Source: Anaerolineales bacterium
GTDB taxonomy: Bacteria > Chloroflexota > Anaerolineae > Anaerolineales > UBA4823
Direction of reading: 5' to 3'
Length of the DNA: 64,000 nt
NCBI GenBank assembly: GCA_003105035.1
Contig: PQAL01000043.1
Coordinates: forward strand, 1 to 64,000
The notes below the pieces were generated by a model that was given only the letters and a program-made list of their open reading frames with translations, did not search any database and was not told where the DNA came from. Position 1 is the stretch's first letter. The number at the start of each line of letters is the position of its first letter. Both the position numbers and the translations under genes were made by a program. Below are positions 1 through 64,000 of the stretch, piece by piece.

Positions 1-65
1 ATAGGCAGCATGTGTAAGCGCAGCAATGCGTTCAGCTAAGCTGTACTAATGGCCGAGGGCTTAAT
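1..65 (+). rRNA. 23S ribosomal RNA, 3' end (partial)
   Basis: The window opens inside the last helix region of 23S rRNA. The stretch at 36-62 (GCTAAGCTGTACTAATGGCC, then GAGGGCTTAA) matches the usual end of bacterial 23S, where GGTACTAAT is followed by a GAGGCTTAA-like terminal strand. The exact 3' end is estimated. The 5S gene follows after about 85 bases, so this is the tail of an rRNA operon reading in plus direction. Confidence 0.88.
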
Positions 66-151
66 CACGTGGTACGGAGAACTCGAAACTTTTCGCATCA
101 CTCAATCGATAATTATCACTATTTGGTTGGTATCTTAACATGTAAATAGAG

Positions 152-273
152 TCTCTTGGTGATTGGAGCGACAGGGGTACACCCGGACACATCCCGAACC
201 CGATCGTTAAGCCTGTCAGCGCCGATGGTACTTGGTGGGTAACTGCCTGGGAGAGTAGGTCATTGCCAAGAGA
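152..273 (+). rRNA. 5S ribosomal RNA
   Basis: The two ends pair perfectly: TCTCTTGG at 152-159 with CCAAGAGA at 266-273. Between them are hallmarks of 5S rRNA, such as CACCCGGACACATCCCGAAC at 180-199 and GGGAGAGTAGGTCATTGCC at 249-267. The length of about 120 nt is normal. It lies just after the 23S 3' end, as in a standard rRNA operon. No tRNA gene is seen in the spacer at 66-151. Confidence 0.95.
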
Positions 274-318
274 CTTTATTGTTTTAATGGAATGTACCCG
301 GGCATAATGCCTGCCAAA

Positions 319-347
319 TTGACAGATTTCCATTGTTCGGTTAGAAT
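319..347 (+). promoter_or_regulatory. Predicted sigma-70-type promoter upstream of rpsU
   Basis: TTGACA at 319-324 and TAGAAT at 342-347 are separated by 17 bases, which is close to consensus. Transcription would begin near 354. The transcript crosses the terminator hairpin at 435-470 before reaching rpsU, so this promoter either makes a short RNA of about 115 nt or feeds an attenuated rpsU mRNA. Confidence 0.65.
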
Positions 348-434
348 TCTCGTCGACGTTAAAATCGCTCTTTTGGATGGATGGTGACCAAGACTATTAT
401 CGATGACTGATACAGGAGTGCACGTAATACCTGG

Positions 435-470
435 CTCGGCTGAGAGCGTGAACGTCAGCCGGGTTTTTTT
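435..470 (+). terminator. Intrinsic terminator or attenuator before rpsU
   Basis: CTCGGCTGA at 435-443 pairs with TCAGCCGGG at 455-463 (one G-U pair), followed at once by seven T. It would end transcripts coming from the rRNA operon. Because the promoter at 319-347 lies upstream of it, it may also act as an attenuator of rpsU. Confidence 0.8.
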
Positions 471-520
471 GTCCCACCGCCCGGCAGCCAGGATACCAGA
501 ATGGTAAGGAGGTGAGGAAG

Positions 521-718
521 TTGACCACGGTAAATCTACGCCCGAACGAGTCGCAGGACGCCCTGCTCAAGCGCTTTCGCAAGAAGGTAGCTAAAAGCGG
601 TATCTTGAGCACGGTCCGCCGCAAGCGCTGGTTCGTTTCGAAAAGTGAGTTACGCCGCATTCAGAAGAAAAAGGCCATTCGCCGCATCAGGCGAAAGGAA
701 CGACCAGACATGGATTAA
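521..718 (+). CDS. rpsU: Small ribosomal subunit protein bS21
   Basis: A 65-residue, very basic protein of the bS21 family, a small-subunit protein that helps mRNA-16S pairing during initiation. It shows the family pattern: an N-terminal TTVNLRPNESQDALLKRF block, a KSGIL motif near residue 27 and an Arg/Lys-rich helix at the C-terminus. I place the start at TTG 521 because AAGGAGGTG at 506-514 then has ideal spacing. A GTG at 512 in the same frame would overlap the ribosome binding site and add three residues. infA follows 64 bases downstream, so the two probably share a transcript. The leader carries a promoter and a terminator (see 319-470). Confidence 0.93.
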   Translation: MTTVNLRPNESQDALLKRFRKKVAKSGILSTVRRKRWFVSKSELRRIQKKKAIRRIRRKERPDMD

Positions 719-782
719 GCTCGTTTGAGCGAGTGGTTCTGCTTCCTTAATCAGGCGCGGAACAGTTAGTCAGGAGGTATGC

Positions 783-1034
783 ATGGCGAAAGAGGAAGAT
801 AAGATTGTTGTCGAAGGCACGGTGATTGAGGCCTTGCCTGGGACGCAATTTAAAGTACGCCTGGAGACGGGTCACGAAGTCTTGGCATATCTCTCAGGGA
901 AAATGCGCAAGTATTATATTCGCATCCTATTGGGAGATAGTGTGCGGGTGGAAATGTCACCCTACGATCTCACCCGCGGACGGATCGTTTACCGCCACAA
1001 GAAGGCTCACGAAGGCGAACCCGAATCCTTCTAA
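783..1034 (+). CDS. infA: Translation initiation factor IF-1
   Basis: An 83-residue OB-fold protein that binds the A site of the 30S subunit during initiation. Family motifs are clear: [20 protein letters not shown] near residues 11-30, [12 protein letters not shown] at 38-49, [21 protein letters not shown] at 51-71. AGGAGGT at 772-778 sets the start. It sits directly after rpsU rather than in the usual spc/alpha ribosomal-protein block. A second infA elsewhere in the genome cannot be excluded. A strong hairpin follows the stop. Confidence 0.96.
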
Positions 1035-1063
1035 CCTGCATATCGCATGAGCATTAAAAAGCA

Positions 1064-1096
1064 AGAGCGGGCGCGCAGCGCCCGCTCTTTTGTTTT
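1064..1096. terminator. Bidirectional intrinsic terminator between infA and the DHOD-like gene
   Basis: AGAGCGGGCGC at 1064-1074 pairs perfectly with GCGCCCGCTCT at 1078-1088 around a three-base loop, followed by TTTGTTTTAA. The strand facing the convergent minus-strand gene has only a weak T tract (TGCTTTTTAATGC), so it serves infA best but may work both ways. Confidence 0.9.
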
Positions 1097-1111
1097 AATT
1101 CGATACCGGGG

Positions 1112-2116
1112 TTAGATAAAATCCGGGTTGAAAGAGTTGAGTACCTTCATATAGTTAGCGCGCTCAAAGGCGGCTGGTTCTGCCACGGCACCTTGGCTCA
1201 TGCTACCCCGCATCTGATGCACCGAAGAATACTCGTGCTCGGTCATCCAGGCTTCCATCCCCGAGAGGATTTGCTGTACTGCCGGGGTGCCACGCTTCAA
1301 TAGGGCTGAGGTGGTCATGGCCACATTGGCACCCGCCATAACGGCCTTGATGGCGTCTTCGGAGGTGTGTACGCCGCTGGTCAATGCCAGATCAGCCTTC
1401 ACCTTGCCGTACAGGATGGCAATCCAGCGTAGGGGCAGGCGCAGCTCATCCGAGTTGCTCAGCACCAGGTGCGGCACCACTTCCAGGTTCTCCAGGTCCA
1501 TGTCGGGCTGGTAGAAGCGGTTGAACAGCACCAGACCGTTCACCCCCGCTTCCACTAGGCGGCTGGCAAAGTGCGGCAGGGCGGTGAAGAAGGGTGCCAG
1601 CTTAATGGCCAGGGGGATGTGGATCGAAGCTCGGATGTCGCTGACCAGCTGGAGATAGTTATCTTCGATCTGGCTGCTGGTCAGGTTGGGATCGACAGGC
1701 AGGTAGTACAGGTTGAGTTCCAGCCCATCCGCACCAGCCTCCTGGATCTTGCGGGCATACTCGATCCATCCACCCGTAGAGACGCCGTTCAAACTCCCCA
1801 GGACAGGGATGTTGACCGCATTTTTGGTCTTTTCCAGGGTTTCCAGATACTTGTCGGGTGCCAGGCTGAATTTGCCGATGTTCGGGAAGTAAGTGAGCGC
1901 TTCAGCGAAAGATTCGGTGCCGCGGTTGAGAAAGTGATCCAATTCCAGGCTTTCGTGGATGATCTGCTCTTCAAACAGTGAATACATCACCACTGCAGCA
2001 ATGCCCGCATCTTCCATGCGTTTCACATTGGCAACCTTTTCAGATAACGGGGAAGGTGAAGCTACCAGTGGATTTTTTAGGTTAAGTCCGAGGTAAGTGG
2101 TTGTGAGGTCTACCAT
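1112..2116 (-). CDS. Dihydroorotate dehydrogenase-like FMN flavoprotein
   Basis: A 334-residue TIM-barrel flavoprotein of the class-1 dihydroorotate dehydrogenase / PreA superfamily. The N-terminus ([19 protein letters not shown]) is the substrate and FMN region. [28 protein letters not shown] and [18 protein letters not shown] mark successive barrel strands, the last being the FMN phosphate site. The start is ATG 2116, preceded by AAAGGAG. It lies 25 bases after the pyruvate:ferredoxin oxidoreductase gene and is almost certainly cotranscribed with it, which suggests a redox role tied to ferredoxin and not pyrimidine synthesis. The true substrate is unknown, and pyrD is a possible but less likely reading. 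Confidence 0.85.
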
Positions 2117-2141
2117 GATTTTTCTCCTTTGTGGCCCTGGG

Positions 2142-5100
2142 TTATTCGTTGCCGTCATTATTCCCGTAATGCATGGCTGCCATCTGCTTATATAAATCCC
2201 AGCGTGATTTAACATCCTGCTGGGCTTGTTTCAGCAGCATTTCGGCTCGTTCTTCATCAGTCTGGGTCAGCATCTTGTAACGCGGCTCATTGTAGGCGTA
2301 CTGCTCCAATGGGATGGAGGGATCCTTTGAGTCAATCGTTAAGGGGTTCTTGCCTTCTTCAACCAGCCTGGGATTGTAGCGGTAGAGCGGCCAGATACCT
2401 GATTGGACAGCCAGTTTCTGTTGTTCTAATCCCCTGCGCATATCAATGCCATGGTTGATGCAATGGCTGTAGGCGATGATCAGGGATGGTCCGTCGTGTG
2501 CATCAGCTTCCAGGAAGGCATTCAGGGTCTGCTGATCGCTGGCTCCCATGGCCACACGCGCGACATACACATACCCGTACGACATGGCGATTAACCCCAG
2601 GTCTTTTTTCGGCATCCCCTTGCCGTTGGCTGCAAATTTCGCCACGGCACCCCGCGGGGTGGATTTTGAGCTCTGACCGCCGGTGTTGGAATACACTTCG
2701 GTGTCTAGCACCAGCATATTCACGTTGCGGCCCATGGCTAAAACGTGGTCCAGGCCACCATAGCCGATATCATAGGCCCAGCCATCACCACCCAGGATCC
2801 ACACGCTCTTGCGGACCAGCAGGTCGGCCAGGCTGAGTAGATCGCGGGCGCGCGGGTCCTTCACACCATTCAGGCGGGTCTTAAGCAGGTCAACCCGCTC
2901 GCGCTGTTCCTTAATCCCCGCTTCGCTGGTCTGGTCGGCATTCAGCAGGCCAGTTACCAGTGGCTCCCCGACCAGGTTGGCAAGCTGGGGGAGCAGCTCA
3001 CGGGCGTACTCGTTCTGCTTGTCGATCGTCAGGCGGAAGCCGAACCCAAACTCGGCGTTATCTTCGAACAGCGAATTCGACCACGAGGGACCACGCCCGT
3101 CCCGGTTGACCGTCCAGGGGGTGGTGGGCAGGTTACCGCCGTAAATGGACGAGCATCCGGTGGCATTGGCCACCAGCAGGCGGTCGCCGAACAGCTGGGT
3201 GAGCAGCTTGACGTAGGGTGTCTCGCCGCAACCGGTGCATGCCAGCGAGAACTCAAACAAAGGTTCAAGCAGCTGGGTGTTTTTCAGGGTGCGCAGGTTG
3301 ATTTGTGCTCGGTCCACAACCGGCAGAGCCTGGAAGAACTCCCAGTTAGCTGATTCTTGCTCGCGCCGGGGTAGCTGCTCAACCATGTTGAGCGCTTTGC
3401 GACCCACCTGGCTCTTGTCTTTTGCAGGGCAGGTTTCCACGCACAAGGCACATCCGGTGCAGTCTTCTGGAGACACCTGGACGGTGTACTTCGTGTCGGG
3501 GAATTCCTTGAACTTGGCATCCATCGACTTGAAGGTTGCGGGGGCATTCGTGAGCTGCTGTGGCTCATAAATTTTCGCCCGGATGACTGCATGCGGGCAG
3601 ACGAAGACACACTTCCCGCATTGGATGCACAGGTCCGGTACCCATTCGGGCATCTCGAGCGAGATGTTGCGTTTTTCCCATTGGGTTGTGCCCAGTGGAT
3701 AAGTTCCATCCACGGGGAAAGCACTCACCGGCAAGTCGTCACCTTCCAGGCCGATGATCTTACCCAAGACATCCTTCACGAATTCAGGAGCTTTTTCTGG
3801 CACTTGCGGCCGGCGAGTGATCGTGCTGGTCACCGATTTGCCTGCCAGGTTAACTTCATGTAGGTTAACCAGCGTCTGGTCAACTGCGTTGTAATTCTTC
3901 TTGACCACTGCCTCGCCAAATTTTGAATAGCTCTTCTTGATACCTTTTTTGATCTGGGTAATGGCCTCATCGCGAGGCAGCACACCGCTGATGGCAAAGA
4001 AACAGGTCTGCATGACGGTGTTGATGCGCACACCCATGCCGGTCTGCTTGGCCACTTCATACGCGTTGATCACGAAAAAGCGCAGTTTTTTCTGCAGGAT
4101 GGTCTGCTGGACCTCGCGCGGCAGGTAATCCCACACTTCATCGGGTCCGTATAGGCTGTTCAGCAGGAACACGCCGCCGGTCATGGCGAACTTGAGCACA
4201 TCGAAGCGCTCGAGGAAGTTGAACTGGTGACAGCCCACAAACTGGGCGTGGCTGATCAGGTATGGCGCATGGATCGGCTTGGGGCCAAAGCGCAGGTGCG
4301 AGATCGTGTTGCCCCCCGACTTCTTAGAGTCATACACGAAGTAACCCTGGGCGTAGTTGTCGGTTTCCTCGCCGATGATCTTGATCGAGTTTTTGTTGGC
4401 GCCTACCGTGCCATCCGCACCCAAGCCCCAGAATACGGCCCGCGTAATTTCAGGTGTTTCGATATTGAAACTGGGATCAAATTGCAGGCTGGTCATGGAG
4501 ACATCATCCGTGATGCCCACGGTGAAGTGATTCTTCGGCTCGGCCTTGCTCATCTCATCGAAGACACTCTTGACCATCGCAGGTGTGAATTCTTTGGATG
4601 AAAGCCCGTATCGACCGCCGATAATTTTGATTTGACGGCCGCCTTCATAAATTGCATTCACCACATCCAAATAAAGCGGCTCTCCAGCTGCTCCAGGTTC
4701 CTTGGTGCGGTCAAGCACAGCCACAGTCTTAACTGTCTTTGGCAGGGCATTCAGCAGGTGCATGTTGGAAAATGGGCGGTAAAGGCGTACTTTTATAACC
4801 GCCACCTTCTCTCCCTGCTTGTTCAGGTATAAAGCAGTTTCACCCGCGGTTTCCGCGCCGGAACCCATCAGGATGATCACGCGCTCAGCATCGGGAGCTC
4901 CGACATAATCAAAGAGGTTATATTTGCGCCCGACCGTGGCAGCAAATTTGTCCATCACTTTTTGGACGATTTCCGGGCATGCGCTATAATAGGGGTTGAC
5001 CGCCTCACGGCCCTGGAAATAGACATCTGGGTTTTGAGCGGTTCCACGAATCATGGGGTGGTCAGGCGAAAGGGCTCGGCTCCTGTGCGCGCGGATTAGC

Positions 5101-5693
5101 TCGTCAGAGATCATCGTGCGAATTTCATCATCGCTGAGGATCTCGATTTTATTGACTTCTGCGGAGGTTCTGAAGCCGTCGAAGAAGTGCACGAAGGGTA
5201 CGCGGGCTTCCAGGGTGGAGGCCTGGGCGATCAGTGCGAAGTCATGGGCTTCCTGTACCGAGTTGGATGCCAGCAGGGCAAACCCGGTCGAGCGGGTTGA
5301 CATCACGTCGGAATGATCCCCAAAGATCGACAGGGCGTGCACGGCCAGGGAACGGGCTGAGACGTGGAACACCGTCGAGGTGAGCTCACCGGCGATCTTA
5401 TACATGTTAGGGATCATCAGCAGCAATCCCTGCGAGGCAGTAAAGGTGGTGCTCAGGGCACCTGCCTGCAGCGCGCCATGAACGGCCCCCGCTGCACCCC
5501 CTTCAGATTGCATCTCGACTACCAATGGGATTGTCCCCCATAAGTTGGGGCGCTTCTTGGCTGACCATTCGTCGGCATACTCTCCCATTGTGGATGACGG
5601 GGTGATGGGATATATTGCGATCACCTCGCTGGTCTTGTGGGCAACATAGGCAGTCGCCTCGTTGCCATCAATATTGGCGGTATGTTTTTTCAT
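2142..5693 (-). CDS. nifJ: Pyruvate:ferredoxin (flavodoxin) oxidoreductase
   Basis: A 1183-residue single-chain PFOR that oxidises pyruvate and CoA to acetyl-CoA and CO2, passing electrons to ferredoxin. The N-terminal pyrimidine-binding domain has [17 protein letters not shown] near residue 30. Two 4Fe-4S cluster motifs follow ([12 protein letters not shown] near 690 and [12 protein letters not shown] near 745). The TPP domain has [16 protein letters not shown] near 970 and [12 protein letters not shown]. The four Cys for the proximal cluster are visible in [20 protein letters not shown] and [10 protein letters not shown] prefer ATG 5693 (GGAG eight bases upstream) over an in-frame TTG two codons earlier. 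Oxygen-sensitive chemistry of this kind points to an anaerobe. Confidence 0.97.
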
Positions 5694-5902
5694 TAACAAT
5701 GCTCCAGTTTTGGAATACGCACTTAGCGTTAGTTATATAAATGATACCCAAGAGACTAACTAACTAGTTTAGCCGTACCAGGAGGAAACAGACAGTTATA
5801 TATGGCATAAAAAACACCTGTCCCCTGTCATATTTCAATTTCAGCTGGTGAGTGGACTGGTTCATGAAAATTTGCCTGGCAAAAAACTGCCGCATAAAAC
5901 TG
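5694..5902. other. Divergent intergenic region, PFOR versus the 5918 operon
   Basis: About 210 AT-rich bases separating two divergent transcripts. Toward the PFOR gene I see several TATATA-like elements but no convincing paired promoter. An AACTAGTT palindrome lies near 5763-5770, inside repeated CTAA units, and could be an operator, but with weak support. Nothing else is recognised. Confidence 0.35.
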
Positions 5903-5911
5903 TGCTATACT
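5903..5911 (+). promoter_or_regulatory. Extended -10 promoter, leaderless start for gene 5918
   Basis: TGC followed by TATACT, with six bases to the ATG at 5918. The start site would fall on the initiating A, and no ribosome binding site is present. Confidence 0.55.
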
Positions 5912-5917
5912 TTACTC

Positions 5918-6184
5918 ATGAGTGAGAACCAGCAGAACTGGAATAATTGGGCGCGTGCATTGCATCGCTGGGGTGTGGAGAATGGAGTGGCTTCACTGCT
6001 TGAGATCGCTGGCTCGCTCAATGTGCTGCTGGCGCAGGTCCTGTATATCAGTCAACCGGTGCTTACCGGGGCGGTCTCGTCCAGGTCACTGCAAGCCTTC
6101 GCACAGGTGCTCGAAGACCCTGAAGATCGACGTCAATTTATCGCCATTTTGAGAGAGGTTTCCACGCGTGGAACAAGCGCTTAG
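5918..6184 (+). CDS. Small hypothetical protein, first gene of the ASKHA operon
   Basis: An 88-residue protein not recognised from any family. It begins MSENQQNWNNWARALHRWGV, is helical in character, has no cleavable signal peptide, and ends with the stretch LEDPEDRRQFIAILREVST. The start at ATG 5918 is chosen because a promoter -10 sits six bases upstream; an in-frame ATG at 5852 would lie upstream of that promoter. Its 3' end overlaps the next gene by 17 bases, so it is translationally coupled to a DUF6754-like membrane protein and is likely part of the same process. Confidence 0.6.
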   Translation: MSENQQNWNNWARALHRWGVENGVASLLEIAGSLNVLLAQVLYISQPVLTGAVSSRSLQAFAQVLEDPEDRRQFIAILREVSTRGTSA

Positions 6185-6932
6185 TGCTCTCAATACCTAC
6201 TTAGCTCTGGCGCTGATCTTGGCAGGCTTGGGTTTAATTTTGTTCTTCTATCTTGCACCGAATATCCCCAAGATCACCCTGCGCACCATCCAGGCCTTCT
6301 CCCATTTTCGCCGCGAAGTCGATCTGGCCGTGGAGGCCGGCAAGCGCCTGCACATCTCGCTGGGTCGAGGTTCGATCAATGACCTGCAGGGTGGGGCGGC
6401 TTTACTTGGGCTGACGATCCTCGATCGGTGTGCCCGGGCTGCCTCGAATAGCGACCGCCCTTCGGTTGTGACGTCTGGCGACAGCGTGGTCACTGTCTTG
6501 AGCCAGGATACACTGCAAAGCACCTTTGGCAGCCTGGCTGCGGAGCAGCGATACGATCATACTAATGCCCGCCTCTCTGGCCTCACCCCCATGGCGTATG
6601 CGGCGGGAGCCTTGCCTGCAATCCATGACGAGCAAGTGTCTGCCAATATCCTGGCGGGTCATTTTGGAACCGAGGTGGCTTTACTGACCGAAGCGGCTGA
6701 GCGTAGCCGTTCACTGACAGTCGGTGGGACGGATAGCATCTCAGCCCAGGCCGTCCTGTATGCAACGTCTGACGAGCCCCTGCTGGGCGAGGAGCTGTAT
6801 GCCTCCGGAGCTTATCTCGGGGAGGATAAAGTCCATTCGGCCAGTTTGCGTATGCAAGATATCCTGCGCTGGGTGATCGTGGGTGCCATTTTGTTCGGTG
6901 CTATTCTTAAATTATTGGGAATCCTGGCATGA
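6168..6932 (+). CDS. DUF6754-like membrane protein
   Basis: A 254-residue protein with one membrane helix at each end (about residues 10-30 and 230-252) and a soluble middle domain. The middle contains GAALLGLTILDRCARAAS near 78-95 and AAEQRYDHTNARLSGLTPMAYAAG near 123-146. It resembles the DUF6754 proteins I know from Chloroflexota, whose function is not established. The start is GTG 6168 with GAGAGAGG upstream. It overlaps the gene before (17 bases) and shares ATGA with the gene after, so its subunit ratio with neighbours is probably fixed by coupled translation. The assignment rests on recall, not a search. Confidence 0.6.
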   Translation: MEQALSALNTYLALALILAGLGLILFFYLAPNIPKITLRTIQAFSHFRREVDLAVEAGKRLHISLGRGSINDLQGGAALLGLTILDRCARAASNSDRPSVVTSGDSVVTVLSQDTLQSTFGSLAAEQRYDHTNARLSGLTPMAYAAGALPAIHDEQVSANILAGHFGTEVALLTEAAERSRSLTVGGTDSISAQAVLYATSDEPLLGEELYASGAYLGEDKVHSASLRMQDILRWVIVGAILFGAILKLLGILA

Positions 6933-7552
6933 AGAAGGTTTTGCCGATCACCAATGCGGTCATTGCCATCGCTGCCGGGGCATTGGTCTTATTAGGGTAT
7001 TTTTTCCCGGGCTTTTTCGGCAAAATCCAGTCCACCTTGATCGGCTGGGCCATCATCCTGGCCGGGTTTGCGGTGCTATTGGGGATTTTTAACCTGGCAA
7101 TGGTACATTGGAAGAAAATCACCAGCCATGATAAGAACCAGGGGTATAGCATTGTATTGCTGGTATCGCTCGTCCTCACCATCCTGCTGGTTGGCATCAG
7201 TGGTCCCACCGGCTCACTGTCACTGTGGATATTCAATACCTTCCAGGTACCAGCCGAGATCAGCCTGCTAGCAGTATTGGCGGTTGTCCTGATCTATGCC
7301 GTAGCGCGCTTGCTCTCCAGGCGACCGAAATGGTACACCATCTTGTTCCTGGCAACCGTGCTGTTGGTTTTACTGGGGTCCGCACCCCTCTACTTCTTAG
7401 GTGAGATAAACATCCTCAGCACAATCCGCGCATGGTTAGCCCAGGTACCTGCAGCCGCTGGGGCGCGTGGCCTATTACTGGGGGTTGCCCTGGGAACTGT
7501 CGCGGCCGGCCTGCGCATCCTCATCGGAAGTGATCGCCCGTATGGTGGATGA
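6929..7552 (+). CDS. Six-helix hypothetical membrane protein
   Basis: A 207-residue integral membrane protein, family not recognised. Six hydrophobic segments are visible, roughly at residues 5-27, 32-60, 73-93, 107-130, 134-153 and 173-196. Short basic loops (RLLSRRPKWY near 130) suggest cytoplasmic sides. Its ATG overlaps the stop of the DUF6754-like gene by four bases, and the next gene starts four bases after its stop. It is therefore a core member of the operon and probably an assembly partner of the neighbouring membrane proteins. Confidence 0.6.
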   Translation: MKKVLPITNAVIAIAAGALVLLGYFFPGFFGKIQSTLIGWAIILAGFAVLLGIFNLAMVHWKKITSHDKNQGYSIVLLVSLVLTILLVGISGPTGSLSLWIFNTFQVPAEISLLAVLAVVLIYAVARLLSRRPKWYTILFLATVLLVLLGSAPLYFLGEINILSTIRAWLAQVPAAAGARGLLLGVALGTVAAGLRILIGSDRPYGG

Positions 7553-7556
7553 ATAG

Positions 7557-9479
7557 ATGGCTGAAATCATTTGCCCACTGTGCGGAAAGCCCAATCCAGA
7601 AGAGCTGGATGAGTGCAAATATTGCCAGGCTCCGTTAAAATCGGGTGGTTTCATTGCCTCCCCGGAGGGGGACGATGAAATTGCCAGGATATTTTCCGCG
7701 CCTCAAGAAGATCAAAAACCTGCGGAAAAACCTTCAGCAGTACCATTTACCCCTGAAGGCCTGGAGGAAGCGATCCCCGATTGGCTGAAGGAGACCGAAG
7801 CTGGTTTCCTCGCCTCAGTTGAACCGAAACCCCCTGAAGAAAAGCCTAAAGAATTCACACCGGACGAGATTTCAGCCCAAATCGATGCATTGATCAGCCC
7901 ACCTTCATCGTCTGAAGAGTCAGCTAAGAAAAGTGTTGATGACGAATGGCTGGCTAGCTTGCTCAACGAAGCCGGGGTGAGTGAAACGGGTTCGGATGAA
8001 AGCTTGAGTGAGCCAGAAGAGGAACCTCTTGCCGAGCAAGAACCTGCGCAGGAGGAAGAGGCTATTAGTGCACCAGCCCTTCAAGAGCCGGAAGAGGAAT
8101 CGCTCCCACCCGCTGTTCCTGCCGAAAAGCCTGCCTGGCTGACCAACCTTGAGGCTGCCTCGACCATTAAGCTGGAAGGCGGCATCACTCAAGCTGAGGA
8201 AGGGCTGCATGAGCCCGTGGCCGAAGAACCTACTGAGCAAAGCGAGCCCGAACCGGCTGAACCACCTGAGTGGTTAACCAAATCCATGCCGGAAGGTGCG
8301 CCTCCCGCGTCTCAGGAACAAGAAGGAGGCCTCAGTCCTGCCGAGCTCCCCGGTTGGCTGGAGGCCCTTCGCCCCGCTGAGGTTTTAGAGCCCAGTGGAC
8401 CAGTGGAGGATGTTTCGACCGCCGATCTTGTCACAGCTGGGCCGTTGGTTGGGTTGCGTGGGGTGATCTCATCCCATCCGTCAGCCATTCGCGCCCGGAA
8501 GCCGCCCACCTACTCTATAAAACTGCGCGTCACCGATGAGCAAAAAGAGCGCGTGGAGCTGATGGAGGCCCTGCTGGCTGATGAAGAAAAACCGACCCCG
8601 CTTCCTTCGCAGCCTGTCATAAGCTCCCGCAATATCTTCAGGTTGGTGATCGGTCTGGCGTTATTATTACCGATCCTCTGGGTGATCATCATGGGTAGTC
8701 AAAACGCTGCCCAACCTCAAGCCAGCAGCCTCCCCGGGCTGGATGATTTTACGCTGGAAATCCAAAAGCTACCCTCCGGGGCACCCGTGTTGATCGCATT
8801 TGACTACGAAGCTGGTTTTTCTGGGGAGCTGAACCTGGCCATCACCAGTGTGCTCACCCAGCTGATCAATAAAAACGCCTACCTGACCCTGGTGTCAACC
8901 AGCCCATCCGGACCGGCATTGGGCGAAAGCATGGTCAAGGCGGTTTACTCCGGTTTAGTTGGGAATTCCCAGGCTTATACAGATTATGCTGACCTCGGCT
9001 ATATTCCCGGAGGAACCTTGGGCCTGCGCGGCCTGGCGACATCGCCGAAGACGGTCATGCCTTATTCATTGAGTGGTTATGATGTTTGGGCTGCCCCGCC
9101 GTTAAATGCCATCATGAGTATCCAGGATTTTAGCGCGGTGATCATCCTGACCAATGATGCTGACACTGCCCGTATCTGGATCGAGCAGGTAGGTACGCCC
9201 TTGCGTCAGAGCGGCCGGCCGCTTTTATTCGTGTCGAGTACACAGGCCGAACCGCTAATCCTGCCATATTACCTGTCCGCGCCAGAGCAGGTTCAAGGCA
9301 TCATCTCAGGCCTGGCGGGAGGCATAGCCTATGCAAACTCGGTTGGCAGTCTCCCGCAAAATGGTGCCTGGGATGCCTATAGTATTGGCATAAGTGTATC
9401 GATCGTTGTCATTCTCGTCGGGAGTATCGTCAGCGGTGTAGGCAAGACGCTGCCCTCCAGTAAGAAGAAGGAGAACTAG
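7557..9479 (+). CDS. Zinc-ribbon membrane protein with acidic PxWL-repeat linker
   Basis: A 640-residue protein with an unusual architecture. Residues 6-23 form a zinc ribbon (CPLC and CKYC). Residues 40-350 are a Pro/Glu-rich, low-complexity region in which a short motif around Trp-Leu recurs five times (Trp at 76, 131, 194, 239 and 267, usually Pro-x-Trp-Leu). A membrane helix at about 360-380 leads to a folded domain of some 220 residues, probably outside, and a second helix near 610-628 precedes a Lys-rich tail. The cytoplasmic part looks like a docking arm. It lies mid-operon, nine bases before the next gene. Function unknown. Confidence 0.6.
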   Translation: MAEIICPLCGKPNPEELDECKYCQAPLKSGGFIASPEGDDEIARIFSAPQEDQKPAEKPSAVPFTPEGLEEAIPDWLKETEAGFLASVEPKPPEEKPKEFTPDEISAQIDALISPPSSSEESAKKSVDDEWLASLLNEAGVSETGSDESLSEPEEEPLAEQEPAQEEEAISAPALQEPEEESLPPAVPAEKPAWLTNLEAASTIKLEGGITQAEEGLHEPVAEEPTEQSEPEPAEPPEWLTKSMPEGAPPASQEQEGGLSPAELPGWLEALRPAEVLEPSGPVEDVSTADLVTAGPLVGLRGVISSHPSAIRARKPPTYSIKLRVTDEQKERVELMEALLADEEKPTPLPSQPVISSRNIFRLVIGLALLLPILWVIIMGSQNAAQPQASSLPGLDDFTLEIQKLPSGAPVLIAFDYEAGFSGELNLAITSVLTQLINKNAYLTLVSTSPSGPALGESMVKAVYSGLVGNSQAYTDYADLGYIPGGTLGLRGLATSPKTVMPYSLSGYDVWAAPPLNAIMSIQDFSAVIILTNDADTARIWIEQVGTPLRQSGRPLLFVSSTQAEPLILPYYLSAPEQVQGIISGLAGGIAYANSVGSLPQNGAWDAYSIGISVSIVVILVGSIVSGVGKTLPSSKKKEN

Positions 9480-9487
9480 GCCCGATT

Positions 9488-10210
9488 ATGTTAGCGCAGA
9501 TCAGCCAGCTGGCAGATCCGATTGGAGCGATCATCGGTTTTATCCTGACGATCATGGTGCTCAGCTATATCATAGGCGACAATTTTCTTTTCCGCCTGGC
9601 GATTCACATATTTATTGGTGCTGCATCCGGGTATGCTGCCATCTTGATCATTTACAACGTACTTTGGTACCAGGTACTCGTGCCGATCCTCCAGATATTT
9701 GCCACCGGTAACCTGGATGGTTTGCTGCCCTATGCGGTCCAGGTTGCTCCCGCTGTCCTCCTGGGTCTTTGGATGATGACCAAGCTGTCTCCCCGCCTAT
9801 CCCGCTATGGAACCCCGGTCCTGGCTTTCCTGACCGGTGTTGGGGCCGCCACGGTGATTGCCGGTGCGGTAATGGGCACGATTTTCCCCCAGGTTGGGGC
9901 TTCCGCTAATCTGCTCAACAAAAATTACGCCCCTGCTGAGATGAGCAGCATCGTCGGGTGGTTTATTAACGGGTTGGTAGTTATCGCCGGCACCGTTACC
10001 ACGCTGATCTACTTTCAATTTGGCCTGAAGCGCCGGGAAGACGGCCTGCCTGCCCAACGACCGGTTGTTTTGGAATACTTATCGACCGTTGGTCAGGGTT
10101 TCATCATTATTACCCTGGGAGTCCTGTTTACTGGGGTGTATCTTGCTGCTCTCACGGCGTTGATTGATCGGATCGGTTATCTTTGGAATGTCATTATGCG
10201 CTTTTTCTAA
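9488..10210 (+). CDS. Multi-helix hypothetical membrane protein
   Basis: A 240-residue integral membrane protein of unrecognised family. Six or seven hydrophobic segments are visible: about 10-33, 38-62, 66-78, 84-101, 108-130, 151-175 and 203-228. It lacks charged catalytic motifs that would suggest an enzyme. It sits eight bases after the zinc-ribbon gene and twelve before the ASKHA gene, inside the operon. It probably forms the membrane core together with the six-helix protein at 6929. Confidence 0.55.
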   Translation: MLAQISQLADPIGAIIGFILTIMVLSYIIGDNFLFRLAIHIFIGAASGYAAILIIYNVLWYQVLVPILQIFATGNLDGLLPYAVQVAPAVLLGLWMMTKLSPRLSRYGTPVLAFLTGVGAATVIAGAVMGTIFPQVGASANLLNKNYAPAEMSSIVGWFINGLVVIAGTVTTLIYFQFGLKRREDGLPAQRPVVLEYLSTVGQGFIIITLGVLFTGVYLAALTALIDRIGYLWNVIMRFF

Positions 10211-10222
10211 TGTGAAATCGTT

Positions 10223-11989
10223 ATGCCTACCTCACTCATTGATGCTGACTCAGTCCTGGCGATAGAAATTGGTACGGTTAACACACGGGTGATTCTTTTC
10301 GACGTGGTGGAAGGTCGCTATCGTTTTCTGGGGCAGGGTAGTGTGCCCACCACCATAGGTGCTCCCAGCAACGATGTCTCCGTGGGTGTGAAAGCCGCTC
10401 TAGACCAGCTGCATGATATTACTGGTCGGGTGTTGTTTAACGCTGAAGGACAGCTGGTCATCCCCTCACAGCCCAGTGGGGTTGGTGTGGATGCCTGTGT
10501 GGCGACGGTATCTGTTGGACCTCCGCTAAAAGTAGTGGCGCTCGGTCTGCTGGAGGATGTTTCGGCAGAGAGCGCAAGAAATCTGGCTTCCACCACATAT
10601 GCCAGGGTAGTCGAAACGATGAGTTTGAACGACCGGCGAGATACAGTGCAGCGTTTGGATTGCATCCTGCAAGCCCATCCCGATCTGATCGTTGTAGCCG
10701 GCGGCATGGAGGGTGGTGCCACGAAATCGGTGCTTAACTTACTCGAAGCAGTTGGATTGGCTTGTTACCTGATGCCAAAGGACCTGCGCCCCGAAGTGCT
10801 TTATGCCGGGAATTCTGCCCTTGTGAAGGATGTACAGGAATCCATCGGCAGCCTGGTGAATTTACACACTGCCCCGAACGTTCGCCCCTCCTATGAGAGT
10901 GAGCAGCTCACCCCTTCTCAGCCTGCCCTGGCACAGGTCTATCGCCTGGTACGATCGCGGCAAATCCGGGGCATCCTCGAAGTGGATTCGTGGACTGGCA
11001 ACCATTTATTGCCGGCTGCAACTGCCTTTGGCCGTACCATCCGTTACATTAGTAAGGAATATGCCAAGTCCCGTAAGGGAGTGTTGGGTATCGATGTGGG
11101 TGCTTCCGCCACGACAGTTGCTTCGGCATTTGCGGGCGATTTGCGCTTGAGTATTCACCCAGGGCTTGGTTTGGGTGAAAACCTGCCCGAAATACTCGAT
11201 ATGTGCTCCCTGAGTGATGTTACCCGTTGGGTCATGGTCGACGTCCCCGATAGTTACGTGCGGGATTACATTTATCACAAAGCACTCTATCCCTCTAGTT
11301 TGCCCATTTCACCGGAGGAGCTGGCCATCGAGCAGGCGATTGCCTGCCAGGCTATGCACCTGGCGGTGAAGCAGGCCAGCAAGGCCTATCCTGCCAATGT
11401 GCCCGGCACACGGTCCAATCTACTTCCCTGGTTTGAGCCGATCATCGCCTCAGGCAGTGTGCTGACCAAAGCACCCAATCGTAGCCAGGCGTTGTTGATG
11501 GTCGTCAACGGATTGCAGCCCACCGGGGTTACCACGGTAGCGCTTGACCGGAACAATCTGGCCGCCTCCCTGGGTGCCACGGCAAGTGTCACCCCACTGT
11601 TGACCATCCAATCCTTGGATGCCACGAATTTTGTAAATTTGGGCACGATCATATCTCCCGTTGGCACTGCCCCGCTGGGTACGCCCATCCTGCGCGTGCG
11701 CATGACAAACGACAGTGGAGCTGAGTCGGAGCAGGAAGTACGACACGGAGCGCTGGCTGTGTTTAAACTACCCGCAGGCCAGGCTGGAACCCTCCACCTC
11801 ACCCCGCTGCATAAATTTGACGTTGGTATGGGAGGGTTTGGCAGAGGTGGCACGGTAAAAGTAATCGGTGGTGCCTTGGGCGTGATTATCGATGCGCGCG
11901 GCCGCCCCCTACGTTTACAAGCGGAGCCTTCCAGGCGCCGGGATTCCCTCAATAAATGGCTGGCTGCCGTCAGCGCGGGGCAGGCATAA
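10223..11989 (+). CDS. MutL-type ASKHA-fold protein (glutamate mutase MutL-like)
   Basis: A 588-residue protein resembling MutL, named from glutamate mutase operons and belonging to the ASKHA (actin/Hsp70-type ATPase) superfamily. Two phosphate-binding-like motifs are seen: AIEIGTVNTRVILFD near residues 13-27 and GIDVGASATTVAS near 290. The C-terminal block ISPVGTAPLGTPILRVRM near 475-492 and the GGALGVIIDARGRPLRLQ block near 551-568 also fit. No glutamate mutase subunit is near, and all other genes of the operon encode membrane or surface proteins. A scaffold or motor role (compare FtsA or PilM) is therefore more plausible here than B12-enzyme reactivation. That role is inference. Confidence 0.7.
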   Translation: MPTSLIDADSVLAIEIGTVNTRVILFDVVEGRYRFLGQGSVPTTIGAPSNDVSVGVKAALDQLHDITGRVLFNAEGQLVIPSQPSGVGVDACVATVSVGPPLKVVALGLLEDVSAESARNLASTTYARVVETMSLNDRRDTVQRLDCILQAHPDLIVVAGGMEGGATKSVLNLLEAVGLACYLMPKDLRPEVLYAGNSALVKDVQESIGSLVNLHTAPNVRPSYESEQLTPSQPALAQVYRLVRSRQIRGILEVDSWTGNHLLPAATAFGRTIRYISKEYAKSRKGVLGIDVGASATTVASAFAGDLRLSIHPGLGLGENLPEILDMCSLSDVTRWVMVDVPDSYVRDYIYHKALYPSSLPISPEELAIEQAIACQAMHLAVKQASKAYPANVPGTRSNLLPWFEPIIASGSVLTKAPNRSQALLMVVNGLQPTGVTTVALDRNNLAASLGATASVTPLLTIQSLDATNFVNLGTIISPVGTAPLGTPILRVRMTNDSGAESEQEVRHGALAVFKLPAGQAGTLHLTPLHKFDVGMGGFGRGGTVKVIGGALGVIIDARGRPLRLQAEPSRRRDSLNKWLAAVSAGQA

Positions 11990-12056
11990 TGGCATTCTTT
12001 GTGCACCCAACTTCTAATAGTCAGTTTTGTGCAGGGCTTGTTTCGGAGAACTAAGC

Positions 12057-13112
12057 ATGCAGGCACCGCTTACGCATTTTATTTCAGCAGCTGCGATCCA
12101 ACGGGAGAGGCTAATGCCTGCCAGCGGGCGAATCGTTGCCAGGCGTGGTCAGCAGGTTAACCCGAACGATGTTGTTGCTGAAGCCATGCTCCGCCCGGAG
12201 CATTTGGTGCTGGATATTGCCAGAGGTTTGGGTCTGTCAGCCAATGATGCTGACCACTATATCCAGCGTCGGGCTGGCGATGAGGTTGGTGAAGGGGATG
12301 TCATCGCCGGACCAGTTGGGCTCGGGCGACGGGTAATTCGCACGCCCCGCTCTGGCACCGTGGTGATCGCCGGGGGTGGCCAGGTATTGCTGGAGCTGGA
12401 AGGCGAATTCACCGAGCTGCTGGCAGGCTATCCGGGGACAGTCGCTGATATTGTAGGTGATCGAGGCGTGCTGATCGAATCGACTGGCTCTCTCCTCCAG
12501 GGGGTATGGGGGAATGGCAGGATCAATTATGGGTTATTGAACCTCCTGGCGCACGCACCTGAGGATGAGCTTACCACCGGGATGATGGATGTGAGCTTGC
12601 GAGGCTCGGTGGTCATGGGAGCGTATTGCGGAGACGAAAGAGTCCTTCAAGCTGGTGAAGAGCTTCCCATTCGCGGCATGATCTTAGCCAGCATGGATTC
12701 TGCGTTGTGCTCAATCGCCAGGGGTTTAAGTTATCCCATTGTGCTCCTGGAAGGTTTTGGAAAGCTAGCCATGAACCCTGACGCGTTCAACATCCTGGTT
12801 TCAGGCTCGCGCAGGGAGGCGGCTTTAATCGCCGAGCCGTGGGATCGGATCAGGAATACCCGCCCCGAAGTGGTCATCAGCCTGCCAGAAGGCGTGCGCC
12901 CCGAGATACCCGCCGAATCGAAACCTTTTGCCAGCGGGCAAACCGTTCGGGTGATCAGCCCACCTTATAAATCGATGGTAGGTACATTGACCAATCTGCA
13001 GGCCGGTTTATCGGTCTTGCCGAGCGGGCTTCGCGCGGAAACAGCCGGTGTTCGTCTGGCGAATGGTGATATCGTCCAGATTCCCCTGGCTAATCTTGAG
13101 GTAATTAAGTGA
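12057..13112 (+). CDS. Hypothetical protein with barrel-sandwich and KOW-like domains
   Basis: A 351-residue soluble protein. The N-terminal third has repeated beta patterns (SGRIVARRGQQVNPNDVVAE, then AGDEVGEGDVIAGPVG and RTPRSGTVVIAGGG), like the barrel-sandwich folds of lipoyl-type or RnfC-type proteins. The C-terminal 60 residues carry a KOW-like motif (GQTVRVISPPYKSMVGTLTN) ending in VQIPLANLEVI. The start ATG 12057 follows CGGAGAA. It comes 67 bases after the ASKHA gene. It could be an adaptor binding the ASKHA protein or a nucleic acid; I cannot decide between these. Confidence 0.55.
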   Translation: MQAPLTHFISAAAIQRERLMPASGRIVARRGQQVNPNDVVAEAMLRPEHLVLDIARGLGLSANDADHYIQRRAGDEVGEGDVIAGPVGLGRRVIRTPRSGTVVIAGGGQVLLELEGEFTELLAGYPGTVADIVGDRGVLIESTGSLLQGVWGNGRINYGLLNLLAHAPEDELTTGMMDVSLRGSVVMGAYCGDERVLQAGEELPIRGMILASMDSALCSIARGLSYPIVLLEGFGKLAMNPDAFNILVSGSRREAALIAEPWDRIRNTRPEVVISLPEGVRPEIPAESKPFASGQTVRVISPPYKSMVGTLTNLQAGLSVLPSGLRAETAGVRLANGDIVQIPLANLEVIK

Positions 13113-13150
13113 AGGTCGGGTAGAATAGGGTTGTGTGAGGAGAGCGAACG

Positions 13151-13777
13151 ATGGCCTTTACAGACATGAACGACATTGAAAACGAGTTGGGTGAGGAAAA
13201 GCCGCCAGAGAGGAATGGCAACCGCACATTTCTGATCATCGCCGGCACTTTAGGTGGGATCATGGTTTTGGCACTGCTCTGCATCGCCGGCCTCGCCTTA
13301 TATCGCTACTTGCCCAGCCAACAGGCAGCCCAGGTGGCAAAAGCTACCCAGGCTGCTCAAGATACAGCTGTGGCGCTCTCTGCCAGCCAGACAGCTTCCT
13401 TACCAACCGCCACAGCTACACGCCGCCCTACATCAACCCCCACCAACACTCCCATGCCTACCAATACACCGGTCGTCGTAATCGTTCCGACCAAATCACC
13501 GACCATGGATGTGGCTGTAGCCACCCGCAATGCCTTGCTCACCCAAACTGCGGTTCACTCAATGGTCACCATCACCTCGGCGGCGCCTACCAGCACCGCA
13601 CCTATCAATGCTACTTCAGTGTCTCAGCAACCCACCTCAACCTTGCCCAGAGCTACCTCAACAGCCCTGCCAGGCACTGGTATCGCTGACGAGTTGGGCA
13701 CTCCTGGACTGGTTGCGGCAGCATTTGCTCTGGTGTTGGTGATCTTTGTTGTACGCAAGTTACGCACCGCTCTCTAG
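13151..13777 (+). CDS. Surface protein with Thr-rich region and LPxTG-like C-terminus
   Basis: A 208-residue protein with one N-terminal membrane helix (about residues 26-48), a long Ala/Thr/Pro-rich extracytoplasmic region (65-175), and a C-terminal tripartite signal. That signal is LPGTG near residue 174, a hydrophobic helix (LVAAAFALVLVIFVV) and a basic tail (RKLRTAL). This is the layout recognised by sortases. A good ribbosomal site (GAGGAGAG) precedes ATG 13151, and TAGAAT near 13118 could be a local promoter. It closes the plus-strand operon before a terminator. No sortase gene is seen in the window. Confidence 0.6.
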   Translation: MAFTDMNDIENELGEEKPPERNGNRTFLIIAGTLGGIMVLALLCIAGLALYRYLPSQQAAQVAKATQAAQDTAVALSASQTASLPTATATRRPTSTPTNTPMPTNTPVVVIVPTKSPTMDVAVATRNALLTQTAVHSMVTITSAAPTSTAPINATSVSQQPTSTLPRATSTALPGTGIADELGTPGLVAAAFALVLVIFVVRKLRTAL

Positions 13778-13798
13778 CAGGATTGCCCATTAAACACA

Positions 13799-13846
13799 AA
13801 TCGGGATCCATCAATAAAAAGGATCCCGATTTTTTATTTTTTTTCT
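13799..13846. terminator. Bidirectional terminator between convergent genes
   Basis: ATCGGGATCC (arm ending at 13809) pairs with GGATCCCGAT at 13821-13830, followed by TTTTTTATTTTTTTTT. The other strand reads into a shorter T tract (ATTTGTGTTTAA). It ends the long plus-strand operon and probably the phosphohexomutase gene. Confidence 0.9.
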
Positions 13847-13847
13847 G

Positions 13848-15308
13848 CTATACCACCAGGGTAGCTATCTTTTCACCGTATCCCAGTAGGGCCCGCACCA
13901 TTTCCGGGCTGCGTCCCTCGGCGTATACCCTCAACACCGGTTCTGTGCCGGATGGCCGGATGAGCATCCATGAGCCATCTGCAATCATGTACTTGACCCC
14001 ATCTACGGTGGATATATCGCTTACTTTTTCTCCGCCAATCTCTGCCGGTGCTTCTTCCACCAACATACGGCTCATGACCTGCTTCGAGACCGGATGGCTT
14101 AAGCGCAAGTCAGTACGTTGATAAAAAGAGGGACCTACTTCCCTCAGCAAATCTTCCACTAGCTCGTAAAGGGTCACCCCCGATTCTGCCACAATCTCGA
14201 GCAGCAGCAGGCCCATGATAATCCCATCGCCTTCCGGGATATGCCCATGGAAGGATATACCCCCCGATTCTTCCCCACCAATCAACACATCGCCCTTGAG
14301 CATGTAATCGGCAATATGGTTGAAACCAACAGGGGTCTCATACATGGGAAGATCGTAGCGCTTTGCCAGCCGGTCGATCATGCTGGTGGTGGAGACGGTG
14401 CGGATGACCGGCCCACGCCAGCCGCGTTTTTCAACCAGGTATCGCAGAGACAATGCCATGATCCTATGTGGATCGACGAAATTTCCCCGCCCGTCCATTG
14501 CTCCGATACGGTCGGCATCGCCATCGGTGACTAACCCCAGGTCGCCCATCCCCATGCTGATGGCGCTGGCCAGCGCTCCCAGGTAGCGTCCGATTGGCTC
14601 GGGATGTACCCCACCAAAGCCAGGGTTAAGCTCGGCACGTATCTCCTGCACTTCACAGCCGGTACCCTGCAGGATGCCCTTGATCACCCCTCGTCCTGAG
14701 CCATACATTGAGTCAACCACCACACGCTGTGGGTGTTCGGCAATCAGGTCGAAGTTGATCAGCTTGCGCAGGTGGTCATAATACGATGGAAGGGGGTTAA
14801 AGCGCTGGATGAGACCAGTCTGGCGCGCCTGATCAAAATCCATCTGGTTTGGACCACGGCTACGCTCCTCGTTGTCATTCAGATAGACTTCCACTCTGCG
14901 GCACTGTTCGGGCAGTGCCGAGCCGCCGTAAGCGGCTTTCAGCTTCACCCCGTTGTAGCGGGGTGCATTATGCGAGGCAGTGATCATCACACCGCCGATG
15001 GCACCTTGCTGGCGTACAGCGAATGAAATGACCGGCGTAGGCGCATCGGATTGTGCTAGCAATACTTTGTAACCATTTGCAGCCAGCACCCGCGCCATGT
15101 CGGCTGCGTAGCGGTCGGAGAGGAAACGTGTATCAAAACCCACCACCATCTTGTGCATGTCAATCTCGCTTAAGTCGGTATTGCTATTCAGCCAATGCTC
15201 TGACCCGACTGCATCCGCGATTGCCTGGCCCACCAGGCGCAAGTTGTGAAAGGTGAACGTATCTGAAATGACTGCCCGCCAGCCATCGGTTCCAAAATGG
15301 ATGGGCAT
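13848..15308 (-). CDS. Phosphoglucomutase/phosphomannomutase family protein
   Basis: A 486-residue alpha-D-phosphohexomutase that interconverts hexose 1- and 6-phosphates. All four family signatures are present: FGTDGWRAVIS at 5-15 (sugar-nucleotide start region), the phosphoserine loop MITASHNAPRYNG near 110, the metal-binding DGDADRIGAMD near 242, and the sugar-specificity loop GGEESGGISF near 325. RPSGTEPVLRVYAE near 450 binds substrate phosphate. AGGAGGATG upstream of ATG 15308 sets the start. The sequence does not decide between glucose and mannose; a bifunctional PGI/PMI is encoded at 55332. Confidence 0.94.
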   Translation of the reverse strand: MPIHFGTDGWRAVISDTFTFHNLRLVGQAIADAVGSEHWLNSNTDLSEIDMHKMVVGFDTRFLSDRYAADMARVLAANGYKVLLAQSDAPTPVISFAVRQQGAIGGVMITASHNAPRYNGVKLKAAYGGSALPEQCRRVEVYLNDNEERSRGPNQMDFDQARQTGLIQRFNPLPSYYDHLRKLINFDLIAEHPQRVVVDSMYGSGRGVIKGILQGTGCEVQEIRAELNPGFGGVHPEPIGRYLGALASAISMGMGDLGLVTDGDADRIGAMDGRGNFVDPHRIMALSLRYLVEKRGWRGPVIRTVSTTSMIDRLAKRYDLPMYETPVGFNHIADYMLKGDVLIGGEESGGISFHGHIPEGDGIIMGLLLLEIVAESGVTLYELVEDLLREVGPSFYQRTDLRLSHPVSKQVMSRMLVEEAPAEIGGEKVSDISTVDGVKYMIADGSWMLIRPSGTEPVLRVYAEGRSPEMVRALLGYGEKIATLVV

Positions 15309-15431
15309 GAAAACATCCTCCTGTTTGTAAATAGGGTGGGTTTATTCTATCACAAGCTAATCTCTCAGCTGGAGATACCACCAATACCCCGGCTCATCGG
15401 AAGCATTGATTCAAAAGAAAAGCAATGTTCA

Positions 15432-15440
15432 TGCTAGAAT
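15432..15440 (+). promoter_or_regulatory. Extended -10 promoter, leaderless start for gene 15447
   Basis: TGC followed by TAGAAT, six bases before ATG 15447. No ribosome binding site is present. Confidence 0.6.
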
Positions 15441-15446
15441 CAGGTT

Positions 15447-17159
15447 ATGCCCGGTAATCACCAACAGCTGATCGCCATACTCCAAAAGCTCAGCTTATTT
15501 GCTGGCCTGAACGATGGCCAGCTGGAGCAGGTGGCTGGTTATATCCACCCTTTAAACATGAAGGAGGGTGATACCCTTCACCTGGAAGGCACGAAATGCC
15601 CATTTTTTATTATCGTTTCGGGTAAGCTGCGTTTCACATCCCTTAAGAAGGGCATCGAGATTGGTGGTTATTCCTTGAGGGCAGGCGATTTTTGCGGTGC
15701 CGATGTCGTGCTGCGGGGAAAACCTCAAACATTTAACCTCACAGCCTTGCAACCTGCTTTGTTGTTCAGCATCCAGGTGGATAGGCTGCGTTTATTGGTC
15801 AATGCCATCCCATTGCTTACTAAAAACATTAAAAAGCAGGCGGCCTGGTACACCCTAATCCATTCAAAGCCATTTGCCTGGCTGGGGGAGGAAGAGACGG
15901 TAAAGGTTATCTGCCGTAAACATCCAGCCTACCTGTTGGTTCTGGAGCTTGGGCCATTGCTGGCATCTTGGGCTGGGTTGTTGGTGATCTTGTTTGCTTC
16001 GCAGCTAGCTACCACTTCATTCCGTGTGGTGGCGGGCTGGTTTGGCGCAGCGGTGGTGGCTGCCGCTTGCCTTTGGGCGATATGGCGGTTTTATGATTGG
16101 GGCAATGATTATTACATCCTCACCGATGAGCGCATCGTCTGGTTGGAGCGCACGGTGGCTATATATGACAGCCGGCAGGAAGCACCCTTGGTGGCGATTA
16201 AATCTGGAGAGACCAAATCGGGCCTGGTCGGGCGCTGGTTGGGTTATGGAGACCTGATCAACGAGACATTCATGGGGCAGATATTTTTCCGCCACATCGG
16301 GAATCCCGCTCAAATCAAGAGCCTGGTAGATACGGAGCGCAGGCTGGCCCTCGAGCGCCAGATGTCAACGGATATCCATACCATCGAGGGAAAGATCAGA
16401 GAGAAAATCGAGCCATCCCAGGCAGCTACCGTGCCTGTCAACGTGAATGATCAAGTCATGGAGACGCAACCCAACACTCCCTCCCGGCAGGAGACTCAGT
16501 TCCTGCCGGAGAAAATCTCATTCTGGCAGGCCTTACTGGCGCGTTTCCAAATGCGTCGCGAAGTAAACGGGGTGATCACCTACCGCAAGCACTTCTACAT
16601 TCTGTTTCGAATGACCCTTGTACCGGCCGGTTGCACGCTGGCTGCAATCTTTGCCACCAGCCTGTTGTATGCCTGGCGCGTGCAGGGCTTAATCAGTCTA
16701 TGGTCCCCAGGCACAATCCTGCTCGCGGGTGTTGGGTTAACGGTATCGGCTTTCCTGTGGTGGTTGTATAAATTCATCGATTGGAGCAATGATATTTACC
16801 GGCTCACCCCTGAAAAGATCATTGATAGTGAGCGCAAGCCCCTTGGAGATGAGATCACTAAATCCGCTCCACTTGAAAACATCATCGGTTTGGATTACGA
16901 GCGGCTCGGTTTTTTGGGTGTGGTGCTGAATTTCGGCAATGTGATGATTAATATCGGCACCGAAAACAAATTTATTTTTTACGGCATCCATAATCCAGCC
17001 AGGGCTCAGAGCGATATTTTCCAATACATGTTTGAACGGCGTCGCAAGAAGCTGAAGTCAGATACCATGCAAGAGCAGGAACGCGTCTCCAGCTATATTG
17101 CTGCCTACCATCGCCAGGTGGAAGACCTGCATCGACCGAAAGAACCTCCCCAAATTTGA
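15447..17159 (+). CDS. Membrane protein with cNMP-binding domain and two PH-type modules
   Basis: A 570-residue protein. Residues 12-125 are a cyclic-nucleotide-binding fold (LQKLSLFAGLNDGQLEQVAG, then EGDTLHLEGTKCPFFIIVSG). The canonical RxA phosphate cassette is not evident, so ligand binding is uncertain. Two copies of a membrane-PH module follow. Copy 1 has helices at about 163-215 and then FYDWGNDYYILTDERIVWLE. Copy 2 has helices near 390-445 and then FIDWSNDIYRLTPEKIIDSE. The copies are separated by a charged linker (300-350). The ATG has a promoter -10 six bases upstream. The specific role is unknown; sensing at the inner membrane surface is likely. Confidence 0.75.
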   Translation: MPGNHQQLIAILQKLSLFAGLNDGQLEQVAGYIHPLNMKEGDTLHLEGTKCPFFIIVSGKLRFTSLKKGIEIGGYSLRAGDFCGADVVLRGKPQTFNLTALQPALLFSIQVDRLRLLVNAIPLLTKNIKKQAAWYTLIHSKPFAWLGEEETVKVICRKHPAYLLVLELGPLLASWAGLLVILFASQLATTSFRVVAGWFGAAVVAAACLWAIWRFYDWGNDYYILTDERIVWLERTVAIYDSRQEAPLVAIKSGETKSGLVGRWLGYGDLINETFMGQIFFRHIGNPAQIKSLVDTERRLALERQMSTDIHTIEGKIREKIEPSQAATVPVNVNDQVMETQPNTPSRQETQFLPEKISFWQALLARFQMRREVNGVITYRKHFYILFRMTLVPAGCTLAAIFATSLLYAWRVQGLISLWSPGTILLAGVGLTVSAFLWWLYKFIDWSNDIYRLTPEKIIDSERKPLGDEITKSAPLENIIGLDYERLGFLGVVLNFGNVMINIGTENKFIFYGIHNPARAQSDIFQYMFERRRKKLKSDTMQEQERVSSYIAAYHRQVEDLHRPKEPPQI

Positions 17160-17170
17160 CCAAATTAGGG

Positions 17171-17176
17171 TAAAAT
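17171..17176 (+). promoter_or_regulatory. -10 element, leaderless start for def
   Basis: TAAAAT with seven bases to ATG 17184. It lacks the upstream TG seen at similar sites, and no ribosome binding site is present. Confidence 0.5.
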
Positions 17177-17183
17177 ATTCGCC

Positions 17184-17699
17184 ATGACTGTCAGAGAAAT
17201 TGTTGCACTCCCGCAGGCCATCCTGCGGCACAAAGCTCATAAAGTAAGTGATTTTGGACCCGGCTTCCAATCGCTTGTGGATGATATGGTGGAAACCATG
17301 CGCCAGGCGCCTGGTGTCGGCCTGGCTGCCCCTCAGGTGGACGAGTCCCTCCGCTTAGCCGTGATCGAATTTGGTGATGAAGAGGACGAGGAAGTGCCGC
17401 CGAAACTCTATGTGATAGCCAACCCCCAGATCACACGCACATCTTCCGATACGCTGGTGGGCACTGAAGGCTGCCTGTCTATCCCAGGCATCCAGGGGGA
17501 TGTGGAACGCTTTGCTGCAGTCACGGTGAAAGGCTTGAACCGCCAGGGCAAACCGATGACGGTCAAGGCCAAAGGCTGGCTGGCGCGCATTTTCCAACAC
17601 GAGATCGACCACCTGGATGGGATTTTGTTTGTCGACCGGGCAGAAAAGGTCTGGCAGGCTGCCGAGCACCAGGGTCAGGTCAGTCCAGACCGGGTATAA
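17184..17699 (+). CDS. def: Peptide deformylase
   Basis: A 171-residue metalloenzyme removing the formyl group from nascent N-terminal Met. The three diagnostic motifs are present: GVGLAAPQV near residues 43-51, EGCLSIPG near 95-102 (metal-binding Cys) and QHEIDHLDG near 137-145 (two metal-binding His and the catalytic Glu). Length is normal. It begins directly behind a -10 element and precedes recF by about 120 bases; recF has its own promoter. Confidence 0.96.
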   Translation: MTVREIVALPQAILRHKAHKVSDFGPGFQSLVDDMVETMRQAPGVGLAAPQVDESLRLAVIEFGDEEDEEVPPKLYVIANPQITRTSSDTLVGTEGCLSIPGIQGDVERFAAVTVKGLNRQGKPMTVKAKGWLARIFQHEIDHLDGILFVDRAEKVWQAAEHQGQVSPDRV

Positions 17700-17745
17700 G
17701 CTGCTCTAAAGCTAGTTCTCTCCATTTATTTGCAACTGCTCTCTT

Positions 17746-17754
17746 TGATATAAT
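17746..17754 (+). promoter_or_regulatory. Extended -10 promoter for recF
   Basis: TGA followed by a perfect TATAAT. Transcription should begin near 17761, just before the hairpin at 17769-17800. Confidence 0.6.
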
Positions 17755-17768
17755 CTAGGTAAGTTTGG

Positions 17769-17800
17769 AAATGCCACGGCCACCCAAATCCGTGGCATTT
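17769..17800 (+). promoter_or_regulatory. Perfect 11-bp stem-loop in the recF leader
   Basis: AAATGCCACGG at 17769-17779 pairs without mismatch with CCGTGGCATTT at 17790-17800 around a ten-base loop. It begins within about ten bases of the predicted transcript start and ends just before the recF start region. Only three T follow, so it is a poor terminator. It may stabilise the mRNA or control initiation. Confidence 0.6.
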
Positions 17801-17818
17801 ACATGATTGTCTGAGGCA

Positions 17819-19024
17819 ATGCAGCTTACCCATCTATCATTGACTAATTTCCGCAACTTCACCCGCCTGGATATGGATGTGCCCGGTGGGACGGTCATGT
17901 TGGTGGGCGATAATGCTCAGGGCAAGACGAGCCTGCTGGAAGCGATCTATTTTCTGGCGACCTTGACATCATTTCATGCCAGCAGCGACAAGCAGCTGAT
18001 CAATTTTATTGAAGCCCGGCAGAACCTGGCCGTCGGGCGTATCGTCGGCGATTATACGCGCGGCAGCGAACATCACCGCCTGGAAGTGCGCATCATCCAG
18101 GAGCCGAATGGTCAAAATGGCAGCACCCATCTGCGCAAGGAAATTTTGCTGGATGGGGTGAAGCGCAAAGCCGGTGAAGCCATTGGTCAATTTAATGCAG
18201 TGCTATTTCTGCCCCAAATGATGGGAGTGATCGAGGGCGGTCCAGAGGAGCGGCGGCGCTACCTCAACCTGGCTTTGGCGCAGGTCATTTCACATTACCA
18301 GTCTGCCCTGGCTGAATATAATAAGGCTCTTCTGCAGCGCAATGCTCTGCTCAAGCTGCTGTTCGAGCGCAAGGGGGATGTCTCCCAGCTCGAGTATTGG
18401 GACGATCAGATCGGCACCTTTGGGGCCCAGATCATCCATGCCCGCATTCGGGCGGTGCAGGAGCTGGAGAAACTGGCTGCCCGTACCCATCGTGAGCTCA
18501 CCCACGCCAACGAGATCCTGCGTTTGAGTTACCAGCCGGCTTATGATCCAGTACCCCAAAAACCTGGTCAGCTGGCCCTGTCTCTGGATGCACCGGTCGA
18601 CCGCAGTGGCTTTACGGTGGAGCAGATCCGCAGAGGGTTCATCGACTGTTTGCACAAACTGCGCTCTGAAGAGATTACCCGGGGTGTTACCACCTTTGGG
18701 CCACATCGCGACGAGCTGCGCTTCCTGGCGAACGGGATCGATCTGGGCACCTACGGATCGCGCGGCCAGGTGCGCTCTGCAATTCTGGCGCTTAAGATTG
18801 CTGAGGTAGCCTGGATGCATGCCAAAAGCGGTCATTGGCCCGTTATGCTGCTCGATGAAGTGCTGGCGGAGCTGGACACTCAGCGCCGTTATGACCTCCT
18901 CGAACGGCTGACTCAGACGGAGCAGGTGTTGTTGTCCACTACCGATTTGGATTTGTTCACTCCTGAATTTGTCCATCAGGCCGTTGTCTGGCACGTGGCC
19001 AATGGCAGGGTGGAAAAGGATTGA
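17819..19024 (+). CDS. recF: DNA replication and repair protein RecF
   Basis: A 401-residue SMC-like ATPase that loads RecA at single-strand gaps. LTNFRNFTRLDMDVPGG near the start and GDNAQGKTSLLEAIYFLA (Walker A) are classic. GPHRDELRFLANG near 300 and SRGQVRSAILALKIAE near 320 form the signature region, and PVMLLDEVLAELD near 345 is Walker B. I choose ATG 17819 because RecF proteins begin with this MxLxxLxLxNFRN pattern; TTG 17807 in frame is possible. It converges on rsmG with only seven bases between the stops. Confidence 0.94.
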   Translation: MQLTHLSLTNFRNFTRLDMDVPGGTVMLVGDNAQGKTSLLEAIYFLATLTSFHASSDKQLINFIEARQNLAVGRIVGDYTRGSEHHRLEVRIIQEPNGQNGSTHLRKEILLDGVKRKAGEAIGQFNAVLFLPQMMGVIEGGPEERRRYLNLALAQVISHYQSALAEYNKALLQRNALLKLLFERKGDVSQLEYWDDQIGTFGAQIIHARIRAVQELEKLAARTHRELTHANEILRLSYQPAYDPVPQKPGQLALSLDAPVDRSGFTVEQIRRGFIDCLHKLRSEEITRGVTTFGPHRDELRFLANGIDLGTYGSRGQVRSAILALKIAEVAWMHAKSGHWPVMLLDEVLAELDTQRRYDLLERLTQTEQVLLSTTDLDLFTPEFVHQAVVWHVANGRVEKD

Positions 19025-19031
19025 TGAGGGG

Positions 19032-19742
19032 TTATAGAGGTTGCTTGGCAGGCATGCCCACCTTACGGGGGTAGGCAGCGGGGGTGGCAGCAACTTTATC
19101 GATCACCACCAGATAGCGTTCTTCAACCACGCCGGGCAGGGTGACCGGCAGGAGCTGGCGCAGGTGTCCCCCCAGCATGCGCAGGGCATGCTCGGCAGCA
19201 TGGGCTTCGGCCGGGCCACTTTCGCCTTTCATTGCCAGCACCGTGCCTCCCACGCGCACCAGGGGTAGCAGATATTCTGCCAGGACGGGCAGGATGGCAA
19301 CCGCCCGGGCGACCGCCCAATCATACTGTTCACGATAATTCTGGTCCTGCCCTAACACCTCGGCGCGTTCCTGGACGACCTCCACCTCGGGTAAGGCCAG
19401 GATCTTCACCACGTGCCGGCAGAACTCTGCTTTTTTCCCAACCGATTCCACTAAGGTTAGCTGAACCTTCGGATACAGGATCTTAATCGGGATTCCCGGG
19501 AAACCTGCCCCGGTACCAACGTCAATAAACCGCCCAAAGGCCGATTCACGCATCACTAGCAGGCAGGTAAGCGAGTCAAGGAAGTGCTTGATATGAATTT
19601 CATGCGGGTTGCGGATGGCGGTCAGGTTGAAGCGTGTATTCCAATCCAGAAGCTCGCGCTCATACAGCGACAGGGCGGCTAGTTGGGAACGTGTCAGGTG
19701 AATGTCCAGCTTTTGCTGGGCATATAGAGCCAATTCCTTCAT
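19032..19742 (-). CDS. rsmG: 16S rRNA (guanine527-N7)-methyltransferase RsmG
   Basis: A 236-residue SAM methyltransferase acting on G527 of 16S rRNA. Visible motifs are RELLDWNTRFNLTAIRNP near 28-45, FIDVGTGAGFPGIPIKILYP (SAM site, near 70-90), VQERAEVLGQ near 119 and AVARAVAILPVLAEYLLP near 137-154. ATG 19742 is preceded by TATAAT only seven bases upstream, so the mRNA appears leaderless. The C-terminal tail (TPAAYPRKVGMPAKQPL) is typical of the family. Confidence 0.95.
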   Translation of the reverse strand: MKELALYAQQKLDIHLTRSQLAALSLYERELLDWNTRFNLTAIRNPHEIHIKHFLDSLTCLLVMRESAFGRFIDVGTGAGFPGIPIKILYPKVQLTLVESVGKKAEFCRHVVKILALPEVEVVQERAEVLGQDQNYREQYDWAVARAVAILPVLAEYLLPLVRVGGTVLAMKGESGPAEAHAAEHALRMLGGHLRQLLPVTLPGVVEERYLVVIDKVAATPAAYPRKVGMPAKQPL

Positions 19743-19749
19743 TGTTTAG

Positions 19750-19755
19750 ATTATA
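19750..19755 (-). promoter_or_regulatory. -10 element, leaderless start for rsmG
   Basis: TATAAT on the minus strand with seven bases to the ATG at 19742. No ribosome binding site lies between them. Confidence 0.55.
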
Positions 19756-19822
19756 CACGCTCCATCTGCCTGGCATGAAGCTTGCAACACCGCTGGTCAT
19801 GAGCCTTCGAGGGAACCCTGGC

Positions 19823-21001
19823 ATGCATCTTGTGAAGATGTTTCTCCGCACGGTTGCGCTGCTGGCATTGCTGATCCTTGCTGATGTTTCGGTCGCTCAA
19901 GGGGATAATTTGCCAGATTCTGCCAATATTGCCAGTGTGCACGGGCACCCACAAAAACATTCCCTTTCATGTGAAGCCCGCTCTGCAGCCGACCTGGCTG
20001 CATACTGGGGTATTAGCTTGGGTGAAAATGAATTCCTGGGGGTTCTACCGCGTGCCGATAATCCCGAACAGGGTTTTGTGGGCAATCCGGACGACCCCTG
20101 GGGTTATATGCCTCCCCACAGCTATGGTGTGCATGCTGGCCCGGTGGCGCAGACCCTCGGGGAATTCGGGTTGCAGGCCAATGCCCATAGCAACCTCGGT
20201 TGGGATGACTTGCGGGGAGAAATTAATGCAGGTCACCCGGTCATCGTGTGGGTCATTGGGCAGATGTGGCCAGGGAACGTGGTGGAGTACCAGGCCCCTG
20301 ACGGCAGCACTTCGCTGGTGGCTGCCTATGAGCACACCATGATCCTCATCGGCTACAGCTCCGATAGTGTCCAGGTCCTCGACTCCTACTCGGGTCAATA
20401 TCAGACCTACCCCCTCAGTACATTCTTACAATCTTGGGCGGTGCTTGGCAATATGGCCGTCTTCAGCTCAGGTGAGCCACCTGTCGCCGCGTCTGCTCCA
20501 GCGGAGGCTGCCCTAACACAACCCGCCACAACGGAGCCCGCGAGTGAGACCTATACCGTGCAACCCGGTGATTACCTGACCAAGCTGGCGATACATTTCG
20601 GCACCACCTGGCCGGTGTTAGCCGAGTTAAATGCGATTCCGTATCCTTATGCGATCTACCCGGGCCAGGTGCTGCAGCTGCCTCCTGCTGCGGTTGTTTT
20701 AGCACAGCTGGATAACGCCGCCCCTTCCCCCGAGCAATTGCTGGCTGAACCGGTGATCGAGGTGGTGAATTTCGAAGTGCGCCTGCCGCTTGTGGTGCGC
20801 GATCAGGATGTGCGTACTACTCAAACCACGGCTGGCCTCTCCTCGTCGACCAAACCTACCCAGGGTAACAATGCTCCCACGCCACCGGATAGTGGAAACG
20901 GGCCTGCCAACCTTGCGGTGGATTGGACATTGCTGGCCCACTTGAGAGAGATGGTTTTCCCTTCATTGGTTAAACCAACCGATGCCCTTGTGCTCAGGTA
21001 A
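19823..21001 (+). CDS. Exported C39-like peptidase and LysM protein
   Basis: A secreted protein of about 392 residues. A signal peptide (MHLVKMFLRTVALLALL, then ILADVSVA) leads into a papain-like C39_2 domain. That domain has HSLSCEARSAADLAAYWG near 46-63 with the presumed catalytic Cys, AGHPVIVWVIGQMWPG, and YEHTMILIGYSSDSVQVLDS, whose His is the presumed base. A LysM domain follows (YTVQPGDYLTKLAIHFGTTW), then a Thr/Pro-rich tail. Upstream in-frame ATGs at 19775 and 19799 are possible. Still earlier starts are unlikely because they lie inside rsmG on the other strand. It probably acts on or anchors to cell-wall material. Confidence 0.75.
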   Translation: MHLVKMFLRTVALLALLILADVSVAQGDNLPDSANIASVHGHPQKHSLSCEARSAADLAAYWGISLGENEFLGVLPRADNPEQGFVGNPDDPWGYMPPHSYGVHAGPVAQTLGEFGLQANAHSNLGWDDLRGEINAGHPVIVWVIGQMWPGNVVEYQAPDGSTSLVAAYEHTMILIGYSSDSVQVLDSYSGQYQTYPLSTFLQSWAVLGNMAVFSSGEPPVAASAPAEAALTQPATTEPASETYTVQPGDYLTKLAIHFGTTWPVLAELNAIPYPYAIYPGQVLQLPPAAVVLAQLDNAAPSPEQLLAEPVIEVVNFEVRLPLVVRDQDVRTTQTTAGLSSSTKPTQGNNAPTPPDSGNGPANLAVDWTLLAHLREMVFPSLVKPTDALVLR

Positions 21002-21048
21002 AGCCTGACAAGCACCTGGACGAGGATATTCTCATCGCTATTTGCCAA

Positions 21049-21085
21049 TAAAATATAAAAGCTGCCTGGTGATTAGCCAGGCAGC
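21049..21085 (-). terminator. Intrinsic terminator of the DUF4349 gene
   Basis: GCTGCCTGG at 21061-21069 pairs with CCAGGCAGC at 21077-21085. On the minus strand it is followed by TTTTATATTTTATTGG, a good T tract. On the plus strand the tract is weak. Confidence 0.8.
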
Positions 21086-21103
21086 CCTTGATTTTAGAAA
21101 CAC

Positions 21104-22030
21104 CTATGCTTCAGGGGATGCCGGAGGGGTTGGCTTTGGCCTGCGTATCTTTCGGACCAGAGCTACAATGCCCCAGACAATCAGGCCGATCGGTACGAAG
21201 ATAATCAGCAGGACGGGGACATATAGGATGATGGCACGTATAGCGAAATTCGTCAGCGACTGCAAGGCGTGGATCAAAGACTGCAGGGCTTGCTTGGCCA
21301 CCCCACCAGGCTGCCAGCCGGCAATGGTGATGGGCTGCATGGCGGCATTAGCGATCAGCTGTACGGAGATGGAAGATAGTGCGGCTGACTGCTCATAATA
21401 CTTCATCTGGCCCTTGATCAGCTCTATCTGTTCGCGCACCGACACCAGCTGTTGGTAAACCGAGAGGACATCCTCAGTTTTAACTGCTGAATCCATGATT
21501 TCCTGGAGCTGATTTTCAGCCGCTTGCAGGTTTACCAGGCGTGAATTCAGGTCGGTGTACTCCGCAGTCACATCCTGGCTTGATTCGTTTTCGCTGATGA
21601 TCGGTTGGGTGGTTTCAGCCTTGATGGTCGTCAAGGCTTCCGCCAGGCGTTCGGCTGGTACCCGGATGGCCATGTTAACTTGTGGGACCTTCACACCATT
21701 CTCCAGGCTTTGTTGGTACATGTCGGCGTTGACGACGAATCCCCCCATCGCTTCAGCCATGCGTGAAATGTTGTCCATTGATTTGAGCGGATCATCCACT
21801 GCCATGGACAGGGTCGCGTTCTTGATCACCAGCCGTTCGATATTCGCAGTTGGCTGATCTAGGGCGTACGCACTTTTATCTGCGGATGGTTGGACTCCCT
21901 GGACCGATTCATTCACCGTTATCCCGCTTACTGAAGGTGCCTCAGCTACCCTAAGGTTTTGAGCTGCAGGGGAACAGGCGCTCAGTAGCAATCCGAATAT
22001 TACCAGTGCAATCGAGATTTTTTTTATCAT
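21104..22030 (-). CDS. DUF4349 lipoprotein
   Basis: A 308-residue envelope protein. The lipobox is LLSAC at 15-19. The central domain shows the DUF4349 pattern: VIKNATLSMAVDDP near 68-81, MAEAMGGFVVNADMYQQ near 91-107, VNMAIRVPAERLAEALTTI near 118-136, then a coiled-coil stretch (LNSRLVNLQAAENQLQEIM). A C-terminal helix (about 268-290) is followed by a basic tail. AAGGAGGAG upstream of ATG 22030 is a strong ribosome binding site. Members are tethered membrane proteins without an established biochemical role. Confidence 0.88.
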   Translation of the reverse strand: MIKKISIALVIFGLLLSACSPAAQNLRVAEAPSVSGITVNESVQGVQPSADKSAYALDQPTANIERLVIKNATLSMAVDDPLKSMDNISRMAEAMGGFVVNADMYQQSLENGVKVPQVNMAIRVPAERLAEALTTIKAETTQPIISENESSQDVTAEYTDLNSRLVNLQAAENQLQEIMDSAVKTEDVLSVYQQLVSVREQIELIKGQMKYYEQSAALSSISVQLIANAAMQPITIAGWQPGGVAKQALQSLIHALQSLTNFAIRAIILYVPVLLIIFVPIGLIVWGIVALVRKIRRPKPTPPASPEA

Positions 22031-22114
22031 TGGCTCCTCCTTAGATGAATGACTAGGCTTAAAACGTCCCCGGTCATGCTATTGTTCCCCATCCACGATT
22101 TGATATTACAGATT

Positions 22115-22843
22115 CTACCAACCTGCCGAAAGCCTGCTAATATGCCTCTCAGGCAAGTTCTCACGGCGCATGCGCTCTTGCACGTCCTGGATATCATAGC
22201 TCACCCGGTGCCACTCCCAGGTTAAATCATCCATATTGAGGATGGCATAAGCGGAGCGCGCATCACGGTCGCGCGGCTGCCCGACCGACCCTGGGTTGAG
22301 GATGGCCCGCGGGGCCAAGGTCATTTGTGAGACGTGTTCAGGCACGATCAGCTGGGCGGTCAGCCGGTCGTCAGGCAGGTAATATAACACTGGCAGGTGT
22401 GTGTGGCCAACAAAACAGTAGGGGGTGTCGAAGAACTCGAAGCTGATCGTGGCAGAACGGGTATCCAGCAAATATTCCCAGATTGGTTTGAAAGGGCTGC
22501 CATGCACCAGGGTGATATAGTCGAGTTTGATCCGCTCAGGTAGGTTTTTTAAATACTCCATGTTGGCCAGGGTAAGGCGTTCCTGCGTCCATAGGACGGT
22601 CTTGCGTGCGTCCGGGTTGAAAGCATCCACTTCGATGGCCCCCACTGCAGCGGCATCGTGATTCCCCATGATGCACTGCAGGTTGCTGAGCCCGCGGATA
22701 CGCTCGATGCATTCGTTGGGGTTAGGGCCATAACCGACCAGGTCCCCCAGGCACCAGGCGGCGTCGAACTCCCCGGCGTCCGCTAAAACTGCTTCGAGGG
22801 CATTGAGGTTCGCATGAATATCAGAGATGATTAGGGTTCGCAT
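22115..22843 (-). CDS. Calcineurin-type metallophosphoesterase
   Basis: A 242-residue phosphoesterase of the YfcE-like group. Metal-binding motifs are SDIHANLNALEAVL at 7-20 (Asp, His), GDLVGYGPNP near 33-42, MGNHDAA near 59-65 and VHGSPF near 112. GHTHLPVLYYL near 144 completes the site. The substrate is probably a phosphodiester but cannot be told from sequence. The start has a TGCTACCAT promoter element six bases upstream and no ribosome binding site. Confidence 0.9.
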   Translation of the reverse strand: MRTLIISDIHANLNALEAVLADAGEFDAAWCLGDLVGYGPNPNECIERIRGLSNLQCIMGNHDAAAVGAIEVDAFNPDARKTVLWTQERLTLANMEYLKNLPERIKLDYITLVHGSPFKPIWEYLLDTRSATISFEFFDTPYCFVGHTHLPVLYYLPDDRLTAQLIVPEHVSQMTLAPRAILNPGSVGQPRDRDARSAYAILNMDDLTWEWHRVSYDIQDVQERMRRENLPERHISRLSAGW

Positions 22844-22849
22844 GGGTTA

Positions 22850-22858
22850 ATGGTAGCA
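22850..22858 (-). promoter_or_regulatory. Extended -10-like element, leaderless start for phosphoesterase
   Basis: On the minus strand TGC is followed by TACCAT, six bases before ATG 22843. The hexamer is weaker than at the other sites of this kind. Confidence 0.4.
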
Positions 22859-22915
22859 TGATTTTTAGCTTTGAGCAATCAACGACTGGTTATCAGCTTT
22901 GTTAGGACAAACCCT

Positions 22916-22999
22916 GGAATTATGATTTGGATGATTAATTGATTACTATGATTATGAGAGAAAATCATAGTCCATCATCAAATCATTCCAATCATAGTT
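22916..22999. repeat. Nested imperfect palindrome, AT-rich
   Basis: The inner hairpin is perfect: ACTATGATT at 22945-22953 with AATCATAGT at 22963-22971. An outer arm (22918-22936) is nearly complementary to 22981-22999, with single-base bulges. The unit ATGATT/AATCAT recurs at least six times on the two strands. It lies between two genes read on the minus strand, just after the oxidoreductase stop, and may act as a terminator or be a small mobile palindrome. Confidence 0.6.
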
Positions 23000-23829
23000 C
23001 AGACCATTCTCGGTGGCCCTTGGCGCAGGCGAGCAGCTGCGTCTTCTTCGCTTGTCTCCCATAAGCCTTCGATCCACCAGGTGGCCCCCGCTTCTGCCCA
23101 TTGGTTGACCTTTTCAATGGCTTCTTCCTGGTTAAGCTCAGCGCGGTTTCCTTCAACCACATAGTCAAATGGTGTGGTCAGGCTTCGGTTGGCATCGATG
23201 TAATCTTTCATCTGGCGCAGGTCAGTCGGGGTAACGGCCTCAAATTCGCCTGTGCTGTTCATCTTCTGAGGCAACAATCCGTCGCACTTGAGGATGCGGC
23301 GCATCGATTTCATGCGCGGCCAGATACCCGGTACCCACATGGGGATGCGCGGCTGCTGGATGGGCTTTGGGGGATAGTAGCTCTCATCCAGCTCGGTTAG
23401 CTTAATGTGGTAATGCTTGCCATCATAATCGAACGGTATACGCTGGAAAAGCAGGGTCAGGATGTCGATGGTCTCGTCCAGCATGCCGGCGCGGGCTTTT
23501 TTATCCGTTGGCTCATCGGGGAAGGCTTGCCAACCCATCCAGACTGCCCCGGCACCGAGGCCGAGTATCAGGCGGCCGTCTGATAGTTGATCCAGGGCAA
23601 TTGACTCGCTGGCCAGTTTCCACGGGCGGCGCAAGGGCACTGGGATAACCATGGTGCCCAGGCGGATGCGCTTAGTGGTCATGGCTGCCGCTGCCAGGCA
23701 CACCATCGGGTCTTCTAGCCAGATGGCATCTCCCAGGAAGATGCCATCCCAACCCGCTTCTTCAGCGATACGCGCCAGACGGGCAGCCGCTTTTGCGCTG
23801 CCGTAGGGCAAAGCAGCTCCAAATTTCAT
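22999..23829 (-). CDS. LLM-class (luciferase-like) F420/FMN oxidoreductase
   Basis: A 276-residue TIM-barrel oxidoreductase of the luciferase-like monooxygenase class. It begins MKFGAALPYGSAKAAARLAR. EEAGWDGIFLGDAIW near 22-36, TTKRIRLGTMVIPVPLRRPW near 51-70 and SDGRLILGLGAGAVWMGWQAF near 81-101 are class signatures. RIPMWVPGIWPRM near 160 is the late-barrel region. The cofactor could be FMN or F420. AGGAGGATGCC before ATG 23829 sets the start; a start nine codons upstream is less likely. The substrate is unknown. Confidence 0.88.
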   Translation of the reverse strand: MKFGAALPYGSAKAAARLARIAEEAGWDGIFLGDAIWLEDPMVCLAAAAMTTKRIRLGTMVIPVPLRRPWKLASESIALDQLSDGRLILGLGAGAVWMGWQAFPDEPTDKKARAGMLDETIDILTLLFQRIPFDYDGKHYHIKLTELDESYYPPKPIQQPRIPMWVPGIWPRMKSMRRILKCDGLLPQKMNSTGEFEAVTPTDLRQMKDYIDANRSLTTPFDYVVEGNRAELNQEEAIEKVNQWAEAGATWWIEGLWETSEEDAAARLRQGPPRMV

Positions 23830-23910
23830 GGCATCCTCCTGTTCAGGTCGGAGCATGTGCTCTTTGGGTTAAAATTACTGGGATCCTGCCTGAAAGCACC
23901 TGTGCCCGGG

Positions 23911-24183
23911 TCAAACGCCTGCTGTGGTCAATGAATCCACCAGCTTGGAGATCAAGGCCGTCAGCTCGGGGTAGCTGACTTCAAAGTGGCAGATGGCATC
24001 ATCCAGGCGACCAACGATACCCGGGTGCACATCCAGTGGAGCTTCTCCCGAACGCTCAAGCAGATCGCGAATATCCCCATCGATGTCCTTTAATAACTCA
24101 GTACCCTTTTCGTCAACCTGTTGGAGGTTATTAATCTCATCATGCAGTTGTTGGAGAAGATCGCGTGATTTATTGTCGTTCAT
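23911..24183 (-). CDS. DUF4404 family protein
   Basis: A 90-residue acidic helical protein: RDLLQQLHDEINNLQQVDEK, then LLKDIDGDIRDLLER and a C-terminal FEVSYPELTALISKLVDSL. This matches the DUF4404 pattern as I recall it. Proteins of this family are short, cytosolic, coiled-coil-like and of unknown function. AAAGGAGAT nine bases before ATG 24183 sets the start. The genes on either side are unrelated. Confidence 0.75.
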   Translation of the reverse strand: MNDNKSRDLLQQLHDEINNLQQVDEKGTELLKDIDGDIRDLLERSGEAPLDVHPGIVGRLDDAICHFEVSYPELTALISKLVDSLTTAGV

Positions 24184-24320
24184 TGGGATTTATCTCCTTT
24201 ACATGAGGAATGATTTATTCTAGCATTAAATGAGCCTGGTGGGGGTGTTTCTGGCTTCCGGGTTGATCATTGCTCCCCGTCCTTGAAATGTTTTGTCCAG
24301 CACTACATAAAATTGGAAAG

Positions 24321-25049
24321 CTAATCGGTTTGAGAGGTAGGTTGCCACACCTGGTAAAGTCCCAGGCGGCCGTTCTCGCCGTCCGAGAGGAAACTGTCGA
24401 GGATGGTAAACCCGGCTGCATGCGCCAGATGCTCCAGTTCAGTTTCAGAAAAATGATGTACATAGCGTAGGCCTGTGCCACCCTGCCTCCAGTCCAGCAG
24501 GTAATCTCCCGGGTCGAGATCGTTTGCGGATAAACCGACGGTCTCCCAGGGTAGTACCCGGGCAGCCAGGCGGGAGCTGTTCAAAAACTGCCATTCGGAA
24601 TGAATGAGGCGCCCCTCAGGTGCAAGCAGAGAGTGTGCTTTGTTCAGGATTTGCTGGCGAGTTTTTGTGCCTGGAAGGTGGTGCAGCACGGCAAACGCCA
24701 GGATGAAATTGAATCGGCTGCCTGCCAGCCCAGCATCCCATGTAGCGCTTGATAGGTCGGCCAGTTGGAAGTGGAAATCAGCTGGCTGGTCAGCTGCAGC
24801 TTGCTCAAGCAGGGCAGGTGAAAAATCTAGCCCGGTGTAGGCGCCCGCGTGGCCACAGCGGGCCAGCTCATGGGCCAGCTCTCCGTTCCCGCAACCCAGG
24901 TCAAGCAAGTTAGCGGACGGTTCCACAAGCTCAAGAATGCGTAGCACTCCTGGCTGCAGCCGGTGGCGGGTTGCTGAGAAGGGCACGGCGAAGGTCTGGT
25001 AGAATTGCCGGTTGAGGTCAAGCAGGAGTGAAATGGTGGTAGGATTCAC
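24321..25049 (-). CDS. Class I SAM methyltransferase, Trm9-like
   Basis: A 242-residue methyltransferase. The SAM-binding motif is LLDLGCGNGELAHELARCG near 48-66; ILAFAVLHHLPGTKTRQQIL near 115-134 is motif IV and its neighbours. The C-terminal part has the order seen in eukaryotic Trm9/ALKBH8 methyltransferases: DPGDYLLDWR, then RYVHHFSETELEHLAHAAGF, then a final strand. Trm9 methylates carboxymethyluridine at tRNA position 34, the product of Elp3 chemistry. This gene is divergent from elp3 with only 67 bases between, which supports a shared pathway. The start is GTG 25049. Another small-molecule or RNA substrate remains possible. Confidence 0.72.
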   Translation of the reverse strand: MNPTTISLLLDLNRQFYQTFAVPFSATRHRLQPGVLRILELVEPSANLLDLGCGNGELAHELARCGHAGAYTGLDFSPALLEQAAADQPADFHFQLADLSSATWDAGLAGSRFNFILAFAVLHHLPGTKTRQQILNKAHSLLAPEGRLIHSEWQFLNSSRLAARVLPWETVGLSANDLDPGDYLLDWRQGGTGLRYVHHFSETELEHLAHAAGFTILDSFLSDGENGRLGLYQVWQPTSQTD

Positions 25050-25116
25050 GTTTGTATTGGTTCGAAGCTCTGTAAATATTATAGCCTAATCAGCTATTCA
25101 GGTTTAGCAGGCAGGT

Positions 25117-26715
25117 ATGGATCGAGAAAACTGGCTAAAATCACGCCAATATACCCCGCAAATGCTCGAGCAAGCCTGTGAGGTGCTGGAAGAAGTGAGG
25201 CGTGGCGCCCCGGTGGATAAAGCCCTGCGCCGTCATCCCAGCCCTGCAGGCGGCTACCTTGCCAAGCACGTCTTGGTGGCAGCCTATCGCACGCTGGTCG
25301 ATTCCGGTGATTGGCAACCGGACCCGGCTGTTTTGGAGCGCATTCGCATGAAACCGGTACGCACCCTTTCGGGTGTGACCACGGTGACTGTGCTGACCAA
25401 GCCCTACCCCTGCCCGGGAAAGTGTATCTTCTGTCCGACGGATGTACGCATGCCGAAAAGTTATTTGCCGGATGAGCCCGGAGCGCGGCGGGGTGTGGAG
25501 CATGATTTCGATCCTTTCGGCCAGGTTTCCAGCCGCCTGCTGGCCCTCGAATCGGTCGGGCACCCCACTGACAAGGTGGAGTTGCTCATCCTGGGTGGCT
25601 CGTGGTGCGCCTATCGCCGCAACTACCACGAATGGTTCATCAAACGCTGCTTTGATGCCATGAATGGCCAGGAATCACAGACCCTGGTAGAGGCCCAGGC
25701 ACTTAACGAAACCGCCGCTAGCCGGAATGTGGGCTTGGTGATTGAGACCCGCCCGACCGACATCAAACCCTCTGAGCTCCGCTGGCTGCGTCAGTTGGGT
25801 GTCACCAAGGTGCAGATGGGAGCGCAGAGCCTGGATGATCGCCTTCTCCAGCTGAACCAGCGCGGCCATTCCCTGGCCGATACGAAATACGCGGTGGCTT
25901 TGCTCAGGGCGGCTGGTTTCAAGGTCGTGCTGCACTGGATGCCGAACTTGCTGGGTGCTACACCCGAATCTGACCGTGTGGATTTCGCCCGCTTGTGGGA
26001 TGACCTGTGCCCGGATGAGATCAAGATTTACCCCACCCAGCTGCTGGCGAATGCTGAGCTCTATGAATACTGGAGGCGAGGCGAATATACCCCGTATACC
26101 ACCGAAGAGCTGATCTGCCTGATCGCTGACCTCAAACCTACCATCCCACGTTACTGCCGGGTGAACCGGGTCGTGCGTGACATCCCCTCCGATAACGTGG
26201 TGGAGGGTAACAAGCGCACCAGCCTTCGCCTGGACGTCCAGGAAGAGCTGAAACGCAGGGGCACTGCTTGCCAGTGCATACGTTGCCGGGAAGTAGGTAA
26301 GCAAGCAGTGGCAACCGACACCTTGCAGTTGGATGACCTGGTTTACACCGCAGGCGGCGCAGAAGAGCATTTCTTATCATTTGTAACCCCCGAGGATAAG
26401 CTGGCGGGCTTTTTACGCTTATCCCTACCCGGAGCAAACGCTCCTTCGCCTGATTTTTCAGACCTGGAAGATGCAGCCATCATCCGCGAAGTGCACGTAT
26501 TTGGGCAAAGTCTGGCGGTGGGCGCAGAGCAGGACGGGGCTGCCCAGCACGCCGGTTTGGGGACGGTGCTGCTCCAACGCGCCCAGGAGATTTCCCTTGA
26601 AAGGGGGTTTAAACGCCTGGCAGTCATCTCCGCCATCGGTACCCGGCTGTATTATCTGGAGCGGGGGTTCAGTAGGGGTGAGTTTTATCTTATTAAAGAG
26701 GTGAATAATTTGTGA
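25117..26715 (+). CDS. elp3: tRNA uridine(34) carboxymethylation enzyme Elp3
   Basis: A 532-residue radical-SAM/acetyltransferase fusion that installs a carboxymethyl group on wobble uridine. The radical-SAM cluster Cys are 99, 103 and 106 in PCPGKCIFCPTD. KVQMGAQSLDD near 232 and VNRVVRDIPSDNVVEGN near 350 are family-specific. The C-terminal GNAT domain has REVHVFGQSLAVG and QHAGLGTVLLQRAQEIS (acetyl-CoA loop), then VISAIGTRLYYLERGF. Length and order match bacterial and archaeal Elp3. A Trm9-like gene diverges from it and a Trm112-like gene lies at 49339. Confidence 0.95.
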   Translation: MDRENWLKSRQYTPQMLEQACEVLEEVRRGAPVDKALRRHPSPAGGYLAKHVLVAAYRTLVDSGDWQPDPAVLERIRMKPVRTLSGVTTVTVLTKPYPCPGKCIFCPTDVRMPKSYLPDEPGARRGVEHDFDPFGQVSSRLLALESVGHPTDKVELLILGGSWCAYRRNYHEWFIKRCFDAMNGQESQTLVEAQALNETAASRNVGLVIETRPTDIKPSELRWLRQLGVTKVQMGAQSLDDRLLQLNQRGHSLADTKYAVALLRAAGFKVVLHWMPNLLGATPESDRVDFARLWDDLCPDEIKIYPTQLLANAELYEYWRRGEYTPYTTEELICLIADLKPTIPRYCRVNRVVRDIPSDNVVEGNKRTSLRLDVQEELKRRGTACQCIRCREVGKQAVATDTLQLDDLVYTAGGAEEHFLSFVTPEDKLAGFLRLSLPGANAPSPDFSDLEDAAIIREVHVFGQSLAVGAEQDGAAQHAGLGTVLLQRAQEISLERGFKRLAVISAIGTRLYYLERGFSRGEFYLIKEVNNL

Positions 26716-26850
26716 CAGAATGCACTTGTAAAGGGGGATAATGGTCATTTGTGATGATGGAAAATATTTGTCAAAATACAAGGGCTGCATTCCATATGTA
26801 TTTAATAATGAGTCGCCAAACAACATAATTCATTAAGGAGGAGCTTTGCA

Positions 26851-28770
26851 ATGAGTCCGAAAGGTGGTTCACGTCCATTTGTCCCATCCAAGCTAAATTT
26901 GCGCATTCCTGTCCCTTCAGATATTGATATTGCCCAGGAAGCCGTGCTAAAACCTATCTCGGTGATCGCAGAGGAAGTTGGCCTATTGCCCGAGGAGCTC
27001 GAATATCATGGTGAGTATAAGGCCAAGGTACGCTTGAGTGTATTGGAACGCCTCAAGGACGTGCCCGACGGCAAATATATCGAAGTCACCGCCATCACTC
27101 CCACGCCGCTGGGCGAGGGTAAAAGCACCACTATGATGGGCTTGAGCCAGGCGCTGGGGGCATTCCTGGGTAAGAGAGTGTTCACCTGCATCCGCCAGCC
27201 ATCACAAGGTCCGACCTTTGGCATCAAGGGTGGGGCAGCAGGCGGTGGCTACAGCCAGGTGGTGCCCATGGAAGATTTCAACCTGCACTTGACGGGTGAC
27301 ATCCATGCCATCACCGCTGCCAACAACCTGCTGGCAGCGGCTATTGATGCGCGCATGCTGCACGAACGGGCTACGCCTGACGATGAGAAGCTCTTCAACG
27401 CCCTGTGCCCAGCGGATAAGACGGGGGCGCGCAGGTTCTCCATTTCCATGCTTCGCCGACTTAAAAAGCTGGGGATCAACAAGACTGACCCGAACGAGCT
27501 GACTGTAGAGGAACGCAAGCGCTTTGCCCGGCTGGATATTGACCCGGCCAACATCACCTTCCGCCGTGTAGTGGATACCAATGATCGCCTTCTGCGCACC
27601 ATCACGATTGGGCAGGGGCCTGAAGAAGCGGGCAATGAGCGCCAGACCGGCTTCGACATCACCGTGGCCAGCGAGATCATGGCTATCCTAGCCCTCACCA
27701 CCGACCTGGCCGATATGCGCGACCGTATGGGGCGCATTGTGATCGGTACCAGTACGGCTGGTGAAGCCGTCACCGCTGAGGATTTAGGCGTGGCAGGCGC
27801 CATGACCGTCTTAATGAAGGACGCCATCATGCCCAACCTGATGCAGTCGTTGGAAGGCACACCCGTGTTTGTTCATGCCGGGCCTTTTGCCAATATTGCC
27901 CATGGGCAGAACTCGATCATCGCCGATAAGATCGCCCTCAAGCTGGCGGATTACGTGGTAACTGAATCAGGCTTCGGGGCCGATATTGGCATGGAAAAGT
28001 TCTTTGACGTCAAGTGCCGCACCTCCGGCTTGATCCCCCAGGTGACGGTGATTGTGGCCACCGTGCGGGCACTGAAGATGCACGGCGGTGGACCCAGGGT
28101 GGTGGCGGGAAAGCCGCTGGATCATGCCTACACGACTGAGAATTTGGACCTGCTGCGAGCTGGCTTGGGGAATATGCAGCACCACATCCGCAACGCCAAA
28201 AAGTTTGGTGTGAACGTAGTGGTGGCGGTTAACTCCTTCAAGGACGACACCGACGCCGAGGTGGAGCTCATCCGCCAGGCAGCTGCGGAAGCAGGGGCTG
28301 AAGATGCGGTGGTGTGCCGGCACTGGATGGAGGGCGGTAAGGGCGCCATCAAGCTGGGTGAGGCTGTCATCAAGGCTGCCGAAAAACCGACTAACTTCAA
28401 GTTCCTGTATCCCCTGGAGTGGTCGATCAAGCAGAAGATCGAGATCATCTGCAAGGACATCTACGGGGCTGATGGCGTGGAGTACACACCCGAAGCCGAA
28501 CGGAAGATCGCGCTGTACAACAAGCTGGGCTTCGACAAGCTCCCGCTGTGCATGGCCAAGACCCACCTCAGCCTGAGCCACGACCCCGCCTTGAAGGGCG
28601 TGCCCAAGGGTTACAAGATCCCCATCCGCGACATCCGCGCCTCCGTGGGGGCGGGCTTCCTGTACCCGTTGCTGGGCGAGATGCGTACCATGCCCGGCTT
28701 GCCTACCCGGCCCGTGTTCTATGACGTCGACCTGGACCTGGAAACCGGGCGCGTGTTAGGCCTGTTCTAA
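26851..28770 (+). CDS. fhs: Formate--tetrahydrofolate ligase
   Basis: A 639-residue enzyme making 10-formyl-THF from formate, THF and ATP. The ATP site is [20 protein letters not shown] near 90-109. [20 protein letters not shown] near 116-135 and [18 protein letters not shown] near 149-166 are highly conserved. It is longer than the usual bacterial form of about 556 residues. The N-terminal extension and the C-terminal wording ([18 protein letters not shown], then [17 protein letters not shown]) resemble the ligase domain of eukaryotic C1-THF synthase. AAGGAGGAG precedes ATG 26851. Together with PFOR it suggests C1 and acetyl-CoA metabolism in an anaerobe. Confidence 0.96.
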
Positions 28771-28786
28771 ACAGGTTAATAACCTT

Positions 28787-28822
28787 CGTGGGCGGCAAAC
28801 CTCGCCGCCCACGCTTTATTTA
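28787..28822 (+). terminator. Intrinsic terminator after fhs
   Basis: CGTGGGCGGC at 28787-28796 pairs perfectly with GCCGCCCACG at 28804-28813, followed by CTTTATTTAA. Confidence 0.85.
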
Positions 28823-28905
28823 ATGACAGGATGTTGACGAATGTTCGGGGATTGTCAAATAACTAAAAATGCACGTAGATGGCCTGATACTGCCACTGGA
28901 TGCAG

Positions 28906-29028
28906 CTATCGAGCCACGAGGGAAAGGACCATGGATAGGATGATCAGCACGCCAATCACACCCATCACAATCTGGTAAGTGCGCAGGTTGCGCTGCTGCC
29001 CCTTGGAGAGTGAGTTCTTTTTTGCCAT
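28906..29028 (-). CDS. Small single-pass membrane protein, 40 residues
   Basis: A short gene beginning MAKKNSLSKGQQRNLRTYQI. The first 17 residues are basic and polar. They are followed by one hydrophobic helix (QIVMGVIGVLIILSMVLSLV) and a terminal Ala-Arg. AGGAG lies seven bases before ATG 29028. The basic-then-hydrophobic layout suggests the N-terminus faces the cytoplasm. It sits 76 bases after the B3/B4 gene, on the same strand, and may be its last cotranscribed partner. The family is not recognised. A longer open frame covering the same bases has no such features. Confidence 0.6.
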   Translation of the reverse strand: MAKKNSLSKGQQRNLRTYQIVMGVIGVLIILSMVLSLVAR

Positions 29029-29104
29029 ACCTTGCTCCTAGGTTATCGATTATAACCTTTAATCCTAGATTCACCAATAACTCTATTAAAAAATTAAAAA
29101 TCGC

Positions 29105-29785
29105 TCAAGCAATCAGCAGGCAGTTTTGTTCCACTGCCGCCAGTGGTGCAAATAGGCGTACATACTCCTCGATCTGGCGCAAGTGCGACTGGATTTGATC
29201 TTGTGGCACACCTGCCGGGGCATAGGTGACATATAAAACATCACGCGTCTGGGCTGAAATTGGGGAACGGTTATCCTGACCATACAGGATCGTGCAGCAT
29301 ATGCCATGCGGGTCGCGCATCACCATGTCTCCTGGGCGGATAGGTTTATGCTCACCATACATATTTACCATCTCATCACCCAGGTGTGAGACATCCATCA
29401 CGACTGGCTGCTCTAGCTTCGCCCCATCATGCCCGGCGGTTAAGACCAGGCTGCTCACCTCGGCGGTGAAATTGGCATCTACCAGCGGCGATACATCCGG
29501 CAGGTTCCGAGACTTTAAGACGATTGATTCTACCTGTAGAAGCACATGATAGGTCTTGTCGAAGTGCCGGTAATACTTCTCGTAGGCTGCCATAACCGGC
29601 AGCGCCAGGAAATCCTGGCGGCTGTAGCCTGCGTAATGGCTGCGCAAACGGGCTTCCGTCTCACGTTTACGTTGGTTGAGCTCCGCGCTGGGTGAAGTGT
29701 TCACCACGCCCGATAATTCCAATAACCCGATCGCTGCCCCCGGGTGAGCTGCTCTCCATTCTGGCGTGGCAGAGACGTTAATCAT
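29105..29785 (-). CDS. B3/B4 tRNA-binding domain protein
   Basis: A 226-residue protein with the B3/B4 domain otherwise found in the beta subunit of phenylalanyl-tRNA synthetase, here standing alone. LPVMAAYEKYYRHFDKTYHV near 62-81, NLPDVSPLVDANFTAEVSSL near 94-113 and VVMDVSHLGDEM near 128-139 fit the fold. Stand-alone members have been proposed to edit mischarged tRNA or bind aminoacylated substrates, but the substrate is unsettled. It follows uvrC on the same strand with 27 bases between. GGAGG lies eleven bases before ATG 29785. Confidence 0.82.
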   Translation of the reverse strand: MINVSATPEWRAAHPGAAIGLLELSGVVNTSPSAELNQRKRETEARLRSHYAGYSRQDFLALPVMAAYEKYYRHFDKTYHVLLQVESIVLKSRNLPDVSPLVDANFTAEVSSLVLTAGHDGAKLEQPVVMDVSHLGDEMVNMYGEHKPIRPGDMVMRDPHGICCTILYGQDNRSPISAQTRDVLYVTYAPAGVPQDQIQSHLRQIEEYVRLFAPLAAVEQNCLLIA

Positions 29786-29812
29786 CTCGAGTCATTCCTC
29801 CAACCTCTCCGG

Positions 29813-31672
29813 TCATAGGTTCTCCTTGACCGCCTGTGCCAGCTTCTCAGTCATGCCTTTGACTGACTCGAGTTCTTCGATGGGCGCTTCGCGGATGCCG
29901 TCGATATCGCCAAAACGAGCCAACAGCGCTTTGCGGCGGCTCGGACCGATGCCGGGTATGGAATCGAGCTGCGAAGCTACCCCGGCTTTATCGCGCCGGT
30001 TGCGGTGGGCGGTGATGGCGAAGCGATGCGCTTCATCGCGCACGCGTTGGATCAGGTACAGGGCCTGCGAGTGACGTGGCAGTACGATGGGTACCGCTTG
30101 CTCGGGTACGAACAGTTCTTCATTTTGCTTGGCCAGGCCTGCGACGAAGAACTTGCCAGTGAGCTCGAATTTCTCCAGCACTTTCACCGCCCGTCCCAGC
30201 TGGCCCTTGCCGCCATCGACGATCAGCAGGTCGGGCAGGATGGCAAAGGCAGGGTCGGGTTTCTCGCCCGGGTTTTCAGCCAGCTCCTGGGCAGCTTTCC
30301 AGCGGTTGAAACGCCGGGTGAGCACTTCCTCCATGCTGGCGAAATCGTCTGGGCCTGCTACGCTGCGGATATTGAACCGCCGGTACAGGTTCTTTTTGGG
30401 CACTCCCTGGCCAAAGACCACCATGCTTCCCACTGCAGCAGTCCCCTGGGTGTTTGAGATATCGTAACACTCGATGCGGTTGGGGATGCCTGCCAGGTTC
30501 AAATAGGTTTTCAATTCTCCCAGCGATTGCTCCTGGCGGTGGGTATCAGCATGCCACTGGGCTTCCAGGGCTTCCAGGGTGGCAGTTGCGTTCTCGGCTG
30601 CCATCTGGATTAGCTCCTGCTGAGGGCCTTCCTTGGGGATATGGATCTCCACTTTTTGACCGCCACGTTTCGTGTTCAGCCATTCGCGGATGATGTTCAT
30701 TTCCTCGATTTCCTGCGGCAGGAGCACCTGGGCGGGCACCGAGGGGCTCTGGTTGTAAAACTGGGTGATGAAATCACCGATCACTTCCTTATCGGGGGTT
30801 TCTTCCGCTCCTTCCATCAGGAAGTATTCGCGCCCGATCAGCTTGCCGTTGCGGATGAAGAATACCTGCAGGCAGGCTTCGCCATTTGTGCGCGCCATGG
30901 CGATCACATCCGAATCGATATATTCACTGGAGACGACCTTCTGCTTCTCGACCACCCGCTCGATGGATTGAATCTGGTCGCGCAGGGTTGCCGCCCACTC
31001 GAATAGCAGCTGCTCCGAAGCCTGTTCCATCTCCACCCTCAGGCGCGACACGATGGGCTCGGTATGTCCTTCCAGGAACTGGCCCAGGTCGTCGATCATT
31101 TGCCGGTAGCCAGCCTGGTCGATCTTCCCGATGCACGGGGCGCAGCATAGCTTGATGTCATAATAAAGGCAGGCCCGTTCATCCTTGCCGGTGATCACCC
31201 GGTCGCAGGTCAGGTAGGGGAAAATGTGGCGCAGCACATCCAGGGTTTGATGCACCGCCCACACGCTGGTGTAGGGTCCGTAATAACGCGAGCCATCCTG
31301 CACCATCTGCCGCGTCACCGTCAGCTTGGGGAAGGGATCATTCCAGTGTACCTTGATGTATGGGTAGCTCTTATCGTCCACCAGCCTTACGTTGTAATGC
31401 GGCCGGTATTTTTTGATCAGGTTCATCTCGAGGATCAGTGCCTCGAGTTCCGAACCAACTACGATCCACTCGATCTCCGCGATGTGACTGACCAGTTTGC
31501 GCGTCTTGCGGTCCTCCTGGGCGCTGGAGTGAAAATACGAGCGCAGTCGGTTACGCAAGACGACTGCCTTACCGACGTAAATCACTTTTCCGTCGGCATC
31601 CTTCATCAGGTAGCAGCCCGGCTTGAGCGGGGCAGTATCTAGGATGCCTTGCAGATGTTCAGATATCTCCAT
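29813..31672 (-). CDS. uvrC: Excinuclease ABC subunit C
   Basis: A 619-residue nuclease that makes both incisions in nucleotide excision repair. The N-terminal GIY-YIG domain is seen in PGCYLMKDADGKVIYVGKAV near 18-37. It is followed by the UvrB-binding region, the RNase-H-like C-terminal nuclease (RIECYDISNTQGTAAVGSMV near 398-417, with a catalytic Asp) and LLIVDGGKGQLGRAVKVLEK near 480. Tandem helix-hairpin-helix repeats end it (LDSIPGIGPSRRKALLARFG). An extended -10 lies nine bases before the ATG, giving almost no leader. Confidence 0.97.
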   Translation of the reverse strand: MEISEHLQGILDTAPLKPGCYLMKDADGKVIYVGKAVVLRNRLRSYFHSSAQEDRKTRKLVSHIAEIEWIVVGSELEALILEMNLIKKYRPHYNVRLVDDKSYPYIKVHWNDPFPKLTVTRQMVQDGSRYYGPYTSVWAVHQTLDVLRHIFPYLTCDRVITGKDERACLYYDIKLCCAPCIGKIDQAGYRQMIDDLGQFLEGHTEPIVSRLRVEMEQASEQLLFEWAATLRDQIQSIERVVEKQKVVSSEYIDSDVIAMARTNGEACLQVFFIRNGKLIGREYFLMEGAEETPDKEVIGDFITQFYNQSPSVPAQVLLPQEIEEMNIIREWLNTKRGGQKVEIHIPKEGPQQELIQMAAENATATLEALEAQWHADTHRQEQSLGELKTYLNLAGIPNRIECYDISNTQGTAAVGSMVVFGQGVPKKNLYRRFNIRSVAGPDDFASMEEVLTRRFNRWKAAQELAENPGEKPDPAFAILPDLLIVDGGKGQLGRAVKVLEKFELTGKFFVAGLAKQNEELFVPEQAVPIVLPRHSQALYLIQRVRDEAHRFAITAHRNRRDKAGVASQLDSIPGIGPSRRKALLARFGDIDGIREAPIEELESVKGMTEKLAQAVKENL

Positions 31673-31681
31673 CGGGCTTCG

Positions 31682-31690
31682 ATTTTATCA
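31682..31690 (-). promoter_or_regulatory. Extended -10 promoter for uvrC
   Basis: On the minus strand TGA is followed by TAAAAT, nine bases before ATG 31672. The predicted leader is only about two bases. Confidence 0.5.
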
Positions 31691-31820
31691 CTCTTGATGG
31701 TGGCGGATAAGGGGAGGTGGGATGTATTCAACCTCCATTAATCATGCCTGCTAACTCGGGTGTTGTATAATTGCGCCTGCTGGCGTAGATGCAGCTTATT
31801 CAGCCTATTGGAGGATCAGC

Positions 31821-32306
31821 TTGGATAAACCCTTGGAAGTGCTTGTAGGCGAGATACTATTACAGCATGAATTATGGCTGGCTACTGCTGAATCCTGCAC
31901 GGGTGGCCTGATCAGCCATCTCATCACCAATGTGGCGGGGTCGTCGGCTTATTACCTGGGGGGTGTGACCGCTTACGCAAACGAAACCAAGGTCCGCCTG
32001 CTGGGGGTCAATCCGGAGACTCTCGAGCTGCATGGGGCGGTCAGCGAGCAGACTGTGCTCGAGATGGCCCGTGGCATACGCTATACCCTGGCTGCGGATA
32101 TTGGCCTCTCGGTGAGTGGCATCGCCGGGCCTGCGGGCGGCACACCCGAAAAACCGGTCGGCACCGTATGGATCGGCCTCAGCGCTGCCAGCGAGAAGAT
32201 CGCCCGCCACTACCTGTGGTCGGGGAGCCGGTCGTTGATCAAAGAGCAAGCGGCCCAGGCGGGGCTGCAGCTCCTGCTGGAACATCTGCAGAAGGTCTAT
32301 AAATAA
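31821..32306 (+). CDS. pncC: Nicotinamide-nucleotide amidohydrolase (CinA C-terminal domain)
   Basis: A 161-residue stand-alone CinA C-terminal domain, which deamidates NMN to nicotinate mononucleotide in pyridine-nucleotide recycling. TAESCTGGLISHLITNVAGS near 20-39 holds the catalytic Ser. GGVTAYANETKVRLLGV near 45-61 and SVSGIAGPAGGTPEKPVGTV near 98-117 are the other signatures. The start is TTG 31821 with GGAGG six bases upstream. TATAAT near 31767-31772 may be its promoter. The N-terminal molybdopterin-like domain of full CinA is absent. Confidence 0.92.
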   Translation: MDKPLEVLVGEILLQHELWLATAESCTGGLISHLITNVAGSSAYYLGGVTAYANETKVRLLGVNPETLELHGAVSEQTVLEMARGIRYTLAADIGLSVSGIAGPAGGTPEKPVGTVWIGLSAASEKIARHYLWSGSRSLIKEQAAQAGLQLLLEHLQKVYK

Positions 32307-32360
32307 ACCGTTGGCGTTTTGAACCATTTCTTGAGTTAGAATCAATATTCAGACTGAAAC

Positions 32361-32597
32361 ATGGAACCCATTGAAGTTACCGCCCATTTTGACGACCATG
32401 GCACGGTCACCCCGTTGCACTTCAACTGGAAAGGTGGCCATTTCCGGGTTGAATCCACTGGCAAGCGCTGGTCTGATGATACCGGCCTGCACATGCTGGT
32501 CATGCTTTCCAGTGGGCAGATTTACGAGCTGGTCTTTAAAGGTATGGAGGGGTGCTGGTACCTCGCCAGGGTTAGCCCGGAACGCCCGGTGATCTAA
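32361..32597 (+). CDS. Hypothetical protein, small beta-rich
   Basis: A 78-residue cytosolic protein, family not recognised. The pattern (PIEVTAHFDDHGTVTPLHFN, WKGGHFRVESTGKRW, YELVFKGMEGCWYLARV) reads as a single antiparallel beta sheet with three Trp. It resembles small proteins often found in this phylum, though I cannot name the family. TAGAAT at 32337-32342 could drive it with a leader of about twelve bases. The CAP-domain gene begins four bases after its stop, so they are cotranscribed. Confidence 0.6.
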   Translation: MEPIEVTAHFDDHGTVTPLHFNWKGGHFRVESTGKRWSDDTGLHMLVMLSSGQIYELVFKGMEGCWYLARVSPERPVI

Positions 32598-32601
32598 GCC
32601 C

Positions 32602-33594
32602 ATGCCACGCAGGTTAGCTCAAATTTCGCTTGGCATCCTTGTGCTCCTGCTCCTGGGATCATTCCTGGTGCCTCAACCTAGCCAGGCTCAGGCGGGTGAC
32701 CCCTATGCACTCATCGATGCAGTGAACACCCTGCGGTTGAACAGTGGGCTGACTCCCTACAAGATCGATAACACCCTGATGGCAATTGCCCAATCACACA
32801 GTAATTATCAGGCATCCATCGGCAGCGTTAGTCATATCGGGCCAGGTGGCAGCCGGCCGCGTGATCGGGCAGCTGCTGCAGGCTATGGAGGCGGCGCTAC
32901 GTTTTTTATTTCTGAGAATATTGCTGGCGGGACTGATTTATCGGTGGATGGTGCCGTTCAAATGTGGCTGGGGGATGACCCGCACATCCAAACCATGCTG
33001 AGTGGCAATTACCAGGATGTGGGTGCGGGGGTGGCTGTAGCTGATGGTTTCGTATACTACACGCTTGATGCTGCCTATGTTGCCGGAGGATCCTACAGCC
33101 CACCTGCCACAACCCGCCCAGGAGGTCCCACCGCCTTGCCATATTATGCCGTGCGAACGGTCACTCCGAATCCGGATGGTTCACTGGTGCATACCGTGAT
33201 GGCCGGCCAGAACCTGACCCTGATTGCCAAGGGTTACGGCGTCACGGTGGCTGAGCTTAAGGAGATGAACCACCTAACCAGTGATACGATTTACGAGGGC
33301 GATATCCTGATCATCCGCCTGGGGAACACACCCGGGCCGACGGGCACACCTACAGGCACTTCCACGCCAACCAAAGTAGCCACTCCCACCCGGAAGCCCA
33401 CCCGCACGCCTACTGTCACAGCCTCACCGCAGAACACCGATTTCTCTACCCAAACCCCCGACCCGCCCAGCCCGGAGCTGGCCCAACCCGGCTCAGATAG
33501 CTTGGGAAATATCCTGGTGGTGGCCATCATCGTAATGGCCGTGGGTGGTGTTGTGCTGATGGTGGCAGGCAGCGTGATCAAGCGCCGCAGGTGA
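32602..33594 (+). CDS. Exported CAP-domain and LysM protein
   Basis: A 330-residue envelope protein. A signal peptide (residues 1-30, ending SQAQA) precedes a CAP/SCP domain at about 35-160 (ALIDAVNTLRLNSGLTPYK, AQSHSNYQASIGSVSHIGPG, ISENIAGG, GNYQDVGAGVAVADG). It contains the two His-bearing motifs typical of the fold. A LysM follows (HTVMAGQNLTLIAKGYGVTV) near 195-240, then a Thr/Pro linker, then a C-terminal helix and RRR tail holding it in the membrane. It probably binds peptidoglycan at the cell surface. Confidence 0.88.
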   Translation: MPRRLAQISLGILVLLLLGSFLVPQPSQAQAGDPYALIDAVNTLRLNSGLTPYKIDNTLMAIAQSHSNYQASIGSVSHIGPGGSRPRDRAAAAGYGGGATFFISENIAGGTDLSVDGAVQMWLGDDPHIQTMLSGNYQDVGAGVAVADGFVYYTLDAAYVAGGSYSPPATTRPGGPTALPYYAVRTVTPNPDGSLVHTVMAGQNLTLIAKGYGVTVAELKEMNHLTSDTIYEGDILIIRLGNTPGPTGTPTGTSTPTKVATPTRKPTRTPTVTASPQNTDFSTQTPDPPSPELAQPGSDSLGNILVVAIIVMAVGGVVLMVAGSVIKRRR

Positions 33595-33600
33595 GGGCGG

Positions 33601-34089
33601 CTAGCCTTCGCGCGGCACCCATAACTTTTGTAATCGTCCGTCAGTGGCTTCGTTTAGCTCATTCCAGCTTGAAATGGGTAGGTCAATTTGCGCCAGGGCT
33701 GCCGTGTTCATGTGTTCATTCACATCGGTTAGCAGGGTTAGCAGCTCATCCAGGTCGGGGTTGTGCCCCACGACCAGTACACGCGTCGCTGTATCCGGTA
33801 AACGCTGCAGGATATCCAGGTAACAGTCTGTATCCGACAGGTACAGGTCTTGGTATAACTCAATTTCCTTGGCGTAACCGCTTTCCTCTGCCACTGCCTG
33901 GGCCGTATCATGAGCGCGGCGGGCAGTTGAGCTCAGGATTAAGTCTGGCACGAGGTCATTGGCCTTGAGGTATTCCCCCACCTTGGGGGCTTCCTTCTTG
34001 CCGCGTTTATTCAGTGGCCGCTCATGATCGTTCAATTCTGGCTGTTTCCAGCTTGATTTTGCATGTCGGAGAAGCAGGAGTGTTTTCAT
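33601..34089 (-). CDS. SixA-like histidine phosphatase
   Basis: A 162-residue member of the histidine (phosphoglycerate-mutase-like) phosphatase family. LLLLRHAKSSWKQPELNDHE at 4-23 holds the catalytic RHxK motif. LILSSTARRAHDTAQAVAEE near 51-70 and VLVVGHNPDLDELLTLL near 99-115 supply the second His. In other bacteria SixA removes phosphate from phosphohistidine signalling domains; the target here is unknown. I place the start at ATG 34089. The longer frame upstream overlaps the divergent HAD gene and has no homologous look. Confidence 0.88.
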   Translation of the reverse strand: MKTLLLLRHAKSSWKQPELNDHERPLNKRGKKEAPKVGEYLKANDLVPDLILSSTARRAHDTAQAVAEESGYAKEIELYQDLYLSDTDCYLDILQRLPDTATRVLVVGHNPDLDELLTLLTDVNEHMNTAALAQIDLPISSWNELNEATDGRLQKLWVPREG

Positions 34090-34119
34090 AGAATACCCTC
34101 GAATATCATTCCTGTACCC

Positions 34120-34127
34120 ATTATAAT
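34120..34127. promoter_or_regulatory. Overlapping divergent -10 elements
   Basis: The palindromic ATTATAAT contains TATAAT on the plus strand (34122-34127, toward the HAD gene at 34150) and on the minus strand (34125-34120, toward the sixA-like gene). The two promoters would compete for the polymerase. Confidence 0.5.
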
Positions 34128-34149
34128 TGCATCTTGATTTTTTATTGGG

Positions 34150-34842
34150 ATGGTGACGATGATCCGCGCAATCATTTTTGATTTTGATGGCTTGATCTTG
34201 GAGACGGAAGAACCAACCTACCAGGCATGGGCGGAAATCTACCAGTCCTTCGGTTTCCCCCTGCCGTTTTCGACTTGGATGGCCAATGTCGGCACCACCC
34301 AGGGAGATTTTGACCCGCGCAGTGAGCTGGAACGCCTGGTGAAGGGCAGCCTGGATTGGGAGCAAATCGAGCTCCGGCGGCGCGCGATCGAAAACCAGCT
34401 GATAGAAACCCAGCCTGCATTACCCGGGGCAGCCCAGTACCTGCAGGATGCGCGCCGCCTGGGATACAAAGTGGGTATAGCCTCGAATTCCCCCATTGCA
34501 TGGGTGACGAAATACATGAGTCGCCTGGGCTTGCTAGACTGTGTCGACCGCTTCAGCACTTCCGACTTCGTCAAACATATCAAGCCAGACCCCGAGATTT
34601 ATCTGAATGCGCTGCAGGCCTTAGAGCTGAGTGCAGCAGACGCCATCGCTCTGGAGGATTCACTGATTGGGGTCCGTGCTGCCCGGCGGGCAGGGATATT
34701 CTGCGTTGCGGTGCCCAATCCATTGATCAGGGGGGTAACCTTTGCTGAGGCGAATTTTCAGCTCCAGTCGTTGGAGGAGATGCCGCTGGAGAGCTTGCTT
34801 GAGCGTATAAATCCATTAAAAACACAGGAAGTCGCTGCTTAG
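34150..34842 (+). CDS. HAD-family phosphatase
   Basis: A 230-residue haloacid-dehalogenase hydrolase of the beta-phosphoglucomutase-like subgroup. AIIFDFDGLILETEEPTYQA near 7-26 holds the nucleophile and acid Asp. GIASNSPIAWVTKYMSRLG near 112-130 is motif II, KPDPEIYLNALQAL near 152-165 is motif III, and ALEDSLIGVRAARRAG near 175-190 is motif IV. A small helical cap sits after motif I. The start may be ATG 34150 or ATG 34159. The substrate is a phosphorylated small molecule that cannot be named. Confidence 0.9.
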   Translation: MVTMIRAIIFDFDGLILETEEPTYQAWAEIYQSFGFPLPFSTWMANVGTTQGDFDPRSELERLVKGSLDWEQIELRRRAIENQLIETQPALPGAAQYLQDARRLGYKVGIASNSPIAWVTKYMSRLGLLDCVDRFSTSDFVKHIKPDPEIYLNALQALELSAADAIALEDSLIGVRAARRAGIFCVAVPNPLIRGVTFAEANFQLQSLEEMPLESLLERINPLKTQEVAA

Positions 34843-34855
34843 GCGGCTCCCTGGT

Positions 34856-34901
34856 GCGCTGCAGCACCCTTATCCGATCTGGAGGAGGGATGCTGCAGCG
34901 C
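34856..34901. repeat. Long-loop inverted repeat after the HAD gene
   Basis: GCGCTGCAGCA at 34856-34866 pairs perfectly with TGCTGCAGCGC at 34891-34901 around a 24-base loop. No T tract follows on either strand, so a simple terminator is unlikely. Confidence 0.6.
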
Positions 34902-34919
34902 TGAGTCTAAAACGTTCAC

Positions 34920-34948
34920 TTGACATGGCTGACATCACCTCCTATACG
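34920..34948 (+). promoter_or_regulatory. Consensus promoter upstream of the ABC exporter
   Basis: TTGACA at 34920-34925 and TATACG at 34943-34948 are separated by 17 bases. Transcription should begin near 34955, about 120 bases before the exporter gene. A second TATAAT at 35040-35045 could give a shorter mRNA. Confidence 0.6.
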
Positions 34949-34960
34949 GTGGGATAGCAT

Positions 34961-35011
34961 ATGAAAGGTGGCGTTGCCACCACCCGTTACTTAAAGTATC
35001 ACACAAATTGA
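34961..35011 (+). CDS. Candidate 16-codon leader peptide of the ABC exporter
   Basis: A mini-gene MKGGVATTRYLKYHTN begins about six bases after the predicted transcript start. The codons for Gly-Gly-Val-Ala-Thr lie within a hairpin (GGTGGC-GTT-GCCACC, 34967-34981). Leader peptides of this kind control drug exporters in other bacteria by ribosome stalling, but here the evidence is only position and structure. There is no strong ribosome binding site. Confidence 0.3.
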   Translation: MKGGVATTRYLKYHTN

Positions 35012-35074
35012 ACTGGCCGTCAATGGATGGTCATTGGGTTATAATAGCCAATCGTTCGCGAAGGTGAGGCTACG

Positions 35075-37042
35075 ATGGGATTTCATGGTGGTGGTTGGTT
35101 TTCATACCTCAGCTCAACCGGCGAAAAGCCCAAGGTGACCCTGGGGTTGTTACGGCGGGTGATGGCTTATTCAAAACCTTACCGCTGGAAGTTGGTGGCT
35201 ATGCTGTTGCTCATCCTGGTTTCCACCGGCCTGGCCCTGCTCACCCCGCTCATCCTGCGCAATTTAATCGATAAGACCATCCCCTCTGGTAACATCACAC
35301 AGCTCATCCTGCTGGCACTTGCCCTGCTGCTTATCCCGGCAGTGGGAGGCTTGCTGGGTGTTGTCCAACGGCGCCTTAATGCCACGGTCGGTGAGGGGGT
35401 TATCTACGACCTGCGGGTAGCCCTGTATAGCCGCCTTCAGCGCATGTCGCTGCATTTTTTTACCAACACCCGCTTGGGCGAGTTAATGAGCCGGCTCAAC
35501 AACGACGTGGTGGGTGCCCAGAATGCCATCAGCAACACCATCGTGAGCATCATCACCAACATCGTCCAGGCCGCCGCCGTGCTGGTGGTCATGCTCACCC
35601 TGGAGTGGCGCCTGACCCTGATCAGCATCATTATCCTGCCGCTTTTCATCCTGGCTGCCCGCCATATGGGAGGTCGCCTGCGTGATATCTCGCGGCGCCA
35701 GCTGGAAGCCAATGCCCAGATGAACGCCACCATGAACGAAACCCTCAACATTGGCGGTGCACTGCTGGTCAAGTTGTTTGGCCGGGTGGACACGGAAGTG
35801 CAGCGCTTTGAGGGTCGGGCTGCCCAGGTGCGCGATCTGGGGATCGGCAGGGCTTTCCTGGGCGCCATTTTCTTCATTATCATAGGTTTGGTCAGCGCAG
35901 TCGGTACAGCCTTGGTTTATGGCATTGGGGGCTACCTGGTGATGCAGAATGCTTTCACCATCGGCACCATCGTTGCCTTCGGGGCATATATGTCCAGCCT
36001 GTACGGCGCCTTGCAAGGTCTCACCAACGCCCCGGTTGATTTTGCCACATCGGTGGTCAGCTTCGAGCGCGTTTTTGAGGTCATCGATCTGCCGCACGAC
36101 ATCCAGGAAAAACCCGATGCGCTTGCCCTGAGTGCTGTGCGCGGTGAGCTGGTCTTTGAACACGTCACCTTCCGCTATGACACGGATGGCAAAGCCCTGC
36201 TGAGCGATGTAAAGCGCTACGGCCGCATGGATAATGTCGATGCGGTGCTTTCCGGAGAGCCTCAACCCCAGAAGGCCCCCACCCCCAAAACCATAGAGAC
36301 CCAACCCGTTGGCGATGTGGAAGAGCCTGGCCATAACCAGGCGCGCTTGAACGCCCTGGAAGATGTGAGCTTTATCGCCCAGCCAGGCCAGCTGGTTGCC
36401 CTGGTAGGGCCCAGTGGAGCGGGCAAGACCACCCTCACTTACCTGATCCCGCGCTTGTACGACCCCACCAGCGGGCGCATCCTGCTGGATGGCCACGATC
36501 TGCGTGATGTAACCCTAGATTCACTCTCGGCCCAGATCGGCATGGTGACCCAGGAGACGCACCTGTTCCACGATACCATCCGCACCAACCTGCTATATGC
36601 TAGGCTGGATGCTTCCCAGGCCGGGCTGGAGGCAGCCTGTGTGGCGGCCAATATCCATGACTTTATCGCAAGCCTGCCCGATGGCTACGATACGATTGTG
36701 GGTGAGCGTGGCTATCGCCTGAGCGGCGGCGAGAAACAGCGCGTGGCCCTGGCGCGCGTCATCCTCAAAGACCCACGCATCCTGGTATTGGATGAAGCCA
36801 CCAGCAGCCTGGACAGCGAGTCGGAGATGCTCATCCAGGAAGCCCTCAAGCGCGTGATGGTGGGTCGTACCAGCATCGTGATTGCCCACCGCCTCAGCAC
36901 CATCCTGGCCGCAGATATGATCCTGGTCATGGATCGCGGCAGCATCGTCGAACGCGGCACCCACCGTGAGTTACTGGCTAAGGGTGGGCTGTATGCCCAG
37001 CTTTATGAAACCCAATTCAGTTGTGAGAGAGAAATGGCATGA
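35075..37042 (+). CDS. ABC exporter, fused permease and ATPase (ABCB type)
   Basis: A 655-residue half-transporter that should act as a dimer. Six membrane helices occupy about residues 35-320. The nucleotide-binding domain has Walker A GPSGAGKT near 445, a Q-loop in GMVTQETHLF, the signature LSGGEKQRVALARV near 549, Walker B ILVLDEATSSLD and the switch His in IVIAHRLST. Unusual is an insert of about 55 polar residues (roughly 370-425) between FRYDTDG and the normal continuation ALEDVSF, just before Walker A. GGTGAGG sets ATG 35075. Substrate unknown; lipid or drug export is typical. Confidence 0.93.
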   Translation: MGFHGGGWFSYLSSTGEKPKVTLGLLRRVMAYSKPYRWKLVAMLLLILVSTGLALLTPLILRNLIDKTIPSGNITQLILLALALLLIPAVGGLLGVVQRRLNATVGEGVIYDLRVALYSRLQRMSLHFFTNTRLGELMSRLNNDVVGAQNAISNTIVSIITNIVQAAAVLVVMLTLEWRLTLISIIILPLFILAARHMGGRLRDISRRQLEANAQMNATMNETLNIGGALLVKLFGRVDTEVQRFEGRAAQVRDLGIGRAFLGAIFFIIIGLVSAVGTALVYGIGGYLVMQNAFTIGTIVAFGAYMSSLYGALQGLTNAPVDFATSVVSFERVFEVIDLPHDIQEKPDALALSAVRGELVFEHVTFRYDTDGKALLSDVKRYGRMDNVDAVLSGEPQPQKAPTPKTIETQPVGDVEEPGHNQARLNALEDVSFIAQPGQLVALVGPSGAGKTTLTYLIPRLYDPTSGRILLDGHDLRDVTLDSLSAQIGMVTQETHLFHDTIRTNLLYARLDASQAGLEAACVAANIHDFIASLPDGYDTIVGERGYRLSGGEKQRVALARVILKDPRILVLDEATSSLDSESEMLIQEALKRVMVGRTSIVIAHRLSTILAADMILVMDRGSIVERGTHRELLAKGGLYAQLYETQFSCEREMA

Positions 37043-37470
37043 ATATATATTTTGCTTGTTCGATCACTGGCGGCCGTCAGGATGAGCAGGTGTACCAGCG
37101 CTTGGTGGCAGCCCTGCAGGAATTCGGTCACCATGTGCCCACGGCCTTGCTGGCCAGCCCCGATGTGATGCCCCTGGAGGGCGTGGTACCTGCCCGGGAT
37201 GTCTATGAGCGCGACGTCAGGTGGATCTCGGAATGTGACTTCCTGCTCGCCGAGGTCAGCACTCCCTCGCATGGCGTGGGTTATGAGATCGGTTATGCCC
37301 TGTCATTGAACAAGCAGGTTTTGTGCCTCTATCGGAAGGGTCGCAAGGTTTCCAAGATGATCCTCGGCAACCCGCACCCCTGTCTGACGGTGCATGACTA
37401 TGAAACCCCCGATCAGGCAGTGAATATGTTGAATACTTTTTTAGCTGGCCTGACCGTCATTGAGGCATGA
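37039..37470 (+). CDS. 2'-deoxynucleoside 5'-phosphate N-hydrolase-like protein (DNPH1/Rcl type)
   Basis: A 143-residue member of the nucleoside 2-deoxyribosyltransferase superfamily. The order IYFACSITGGRQDEQVYQRL at 3-22, then YERDVRWISECDFLLAEVST near 55-74 and PSHGVGYEIGYALSLNKQVL near 75-94 matches animal DNPH1. That enzyme cleaves deoxynucleoside monophosphates to base and deoxyribose 5-phosphate. The Glu in GYEIGYA is the expected nucleophile. Its ATG overlaps the exporter stop by four bases, and its stop overlaps the rarD start, so the three are translated as a unit. A transferase activity is a possible alternative. Confidence 0.85.
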   Translation: MNIYFACSITGGRQDEQVYQRLVAALQEFGHHVPTALLASPDVMPLEGVVPARDVYERDVRWISECDFLLAEVSTPSHGVGYEIGYALSLNKQVLCLYRKGRKVSKMILGNPHPCLTVHDYETPDQAVNMLNTFLAGLTVIEA

Positions 37471-38363
37471 TGAATAAGGGCATCCTGGCTGGCATCGGGG
37501 CCTATGTATTCTGGGGGCTTTTCCCCATTTACTGGCGATTGTTGGAAAGTGTCCCTGCCATCGAGATTCTGGCTCATCGCGTAGTTTGGTCGCTGGTGTT
37601 CATGCTGGGGTTGTTGCTCCTGCAAAAGGACCTGTTCTGGTGGAAAGGCATCCTGCAGAACCGGCGTACATGGCTGCTCTATACCATGGCAGCCATCCTG
37701 CTCTCGGCCAACTGGTTCACTTACATTTGGGCGGTCAATGCCGGTTATGTGGTGGAAGCCTCCTTGGGGTACTTTATCAATCCCCTGGTCAACTTCATGT
37801 TGGGCGTGATTTTCTTCAAGGAAAAGCTGCGTGGAGGCCAGCTGGCGGCTGTGATCCTGGCAGTGCTGGGCGTGCTTTACCTGACCTTTAATTACGGCAG
37901 CCTGCCCTGGATTTCGCTGGTGTTGGCGTTCACCTTCGGTATGTACGGGCTGATTAAGAAAATTGCTCCCCTCGAATCGATGCATGGTTTCAGCCTGGAA
38001 ACCGCCGTGATGTTCCTGCCTGCCCTGGCATTTTTACTCTACCGGAATGCATCCGGAATGGGTGCCTTCGCCCAACAGGGAGCGGCAGTTACCATCCTGT
38101 TGATTCTGGCTGGCCCGGTGACTTCCATTCCTCTGCTCATGTTCGGCTTCGCCGTGCGCCGCATCACCCTCTCTTTGCTTGGTTTCCTGCAGTATATCGC
38201 CCCCACCTTACAGTTCCTGCTGGGCGTGTATGTCTATCACGAGCCCTTCCCCACCTCCCGGCTGGTCGGTTTCTGTATCATCTGGCTGGCTTTGCTGTTG
38301 TACTCACTGGAGAGTGTGTACTTTAACCGTAAAGCTCGACCGTCACTGGTCGAGCCGCTGTAG
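37467..38363 (+). CDS. rarD: RarD/EamA-family permease
   Basis: A 298-residue membrane protein with ten predicted helices in two EamA halves. The start GILAGIGAYVFWGLFPIYWR and LLESVPAIEILAHRVVWSLV are characteristic of RarD. SANWFTYIWAVNAGYVVEAS and LGYFINPLVNFMLGVIFFKE near 90-120 confirm it. These proteins export or import small metabolites; the substrate is unproven. Two ATG codons overlap the end of the upstream gene. Its last 21 bases overlap the 3' end of the M28 peptidase gene on the other strand. Confidence 0.93.
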   Translation: MMNKGILAGIGAYVFWGLFPIYWRLLESVPAIEILAHRVVWSLVFMLGLLLLQKDLFWWKGILQNRRTWLLYTMAAILLSANWFTYIWAVNAGYVVEASLGYFINPLVNFMLGVIFFKEKLRGGQLAAVILAVLGVLYLTFNYGSLPWISLVLAFTFGMYGLIKKIAPLESMHGFSLETAVMFLPALAFLLYRNASGMGAFAQQGAAVTILLILAGPVTSIPLLMFGFAVRRITLSLLGFLQYIAPTLQFLLGVYVYHEPFPTSRLVGFCIIWLALLLYSLESVYFNRKARPSLVEPL

Positions 38364-39542
38364 TATATCCCAAACCAATCCCTGGATGCGTTCAAGGGCA
38401 GCCGGCTGGAGTTTGCTGGGTGTATCTGTCATGCGGTGCCACTCCGGCATGAGCGTCGACCCAGTGCGCGAAGCGATCAGACGGGCCGCGTTGAAGCCGC
38501 GGTCCAGCAGCAGACTGCACTCAGTGGAGGCACCCACCAGTGGGGTTTTATCCGCCTTCAGCCCGTAGGGCTGACCAACTTTCTTGAGCAATGTCTCCAT
38601 CTCCTGTGAAATGGTGACCCTCCGCAGGCTGCCTTCTTCGCGGATGTAATTCAAGGTATCACCAATCCCCACCATCTCAAGGTCGATGAACCAGGCCTCT
38701 TTGAGTTCGTTTCCATAAGTTGCCATCAGCGCCTGGATTCCATCCCCGCTGCTCTCCTCGCAGCCAGTAAATGCCAACCAGACTTCAGTGTTCTTCAGCG
38801 GTTGCTCTGCCAGCCTCCCGGCGAGTGCCAGCAGGGTGCCCACTGAGCTGGCGTTGTCGTTTGCCCCCGGTGAGTAGGGGCCCAGGTCTGCAGTTACTCC
38901 TGTGAACCAGCCCAGGAAGTGAAAGCCTGCCAGGCAGATCCCCAGCCAGCCAAAGGCGGGCCAGTCGGTTAATCCAGCCAGCAGGTATACAGGGATCGCC
39001 AGGAATATCCCTAATATCGCCATCATCCCGATTGGGCCGAACAGACGCACCAGGAAATCGCTGGCGAACCAGAACACTGCCCGGTGGCTGTCGAGGTGGG
39101 CAACCAGCACGACCTGGCGCTCTGCTTGATCGGTTGGCGGGATCCTGGCAATGACGTTCTGGCTGGGCGCTTGCGGCAGGCTGTTACGCAGGGGGTTACT
39201 CCGGTAGGTAAACCTGAGCCAGTACAGATATCCGCTTATGCCGAAGGCCAGCACTGCGATGATCACCGCTGGGAGCTCACCCACCGGTTTTCGCAGCAGC
39301 CAGTAGGCAGCATGCCCGACCAATGCCAACCCAAGCACCATGGCGATAAACAGCCACAGCGAACGCTCCCCAGAAAAGAGTTGCAGGCTGATGTTTTGTA
39401 AGCCCAGCGAGGCTAGCTGTGCTTGCACGTACTCAGCAGCCTGTTTTTCAGCCTGGGTGGCAGAACCGCGCCCGGTTTTGGAGAGGTGCTGGGCATGCGC
39501 CAGGGCACGTTGGGCATACCGTGCTGGGTCAGTGTAGTTCAA
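38343..39542 (-). CDS. M28 family zinc peptidase with membrane segments
   Basis: A 399-residue protein. Residues 1-50 are a helical start, followed by two membrane helices (about 63-85, 93-110). The M28 catalytic domain has VVLVAHLDSHRAVF near 144-157 and, after two further helices (about 165-220), SPGANDNASSVGTLLALA near 231-248 and AFTGCEESSGDGI near 263. The zinc ligands His, Asp and Glu are in place. The membrane pair inserted between the first and second metal motifs is unusual. The start appears to be TTG 39542, since no ATG in frame lies upstream of the conserved part. It is probably an aminopeptidase facing the membrane. Confidence 0.85.
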   Translation of the reverse strand: MNYTDPARYAQRALAHAQHLSKTGRGSATQAEKQAAEYVQAQLASLGLQNISLQLFSGERSLWLFIAMVLGLALVGHAAYWLLRKPVGELPAVIIAVLAFGISGYLYWLRFTYRSNPLRNSLPQAPSQNVIARIPPTDQAERQVVLVAHLDSHRAVFWFASDFLVRLFGPIGMMAILGIFLAIPVYLLAGLTDWPAFGWLGICLAGFHFLGWFTGVTADLGPYSPGANDNASSVGTLLALAGRLAEQPLKNTEVWLAFTGCEESSGDGIQALMATYGNELKEAWFIDLEMVGIGDTLNYIREEGSLRRVTISQEMETLLKKVGQPYGLKADKTPLVGASTECSLLLDRGFNAARLIASRTGSTLMPEWHRMTDTPSKLQPAALERIQGLVWDILQRLDQ

Positions 39543-39606
39543 TTCTATGGTGTCGATGTTTGCATTCTCTCTCTTGTAGATAATTTACAGATCGGCAAAC
39601 GGTGAA

Positions 39607-42600
39607 TTAAGGTTTTATCTCCAGCATGCCTCCCGCACTGTTTCCCTGTACCTCGGGGAAATACACCATCCAGGCATGTGTAGGCAGCAAGTGATACTCG
39701 CCAGCCTGGAGGATGTTGAGCGTATAGGTCAATTCATAGGTACCAGCAAGCAGGTAGGCGGCTGTCCAGCTGATATGGTCATCATAGATGCGAGCTGCAT
39801 CAAACAGCCACCACGCCCATCCATCACGGTAAGGATCGGTCGAATCATACAGTGGTAGCGGCTCGCCCATGTCTCCCAGCTGCATCGTTTTAATGTTGGT
39901 GTTGTAGATTTCGCTTCCCGCTGGGATATAGTCTTCCACCTTGAAGTGATAGGCATCCGTGGGCAGGATGATGACCAGGCGCACAACTACCTTATCACCC
40001 ACCCTGGCGGAGCTGATGGGGGTGGCTGTTGCCAGGTCGGACCCATACGGATAATATGACCGGCTGACGCTGACACCTCCATTAAAGGGTGCCACATCTT
40101 CAGCCGGGCGCGATACGTTGAGCGCGGCTGTGTAGTACAGCTGCCCTGTGCCCACCTGGCGCTGGATGGTCAGGCTGTTCGGGTCATTTGGGAAAAGGTT
40201 GCCGATCGGCTGGCTGGTTGTCACTGGGCTGAGCTGGGTTTCGCCATCCGCTTCTCCGCTGGCAATCTGGGTGCCATTCAGGCTGGCTCCGAAGGTGTAG
40301 TTGCTGTTTAATTCGCCGGTGCCTTTCATCACCTCATCCATTGCCAGCAGGATCCAGCTATCTTCATAGGTGGAGTTCCAGCAGCCATCTGCCTGGCGGT
40401 TAGACATCAGGTAGTTAACCGCATCGGGGATCAGCGCCGAATCCGGCTCGAGCTGCGCCAGGGTGTACAGTACGATGGCGCTGTTGGAAAGCGTGGAGGT
40501 CATGTTGTTCCAGTCGGGGTTGGTCACCTCCCAGTGTACTCCGGTAGCTGAGCGGATGGCCGTGGCCTGCAAGTCGGAAATCAAGGTGGGAATGGCATCA
40601 CTGCTGGATGAGGTCAGATCCAGCGATAAGGCCAGGAAAGCCTTGGCCCACGGGCTGAGCCGGTCGCGTACCTGGTATAGCTCGTTGGCACTTTCCAGGT
40701 TGCCTGCCCCGGCTAGTTTAAGGGCGTAATTCTCAAATGCCTGGCGGTCCAGCATCCAGGCTTTGGCGGTGGAGTCTGGCGTAACCAGGGACGAGGTGAC
40801 AAATCCCACGGTGTTGCTGATCGTGTCCGATGGCACTGCAATCCCCACCGCCTGGCTGGTCGCCAGCCCGTAAAGCACATAAGAGGAGATATAGGCATCG
40901 CTCACACTGTTCCGGCACCAGCCCCAGCCGCCATCAGCATTCTGCAGCATGAGTAGCTTTCCCAAGGCCTGCTCAAGGTTGCTGTCCAGGCTGGTTTTAA
41001 GGTCGGGTGCCTCAATCCCGAAGCTCTGCAGGGTGGTGTAGGTCACCAGGTTCGGTAGGAAGCTCGAAAGTACCGGTTCCGTGCATTCCGAGGGGTAGTA
41101 CTTAAGCGCCTCCAGGCTGTCCAGCATGGCAGAGGCCAGGGATGGATTAAGCTCGACATCCAGGGAACCCTGTTTGGCATCGAAGGTTGCCGGCAGGCTG
41201 ACCAGCTCCAGGCGTTCGCCCGCTTCTGGCAAGCTGCCTGAGGTGGCAAAGGTCTGCGGGGCGGTATACCTCAGCACCGGTAGGGCTCCGTTCGCCACCA
41301 GGATGGCATCCTGCAGGTTACCAGCCTTAACTGAGAAACGCAAGGAGACACTGGCAACATCCTCAGCGCTGCCCCACCATTCCAGGCGCACCCGCCCATA
41401 TGCAGGCACGCTGACGGGTTGCGATATCTGTCCAGGGTCGTCTAGCGTGAATCCGCTTGCCTGGAGCGTGGCCATCCCTTCCAGGGCGTTCTCGGTGTTG
41501 TTCTGCACCACCGCTGCCAGCTGGGCATGGTCGCCCACCACCAAAAAGCGCGGAGTCGCCGGGTTGATTAGCAGCTCCTGGGTAGTGACCACTTCGATTT
41601 GTGTTTCACCCACCAGGGTTTCTTTGGTCAGGCCGCGCACCAGCACCTGCCAGGTGGTCAGGCTGTCTGGCAGGTTGATGCTGACCGTGGCTTCTCCGTT
41701 GGCGTCCGTGCGAATTTGCGCATTCCAGTAGGCCGTGTCGGGGAAATTTTCACGGGTCACCGATTCTGGTGCTTCCCCGCCGCCTCCACCACCCATCCCT
41801 CCAGGCATGTAGCGCAACCTCTGGCCCGAGGCCGCCAGGCTTAGCCCGGTCTGCACGGCTAGTGCCTGATTGCCATAGAAAGCCTGATAAATATCCTTTG
41901 CGTTAGGGTTTGCCAGGCTGAGCACTGCCTTGTCCACTACAGCCAGGGAGAACTCACCCTCCACCGGCTTTCCGTCAGCATCGGTGATACGCAGGTTGAA
42001 CTTTACTGGCTCGCCCGGCCCTGTGCGCTCGGGTGTGCTGGTGAGCGTCACTTCAAGGTAGTTAAAGGACGGATCTACGGTCAGGTTGGTATACCCCTGG
42101 CGGAAATCGGGGTAGCCATTTTCATCGTATCCCAGCAGGGTGACTGCCACATAGACGTTGGGAGCTTCATCTTTGGTGAGCTGCATGGGTATCGTGCTAC
42201 CGCCCGGTTCCAGGTGCAGGATCTGGTGATCAAGGATTGAGCCGCGCTCGATTGTTAGTAATCCCAGGGCAGTGTCGTTGAACGGGTTGGGGACGAATAC
42301 CTGGGCAGTCTCACCAGCCTGGTAGCCGTCTTTGTCAGGCACCAGGCGTATGCGCTGGTTGGGCAGGGAAGGCCACACGCTGGTGCCTGCCCCTCCGACC
42401 CAGATAACCACCTGCGTCAGCGTGCCATCCCCATCTATGTCAAGTTGGTACGTGCCAGCCTGGGGTGGGGTGAACACCACCCTGCCCGTACCGTCTGCTG
42501 CTGTGCTGAGCGTGCTGGTAGCGACCGGGGTATAAACAGCCTTGTATGTTGGAAACGAATATCCCATTGATTCGGGTGGGGGATCGGTACGTACCCAGGT

Positions 42601-45528
42601 CACGCTTTGGAAGCGGGCGGAAAGCGTCTGCTCTCCCGCCGGGTTGCCATCCCAATCAGCCACCAGGATGTTAAAACCGGCTTCAGCTTTGGCTGCAAAC
42701 GACCAGGCATCCGGATGGACCCCAATGTAGTATTCAGCCGGGTTCACATAAGCGGACGCTCGCGCACTTACCGGCATCCCACTTTCATCGGTCAAGGTGA
42801 CTTCCAGGATATACTCCTGGCGACCCGGCTTGCCTGGGGGTGTGATCGTCACGCTCGCCAGCCCCTTGGCATCCGTCCGCAGATCGCCGTCACTGATGAA
42901 TTCGCCCAACCCGTATGGAGAAAAGTGATAATTGTAGGCACTCAGCCAGCTGGTGTCCACGGGTCCCACCTGGTAGTTGGGGATGTCAAAATAAGAAGTC
43001 TGGCGGTACAGCGCCCAGTGCACTGGCTGGTTGTTCGCTGGAGCGTCGTAGAAGTAGCGGGCATTGATCGCTGCCAGCAACTGTGTGCCGCTGAGCACTT
43101 CGGTTGCTTGGAATGCAACCTGCAGGTCGACAACAGGTTTTCGGTAATCAGCCACCTTGAATACAACGTAGGTTGAATAATCGTGGTCATGGAAACCGTA
43201 GTCACCCGGGGTTGCGTCGATGGGTATGGTGTATTCACCCTCACCCGTACCATATTCCGAAAGAGGCACATCGAAGCTTGCCAGCGTTGCACCCATTGGG
43301 TCGTGAATTTCCAAACGGTATGAGCTGATATCTGGCAGTATATAATGCCCTTCGGAGACCTGCCTGGCTACTAATCGAAAATGCATCGTATCGCCGGGGC
43401 GGTAGATTGGCCGGTCTGTGTACAGGTACCCGGTGATATCCGATGGGTAAAAGCGCATCGTGATGTCGAAATCCCAGGGCGACACACCGTCGTACCAATG
43501 AGCCATGGCGAATCCGAATTTGTCCGTGCCTTGCTCCCCCAACACAACATAAGAGCTATTCGCCTTATTCGGATCGGTTTGAATAGGTTCTTCGAAAACT
43601 CCATCTCTGTCGGTTGCTCCGGAGCTCAGCACATCCCCATCTTGGCTATACACGGTGACGGGCAGGTCAGCTACGGGCGTATTGGTGGCGAGGTCGACTA
43701 CCCAGGCGAAGGCTTCCGTCGAGCTGGTTTTGAAGGTCGTCTGGTAAGGACTGACCGCCAGGATGAGTGTGTTATCGTAGCTATATGAGTTTGGCGGCGT
43801 CATGCGCATAAAATACAAGCCCGCCGGTAGGGGGTGCCCATCGGGCGAGACCGGGATGGTTACCGGGGTGGCCTCATTGAGCGGGGTCTCGGGATAGAAG
43901 GTCCACGAAACGGCATCCGCAGGGACGAAGTTCTGACGATTTTCATAATTATATGGATCCTGAATTTTCACCAGGTCTTCGATGGTTAGCGAGCCTATAC
44001 TGATGGGGATGGAAGGCGTGTTGGTCACCAGGGCCAGGATGCCGGTGTCTTCTGTGGTCAGAAATGCTGAGTCGGCGATGTAGGGGAATTGCACCGAGGC
44101 GTTCAACGAGCCAGTGCGGAAATGCAGCGTGAAGGGTTGGCCCAGCTTGCTGCCCCACAGGTCGGTCAGCTCGGGTGACACGGTCAGTGAATAATCCGTA
44201 TCTGGGTCGAATTGCCCATTGGCGTACAACGTCAGCGAGCCTTCATCCAACCATGACCCAAACCCCGGCACGTCTGGCTTAAAGGTCAGGTAATCCTTCA
44301 TCTCAGAAGTATCCACATATGATGAAAGGATCAGTCCAACGCCTTCATATTGGGCTTTGGTGCCTCCTTCAGGTGGCAGGCTGCCAAGGAGTGTCAGCTC
44401 CGATACCGTATGCCAGCTCTGTTGGATCTGGTTCCCCAGAGGAGTGCCGCCCAGCGCGGCTGCACCGGAACCGAGTATGGCTGTGTAAGAGCTGTCGCGC
44501 TTCAGTAAAACGGTGGGGGTAAACGTAAAAGTGGTGGAGATATCATTCCAACCTGTATTACCATCCATCGGCGTTCCGTCGCTGGCCTGCAGCGAGAAAT
44601 TTGCCTCCACACTGGCTTTATCCATTGAATAACTGAAATCCAACCGCACGGAAGCATCCAGGCGTACATTTTCTGTCCCGTTGTAGGGCATGCCAGACAC
44701 CAGGCGCGGCAAGGTGGTGTCGAATGCCCAGCCCGTTTTGGACTCCAACGGCGCTCCACTGGTGCTGGTTAGGTTCGGGTTGATGCTCACATAATAGTGC
44801 TTGCCCCCTGACAAACCAGGTGCAGGATAGAAAATATACGTGCTGGTGTTGATCCATTCACCCGTGCCCGAGGCAGTGGGGGTCAGGACAAACCCCGCCG
44901 GCAGGCTGGCAGGGTCTGCACCCAGTGCAACCACAGGCTGGTTAAAGCTCGCCACAATGGCTGAAGTGGGATCCACCTCCTGGGAATCTGGCGCGGGCAG
45001 GCTCTCTGTCAGGGCCAGGTAGCTGCTTGTATCGAATGAAAGGCTGATGGGTTGTTGCAAGGCCAGACCCTTGGTAGATTGCGCCGTTGCGGCAATGTTG
45101 ATGACCTGCGCGCTGCCGGGCTCCAGGGCAGTCTCAGGGGTGTAGGTGACGGTTGCATCATCCTTCCAGGAAAACTTTCCCTTGAGGGCTGGCTCGCCCG
45201 TCATTGCGCCTTGAACGGAAGTCCGTTGCATGGGCTGATTGAAATAAAAGGTGATTGGGTTTTTCAGCGCGATCTGCGCTCCTGGCAACGGGTCTGTCTC
45301 CACCAGTGCCGGAGGCAGGGTCTGTGGTACCGGCGGGGGCATTGTGGTCGGAGTGGCAGGCACCGAGGTCGGAATGGCAGGCACCGCAGCAGTCTCCACT
45401 GTCTTGGAGGGGGATGTCTGCCTGCAGCCTGCCAGCGATATGATCAGGCTGGACAGGATCAGAATGGATAAGATTTTAAAAGAAATAGAAGAATGTTGCC
45501 GGATTCCTGGCGCGGAATGGGAACACAT
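39607..45528 (-). CDS. Alpha-2-macroglobulin-like lipoprotein with Ig-like domains
   Basis: A 1973-residue surface protein. The lipobox SLAGC puts the lipidated Cys at 35. Several Big_5/Ig-like domains follow (repeated PITFYFNQPMQ-type motifs at about 90-470), then macroglobulin domains (YTDRPIYRPGDTMHFRLVAR near 705 is the MG signature). A helical toroid domain lies near 1470-1760 (LQNADGGWGWCRNSVSDAY). At the position of the thioester motif it has YYPSECTEPVLSS near 1480: Cys and Glu are kept but the Gln is Pro, so no thioester can form. A penicillin-binding partner (PbpC), common beside such genes, is absent. AAGGAGAG sets ATG 45528. Confidence 0.9.
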   Translation of the reverse strand: MCSHSAPGIRQHSSISFKILSILILSSLIISLAGCRQTSPSKTVETAAVPAIPTSVPATPTTMPPPVPQTLPPALVETDPLPGAQIALKNPITFYFNQPMQRTSVQGAMTGEPALKGKFSWKDDATVTYTPETALEPGSAQVINIAATAQSTKGLALQQPISLSFDTSSYLALTESLPAPDSQEVDPTSAIVASFNQPVVALGADPASLPAGFVLTPTASGTGEWINTSTYIFYPAPGLSGGKHYYVSINPNLTSTSGAPLESKTGWAFDTTLPRLVSGMPYNGTENVRLDASVRLDFSYSMDKASVEANFSLQASDGTPMDGNTGWNDISTTFTFTPTVLLKRDSSYTAILGSGAAALGGTPLGNQIQQSWHTVSELTLLGSLPPEGGTKAQYEGVGLILSSYVDTSEMKDYLTFKPDVPGFGSWLDEGSLTLYANGQFDPDTDYSLTVSPELTDLWGSKLGQPFTLHFRTGSLNASVQFPYIADSAFLTTEDTGILALVTNTPSIPISIGSLTIEDLVKIQDPYNYENRQNFVPADAVSWTFYPETPLNEATPVTIPVSPDGHPLPAGLYFMRMTPPNSYSYDNTLILAVSPYQTTFKTSSTEAFAWVVDLATNTPVADLPVTVYSQDGDVLSSGATDRDGVFEEPIQTDPNKANSSYVVLGEQGTDKFGFAMAHWYDGVSPWDFDITMRFYPSDITGYLYTDRPIYRPGDTMHFRLVARQVSEGHYILPDISSYRLEIHDPMGATLASFDVPLSEYGTGEGEYTIPIDATPGDYGFHDHDYSTYVVFKVADYRKPVVDLQVAFQATEVLSGTQLLAAINARYFYDAPANNQPVHWALYRQTSYFDIPNYQVGPVDTSWLSAYNYHFSPYGLGEFISDGDLRTDAKGLASVTITPPGKPGRQEYILEVTLTDESGMPVSARASAYVNPAEYYIGVHPDAWSFAAKAEAGFNILVADWDGNPAGEQTLSARFQSVTWVRTDPPPESMGYSFPTYKAVYTPVATSTLSTAADGTGRVVFTPPQAGTYQLDIDGDGTLTQVVIWVGGAGTSVWPSLPNQRIRLVPDKDGYQAGETAQVFVPNPFNDTALGLLTIERGSILDHQILHLEPGGSTIPMQLTKDEAPNVYVAVTLLGYDENGYPDFRQGYTNLTVDPSFNYLEVTLTSTPERTGPGEPVKFNLRITDADGKPVEGEFSLAVVDKAVLSLANPNAKDIYQAFYGNQALAVQTGLSLAASGQRLRYMPGGMGGGGGGEAPESVTRENFPDTAYWNAQIRTDANGEATVSINLPDSLTTWQVLVRGLTKETLVGETQIEVVTTQELLINPATPRFLVVGDHAQLAAVVQNNTENALEGMATLQASGFTLDDPGQISQPVSVPAYGRVRLEWWGSAEDVASVSLRFSVKAGNLQDAILVANGALPVLRYTAPQTFATSGSLPEAGERLELVSLPATFDAKQGSLDVELNPSLASAMLDSLEALKYYPSECTEPVLSSFLPNLVTYTTLQSFGIEAPDLKTSLDSNLEQALGKLLMLQNADGGWGWCRNSVSDAYISSYVLYGLATSQAVGIAVPSDTISNTVGFVTSSLVTPDSTAKAWMLDRQAFENYALKLAGAGNLESANELYQVRDRLSPWAKAFLALSLDLTSSSSDAIPTLISDLQATAIRSATGVHWEVTNPDWNNMTSTLSNSAIVLYTLAQLEPDSALIPDAVNYLMSNRQADGCWNSTYEDSWILLAMDEVMKGTGELNSNYTFGASLNGTQIASGEADGETQLSPVTTSQPIGNLFPNDPNSLTIQRQVGTGQLYYTAALNVSRPAEDVAPFNGGVSVSRSYYPYGSDLATATPISSARVGDKVVVRLVIILPTDAYHFKVEDYIPAGSEIYNTNIKTMQLGDMGEPLPLYDSTDPYRDGWAWWLFDAARIYDDHISWTAAYLLAGTYELTYTLNILQAGEYHLLPTHAWMVYFPEVQGNSAGGMLEIKP

Positions 45529-45619
45529 GGGCCTCTCTCCTTTTTGGAAGGGAATGGACCTTCCCAGTTGATTGGATTATAACACCCGCCCTTTAAGACG
45601 TCCGCCGGGCGGGATTTGT

Positions 45620-46852
45620 TCACCTCAGGCCCTGTTCCAGGTCTGCCAGGATGTCGGCCAGGTTTTCAACCCCCACCGAAAGGCGTACCAGCCCATCTGT
45701 GATACCCTGGTTCAGGCGGTCTGCCTTTGCTACCGGCCCGTGGGTCATGCTGGCTGGGTGCTCGATCAGTGTGTCCACCATACCCAATGAAACAGCCAGG
45801 GTGGCCAGCTTAACACGTTCCATCAGCCGTATCCCTGCTTGCATGCCACCCTTGAGCTCGAAAGACAGCATGCCGCCATAGGCGTGCATCTGCCGTGTGG
45901 CGATCTCGTGCCCGGGGTCACCTTCCAGGCCCGGATAATGCACTTCCGCCACCGCCGGGTGGCTCGACAGGAAGTGTGCCACCTGTAAGGCATTCTCACA
46001 GTGGCGCTGCATGCGCAGCTCAAAGGTCTTCAGCCCCAGGTTTGCCAGCCAGGCGTCGAAGGGGCTGGGGATACCGCCCAGGATCTTCACGAATTTGAAT
46101 AGCTCATCGTGGATATAGGCTGGGTGCGAGCTGACCACTGCCCCGCCGGTGAGTGTGCCATGCCCCGAAAGGAACTTGGTGGTGGAATGCATCACGATAT
46201 CCGCCCCCAGGCTGAGCGGCCTCTGGCAGTAGGGGGAGGCGAAGGTATTATCCACCGCCAGCCAGGCACCGTGCTGGTGGGCCAGCTCGGCCAGGGGCTT
46301 AAGCTCCACCACCGCCATGGTCGGGTTAGCTGGGGTCTCTGCATATGCCAGTTTAGCGTTGGGGTGTTGGTCAAAGGCAGATACCCAGCTGGAGGGGCTG
46401 GTGTCGTGCACCCAGCTCACCTGGATACCCAGGCTGGGAGCGATATCCTTAAGGAATGTGAACGTGGCGCTGTATACCGCTTCCTGTGCCACGATGGTAT
46501 CGCCGGCTTTTACTTTTGACAGAAGGACGGCCGTGATAGCCGCCATCCCCGAGCTGAAAACCTGACCGGCCACCAGATCGGCAGGCTGCACACCTGGCTG
46601 TGCACGCAGCAGATCCAGTCCTTCCATATAAGCGATTTTTTGGGCCAGCTGGTCGAGGTTGGGGTTGGCCAGGCGGGTGTAGTAATATCCGGGCTCTGTC
46701 CGGGCGACGATCCCGGCCCCCGTGGCAACATCCGTGAAATTGAACGTGGAAGTCTGATAGATGGGGCTCACGTGGCTGTGGTGAGGGTTTTCATCTTCCC
46801 CGACGTGGATGGCCAGGGTGCCGATGCTGTGGTTGGGCAAATATTGGTACAT
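45620..46852 (-). CDS. Cys/Met-metabolism PLP enzyme (cystathionine synthase/lyase type)
   Basis: A 410-residue fold-type I PLP enzyme. SPIYQTSTFNFTDV near 29-42 and YYYTRLANPNLDQLAQKIAY near 56-75 form the phosphate-binding and partner-subunit site. FSSGMAAITAVLLSKVKAGD near 98-117 begins the PLP pocket. AYAETPANPTMAVVELKPLA near 174-193 contains the aspartate-loop region, and HSTTKFLSGHGTLTGGAVVS near 231-250 contains the Schiff-base Lys. Cystathionine gamma-synthase, beta-lyase, methionine gamma-lyase and O-acetylhomoserine sulfhydrylase cannot be told apart here. AGGAG sets ATG 46852. A leader of about 198 bases precedes it. Confidence 0.9.
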   Translation of the reverse strand: MYQYLPNHSIGTLAIHVGEDENPHHSHVSPIYQTSTFNFTDVATGAGIVARTEPGYYYTRLANPNLDQLAQKIAYMEGLDLLRAQPGVQPADLVAGQVFSSGMAAITAVLLSKVKAGDTIVAQEAVYSATFTFLKDIAPSLGIQVSWVHDTSPSSWVSAFDQHPNAKLAYAETPANPTMAVVELKPLAELAHQHGAWLAVDNTFASPYCQRPLSLGADIVMHSTTKFLSGHGTLTGGAVVSSHPAYIHDELFKFVKILGGIPSPFDAWLANLGLKTFELRMQRHCENALQVAHFLSSHPAVAEVHYPGLEGDPGHEIATRQMHAYGGMLSFELKGGMQAGIRLMERVKLATLAVSLGMVDTLIEHPASMTHGPVAKADRLNQGITDGLVRLSVGVENLADILADLEQGLR

Positions 46853-47062
46853 ATATTGCTCCTGGTTTACAGAGGTTGTCCTCTAGGGTAGCGTCTGCTG
46901 GGTGCAGAGCATATGATTCTAAAGGCTATGTGCAGGGTTTGTTTACCAAAACCCTCCGTTCGCGATCGATTTGCCGCCTTCAGAAGCTGCTTTTTATATG
47001 GAAAGCTGAGCTACTGCGATCTGAGCTGAAGCGCCTCGCGGGAACCATACCCTAGGATTATA
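46853..47062 (-). promoter_or_regulatory. Long leader with promoter of the Cys/Met PLP gene
   Basis: On the minus strand TATAAT lies at 47062-47057, so the leader is close to 198 bases. It contains an AGGGTTT/AAACCCT hairpin near 46931-46954. I looked for SAM riboswitch signatures and found none. The rest of the divergent region, 47063-47154, holds nothing recognised. Confidence 0.4.
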
Positions 47063-47154
47063 CGTCTATGCGCGGTATCAGAGGTAACGATCCTGGATAC
47101 TAATCCAATTCTTAGCAAAATTGTCCTGATTTAGACGAATCACCTGGCACTCTT

Positions 47155-47163
47155 TGGTAAAAT
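47155..47163 (+). promoter_or_regulatory. Extended -10 promoter, leaderless start for the VanW gene
   Basis: TGG followed by TAAAAT, six bases before ATG 47170. No ribosome binding site is present. Confidence 0.6.
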
Positions 47164-47169
47164 CAACTT

Positions 47170-49065
47170 ATGACAACTCATCCCAACACCAGCGCCCGTC
47201 CCAGGATGGCGCATGCTCCCGCTACACCCGTTAAAGCCAGCCCTTTGGCACAGGCTGCCCTGGCATTATTTATTGGTTTCGTCTTACTGGCTGTGCTGAT
47301 CGCTTTGCTGCCTGGTTTCTATGCCCAAAGATATGCAGGACACATCTTTCAGGGTGTGGCCGTGGGTGGCGTGGATCTGTCAGGGATGACCACCGACCAG
47401 GCAGCTACCCTTCTTTCGGAGCAGCTGGATTACCCGCAGCGTGGCCGCATCGTTTTCCAGGAGGGCACCCAGCTGTGGCAGGCCACACCTGCTGAGCTCG
47501 GGCTGACCCTCGACGCCCGCACGACTGCCCTGGCAGCCTACAACCTGGGCCGCACTGGTAGTATGTCCATACGCCTGGGTGATCAGTGGCAGGCATGGTC
47601 TTCGGGTACTGACCTGGCGCCTTGGTTCGTGCTGGATAAAGGTGTGGCTCAGAATTACCTGCAGGGGATTGCCAGCCAGGTTGATAAACCCATCGTTGAA
47701 GCTAGCCTTGGTTTCAACGGGGTGGACGTGGTGGTAAATTCCGGCCAGGTTGGGCGCAGCCTGAATGTCCAGGCGGCAATGGACAGCCTGGATGCCCAGC
47801 TGAAAACCATGACGGACGGTATGGTTCCCCTGGTGGTGAATGAGACCCCCCCGGTCATCCTAGATGCCACCGCCCAGGCTGAGCTGGCCCGCAGCATGCT
47901 TTCGGCACCCCTCACCCTGCAGATTCCCAATGCCGAGCCCGGCGATCCGGGCCCCTGGTCCTTCGACCAGGCTGCCCTGGTCCAGATGTTAACCATCCAG
48001 CGGGTTAAGAGCGATACTGGCGAAGTCTACCAGGTGGGACTCAACCCCGAGTTATTGCGAACCTTCCTGCAGAATGTTGCCCCTTCCCTCAACCGTGACC
48101 CGCAGAATGCCCGCTTCATATTCAATGATGAAACCCGCCAGCTGGAGGTGATCCAACCAGCAGTCATTGGGCGGGGGATGGACGTTGGTTTGAGCTTGCA
48201 GCAGATCAACCAGCAGCTTCTGGAAGGCCAGCATACCATTAACCTGGTGATGCAGACTACCAACCCCCAGGTGCCAGATTGGACCACGGCTGCCGACCTG
48301 GGTATCACCGAGCTCACCAGCGAGTACACCTCATATTTTTACGGTTCCGATGCCGCGCGCATCCAGAATATCAACACGGCTGCTTCCCGCTTTCACGGGT
48401 TGCTGATTGCTCCGGGGGAGAGCTTCTCGATGGCAGCTACCCTGGGTGATGTGAGCCTGGATAACGGTTATGCTGAGGCACTGATCATCTTCGGTAACCG
48501 CACCATCAAGGGTGTGGGCGGTGGAGTTTGCCAGGTGAGCACCACCCTGTTCCGCACCGCTTTCTTCGGAGGCTATCAGATCGACGAACGCTGGTTCCAC
48601 GCCTACCGGGTGAAATACTACGAGCAAACTGCCAGTGGCGGGCATGACGAAGACCTGGCCGGGCTGGATGCGACCGTGTTTGCCCCGGATGTGGATTTTC
48701 GCTTCACCAACGATACACCTTACTGGCTGCTCATGGAGACCTACCCGGGGAAGAGTTCACTCACCTGGAAGTTCTATTCCACGTCCGATGGGCGCTCTGT
48801 AGATTGGAATACCAGCGGTTTACAGAATGTAGTCGAGCCACCGGATCCGCTTTATGAGGAAAATCCCGACCTGGCCCAGGGTGAGATCAAGCAGGTCGAT
48901 TGGGCGGTCGATGGTGCGGATGTGTCGGTGACCCGCACGGTCACCCGTGATGAGGTCGTGATCCACGGGGATATCTTTGACACACACTACATGCCCTGGC
49001 AGGCCAAGTACCAGTACGGCCCTGGCACGGAGGTGCCCACCCCCGAGCCGAGCCCCAACCCGTAA
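47170..49065 (+). CDS. VanW family protein with peptidoglycan-binding domains
   Basis: A 631-residue protein anchored by an N-terminal helix (about 25-52). Two copies of the domain often called PG_binding_4 follow; GVAVGGVDLSGMTTDQAATL near 62-81 is typical. The VanW domain spans about 385-545: FHGLLIAPGESFSMAATLGD, then IKGVGGGVCQVSTTLFRTAF and YYEQTASGGHDEDLAGLDAT. A C-terminal beta domain and a Pro-rich tail end it. The family takes its name from vancomycin-resistance loci, but its function is not established. It probably acts on cell-wall material outside the membrane. Confidence 0.92.
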   Translation: MTTHPNTSARPRMAHAPATPVKASPLAQAALALFIGFVLLAVLIALLPGFYAQRYAGHIFQGVAVGGVDLSGMTTDQAATLLSEQLDYPQRGRIVFQEGTQLWQATPAELGLTLDARTTALAAYNLGRTGSMSIRLGDQWQAWSSGTDLAPWFVLDKGVAQNYLQGIASQVDKPIVEASLGFNGVDVVVNSGQVGRSLNVQAAMDSLDAQLKTMTDGMVPLVVNETPPVILDATAQAELARSMLSAPLTLQIPNAEPGDPGPWSFDQAALVQMLTIQRVKSDTGEVYQVGLNPELLRTFLQNVAPSLNRDPQNARFIFNDETRQLEVIQPAVIGRGMDVGLSLQQINQQLLEGQHTINLVMQTTNPQVPDWTTAADLGITELTSEYTSYFYGSDAARIQNINTAASRFHGLLIAPGESFSMAATLGDVSLDNGYAEALIIFGNRTIKGVGGGVCQVSTTLFRTAFFGGYQIDERWFHAYRVKYYEQTASGGHDEDLAGLDATVFAPDVDFRFTNDTPYWLLMETYPGKSSLTWKFYSTSDGRSVDWNTSGLQNVVEPPDPLYEENPDLAQGEIKQVDWAVDGADVSVTRTVTRDEVVIHGDIFDTHYMPWQAKYQYGPGTEVPTPEPSPNP

Positions 49066-49092
49066 CACCACAATTTCATGAATCTAGCCGTA

Positions 49093-49147
49093 AATCTCGC
49101 AATGGCATTCGTACCCAGGCTGTTACGAGATTGCTTTTTAAGTGGTG
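49093..49147 (+). terminator. Possible terminator after the VanW gene
   Basis: AATCTCG at 49093-49099 pairs with CGAGATT at 49136-49142, followed by GCTTTTTAA. The loop of 36 bases is long for a terminator, so support is modest. Confidence 0.4.
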
Positions 49148-49338
49148 CTGGAAATCTCTGTCTTTTTTGGTGTCTGCCCTGAATAGCCACAATATTTGCA
49201 CGTAATAAAATTAAGCCGGGAATGCGCGGACTTTTAAGATAGAATATTCTTGTAAATCGACCAGGTACTTATTGATCAAGTTCCGTTTCTGGTCTGGATA
49301 GGTAATTACAAAAAAAGTTTTATTCCTTTGGAGGGATC

Positions 49339-49557
49339 ATGGTCAGTCAAGAATTGCTGGAGATATTACGCTGCCCAAACTGTGTGCGTGAAAAAGATGG
49401 CTTGTTGGATTATTACAAGGAATCCTGGCTGATCTGCCATGACTGTGATCGCAAATACCCAATCCGTGATGACATCCCGGTGATGCTGATCGATGAGGGT
49501 GACAAATGGATCAACACACCCCGCGAATCTTTGCCGGTGCCACCACCTGATAAATAA
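49339..49557 (+). CDS. Trm112-like zinc-ribbon protein
   Basis: A 72-residue protein with the Trm112/UPF0434 pattern. LLEILRCPNCVREKDGLL near 6-23 has the first Cys pair, SWLICHDCDRKYPIRDDIP near 29-47 the second, and VMLIDEGDKW closes the fold. In eukaryotes Trm112 is the activating subunit of several methyltransferases including Trm9, and bacterial members may play a similar part. GGAGGGATC precedes ATG 49339. TAGAAT at 49240-49245 is a possible promoter. A Trm9-like enzyme and Elp3 are encoded at 24321-26715. Confidence 0.88.
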   Translation: MVSQELLEILRCPNCVREKDGLLDYYKESWLICHDCDRKYPIRDDIPVMLIDEGDKWINTPRESLPVPPPDK

Positions 49558-49604
49558 GCCTGGCCCTCATCGCCGTCGCATTGGAACGTCTTATTGGTGT
49601 GGAT

Positions 49605-50189
49605 ATGGATAGTTATTTGGGTATATTATATGAGCTGAGCTGTGGGGAGGATGAACGGGCTGAAGAGGCTTTGACTCACCTGGGAGTATGGGGGCCGGAA
49701 CTGGTGGCGCCATTGCGCGAGCGTCTTCATCATCATGAAGCGGAGATACGCTGGTGGGCAGTTCGTGCCCTGGCTGAGATCAATGACGAGCGCGTGCCAG
49801 ACCTGCTGGTCAAGGCCCTGGCTGACCCTGACCAGGGGGTACGCTGGTGTGCTGGATTAGCGCTGCGTATGCACCCGGCAGCGCAGGCAATACCTGCCCT
49901 GTTACCTCTGCTGTCTGATGCGGATGCCCTTACCCGCCGGTTGGCTGGCGACGCCCTGGTAGCTATCGGCTCCCCAGCCGTGCCTGCCCTGCTGGAGCTG
50001 ATGCAAGCTGGCATACTCCCCGCCCGTCTCGAGGCAGTCCGCGCTTTGGCACACATCGGCGATGAGCGCGCCATCCCAGCTTTGTTCACCGCCCTGGATG
50101 ATGGCTCGGCGCTTATCGAGTATTGGGCCAGCGAGGGCCTGGAAAAGATGGGGGTGGGGATGGTGTTTTACCGCCCTGGTGAAGCTTAA
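49605..50189 (+). CDS. HEAT-repeat protein
   Basis: A 194-residue all-helical protein of about six HEAT repeats. The repeated pattern is clear: EIRWWAVRALAEINDERVPD, VRWCAGLALRMHPAAQAIPA, TRRLAGDALVAIGSPAVPA, ARLEAVRALAHIGDERAIPA, IEYWASEGLEKMG. It resembles phycobilisome-lyase-type HEAT proteins and is probably a protein-binding scaffold. Start choice is uncertain: ATG 49605 (weak GGTGTGG upstream) or TTG 49581. It follows the Trm112-like gene by about 50 bases, likely cotranscribed. Confidence 0.8.
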   Translation: MDSYLGILYELSCGEDERAEEALTHLGVWGPELVAPLRERLHHHEAEIRWWAVRALAEINDERVPDLLVKALADPDQGVRWCAGLALRMHPAAQAIPALLPLLSDADALTRRLAGDALVAIGSPAVPALLELMQAGILPARLEAVRALAHIGDERAIPALFTALDDGSALIEYWASEGLEKMGVGMVFYRPGEA

Positions 50190-50256
50190 TTTAGCCCTTT
50201 GATTGTTTTTAAAGCAATTACTATCAGTACTTATCTGTGTGTATCTGTGGCTGATA

Positions 50257-50754
50257 TTATCTATTTATCGCCCACACCAGCCAGATACCGATCATCGCCA
50301 GCCCGATCATGAAGCGCACCACGAAGGCTGCTCCCCACCCGATGGCCATGCCACGCAGCGACGCAAACGCTCGCCTGATATCCTTAAGTCGCAGGTACTC
50401 GATTAAAAACACCACCAGCGGTGTAGCGATGACGCCCCCGAACGGGGGGAAGAAGATAGTCCCCAGGATCCCCGCGGTCATCCCGATGGCCAGGGTAAGC
50501 CAGGTTGCACCTTCCTTGTGTGCTTTGGCAGCCATCAGCACATTATCGATGGTTGCCCCACTGACCATCAGGATGGTGAGCACCACCAGCAGGGCTATCC
50601 CCAAGGGTGTGAACCCGGTTACCAGGCCGTAAACCAGAGCGGCCAGCCAGATAACGACGATCCCCGGGAAAATGGGCACCACCAGCCCGAACAATCCCAC
50701 CACCATGACGATCAGGGTGAGCCAGAAGATGGATGCGGACAGCCAGGCTGGCAT
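50257..50754 (-). CDS. DUF456 membrane protein
   Basis: A 165-residue membrane protein with four or five helices and the DUF456 signature. Residues 20-40 (GLFGLVVPIFPGIVVIWLAA), a Gly-rich middle (IGMTAGILGTIFFPPFGGVI near 89-108) and LRGMAIGWGAAFVVRFMIGL near 134-153 are characteristic. The function of the family is unknown. It lies 18 bases after the serS stop on the same strand, so expression probably depends on the seryl T-box as well. Confidence 0.85.
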   Translation of the reverse strand: MPAWLSASIFWLTLIVMVVGLFGLVVPIFPGIVVIWLAALVYGLVTGFTPLGIALLVVLTILMVSGATIDNVLMAAKAHKEGATWLTLAIGMTAGILGTIFFPPFGGVIATPLVVFLIEYLRLKDIRRAFASLRGMAIGWGAAFVVRFMIGLAMIGIWLVWAINR

Positions 50755-50772
50755 ATCAACTCACGCTAGGAA

Positions 50773-52053
50773 CTATTTTGCTTCCGGGCGGATTAAATCA
50801 ACCCCGCCCATCCATGGGCGCAGCACTGGTGGCACCACCACGCTGCCATCCGCTTGCTGGTAATTCTCCAGCACGGCGATCAGTGTGCGTGGCATGCCCA
50901 GCCCTGAGCCATTCAGGGTGTGCACCAGGCGCAGTTTTCCGCCTTCCGTAGGGCGGTATTTGATGTTGGCGCGCCGGGCTTGGAAGTCACCCACGTTCGA
51001 AACCGATGAGACCTCCAGCCATTCCCCTACACCAGGTGCCCATACCTCAATATCATAGGTCATGCGTGCTCCAAAACCCAGGTCGCCGGTGCACAATTTT
51101 TTCACCCGGTAAGTCAGGCCCAGCTCAGCACACGTCTGTTCAGCGTCTGTGCGCATCTTCTCGTGCATCTGGTCCGACTCCTCCGGCTTGCAATAAATAT
51201 ACATCTCAACCTTGTCGAACTGGTGGCCGCGTTTAATGCCACGCACATCCCGCCCGGCGCTGATCTTCTCGCGCCTGAAGCAAGGGGTATAAGCCGTGTA
51301 ATAGCGCGGCAGGCTGGCTTCTTCCAGTACATCATCCATATGTAGCCCAGTCAGGGGCACTTCAGCCGTGGGCACCATCCACAGGTCATCCTCCACGTCG
51401 TGGTACAGGTTGTCTTCGAACTTGGGCAGCTGGCCTGCGCTGAACATGGTATGTTCCTTGACCATGAAGGGCGTGTACTTCTCGGTGTACCCCTGCCGAA
51501 TGTGCAGGTCGAGCATCCAGGCGATCAGGGCACGCTGCAGTCGTGCGCCTGCCCCGCTCAGCACATAGAAACGCGAGCCAGTGATCTTGACACCCTGCTC
51601 AAAATCCAGGATACCCAGGGTTGGTCCCAGGTCCCAGTGGGCTTTGGGCTCAAAATCGTATTCGGGGATCTCCCCGACCCCGCGTAGCACCACATTCTCG
51701 CTGTCGTCCTTTCCGTAGGGCGTACGCTCATCGGGGAGGTTGGGGATGCCCGCCAGGATAGCGCTCAGCTCATCCTCGATCGTCCGCAGGTTTTCGTCCA
51801 ACTGGCTGATGCGCTCGCCCACCTGGCGCATCGCTTCAATTTTTACCTGGCGTTCGCCGGGGTCCTTGGCTTTGCCGATCTCTTTGGACACAGCATTGCG
51901 CTGGGCTTTGAGAGTTTCAGCCTCCTGGATAATTTGCCGGCGTTGCTGGTCCAGCTCCAGGATCTGGTCGACCGGTGTCGCTTCCATCTGGCGGTCTGCC
52001 AGGGCTTTGCGCACCACGTCGGGTTGTTCACGGATGATATTGATATCTAGCAT
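50773..52053 (-). CDS. serS: Seryl-tRNA synthetase
   Basis: A 426-residue class II synthetase charging tRNA-Ser. The N-terminal coiled coil that contacts the tRNA variable arm is at about 25-105 ([20 protein letters not shown]). Motif 2 is seen in [20 protein letters not shown] near 265-284, and motif 3 in [20 protein letters not shown] near 380-399. [12 protein letters not shown] near 232 is a serine-binding signature. ATG 52053 follows GGAGGTG. The frame continues 41 codons upstream, but that part lies in the T-box leader and is not protein. Confidence 0.96.
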
Positions 52054-52071
52054 CTTGCACCTCCAAATAAC

Positions 52072-52353
52072 GAATAAATACGCCCCCTCGCCAGCAGGAC
52101 GAGGGGGCGGTCGTGGTGCCACCTGCAATTCGCCAGTCCATTTTCCTTCCCTGGGGAGGAACCATGCTGGCCTCATCTCAGCGCTAACGGGCTGACCCGT
52201 CTCCCTTAGCCTTTACGGTCTCCAGGAGCAATTGGACCTGACCGGTCCGGCGGAGTGGATTTCACCCGATGCCTGCTGCCTCGCACTTACCGGCAGCTCT
52301 CTGGCGGGCTGGTGGGTTACTTGGCTCCGCGCTGGTCAATGTGTACTCGATTG
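52072..52353 (-). promoter_or_regulatory. T-box riboswitch controlling serS
   Basis: A leader of about 300 bases that senses uncharged tRNA-Ser. The T-box core AGGTGGCACCACG is at 52124-52112 (minus). It precedes a terminator stem: CGCCCCCTCG at 52109-52100 pairs with CGAGGGGGCG at 52090-52081, followed by TATTTATT. The Stem I base is GCGGAG paired with CTCCGC. The specifier loop reads GAAATCCAC, giving specifier codon UCC (52259-52257), a serine codon, opposite an AGTA motif. A distal hairpin CTGCC/GGCAG follows. The specifier agrees with the gene downstream. Confidence 0.9.
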
Positions 52354-52359
52354 GTGGGG

Positions 52360-52387
52360 ATTATACTTGAGCCTGGAGCGCTGTCAA
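52360..52387 (-). promoter_or_regulatory. Consensus promoter of the serS T-box transcript
   Basis: On the minus strand TTGACA (52387-52382) and TATAAT (52365-52360) are separated by 16 bases. The start site would be near 52353. Confidence 0.8.
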
Positions 52388-52491
52388 GAGAGGGGGTCGT
52401 GCCTAAATTAAGAGCGAAAAGTGTCCAGATACGAAGCCTGCCAGTCAGATCTTTCCTCATTTGCGTGATGGCTGTGGTTAGCGTCTTATTT

Positions 52492-53091
52492 TTAGGGTAA
52501 AACCTGCGTCGATATTTGTTCGCGTGCTTCAACCTCCACCTCATCCGGTTTCACCAGTGAGTAGTAAATATTCCTGCCGCGTTTCTCACCCTTGATCAGA
52601 TTGGCTTCCTTGAGCACCCGCAGGTGATGCGATGTGGTGGATTGGGCAGCGTCCAGGAATTCCACCAGCTCATCCACGGTGAACTCACCTTTGGCTAGCA
52701 GCTTGACGATCCTGACGCGTGTCTCATCTGCCAGGCCGTTGAACATCTGCGCCACGTTGATCACCTGCTGGTCATCCATGGTTTCTTCGCTGGCCAGGCC
52801 GGTGATTGCCTTGCAGCAGATCTGACCGGGGGCAAAATCCTCCGGCCTGGCACGTACGATCTGCAGCACGTGCATTTTAGACGAGTCTGCTCCGGCTATG
52901 GTTTTTACAGGGTCTGCACAGCAACCGCTGTCCAACACCGTGCGTGTCAGGCTAAGCAAAAACTCCTGTTGCCCATCTGGCGGCAGCTGGGCGAACAGCT
53001 TTTCTACGAATGCCAGCCTTTCTTCAGGCTGTGTATTTTCCATCGCCTTATCGAGCAATTGGGAGATCAAAGTGGAAGCAAGATTATCCAT
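52492..53091 (-). CDS. ArsR-family metalloregulator with Cys-rich N-terminal extension
   Basis: A 199-residue repressor. The ArsR/SmtB winged helix spans about 110-195: MFNGLADETRVRIVKLLAKG, then the recognition region AAQSTTSHHLRVLKEANLIK and the wing EKRGRNIYYSL. The usual CVC arsenic site of the third helix is missing, as that segment reads GEFTVDELVEFL. Instead the roughly 105-residue N-terminal extension has two Cys pairs (57-58 and 92-93). It is divergent from arsM across 263 bases, so it most likely represses arsM and itself. AAGGA sets ATG 53091. Confidence 0.88.
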   Translation of the reverse strand: MDNLASTLISQLLDKAMENTQPEERLAFVEKLFAQLPPDGQQEFLLSLTRTVLDSGCCADPVKTIAGADSSKMHVLQIVRARPEDFAPGQICCKAITGLASEETMDDQQVINVAQMFNGLADETRVRIVKLLAKGEFTVDELVEFLDAAQSTTSHHLRVLKEANLIKGEKRGRNIYYSLVKPDEVEVEAREQISTQVLP

Positions 53092-53109
53092 GTTTTTTCC
53101 TTACCAATC

Positions 53110-53190
53110 GATACATCCAAAATAATCAATACAAGATGCATATATATTACCAGAACTCCCCTATATTGTCAATAATTTGGGTGATACATC
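53110..53190. repeat. GATACATC direct repeats in the arsR-arsM intergenic region
   Basis: GATACATC occurs at 53110-53117 and again at 53183-53190, the first next to the arsR start and the second 22 bases upstream of the arsM -35. Their position suggests regulator binding sites, although ArsR sites are usually inverted repeats. Confidence 0.35.
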
Positions 53191-53212
53191 GAAAAATATG
53201 ACATCAACCACC

Positions 53213-53240
53213 TTGACTTAACGGGATATTTGAATATAAT
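53213..53240 (+). promoter_or_regulatory. Promoter of arsM
   Basis: TTGACT at 53213-53218 and TATAAT at 53235-53240 are separated by 16 bases. The start near 53247 gives a leader of about 108 bases, in which AATCGA and TCGATT form a possible inverted repeat (53275-53309). Confidence 0.7.
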
Positions 53241-53354
53241 ACTGCTTAAGCCTTGAATTAAAGTAGAGTAACAATCGAACCAATTTTCATAGTCCTAACC
53301 ATCGATTTGTATTGCTAGTTTTCTAAAAATGCTTCACCCTTAGGAGAGAAGAAG

Positions 53355-54257
53355 ATGTCAGAACCGACCGCCCCCAAAGAAACTGAAGATATCCGCACCG
53401 CTGTGCGCCAACATTATGGCCAGGCTGCGGCCAGTTTTCAACCCAAAACTCGCTCCAGCTGCTGTGGTCCGAATGAGCCAGCCGATCTGTCCGCCAACAA
53501 GCTCTATCCAATTTCCGAGCTCGAAACATTACCAGAGGAGGTCACCGGGCTCTCCATGGGCTGTGGTGACCCCATCACCCTGGCCTCTCTACAGCCGGGC
53601 CAGACCGTGCTCGATCTCGGCTCAGGTGGCGGCATTGACTGTTTCATGGCGGCTAAAAAGGTCGGTGAGACCGGTCACGTAATCGGAGTGGACATGACAC
53701 CTGAGATGCTCGAGAAAGCCCGTGCGAACCAGGCCAAAATGGGCTTCTCGAACGTCGAATTTCGCCTGGGTGAGATTGAGCACTTGCCGGTGGCAGATAA
53801 CAGCGTGGATGTGATCATCTCCAACTGTGTGGTCAACTTGTCGCCCGATAAGCCGCAGGTCTTCCGCGAGGCTTTCCGCGTTTTAAAACCCGCCGGCAAG
53901 TTTGCCGTCAGCGATATCGTCACCGATGGACCCCTGCCCAGGCAAGTCAAGGATAGCCTGGCTGCCTGGGCTGGTTGCGTGGCTGGAGCGCTGGATGTGC
54001 AGGAATACCTCTCCTGGCTGGGTGAAGCCGGCTTTACCAGCATCGAAGTTACCCCGGTCTACTTTGACCAACAAACCGTGGATGAATACGCGAAGCAGGT
54101 TAATGATGGGTCATGCTGTGGAGGTGGTGCACGCCTGGTGATCGGTGATGGTGAGCAGGCTCAGGTGATCGAGATAGCGGAGTTAACCGACCTTGGCGAT
54201 AAGCCCCTCCGCGAGGCGATATTCAGCGCCAAGATCACTGCCTATAAACCTGCCTGA
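53355..54257 (+). CDS. arsM: Arsenite methyltransferase
   Basis: A 300-residue SAM enzyme converting arsenite to methylated arsenicals. VLDLGSGGGIDCFMAAKKVG near 85-104 is the SAM site. Candidate arsenic-binding Cys are 36/37 (SSCCGPN), 70 (SMGCGDP), 158 (SNCVVNLSPDK) and 208 (AGCVAGAL); the last two correspond to the conserved catalytic pair of ArsM. A further CC lies in GSCCGGGARLVIG. GGAG precedes ATG 53355. The divergent ArsR-type regulator supports arsenic-inducible expression. Other arsenic genes (arsB, arsC) are not in the window. Confidence 0.94.
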   Translation: MSEPTAPKETEDIRTAVRQHYGQAAASFQPKTRSSCCGPNEPADLSANKLYPISELETLPEEVTGLSMGCGDPITLASLQPGQTVLDLGSGGGIDCFMAAKKVGETGHVIGVDMTPEMLEKARANQAKMGFSNVEFRLGEIEHLPVADNSVDVIISNCVVNLSPDKPQVFREAFRVLKPAGKFAVSDIVTDGPLPRQVKDSLAAWAGCVAGALDVQEYLSWLGEAGFTSIEVTPVYFDQQTVDEYAKQVNDGSCCGGGARLVIGDGEQAQVIEIAELTDLGDKPLREAIFSAKITAYKPA

Positions 54258-54315
54258 TGCTTCTATTAAAAATGGTTGCCCAATAAAGTCAGGCAGCGCC
54301 CAACAACGCCATGTA

Positions 54316-54336
54316 GGGGCGCATGCCATGCGCCCC
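54316..54336. repeat. Palindrome, possible dispersed repeat
   Basis: GGGGCGCAT at 54316-54324 pairs with ATGCGCCCC at 54328-54336 around a three-base loop. GTAGGGGCGCAT-type palindromes recur between genes in many environmental genomes. No second copy is in this window. Confidence 0.5.
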
Positions 54337-54362
54337 AAAACACATGTATCTTGAAAACTACG

Positions 54363-54397
54363 TGTCAGGGCACAGCGTCGCTGTGCCCTGACATTTT
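54363..54397 (+). terminator. Perfect 14-bp hairpin, probable arsM terminator
   Basis: TGTCAGGGCACAGC at 54363-54376 pairs perfectly with GCTGTGCCCTGACA at 54380-54393 around GTC, followed by TTTT. It can end arsM transcription. Its long perfect stem also resembles a dispersed palindromic repeat. Confidence 0.65.
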
Positions 54398-54438
54398 CTG
54401 GTTATAACTAACGGAATGCGCCGGATTGAACTCCCCGA

Positions 54439-55188
54439 TTATTTGTTCCCCAGTGAATTGAATTTACCCAGCCCCGATGAGTTGGTATTGGTCTGCGGGT
54501 TGCCATAATATGACACACTCCCCGCACCGCTGATGTTGCCGGTCAGCTGGTCAGTTACCCACAGCGTGGCTCCGCCCAACCCGCTGATCGTGACATTGGC
54601 GGTCTGGACCTTCAAGTCAGGGGCATTGATACTGCCCGCTCCTGAGATATCGACCGAAGCCTGAGTTGCCTCACCAGAGATATCGATGTCTCCCGCCCCG
54701 CTGAGGGTGACATTGACCTTATCGGTGCTGAGTTGATTTTGCACGATCTTTCCCGCCCCGCTCATATTGATGCTCATGCTCGGCGTGGACAGGGTCTCGA
54801 TCTGCACATCTCCGAAACCACTTACGGAAAGGGAGGTCAGCTCTTTGACCACGATCGTGAAGGTCAGCATGTTTTCCGTGCTCAAGGTGGGGACGGTGAT
54901 GTTGTTGGTGGTCTTGATCATCAGTGTCCCATTGCTGACCGTGGTGCTGATCTCCGGCACCAGGTTATCGGGGCCGGAAATATTCAGCGATTCCTTGTCG
55001 CCCTGAATGATGTTGACCTTACCATATGTAGAAAACTCGATGGCAGTAAAACCACTCACATCGCGGTTCTCACTCATGTTTACATTCGAGGGGGTGATGA
55101 TCTTGACACCTGCGTTGCTCAGCACGCTGCAACTGGTCAGCGACAGGCTTAACAGCAGCAATGCAGTCAGTACGATGCGGATTTTCAT
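54439..55188 (-). CDS. GIN-domain (DUF2807) lipoprotein
   Basis: A 249-residue lipoprotein with lipobox LTSC (Cys near 20). The rest is a putative auto-transporter-adhesin head GIN domain of the DUF2807 type, a right-handed beta structure. FTAIEFSTYGKVNIIQGDKE near 47-66 begins it. Short repeats with Ser-Gly-Ala-Gly or Ser-Gly-Xxx-Gly follow (SINMSGAGKIV, VTLSGAGDIDISG, VDISGAGSIN, NISGAGSVSYYG). AAGGAGATC sets ATG 55188. The family is widespread in envelope stress or anti-sigma contexts, but no sigma gene is adjacent. Confidence 0.88.
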   Translation of the reverse strand: MKIRIVLTALLLLSLSLTSCSVLSNAGVKIITPSNVNMSENRDVSGFTAIEFSTYGKVNIIQGDKESLNISGPDNLVPEISTTVSNGTLMIKTTNNITVPTLSTENMLTFTIVVKELTSLSVSGFGDVQIETLSTPSMSINMSGAGKIVQNQLSTDKVNVTLSGAGDIDISGEATQASVDISGAGSINAPDLKVQTANVTISGLGGATLWVTDQLTGNISGAGSVSYYGNPQTNTNSSGLGKFNSLGNK

Positions 55189-55331
55189 TTAGATCTCCTT
55201 TCTATTGTTTCTACTACTATTGATTCTGGATGACATTGGTTGTACTTTCTCGCGCGTATGGTGATAAGAACAAGATTATCGGCAAGCAGAGTGTCATACC
55301 TTTTGATCTTTATTTCCTGCTGTTCATCCGA

Positions 55332-56390
55332 CTAGAGTCCCGCCAGTTTGTGCTTAAACCCCTCCAGCATGGTGATCGGCGTGGGGTCAATCTCGTATAG
55401 CATGGCCAGGTAATAAGCCATGTAATCGCCGAACAGCAGTGCTGTCCACTGTTGCGTCAGTGGGCTCTCTCCTTGGGCATCGATGAAATCTGTGTTTAGG
55501 CCTTCGAGCATGTACGCTTGCTTGGTCAGCTCAGTGCGTAGCAGGTTGTGTGGGTGATAGGATTGTGCCCGCAAGAACAATGCCATGCTGGTGGATAATA
55601 GGCTCTCAGGTTGGCTCAGCCCAGCCAGGGCGTTGTGGTCCGCCTCCGGCACTGCCTCAAACTGGGCCCAGGACTTGGCCAGCTCGTTGATCTGGGTCTT
55701 CCAGCGGCGGGCCACTGGTTCGAGCACGTCGGCTCCGAAGACCAGCACCAGGCGCCCCATTAGCTGGCCGGCTTCACGCTTGGCTGGGTTGCTCGCCACG
55801 GGGATGTCAGCCCGAACTTCGTTCTGTAGAATGCGCATAGCCGTGATTGTGGCTTTCAGTTCCACCACTGGATCTGAGATGAGACCCAGGCGGGCCAGCA
55901 ATGCCAGCAGCAGGCCGAAGGAATAACCCACCGCGGCGCGTGGCTGGCCGGCGTGCTGAAAGATCCATGACGGGAGGTTCGCCTGCCTGGCTTTCTCATC
56001 AAGTTTACCCCCAGTGCATACTGCCAGGATACGGCAGCCCCGTTGCTGCGCCTGGTCGAACGCTTGCAGGGTTTCCTCGGTGTTGCCCGAGTGCGAGCTG
56101 GCGACGACCAGCGTCCCTGGGCCGTGCGCCCAGGCTGGCAGGTTGTAATTGCGCAGCAGGCTGACGGGCACCGGGCATATTGGTGCTGCGTAGGCAATCA
56201 GCAGGTCAGCCCCAATGGCCGAGCCGCCCATGCCGGCGATGAGCACGTTTTTTATCCCTTGCCAGGCGGGTAGCTCTGCTTGTAAACCCAGCTGGTAGGC
56301 TTCGTCAAGCTGGTCGGGCAGGTGATTAATTTCAACCAGGTAGTTCTGGCTGTCGATTTTCTTAAATAATGTGTGATTGTTCAGGTCCAT
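55332..56390 (-). CDS. Bifunctional phosphoglucose/phosphomannose isomerase
   Basis: A 352-residue sugar isomerase with two SIS domains interconverting glucose 6-P or mannose 6-P with fructose 6-P. LIAGMGGSAIGADLLIAYAA near 50-69 and VVASSHSGNTEETLQAFDQA near 95-114 are sugar-phosphate loops. GYSFGLLLALLARLGL near 155-170 is typical. EADHNALAGLSQPES near 252 holds the catalytic Glu/His region. It is the last gene of the operon that begins at 59754. AAAGG lies just before ATG 56390. With the phosphohexomutase at 13848 it can supply nucleotide-sugar precursors. Confidence 0.9.
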   Translation of the reverse strand: MDLNNHTLFKKIDSQNYLVEINHLPDQLDEAYQLGLQAELPAWQGIKNVLIAGMGGSAIGADLLIAYAAPICPVPVSLLRNYNLPAWAHGPGTLVVASSHSGNTEETLQAFDQAQQRGCRILAVCTGGKLDEKARQANLPSWIFQHAGQPRAAVGYSFGLLLALLARLGLISDPVVELKATITAMRILQNEVRADIPVASNPAKREAGQLMGRLVLVFGADVLEPVARRWKTQINELAKSWAQFEAVPEADHNALAGLSQPESLLSTSMALFLRAQSYHPHNLLRTELTKQAYMLEGLNTDFIDAQGESPLTQQWTALLFGDYMAYYLAMLYEIDPTPITMLEGFKHKLAGL

Positions 56391-56430
56391 GTTTACCTTT
56401 ATTTTTTCCCCTTGGTTATAAATACTAATA

Positions 56431-57267
56431 TTAATCCGTGATTTTACCCTGTTTTTTGAGCAGCAACCGATAAATTTCCCGCCGTGTCCAGCCTGAACTT
56501 GCAGCTAACCCAGCCGCTGCCTTAGAAGCGCTTTCTCCAGCCTCCAGGCATTTCTGCAGCTCGTTCTCCAGGCGTTCTGTGTTCCATTTCTCCTCGTTTA
56601 CCTGGCATCCCATCAGCACCAGGGTGAATTCTCCTCGCGGAGGTCTCTCTGTGAAATGCTGGCGAGCTTCACTCAGGCTGCCGCGGAAAATCTCCTCATG
56701 CAGCTTGGTCAGCTCACGACCAACTGCCACCTGCCGATCACCCAATACGGCTTGCAAGGCTTCCAGCGCTTCCAACACCCGGTGAGGGGCTTCCAGGAAG
56801 ATCAGGGTGTATGGCAGGCTGGTGATCTGCTTTAATAACCGCTCCCGTTCGCTGGCCTTGCGCGGCAGGTAGCCCAGGTAGAGGAATGCATCCGTGGGCA
56901 GCCCTGACGCCACCAAGGCCGCGATGGGTGCAGACGCTCCAGGGATAGGGCTCACCATGTGTCCGGCTTGGATGGCTGCCCGGACCAGCTCGTAACCCGG
57001 GTCGTTCAGGGCCGGTGTGCCCGCATCGGAGACCAGCGCCACATCTCCCTGTACCAGGGCTTCAAGCACCCCTTCCAAACGTACCAGCTTATTATGCTCG
57101 TGATAACTGATGCAGCGTGTGGCAATATCATAGTGCTGCAGCAGTTTGGCCGTGTGGCGGGTGTCTTCCGCGGCAATCAAGCTCACTTCAGCCAGAATGC
57201 GCAAGGCACGCTGGCTGATGTCTTCCAGGTTTCCGATCGGGGTTGCCACCAGGTAGAGCGTGCTCAT
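56431..57267 (-). CDS. rsmI: 16S rRNA (cytidine1402-2'-O)-methyltransferase RsmI
   Basis: A 278-residue SAM methyltransferase of the tetrapyrrole-methylase fold. LYLVATPIGNLEDISQRALR at 4-23, EDTRHTAKLLQHYDI near 36-50, VSDAGTPALNDPGYELVRAA near 80-99 and PIPGASAPIAALVASGLPTD near 107-126 are signatures. KLHEEIFRGSL near 190 and a C-terminal HTH-like segment complete it. The start overlaps the stop of the NBR1-Ig gene by four bases, so translation is coupled. Confidence 0.95.
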   Translation of the reverse strand: MSTLYLVATPIGNLEDISQRALRILAEVSLIAAEDTRHTAKLLQHYDIATRCISYHEHNKLVRLEGVLEALVQGDVALVSDAGTPALNDPGYELVRAAIQAGHMVSPIPGASAPIAALVASGLPTDAFLYLGYLPRKASERERLLKQITSLPYTLIFLEAPHRVLEALEALQAVLGDRQVAVGRELTKLHEEIFRGSLSEARQHFTERPPRGEFTLVLMGCQVNEEKWNTERLENELQKCLEAGESASKAAAGLAASSGWTRREIYRLLLKKQGKITD

Positions 57268-58400
57268 GGTGCAGCCCAGGTAAGCAGGTCCAGGGTCAGG
57301 GTGAAGTCATTCGGGTCCACTGCCTGCAGCTGTATCCTGCCCAGGTGTTCCTGGCTGGTGGTATAGCATAGATAGGTGCCGATCGGCAGGCTCTCGACAG
57401 CTACTGGCGCCGGACTCATCACAGCCGACTGGCAGATGTTGAGTGAAGGCGCCTGACCGCCGTATATCCCGATCATTGCACCATTCGTCGGGCTCAGCCA
57501 GTGGAAGTTGTTCTCGTCCATCAGGTACAACACATCTTCATCCCCGCTATTCAGGGTGATGGTGTCCAGGTCAATTGCATCACCCGGCACAGGCCTCAAC
57601 ACACCGCTCACTTGCCCGGGTGGGGTAACCGTGGAGGTAGGTATTTGTGTGGGATTGGTCGTAGCTGATATGGTCGGCGTCGCTGTCGAGGTAGCCTGGC
57701 TTGCTGCCACGACAATCCGCACCCAGAATGCCTGGTTACCGCTCGGTCCAATCCCAAACAGCTCTCCAGAAGGGTTCATCAGCTTCCAATTGCCCTGGTA
57801 AGTTCCAGCCGATTGGGGAGCCACCATCTCCACAGAAATTTCCACACTCTGCGAAGGCAAAACGGACCCTTTCAGTGGGACACTCTCCGGGGCACCCATG
57901 CGGTCGCCATAGAAAAAGCTGGCTGAGTAGGCGTTCGTCCAGGTGCAGGTGCCGGTGTTCACCAGCTTCCATGTTTTAACAAAGCTTTGCCCGGCGGGGA
58001 TCAGGCTGTCGTCTGGGATGGTGACGTCCAGAGGGTTGCCTGCCCCTACCTGATCGCATAGCTTATCGGGGACATTGGTCTGTGTGGCGGGTCCGGCTGT
58101 CGGGCTGAGCCTGGGCGTGGCGACCGCCATGGTAGCTGTCTTGGTCGGGGCAGCCGTTGAAGATGCTGTGGCGGCCGGCCTGACGGCTGCTGCTGTCTGG
58201 CTATTTTGGGTATTCACCAGTGCGGCAATGGTCTGGTTCACCTGGCTTTGGTTAGCCGTGGCGGTACTGACCGGTAGGTTGCTGGCAGACAGGCGTGCGA
58301 TTACCTGCCAGAGCAAGAAGATGATCCCACCTGCCACAGCCAGCCAGACCAGGGCGGTCAGCAGCCCAAACCGAACGGGGAGGCGTTTTTCAGCGGCCAT
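57264..58400 (-). CDS. Membrane-anchored protein with NBR1-type Ig-like domain
   Basis: A 378-residue protein. One helix near 13-35 anchors it, followed by a Thr/Ala-rich linker (about 65-110). An Ig-like domain of the NBR1 (next to BRCA1) type spans about 125-230: DDSLIPAGQSFVKTWKLVNT, then GTCTWTNAYSASFFYGDRMG and SAGTYQGNWKLMNPSGELFG. The WxxxNxGxCxW spacing is diagnostic. A second Thr/Pro linker and a C-terminal beta domain follow. Bacterial members are extracytoplasmic and of unknown role. It lies between a glycosyltransferase and rsmI in the operon. Confidence 0.82.
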   Translation of the reverse strand: MAAEKRLPVRFGLLTALVWLAVAGGIIFLLWQVIARLSASNLPVSTATANQSQVNQTIAALVNTQNSQTAAAVRPAATASSTAAPTKTATMAVATPRLSPTAGPATQTNVPDKLCDQVGAGNPLDVTIPDDSLIPAGQSFVKTWKLVNTGTCTWTNAYSASFFYGDRMGAPESVPLKGSVLPSQSVEISVEMVAPQSAGTYQGNWKLMNPSGELFGIGPSGNQAFWVRIVVAASQATSTATPTISATTNPTQIPTSTVTPPGQVSGVLRPVPGDAIDLDTITLNSGDEDVLYLMDENNFHWLSPTNGAMIGIYGGQAPSLNICQSAVMSPAPVAVESLPIGTYLCYTTSQEHLGRIQLQAVDPNDFTLTLDLLTWAAP

Positions 58401-58409
58401 GGGAAAATC

Positions 58410-59549
58410 TTATTTCTCGATTCCGAGCTGGCTGGCGATGAGGCCGGCAATTTCGTGGGCGGCTGCAGGGCGGGCTGCCTGGCAGCAGGCTTCTGCGGCC
58501 AGTTCCAGCTGCCTGGGGTGGGCGATCCATGCCCGTAAGGCGCTGACAATATAGCTGGTCTTGGGTGCCCAAATCCCCACGCCTTCGGAGATCACATAAT
58601 CGACATTGCCATCTTCTTGCCCGGGTAGGCGGCTGTAAAGGATCATCGGTAACCCGGCATTGAGTGCTTCAGTGATGGTGCTCGGGCCAGCTTTAGTCAC
58701 CAGGATGTCAGCCGCACGCATGAAGTCTGGCATTTGGTGGACAAAACCATAGATCAAGGTCTTCATCGGCCAGGTCCGCGCTTCCAGTTGTTCCTTGAGC
58801 GCGGTATTACGCCCGGCAACGATTACCAGCGTGATCGGCAGGTTGGCTGCCGCAATCGCTTCCGCGGTCTTTTCTAGCGGGCCCATCCCCTCGCCCCCAC
58901 CTACTAAAAGCACCAGCAGCTGGTTTTGCGGCCAGCCTAATTGCTGGCGTAGACTAATTTTATCCCCCACGGGCTGGCAGAAGCGCTCAGCCACGGGTAG
59001 CCCTACCACTTTTACCTGCCCCGGCTGCATGCCAGCCTGTATGGCGCGCTGGTAAGCTGCCTCCGTTGGCACCAGGCAAAGGTCAACGCCCGGGTGGTAC
59101 CACAAGGTATGTCCGGTCACCAGGTCAGTGACTACGGTGATGAATGGTGGGCGCTGTTTACCAAGGGCGTGCAGGAAGGGTTCGTTTGCCAGCGGGTGCA
59201 CGGAGACGATCATATCAGCCGCATTTTGGTTGATCACCTTGCGTAGTCGGCGTCGGATATATGGATAAGCACCCTCAACGATCATCTTTGAGCTATGGCT
59301 GCCATCGCTGATGCGGTAACCGATCGCCCAAACCTCGGGCACCCGCACCATGTAAGGGTACCACTTTGGGGCATAATTTAGAGGGCGTGGAGCCACGTCC
59401 AGGAAGATATCCACCATCTGGGTGGTCAGGCGATCATCATAATCGAGCTTCAAGGCTTCTATAATGGCTTCAGTTGAGCTGCGGTGACCACCACCTGTAT
59501 CGGAGAATAAAAACAAGATATGCGGTCGTTTGGTTGGGATGTTAGCCAT
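58410..59549 (-). CDS. MGDG-synthase/UgtP-like glycosyltransferase
   Basis: A 379-residue GT-B glycosyltransferase of family 28 type. The N-terminal [20 protein letters not shown] at 10-29 (Gly-Gly-Gly-His) is the diacylglycerol-glycosyltransferase signature. The sugar-nucleotide side has [20 protein letters not shown] near 210-229. [20 protein letters not shown] near 289-308 is the nucleotide-diphosphate site, and [12 protein letters not shown] follows. The likely product is a monoglycosyl-diacylglycerol membrane lipid, although the sugar and acceptor are inferred only from family. It overlaps the DUF951 stop by eight bases and is second in the operon. Confidence 0.88.
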
Positions 59550-59754
59550 TGGGAGTGCCAGGGAGTTCGGGATGTGGGGTGATCGATTTCATTCTGCGGG
59601 CTAGCTGGCGCCGCGGAAGCAAAACCCGATGGCCGCAGGTCAGGCATTCAATGCCAATATCCGCCCCCAGCCGGACTACTTTCCATTCATAGCCACCGCA
59701 GGGGTGGGGCTTGCGCAGGCGCAGGACATCATCCAGCTGTAAATCGGGCAGCAT
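59542..59754 (-). CDS. DUF951-like small protein, first gene of the glycosyltransferase operon
   Basis: A 70-residue protein of the DUF951 type. It starts [20 protein letters not shown], then [20 protein letters not shown] and a basic tail [14 protein letters not shown]. Cys at 18, 37 and 40 could bind metal. The start ATG 59754 has TATAAT six bases upstream, so the operon mRNA begins leaderless; the frame extends upstream past the promoter but cannot be translated from it. The role is unknown; the fold resembles small RNA- or DNA-binding barrels. Confidence 0.8.
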
Positions 59755-59760
59755 GAGGGC

Positions 59761-59769
59761 ATTATAACA
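59761..59769 (-). promoter_or_regulatory. Extended -10 promoter of the DUF951-led operon
   Basis: On the minus strand TGT is followed by a perfect TATAAT, six bases before ATG 59754. There is no ribosome binding site. Confidence 0.65.
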
Positions 59770-59790
59770 CGCAGCCGTCAGACCCCTGGA

Positions 59791-59799
59791 TGGTATAAT
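59791..59799 (+). promoter_or_regulatory. Extended -10 promoter of the site-2 protease operon
   Basis: TGG followed by a perfect TATAAT, giving a start near 59806 and a leader of about 18 bases with GAGGAG. Confidence 0.6.
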
Positions 59800-59823
59800 C
59801 TTCACCTGAGGAGTCATCCAGCC

Positions 59824-60480
59824 TTGCTGAATTTCTTGCCTTCCCCATCAGAGCTGATCACATACTTGATAATTCTACTCACCGCATTCCCCGTGCATGA
59901 ATTTGCCCACGCCTGGTCTGCTGACCGGTTTGGCGATACCACTCCACGGGCAAATGGGCGTCTGACCCTGAACCCATTGGCGCACCTGGACCCCATCGGC
60001 ACCTTGATGATGATCCTGGTTGGTTTCGGCTGGGCCAAGCCGGTGCCCGTCAACCCGTATGCCTTGCAAAAGCGTTCTTCGGCTGCGCCGATGCTGGTCT
60101 CCCTGGCCGGACCAATGTCGAATTTACTGATGGCCATCATCGCCAGCATACCATTTCGCGTGGGTCTGGTATCCACCCACGCTATCAAGCTGCCTACTGG
60201 TTTGTTGCCGAGCCTCCCCTGGTTTCTGACCACATTTATTTATATCAATCTATTGCTGATGCTGTTCAACCTGATCCCCTTGTTTCCTCTGGATGGTGAA
60301 AAGGTCTTGGAATACTTTTTGCCGCCGGCTGGCGTTCGGATTTTAGATACCATTCGCCCATATAGTCCGATCATCCTGATGGCGATCCTGTTCGTGCTAC
60401 CCATGATCGGTATCAATCTCTTGGGGACGATCCTCATACCAGCATTAACTTCTCTCACCCGCCTATTGATAGGGGCATAG
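59824..60480 (+). CDS. Site-2 protease (M50) family membrane protein
   Basis: A 218-residue intramembrane metalloprotease. The zinc motif HEFAH is at 25-29 in the first helix. [20 protein letters not shown] near 33-52 and [20 protein letters not shown] near 54-73 are conserved in the PDZ-less short group. [20 protein letters not shown] near 143-162 supplies the third ligand Asp. Four to five helices are visible. The start is TTG 59824 with TGAGGAG ten bases upstream. It heads a plus-strand operon with HD-domain and dehydrogenase genes. Its substrate may be a membrane regulator; none is evident here. Confidence 0.9.
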
Positions 60481-60485
60481 CCTTC

Positions 60486-61022
60486 GTGCGCATCATGTAC
60501 CGCGTGGGCCAGTTCTGGCACACGATATTTACCAGAGCCGATCCTGAAAAATATAACCAGGCGCACAAGCTATTAACCCCTGTAGAATGGGAGCTATTTG
60601 ATAAGCTGCAGCCTGCCGAAAAATCTCATGCTCTGACAATGGTTCACAAGCTGCTCAAGCAGGGGGAGACTCAGCCTGACCTGCTCATTGCAGCATTGCT
60701 GCACGACGTGGGCAAGCTGAGATATCGCCTAAACCCCCTTGAGCGTGCCATGATCGTCCTGGCGAAGACTTTTGTACCTGATAAGGTTAAGCGCTGGGGA
60801 AGCGAACCGCCTGGCGGTTGGGAAAGCCTCCCATCCTGGCGAAAGGCTTTTGTCCTGTCGGAGCAGCACGCTGCCTGGGGTGCCGAGCTGGCCCATAATG
60901 CAGGCGTGAGCCCGCTCAGCGAAACCCTGATCCGCCAGCATCACATGCGGCAGGGCAGCGAGAACCAAACCAAAGAAGATAACCTGCTGCATAAGCTTTG
61001 GCTGGTTGATAATGAGAGCTGA
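60486..61022 (+). CDS. HD-domain protein
   Basis: A 178-residue phosphohydrolase-like protein with the HD metal site. His near 48 (KSHALTMVHKLL), His-Asp at 73-74 (AALLHDVGKLRY) and later His in VLSEQHAAWGAELAHNAGVS near 129-148 and IRQHH near 154 complete it. The substrate may be a nucleotide or cyclic nucleotide, unknown. The start is GTG 60486, five bases after the protease stop; ATG 60495 in frame is an alternative. The next gene begins twelve bases downstream. Confidence 0.85.
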   Translation: MRIMYRVGQFWHTIFTRADPEKYNQAHKLLTPVEWELFDKLQPAEKSHALTMVHKLLKQGETQPDLLIAALLHDVGKLRYRLNPLERAMIVLAKTFVPDKVKRWGSEPPGGWESLPSWRKAFVLSEQHAAWGAELAHNAGVSPLSETLIRQHHMRQGSENQTKEDNLLHKLWLVDNES

Positions 61023-61034
61023 TCGAGGTTTCCG

Positions 61035-62033
61035 ATGACGATAAAGATAACCATCATTGGCACAGGGCTGGTCGGTGCATCGATCGGTCTGGCTTTGGCG
61101 AGCCGGCAGGAACAGTTCCTGCGTACCGGGCATGACAAAAACCCCCAGGCGGCCAATCGAGCGAAAAAGATGGGCGCCCTTGACAAGGTGGATTACAACC
61201 TGCCCAGCTCGATCGAAGACGCCGCCATTGTCATCCTGTCACTGCCGCAGGACCAGATCCGTGAGACCCTTCAGTTCATCGCCTCTGACCTCAAAGAAGA
61301 TGCCGTGATCATGGACACCGCCCCGTTCAAGGGCAAAGTCAGCCAGTGGATGGCGGAGCTTCTACCACCCCAGCGCTACTATATTGGCCTTACCCCGGTG
61401 CTCAATCCCGCTTACCTGGAGACCTCCTTCACGGGGGTTGATTCGGCTCGCGCTGACCTTTTCAGAAACGGTATGATGGCGATCTATTTACCCCACGATC
61501 TGCCTGAAGAAGCGGTTAAATTAGCTACCGATTTTTGCCAGCTGCTGGGTGCAGAGCACATGTTCATCGATCCACTGGAGCTGGATAGTATGATGACCGC
61601 CATTCATCTCCTGCCTGAACTGGTTGCTGCTGCCTTGTTGAATTCCACTGTCGACCGGGCCGGCTGGCGGGACGCGCGCAAGCTTACCGGCCGGCCGTTT
61701 GCATTGACCACCGGTGCGCTGCCACCGGCTGGGCTGGCCAGCTCGTTATCCAGCCAGGCCATGGCGAACCGTGATAGCCTGCTGCGCAACCTGGATATCT
61801 TATTGGATAACCTGGCAGTGCTGCGGTCGCAGCTGGAAACCCAGGAAGGTGAGCAGTTTATTGCTTACTTAGAAAAAGCCCGCCTGGCGCGTGAGACGTG
61901 GCTGCAAGATAAAGCTGATGCCAACTGGGCTGCCAAGGAATTTGTCTCCCCCGTAGAAATGCCGACTTCAAAACAGACCTTCTCGCGCATGTTCACCTTT
62001 GGCGGCGGACGAAAACCCAAAAAACCGAAATAA
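61035..62033 (+). CDS. Prephenate dehydrogenase-like NAD(P)-binding protein
   Basis: A 332-residue protein. The Rossmann motif is ITIIGTGLVGASIGLALASR at 5-24, and VILSLPQDQIRETLQFIASD near 66-85 is the second half of the site. The C-terminal helical domain (about 180-300) is like that of prephenate dehydrogenase / arogenate dehydrogenase (TyrA), with TAIHLLPELVAAALL near 191. No shikimate or tyrosine genes are nearby, and the usual TyrA catalytic His is not obvious. It could act on another small acid. It is cotranscribed with the HD gene. Confidence 0.75.
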   Translation: MTIKITIIGTGLVGASIGLALASRQEQFLRTGHDKNPQAANRAKKMGALDKVDYNLPSSIEDAAIVILSLPQDQIRETLQFIASDLKEDAVIMDTAPFKGKVSQWMAELLPPQRYYIGLTPVLNPAYLETSFTGVDSARADLFRNGMMAIYLPHDLPEEAVKLATDFCQLLGAEHMFIDPLELDSMMTAIHLLPELVAAALLNSTVDRAGWRDARKLTGRPFALTTGALPPAGLASSLSSQAMANRDSLLRNLDILLDNLAVLRSQLETQEGEQFIAYLEKARLARETWLQDKADANWAAKEFVSPVEMPTSKQTFSRMFTFGGGRKPKKPK

Positions 62034-62096
62034 CTGGTGCTAGCCGGAGCTATGCGCAGCATTTGACTGCAAATTTTATAATCAGCGAGGTGCCTT

Positions 62097-63281
62097 ATGA
62101 CCGATAAACTGCAATGGATCCAGGATGAGCTTCAAAAACTAAAAGATGACGGTTTGTACAATCGCATCCGCACCCTCAGCTCGCCTCAAGGCGCCTGGTT
62201 GGTGGTGGATGGCAAACGCGTGCTGAATTTTTGTTCCAATAATTACCTTGGGCTGGCGAACGACCCGCGCATCGTCCAGGCTGCCCAGGAAGCGGTAAAG
62301 AAATACGGGGTCGGTCCGGCTGCCGTGCGCTCCATTGCCGGCACCATGGACCTGCACCTCGAGCTGGAACGCCGCCTGGCTGCATTCAAAGGCGTGCAGG
62401 CTGCCATCACCTTCCAGTCGGGCTTTACCGCCAACATGGGCACCATCCCGGCCCTGGTGGGCAAGGATGACGCGGTTTTTTCGGATGAGCTCAACCATGC
62501 CAGTATCATTGACGGTTGCCGGCTGAGTGGGGCCAAGATTATCCGCTATGCCCATTGCAATCCTGACGACTTGAACCGGGTGCTGAGCGAAGAGCGCTCC
62601 AATTATCCCAAAGCCATGGTCATCACCGATGGTGTCTTCAGCATGGATGGCGACATGGCCCCCCTGGATAAGATCTACGAGGTCGTGAAAAAATATGACG
62701 CCATCCTGATGGTGGATGACGCCCACGGCGAAGGCGTGGTTGGGAAAGGCGGGCGCGGCATCGTCGATCATTTTGGCCTGCATGGCAAAGTGGATGTGGA
62801 GATTGGCACCCTCTCCAAGGCCTTTGGCGTGGTTGGCGGTGTGTCGGCCGGCAATCCGGTGGTGGTGGAATGGCTGCGCCAGCGTGGGCGCCCATTCCTG
62901 TTCTCATCCGCCATGACCGTCCCCGATGTAGCCGCTTGTCTGGCTGCCCTGGATATCCTGGAGACCTCCACCGAGCTGGTGGATAAGCTGTGGGAAAACA
63001 CCCGTTACTTCAAGGCTGAAATGCTTCGCCTGGGCTTCGACACGGGGCTGAGCACCACCCCCATCACCCCCATCATGTTAGGTGAAGCACCTTTAGCGCA
63101 GCAGTTCAGCCGTGAGCTGTTTGAGAATGGCCTGTTTGCCATGTCGATCGGCTTCCCCACCGTGCCTAAAGGCAAAGCCCGCATCCGCGTGATGATCTCC
63201 GCCGCTCATGCCCGTGAAGACCTTGACAAGGGGCTGGAAATCTTCGCCCTGGTCGGCCGCAAATTAGGCGTGATTCAATAA
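62097..63281 (+). CDS. kbl: Glycine C-acetyltransferase / alpha-oxoamine synthase
   Basis: A 394-residue PLP enzyme of the alpha-oxoamine synthase group, best fitting 2-amino-3-ketobutyrate CoA ligase, which joins glycine and acetyl-CoA. [20 protein letters not shown] near 45-64 and [20 protein letters not shown] near 77-96 are conserved. [20 protein letters not shown] near 204-223 holds the Asp to PLP, and [12 protein letters not shown] near 240 the Schiff-base Lys. BioF (8-amino-7-oxononanoate synthase) is close in sequence, but no biotin genes are near. A ribosome site GAGGTGCC lies just before ATG 62097. Confidence 0.88.
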
Positions 63282-63287
63282 TCGTAA

Positions 63288-63315
63288 AGGCGAAGCATCC
63301 AAAGATGCTTCGCCT
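63288..63315. terminator. Hairpin between convergent kbl and gene 63347
   Basis: AGGCGAAGCATC at 63288-63299 pairs perfectly with GATGCTTCGCCT at 63304-63315 around CAAA. The plus side has no T tract. The minus side reads TTTACGATTATT. It probably terminates both genes, with limited strength. Confidence 0.6.
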
Positions 63316-63346
63316 CTGCACCTCGACGACAAATATCTACGCTAAA

Positions 63347-63571
63347 TTATTCTTTGAATGGATCGTAAGTTGGGTTGGTGCCAGCCCAGATGCAGCTCGG
63401 ACGCCCATCCAGGTTGCATGAAAATCCATGGCTACAGCGGTGGGCCAGGATGCGCCCCGGCTGGTCTGGCAGGTGCTCGGGTGGGAAAACCACCTGCGCC
63501 TGCAGCCCCACCTTCTGGTCGATATGCTGGCAGTACTGCACTTTTAAGGTTTCCCAGGTCTTTTCGGTCAT
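63347..63571 (-). CDS. Small Cys-containing hypothetical protein
   Basis: A 74-residue protein with Cys at 14, 46, 52 and 60. The later part (LAHRCSHGFSCNLDGRPSC) suggests a structural metal site or disulfides. No signal peptide or membrane helix is visible. The family is not recognised. GGAG lies eight bases before ATG 63571. The MoxR gene upstream ends about 130 bases away; the bases between (63572-63703) hold nothing recognised. Confidence 0.55.
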   Translation of the reverse strand: MTEKTWETLKVQYCQHIDQKVGLQAQVVFPPEHLPDQPGRILAHRCSHGFSCNLDGRPSCIWAGTNPTYDPFKE

Positions 63572-63703
63572 GTCTTATCTCCGATCAGGGATTAGTATAC
63601 CTTGAACTTTTAGTCCGGCAAAGAGTTTTATTAAATCATCCGTCTCGCTGATTCCCGCCGGCAGGTATTCTGGTCTCTAAATCACGCATACACTCGTGCC
63701 GGA

Positions 63704-64000
63704 TTAGCTACCCTCCTTGCTCATCAATGGCACTTCAGTTTTGTTCAGCAACTCTCGCACCACATCCGCAGCAGTTTCTCCGGACAGGGCATTCTCTGGG
63801 CTCATCATCATACGATGAGCCAGGCAGGCTACCGCCACCGCCTTAACGTCATCTGGGATGACATAATCACGCCCTTGTAGGACGGCACGCGCCTGGGCTG
63901 AGTGGTACACTGCCAGGCTGCCGCGTGGGCTGGCACCCAGGCTGAGTGCGGGATGCTGACGGGTGCTGGTCACCAGGTTCAGGATGTAGCGGCGCACGCT
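63704..64000 (-). CDS. MoxR-type AAA+ ATPase, C-terminal part (cut by window end)
   Basis: The last 98 codons of a gene whose start lies beyond 64000. It shows the C-terminal lid of MoxR ATPases: VRRYILNLVTSTRQHPALSL, GASPRGSLAVYHSAQARAVL and GRDYVIPDDVKAVAVACLAH. The GASPR Arg is the sensor-2 region. MoxR proteins act as chaperone-like ATPases with VWA-domain partners, which would be expected further along but are not visible here. Confidence 0.9.
   Translation of the reverse strand, partial: SVRRYILNLVTSTRQHPALSLGASPRGSLAVYHSAQARAVLQGRDYVIPDDVKAVAVACLAHRMMMSPENALSGETAADVVRELLNKTEVPLMSKEGS

Follow-up and report, generated by a model that had tools for sequence, protein, structure and literature searches.

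What might eight closely spaced genes, several of them for membrane proteins, do around a relative of the glutamate mutase accessory protein MutL? The question is raised by an operon-like cluster of eight plus-strand genes, here called A to H, at positions 5918-13777 of the window, i.e. the whole stretch of 64,000 nucleotides that was analysed. An earlier note on this DNA had proposed an envelope-spanning complex around an ASKHA protein. Judged from sequence, the eight-gene set is likely to encode a membrane complex centred on an ASKHA ATPase and a tethered string of docking peptides; the evidence for this reading, and for others, is set out below.

Gene content and layout

A and B overlap by 17 bases and B and C by 4, and the remaining neighbours are spaced 4-67 bases apart, in agreement with the overlaps and short gaps described earlier. 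Open reading frames were called mechanically, and we shifted the starts of A and G to ATG (the listed frames began at 5852 and at the TTG at 12027, respectively). A single promoter, which had also been claimed, was not borne out, as a sigma-70 scan gave zero sites upstream of A and two in the region, compared to a shuffle mean of 5.9. Transmembrane (TM) segments, counted as hydropathy above 1.6, number two in B, six in C, two in D, six in E, two in H and none in G, while A and F each contain a single segment of borderline hydropathy. By the positive-inside rule, the domain between the two TM segments of B would be cytoplasmic. Among the window proteins, A, C, D, E, G and H match no Pfam family above its cut-off. 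The features are as follows.

5918..6184, plus strand: gene A, 88 aa, family unassigned (ORF, homologue profile)
6168..6932, plus strand: gene B, DUF6754 (PF20539), 2 TM (Pfam, hydropathy)
6929..7552, plus strand: gene C, 6-TM protein (hydropathy)
7557..9479, plus strand: gene D, 640 aa; zinc ribbon, Pro/Glu-rich LPxWL tail, TM, Rossmann-like domain, TM (sequence, hydropathy, AlphaFold)
7572..7625, plus strand: zinc ribbon of D, CPLC...CKYC, residues 6-23 (sequence)
7773..7787, plus strand: LPxWL-type motif 1 of D, IPDWL, residue 73 (motif scan)
8346..8360, plus strand: LPxWL-type motif 2 of D, LPGWL, residue 264 (motif scan)
8691..9383, plus strand: Rossmann-like domain of D, between TM 360-378 and TM 610-628 (predicted structure)
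9488..10210, plus strand: gene E, 6-TM protein (hydropathy)
10223..11989, plus strand: gene F, ASKHA protein, MutL family PF13941 (Pfam match residues 11-463, 10253-11611)
11612..11986, plus strand: C-terminal domain of F past the Pfam match, conserved IDARGRPL (profile of F homologues)
12057..13112, plus strand: gene G (structure prediction with pLDDT 92.8, fold matches, Pfam in homologues)
about 12186-12404, plus strand: barrel-sandwich domain of G, RnfC-like (fold, Pfam RnfC_N)
about 12417-12887, plus strand: swivelling beta/beta/alpha domain of G (fold match)
about 12918-13109, plus strand: KOW domain of G (fold, Pfam KOW)
13151..13777, plus strand: gene H; N-terminal TM, Thr/Pro-rich stalk, LPGTG, second TM and a basic end with RKLR (sequence, hydropathy)
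13667-13681, plus strand: LPGTG of H (sequence)

Conservation across Chloroflexota

The gene order is kept in relatives: order and strand of the detected genes were identical in all 100 loci, which include the window itself and at least one genome twice (L064 and L091 apparently come from the same genome, and L080 nearly duplicates L220). All eight genes were found in 65 loci, and 23 of the remaining 35 are interrupted by contig ends; these counts take the best match per locus to profiles built from the same loci. For the named loci, the 80 closest relatives by MutL were taken, i.e. the best 80 matches listed, all from Chloroflexota. L093, which contains 100 N, shows F, G and H only, and the contigs of L226 and L227 break off directly ahead of D, leaving no sequence in which B and C could be sought. 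B, C and E occur beside F and G in the class of the window and in several other Chloroflexota classes. B, described earlier as DUF6754-like, indeed belongs to this family (105.5 bits, cut-off 27), which is present in 68 of 301 Chloroflexota genomes; in 56 of these 68 a same-strand MutL-like gene follows downstream at a distance of up to 10 kb, in 10 it sits on a different contig, and in two it is absent. Gene A has a homologue in 78/100 loci (E values in distant loci range from 6e-16 to 8e-21), with W8, W11, L15, A39, Q40, P47, L65, F74 and L78 invariant in an alignment of 26 sequences.

DUF6754 was found in none of the plasmid records, nine of which have MutL-like matches, several annotated as GlmL. 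Viral contigs yielded no relative of the cluster proteins, and searches of defence, phage and RNA libraries gave no match at the thresholds used. In the open-access literature searched the operon is not described, DUF6754 is named in no paper, and LPDWL is mentioned in none together with Chloroflexi.

F is a MutL-family ASKHA protein distinct from GlmL

The reading of F as MutL-like is well founded, as F scores 214.4 bits against PF13941 (cut-off 27) and 49 of 49 aligned members match this family at E 0.01 or better. Among these 49, the ATP-site residues D15 (46), G17 (49), T21 (49), D291 (46), G293 (48) and G411 (49) are conserved, sites which we take to be the phosphate-1, phosphate-2 and adenosine motifs of ASKHA ATPases. 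By sequence, F belongs to the ASKHA proteins (actin/Hsp70 superfold), has conserved ATP-site residues and adds a C-terminal domain of its own. At E 1 or better the window F matches only MutL in Pfam, and no PilM or FtsA model; the 49 members add BcrAD_BadFG and two others, PilM and FtsA again not being among them. A sequence search of solved structures gave no useful relative for F or its C-terminal domain.

GlmL itself was rejected as the identity of F on four grounds. F reaches 94.3 bits against the GlmL equivalog NF040745 (curated cut-off 475) and 67.9 bits against TIGR01319 (cut-off 204.05), thresholds passed by three and by all of five comparison proteins from the phylum, respectively. 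The profile of the C-terminal domain matched 45/45 F proteins and 0/6 GlmL-family proteins. In a midpoint-rooted tree in which three F rows are long-branched, the six GlmL-family rows are split from the 45 F rows by a branch with 100/100 support and a length of 1.26. Finally, GlmE, the glutamate mutase E subunit and the only one searched, exceeds its cut-off in just 5 of 301 Chloroflexota genomes (24 at E 0.001), and its single match in the window genome is below the cut-off and sits on a methylmalonyl-CoA mutase gene. The earlier statement that no glutamate mutase accompanies this gene stands, as judged by GlmE, for the window genome, and the comparison by GlmE across genomes does not refute the earlier reading of the cluster. 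A membrane system of this kind would caution against taking MutL-family genes of the F type for glutamate mutase L.

G and the F-G core

G is predicted to consist of a barrel-sandwich, a swivelling beta/beta/alpha and a KOW domain, from N- to C-terminus, in line with the barrel-sandwich/KOW-like protein of the earlier description. At E 0.1 or better, RnfC_N is matched by 31 and KOW by 13 of 46 G members, and RnfC_N is the sole RnfC domain among the 15 Pfam families found. The swivelling domain aligns with 2hi6 (Z 11.2, rmsd 2.4, 112 aligned residues). The best sequence match to a solved structure, lysozyme 5i8l (29 residues over a GVWGNG motif, E 1.6e-5), followed by weak matches to KOW proteins, was judged convergent.

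F and G lie at most 300 bases apart on the same strand in 91 of the 92 loci having both, and are adjacent in 19/20 further loci and in seven of eight genomes that have G but no Pfam match to DUF6754. G was undetected downstream in four loci of other classes (L074-L077) and in L079 and L236, and in genome G217 no F adjoins G. F and G form a core that outlasts the membrane genes, a feature absent from the earlier reading.

D carries a repeated LPxWL motif

That D is a zinc-ribbon membrane protein was confirmed: it begins with CxxC...CxxC, a pattern found within the first 120 residues of 68/92 homologues, and has two TM segments. Missing from the earlier reading is a repeat of the form LPxWL which is, by sequence, arrayed in D of most lineages. 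There are 599 copies across 87 of 92 D proteins, whereas shuffles contain 7.35 and the seven other families have between 0 and 3 each in total. The motif demands tryptophan (599 copies, 5.5 expected), whereas phenylalanine at this position is not enriched (10, 7.2 expected). Five D proteins lack the motif and the window D carries two copies only. In loci where B, C and E went undetected, the 17 D proteins still contain 87 copies (0.48 expected), with at least two copies in 13 and fewer in four, which indicates that the motif goes with F and G and not with the membrane genes. Ten of these 17 have a basic aromatic tail at their end, four have a strongly hydrophobic segment, and three show neither (tails judged by eye). 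D is membrane-bound via predicted TM helices or, apparently, a basic amphipathic tail.

The Pro/Glu-rich tail of D was judged disordered. The last 330 residues of D are predicted at a pLDDT of 89.2, and the Rossmann-like domain therein would be extracytoplasmic; its best VIA row is 1kjn (Z 9.4, rmsd 3.3, 141 aligned). The Foldseek and VIA rows for this domain represent common arrangements. A sequence search of structures gave no useful relative for the C-terminal part.

On the DNA level, the pattern [LF]P[DE]WL, which does not match the window D's own two copies, occurs at 26 places in the window genome compared to 12 in a reversed control. Six of the 26 fall within an ORF in the right frame, and one TPR protein that is unlinked to the operon accounts for two of these. 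It carries eight LPxWL motifs, more than the window D; the reader of the motif may thus be elsewhere. Relatives of the TPR protein were found in 23 of 26 genomes, and LPxWL in 10 of 23 stretches read (from 24 loci, none from L247) and in one of seven read at greater length.

A working model and its alternatives

The most economical reading of these data is an ASKHA-centred membrane complex. More specifically, we tentatively propose, at less than even confidence, a membrane-organising ATPase system of Chloroflexota not described before, in which F and G act on the LPxWL array of D and are coupled to B, C and E. F, perhaps with G as an adaptor, would bind LPxWL peptides on the cytoplasmic tail of D, and the array would gather F at the membrane in an ATP-dependent manner. 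F might then couple to a B/C/E membrane unit and to the outer domain of D, by analogy with PilM and the cytoplasmic peptide of PilN, or FtsA and the tail of FtsN. In both pairs, according to excerpts of two papers, the tail that a bitopic protein extends into the cytoplasm is bound by an actin-like partner (PMC7613929, PMC5805733). The fuller version, in which this GlmL-related ATPase with its swivel/KOW adaptor, gathered on a zinc-ribbon scaffold, drives an envelope complex of DUF6754 and two new 6-TM families in many lineages, and is of an undescribed kind, is somewhat more doubtful still.

Several observations count against docking. F matches MutL and not the PilM or FtsA families, and the window F has Glu in place of the first ATP-site Asp (position 15). 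Motif-free or motif-poor D proteins, the three without tail or segment, the loci without detectable G, the solitary G of G217 and the motif-rich TPR protein fit poorly as well. Of the earlier proposal, the conserved order, the distinction of F from GlmL and the economy of the reading stand, while a single complex of all eight proteins and a role in secretion, surface assembly or division stay at the level of possibilities. Possible cargoes are surface assembly, export, and cell shape or polarity; surface assembly is slightly favoured because the end of H resembles a sorting signal and sortases are present. The Chloroflexota envelope is described, in an excerpt of PMC13319060, as monoderm by gene content and as multilayered or diderm-looking in some tomograms.

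Alternatively, the cluster could encode an export or envelope-assembly machine: a channel or transporter made up of B, C and E would be powered or gated by F, the outer domain of D would handle an exported polymer or protein, H would be client or anchor, and the LPxWL array would be secondary. The fixed order of two 6-TM proteins (C and E, noted earlier as a six-helix and a multi-helix protein) and two 2-TM proteins speaks for this, as do a convergent phosphogluco/phosphomannomutase gene downstream in 40/100 loci and the sortases found in 18 of 20 genomes. The description of H as LPxTG-like holds loosely, with a strict LPxTG near the C-terminus in 51/81 homologues and mostly LPxSG, MPxTG and IPxTG variants in the other 30. 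However, neither C nor E matches a transporter family above its cut-off, F, G and the LPxWL array are retained in loci where B, C and E went undetected, and H was not found in the untruncated A-G loci L073, L078 and L086, nor in L066 and L074-L077. Structure searches by sequence gave no useful relative for B or C and, for E, one weak match to a cortical-lytic enzyme (E 0.016). We consider the export machine unlikely.

More improbable is that F serves, in a GlmL-like role, as chaperone or reactivase of a B12-dependent mutase such as methylmalonyl-CoA mutase. GlmL is thought to serve glutamate mutase, F belongs to the same MutL family, and a swivelling domain is also present in diol-dehydratase reactivases. 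The B12 mutase sought in the window genome is there as a methylmalonyl-CoA mutase gene and not as glutamate mutase (by GlmE). Methylmalonyl-CoA mutase is present in 67/68 genomes with DUF6754 and in 179/233 others (compared by hand, the Fisher test ignoring kinship), and 18 of 75 loci have B12-binding and/or MeaB genes upstream in divergent orientation. Yet these loci mostly cluster in one part of the F tree, 14/75 have pyruvate:ferredoxin oxidoreductase in the same place, genome G064 (99% complete) has the operon and no methylmalonyl-CoA mutase, GlmE is rare, and a soluble reactivase leaves the membrane proteins without a place. The link to B12 mutases is nevertheless not wholly gone.

Least probable is an accessory role in cell division or shape, with FtsA reading LPxWL peptides akin to the IPxFLR of FtsZ tails: several of these lineages are filamentous and FtsZ C-termini (e.g. 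DLDIPTFLRNR in the window genome) resemble the LPxWL core, but the preference for Trp over Phe weakens the motif as a copy of the FtsZ peptide, FtsA-family matches are near-universal (298/301 genomes, which also rejects F as a replacement of FtsA) whereas DUF6754 is not, and the most frequent neighbour clusters, four of which were checked by family search, include no recognised division gene.

Comparison with known systems

F shares the ASKHA family PF13941 with GlmL/MutL (methylaspartate mutase accessory protein; ornithine Or-4 protein), from which it differs by scores far under the cut-offs, a separate branch, the extra C-terminal domain and its place among membrane genes in a phylum where GlmE is rare. 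In the PilM-PilN-PilO system of type IV pili, an actin-like protein is likewise proposed to bind a cytoplasmic-tail peptide of a membrane protein with an outside domain; F, however, is of a different ASKHA family, the cluster has no Pfam pilus match, and D differs from PilN in its multicopy array, zinc ribbon and Rossmann-like instead of ferredoxin-like domain. The basic amphipathic tails recall those with which FtsA binds membranes, and FtsA meets a short tail peptide of FtsZ of the hydrophobic-Pro-aromatic type; in contrast, F matches no FtsA model, the window genome has FtsA and FtsZ elsewhere, and LPxWL is Trp-specific. The N- and C-terminal domains of G match RnfC/NqrA barrel-sandwich and KOW (NusG, Spt5) proteins, respectively, but G links both through the swivelling domain and has RnfC_N as its only RnfC domain. 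If the docking model is correct, the cluster would join the PilM and FtsA machines as a new counterpart in function with an ASKHA ATPase at its base; through the LPxWL motif, peptides offer a direct test of the idea, and DUF6754, of which B is a member, would gain a context.

Gene content and conservation of the cluster

The cluster lies in an assembly of 43 contigs and 4.45 Mb, and its eight open reading frames, all on the plus strand, occupy window positions 5918-13777, close to the 5903-13777 of the earlier note; the single promoter claimed there for all eight was not demonstrated. The DUF6754-like, MutL-like and six-helix genes recognized in that note were recovered by Pfam (cut-off 27 bits for both families) and by hydropathy, and A, C, D, E, G and H gave no Pfam match above cut-off. 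Locus counts in the list are by per-gene profiles, which were made from, and counted on, the same 100 loci.

5918-13777, plus strand, eight genes:
A, small protein, one borderline hydrophobic segment (78 loci)
B, DUF6754 protein (PF20539, 105.5 bits), 2 TM segments (79 loci)
C, 6 TM segments (79 loci)
D, zinc ribbon and LPxWL motif, 2 TM segments (92 loci)
E, 6 TM segments (92 loci)
F, MutL-like ASKHA protein (PF13941, 214.4 bits), one borderline hydrophobic segment (100 loci)
G, predicted barrel-sandwich, swivelling and KOW domains, 0 TM segments (92 loci)
H, LPxTG-like protein, 2 TM segments (81 loci)

Of these loci, 20 are cluster regions from genomes of the phylum, the window included; scanning with the MutL alignment supplied the other 80, which are named loci and the best 80 of 528 relatives (593 pattern matches). 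Within this best 80, the named F relatives nearest to the window's protein are Chloroflexota MAGs, and the closest among the matches listed is an Anaerolineales bacterium (65% identity). Gene order is thus conserved in relatives, a point the earlier note had put up for checking: the detected genes keep the same order and strand in 100/100 loci, and 65 hold the complete set. A contig end truncates 23 of the 35 incomplete loci; the 12 that remain are L093 (assembly gap), L066 (neither A nor H found), L073, L078 and L086 (H not found), L074-L077 (neither G nor H found) and L079-L081 (only D, F and, in two of the three, G found).

DUF6754 matches occurred in 68 of the 301 Chloroflexota genomes sampled (67 above cut-off) and MutL matches at E 0.001 in 160 (124 above cut-off). 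MutL lies downstream of DUF6754 on the same strand in 56/68 genomes, with 2.2-6.3 kb separating the matches; it is on a different contig in 10/68 and was not found in 2/68. Some family members escape Pfam detection, as in genome G168, where B was found by profile though it has no PF20539 match.

Two other genes were noticed: a cyclic-nucleotide-binding domain protein with TM segments (window 15447-17159), with homologues in 15/100 loci, and a second, divergent FtsZ-like gene (G000:C14:40926-41210) elsewhere in the window's genome, in addition to the ftsA-linked ftsZ, also present in several other genomes.

Relation of F to GlmL and to B12-dependent mutases

F is not the glutamate mutase accessory protein GlmL, as it scores 94.3 bits against an equivalog cut-off of 475. 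For comparison, six members of the GlmL family were used: one protein annotated as GlmL, and five from the phylum with high scores, 5/5 of which pass TIGR01319 and 3/5 the GlmL cut-off. In a tree with 45 F sequences, a long, fully supported branch divides these six from F; a profile of the F C-terminal domain matches 45/45 F and 0/6 GlmL-family proteins, and an IDARGRPL-type motif is found in 37/45 and 0/6, respectively. The F ATP-site residues are conserved in an alignment of 49 sequences, and the window's F has Glu at the position of the first ATP-site Asp. The check for co-occurrence with glutamate mutase, run with its GlmE subunit, did not speak for a mutase role: GlmE passes its cut-off in just 5/301 phylum genomes, and in the window's genome the GlmE search gave a single sub-cut-off match, on the methylmalonyl-CoA mutase gene.

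A B12 link for the cluster is nevertheless possible, because methylmalonyl-CoA mutase is present in 67/68 DUF6754 genomes and 18/75 loci have B12-binding and/or MeaB genes in divergent orientation upstream of A; these loci mostly fall together on the F tree. Against it, genome G064 (99% complete) has the cluster without methylmalonyl-CoA mutase. In 14/75 loci pyruvate:ferredoxin oxidoreductase lies upstream of A instead, as in the window (2142-5699).

Protein G and the F-G neighbourhood

The predicted model of G (pLDDT 92.8) has three domains, in line with the barrel-sandwich/KOW-like protein proposed earlier plus a swivelling beta/beta/alpha domain. These resemble RnfC (8rbq; Z 8.3, rmsd 3.4, 64 aligned), 1m1g for KOW (Z 8.7, rmsd 1.4, 53 aligned) and 2hi6 for the swivelling domain (Z 11.2, rmsd 2.4, 112 aligned). 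With E up to 0.1 allowed, Pfam finds RnfC_N in 31/46 and KOW in 13/46 G members. The sequence QGVWGN at window 12498-12515, near residue 158 of G, is like a short repeat of lysozyme 5i8l (E 1.6e-5), a likeness we judge convergent.

F and G lie at most 300 bases apart on one strand in 91/92 first-set loci holding both, and adjoin in 19/20 further regions, themselves picked by MutL matches, the sole exception being L236, where G was not detected. A G match was present in 8/25 genomes without a Pfam DUF6754 match, and F adjoins it in 7/8 (exception G217), the G position in L281 and L284 being taken from the G-match search of these 25 genomes.

The LPxWL motif of D

D fits the zinc-ribbon membrane protein described in the earlier note: besides its two TM segments, an N-terminal CxxC...CxxC occurs in 68/92 homologues, some D sequences being shortened by contig ends or start choice. 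A long Pro/Glu/Ala-rich tail, a TM segment, a predicted Rossmann-like domain (pLDDT 89.2) and the second TM segment follow. The tail holds a repeated pentapeptide, [LIVM]PxW[LMIV], most commonly L-P-D-W-L preceded by E or D, with 599 copies in 87/92 D proteins versus 7.35 in shuffled sequences and 0-3 in total in each of the other seven families; the window's D has 2. The motif requires Trp (599 versus 5.5 expected; Phe in its place, 10 versus 7.2).

The 17 D proteins from loci without detected B, C and E carry 87 copies versus 0.48 expected, with at least 2 in 13/17; judged by eye, 10/17 end in a basic aromatic tail (e.g. RRGFIETIRSWFSH), 4 have a strongly hydrophobic segment and 3 neither. 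Because the motif is abundant in these proteins and the F-G neighbourhood is kept, LPxWL probably belongs with F and G and not with the membrane genes.

The C-terminal basic aromatic tails of soluble D variants (L079-L081, L219-L225; e.g. KKRGIFEAIRDWLSR) look like membrane-binding amphipathic helices. Similar tails end F of L074-L077, and in L077 the C-terminal extension of F has two LPxWL-type motifs (residues 643 and 671). A 1017-aa TPR protein of the window's genome (G000:C10, locus L218, 8585-11638, minus strand), adjoining an H+ pyrophosphatase gene and unlinked to the cluster, has 8 motifs mid-protein; relatives occur in 23/26 genomes, with the motif in 10/23 stretches read.

A possible docking function and comparison with known systems

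We propose that F, perhaps together with G, docks on the LPxWL array of D; binding, ATP use and cargo are all inferred. Speaking against docking, the motif is absent from some D (5/92), the TPR protein has more copies than the window's D, F matches neither the PilM nor the FtsA family, and G was not detected in L079 or in four loci of other classes (L074-L077).

Nothing on the cluster, DUF6754 or the LPxWL motif was found in the open-access literature, and the cluster appears new as judged from Chloroflexota genomes, on the strength of its gene set and failed membership tests and not of a proven function. According to two papers (PMC5805733, PMC7613929), the ASKHA protein PilM binds a conserved motif in the PilN N-terminus and FtsA, likewise an ASKHA protein, the cytoplasmic tail of bitopic FtsN; F may engage the D tail in a comparable way.
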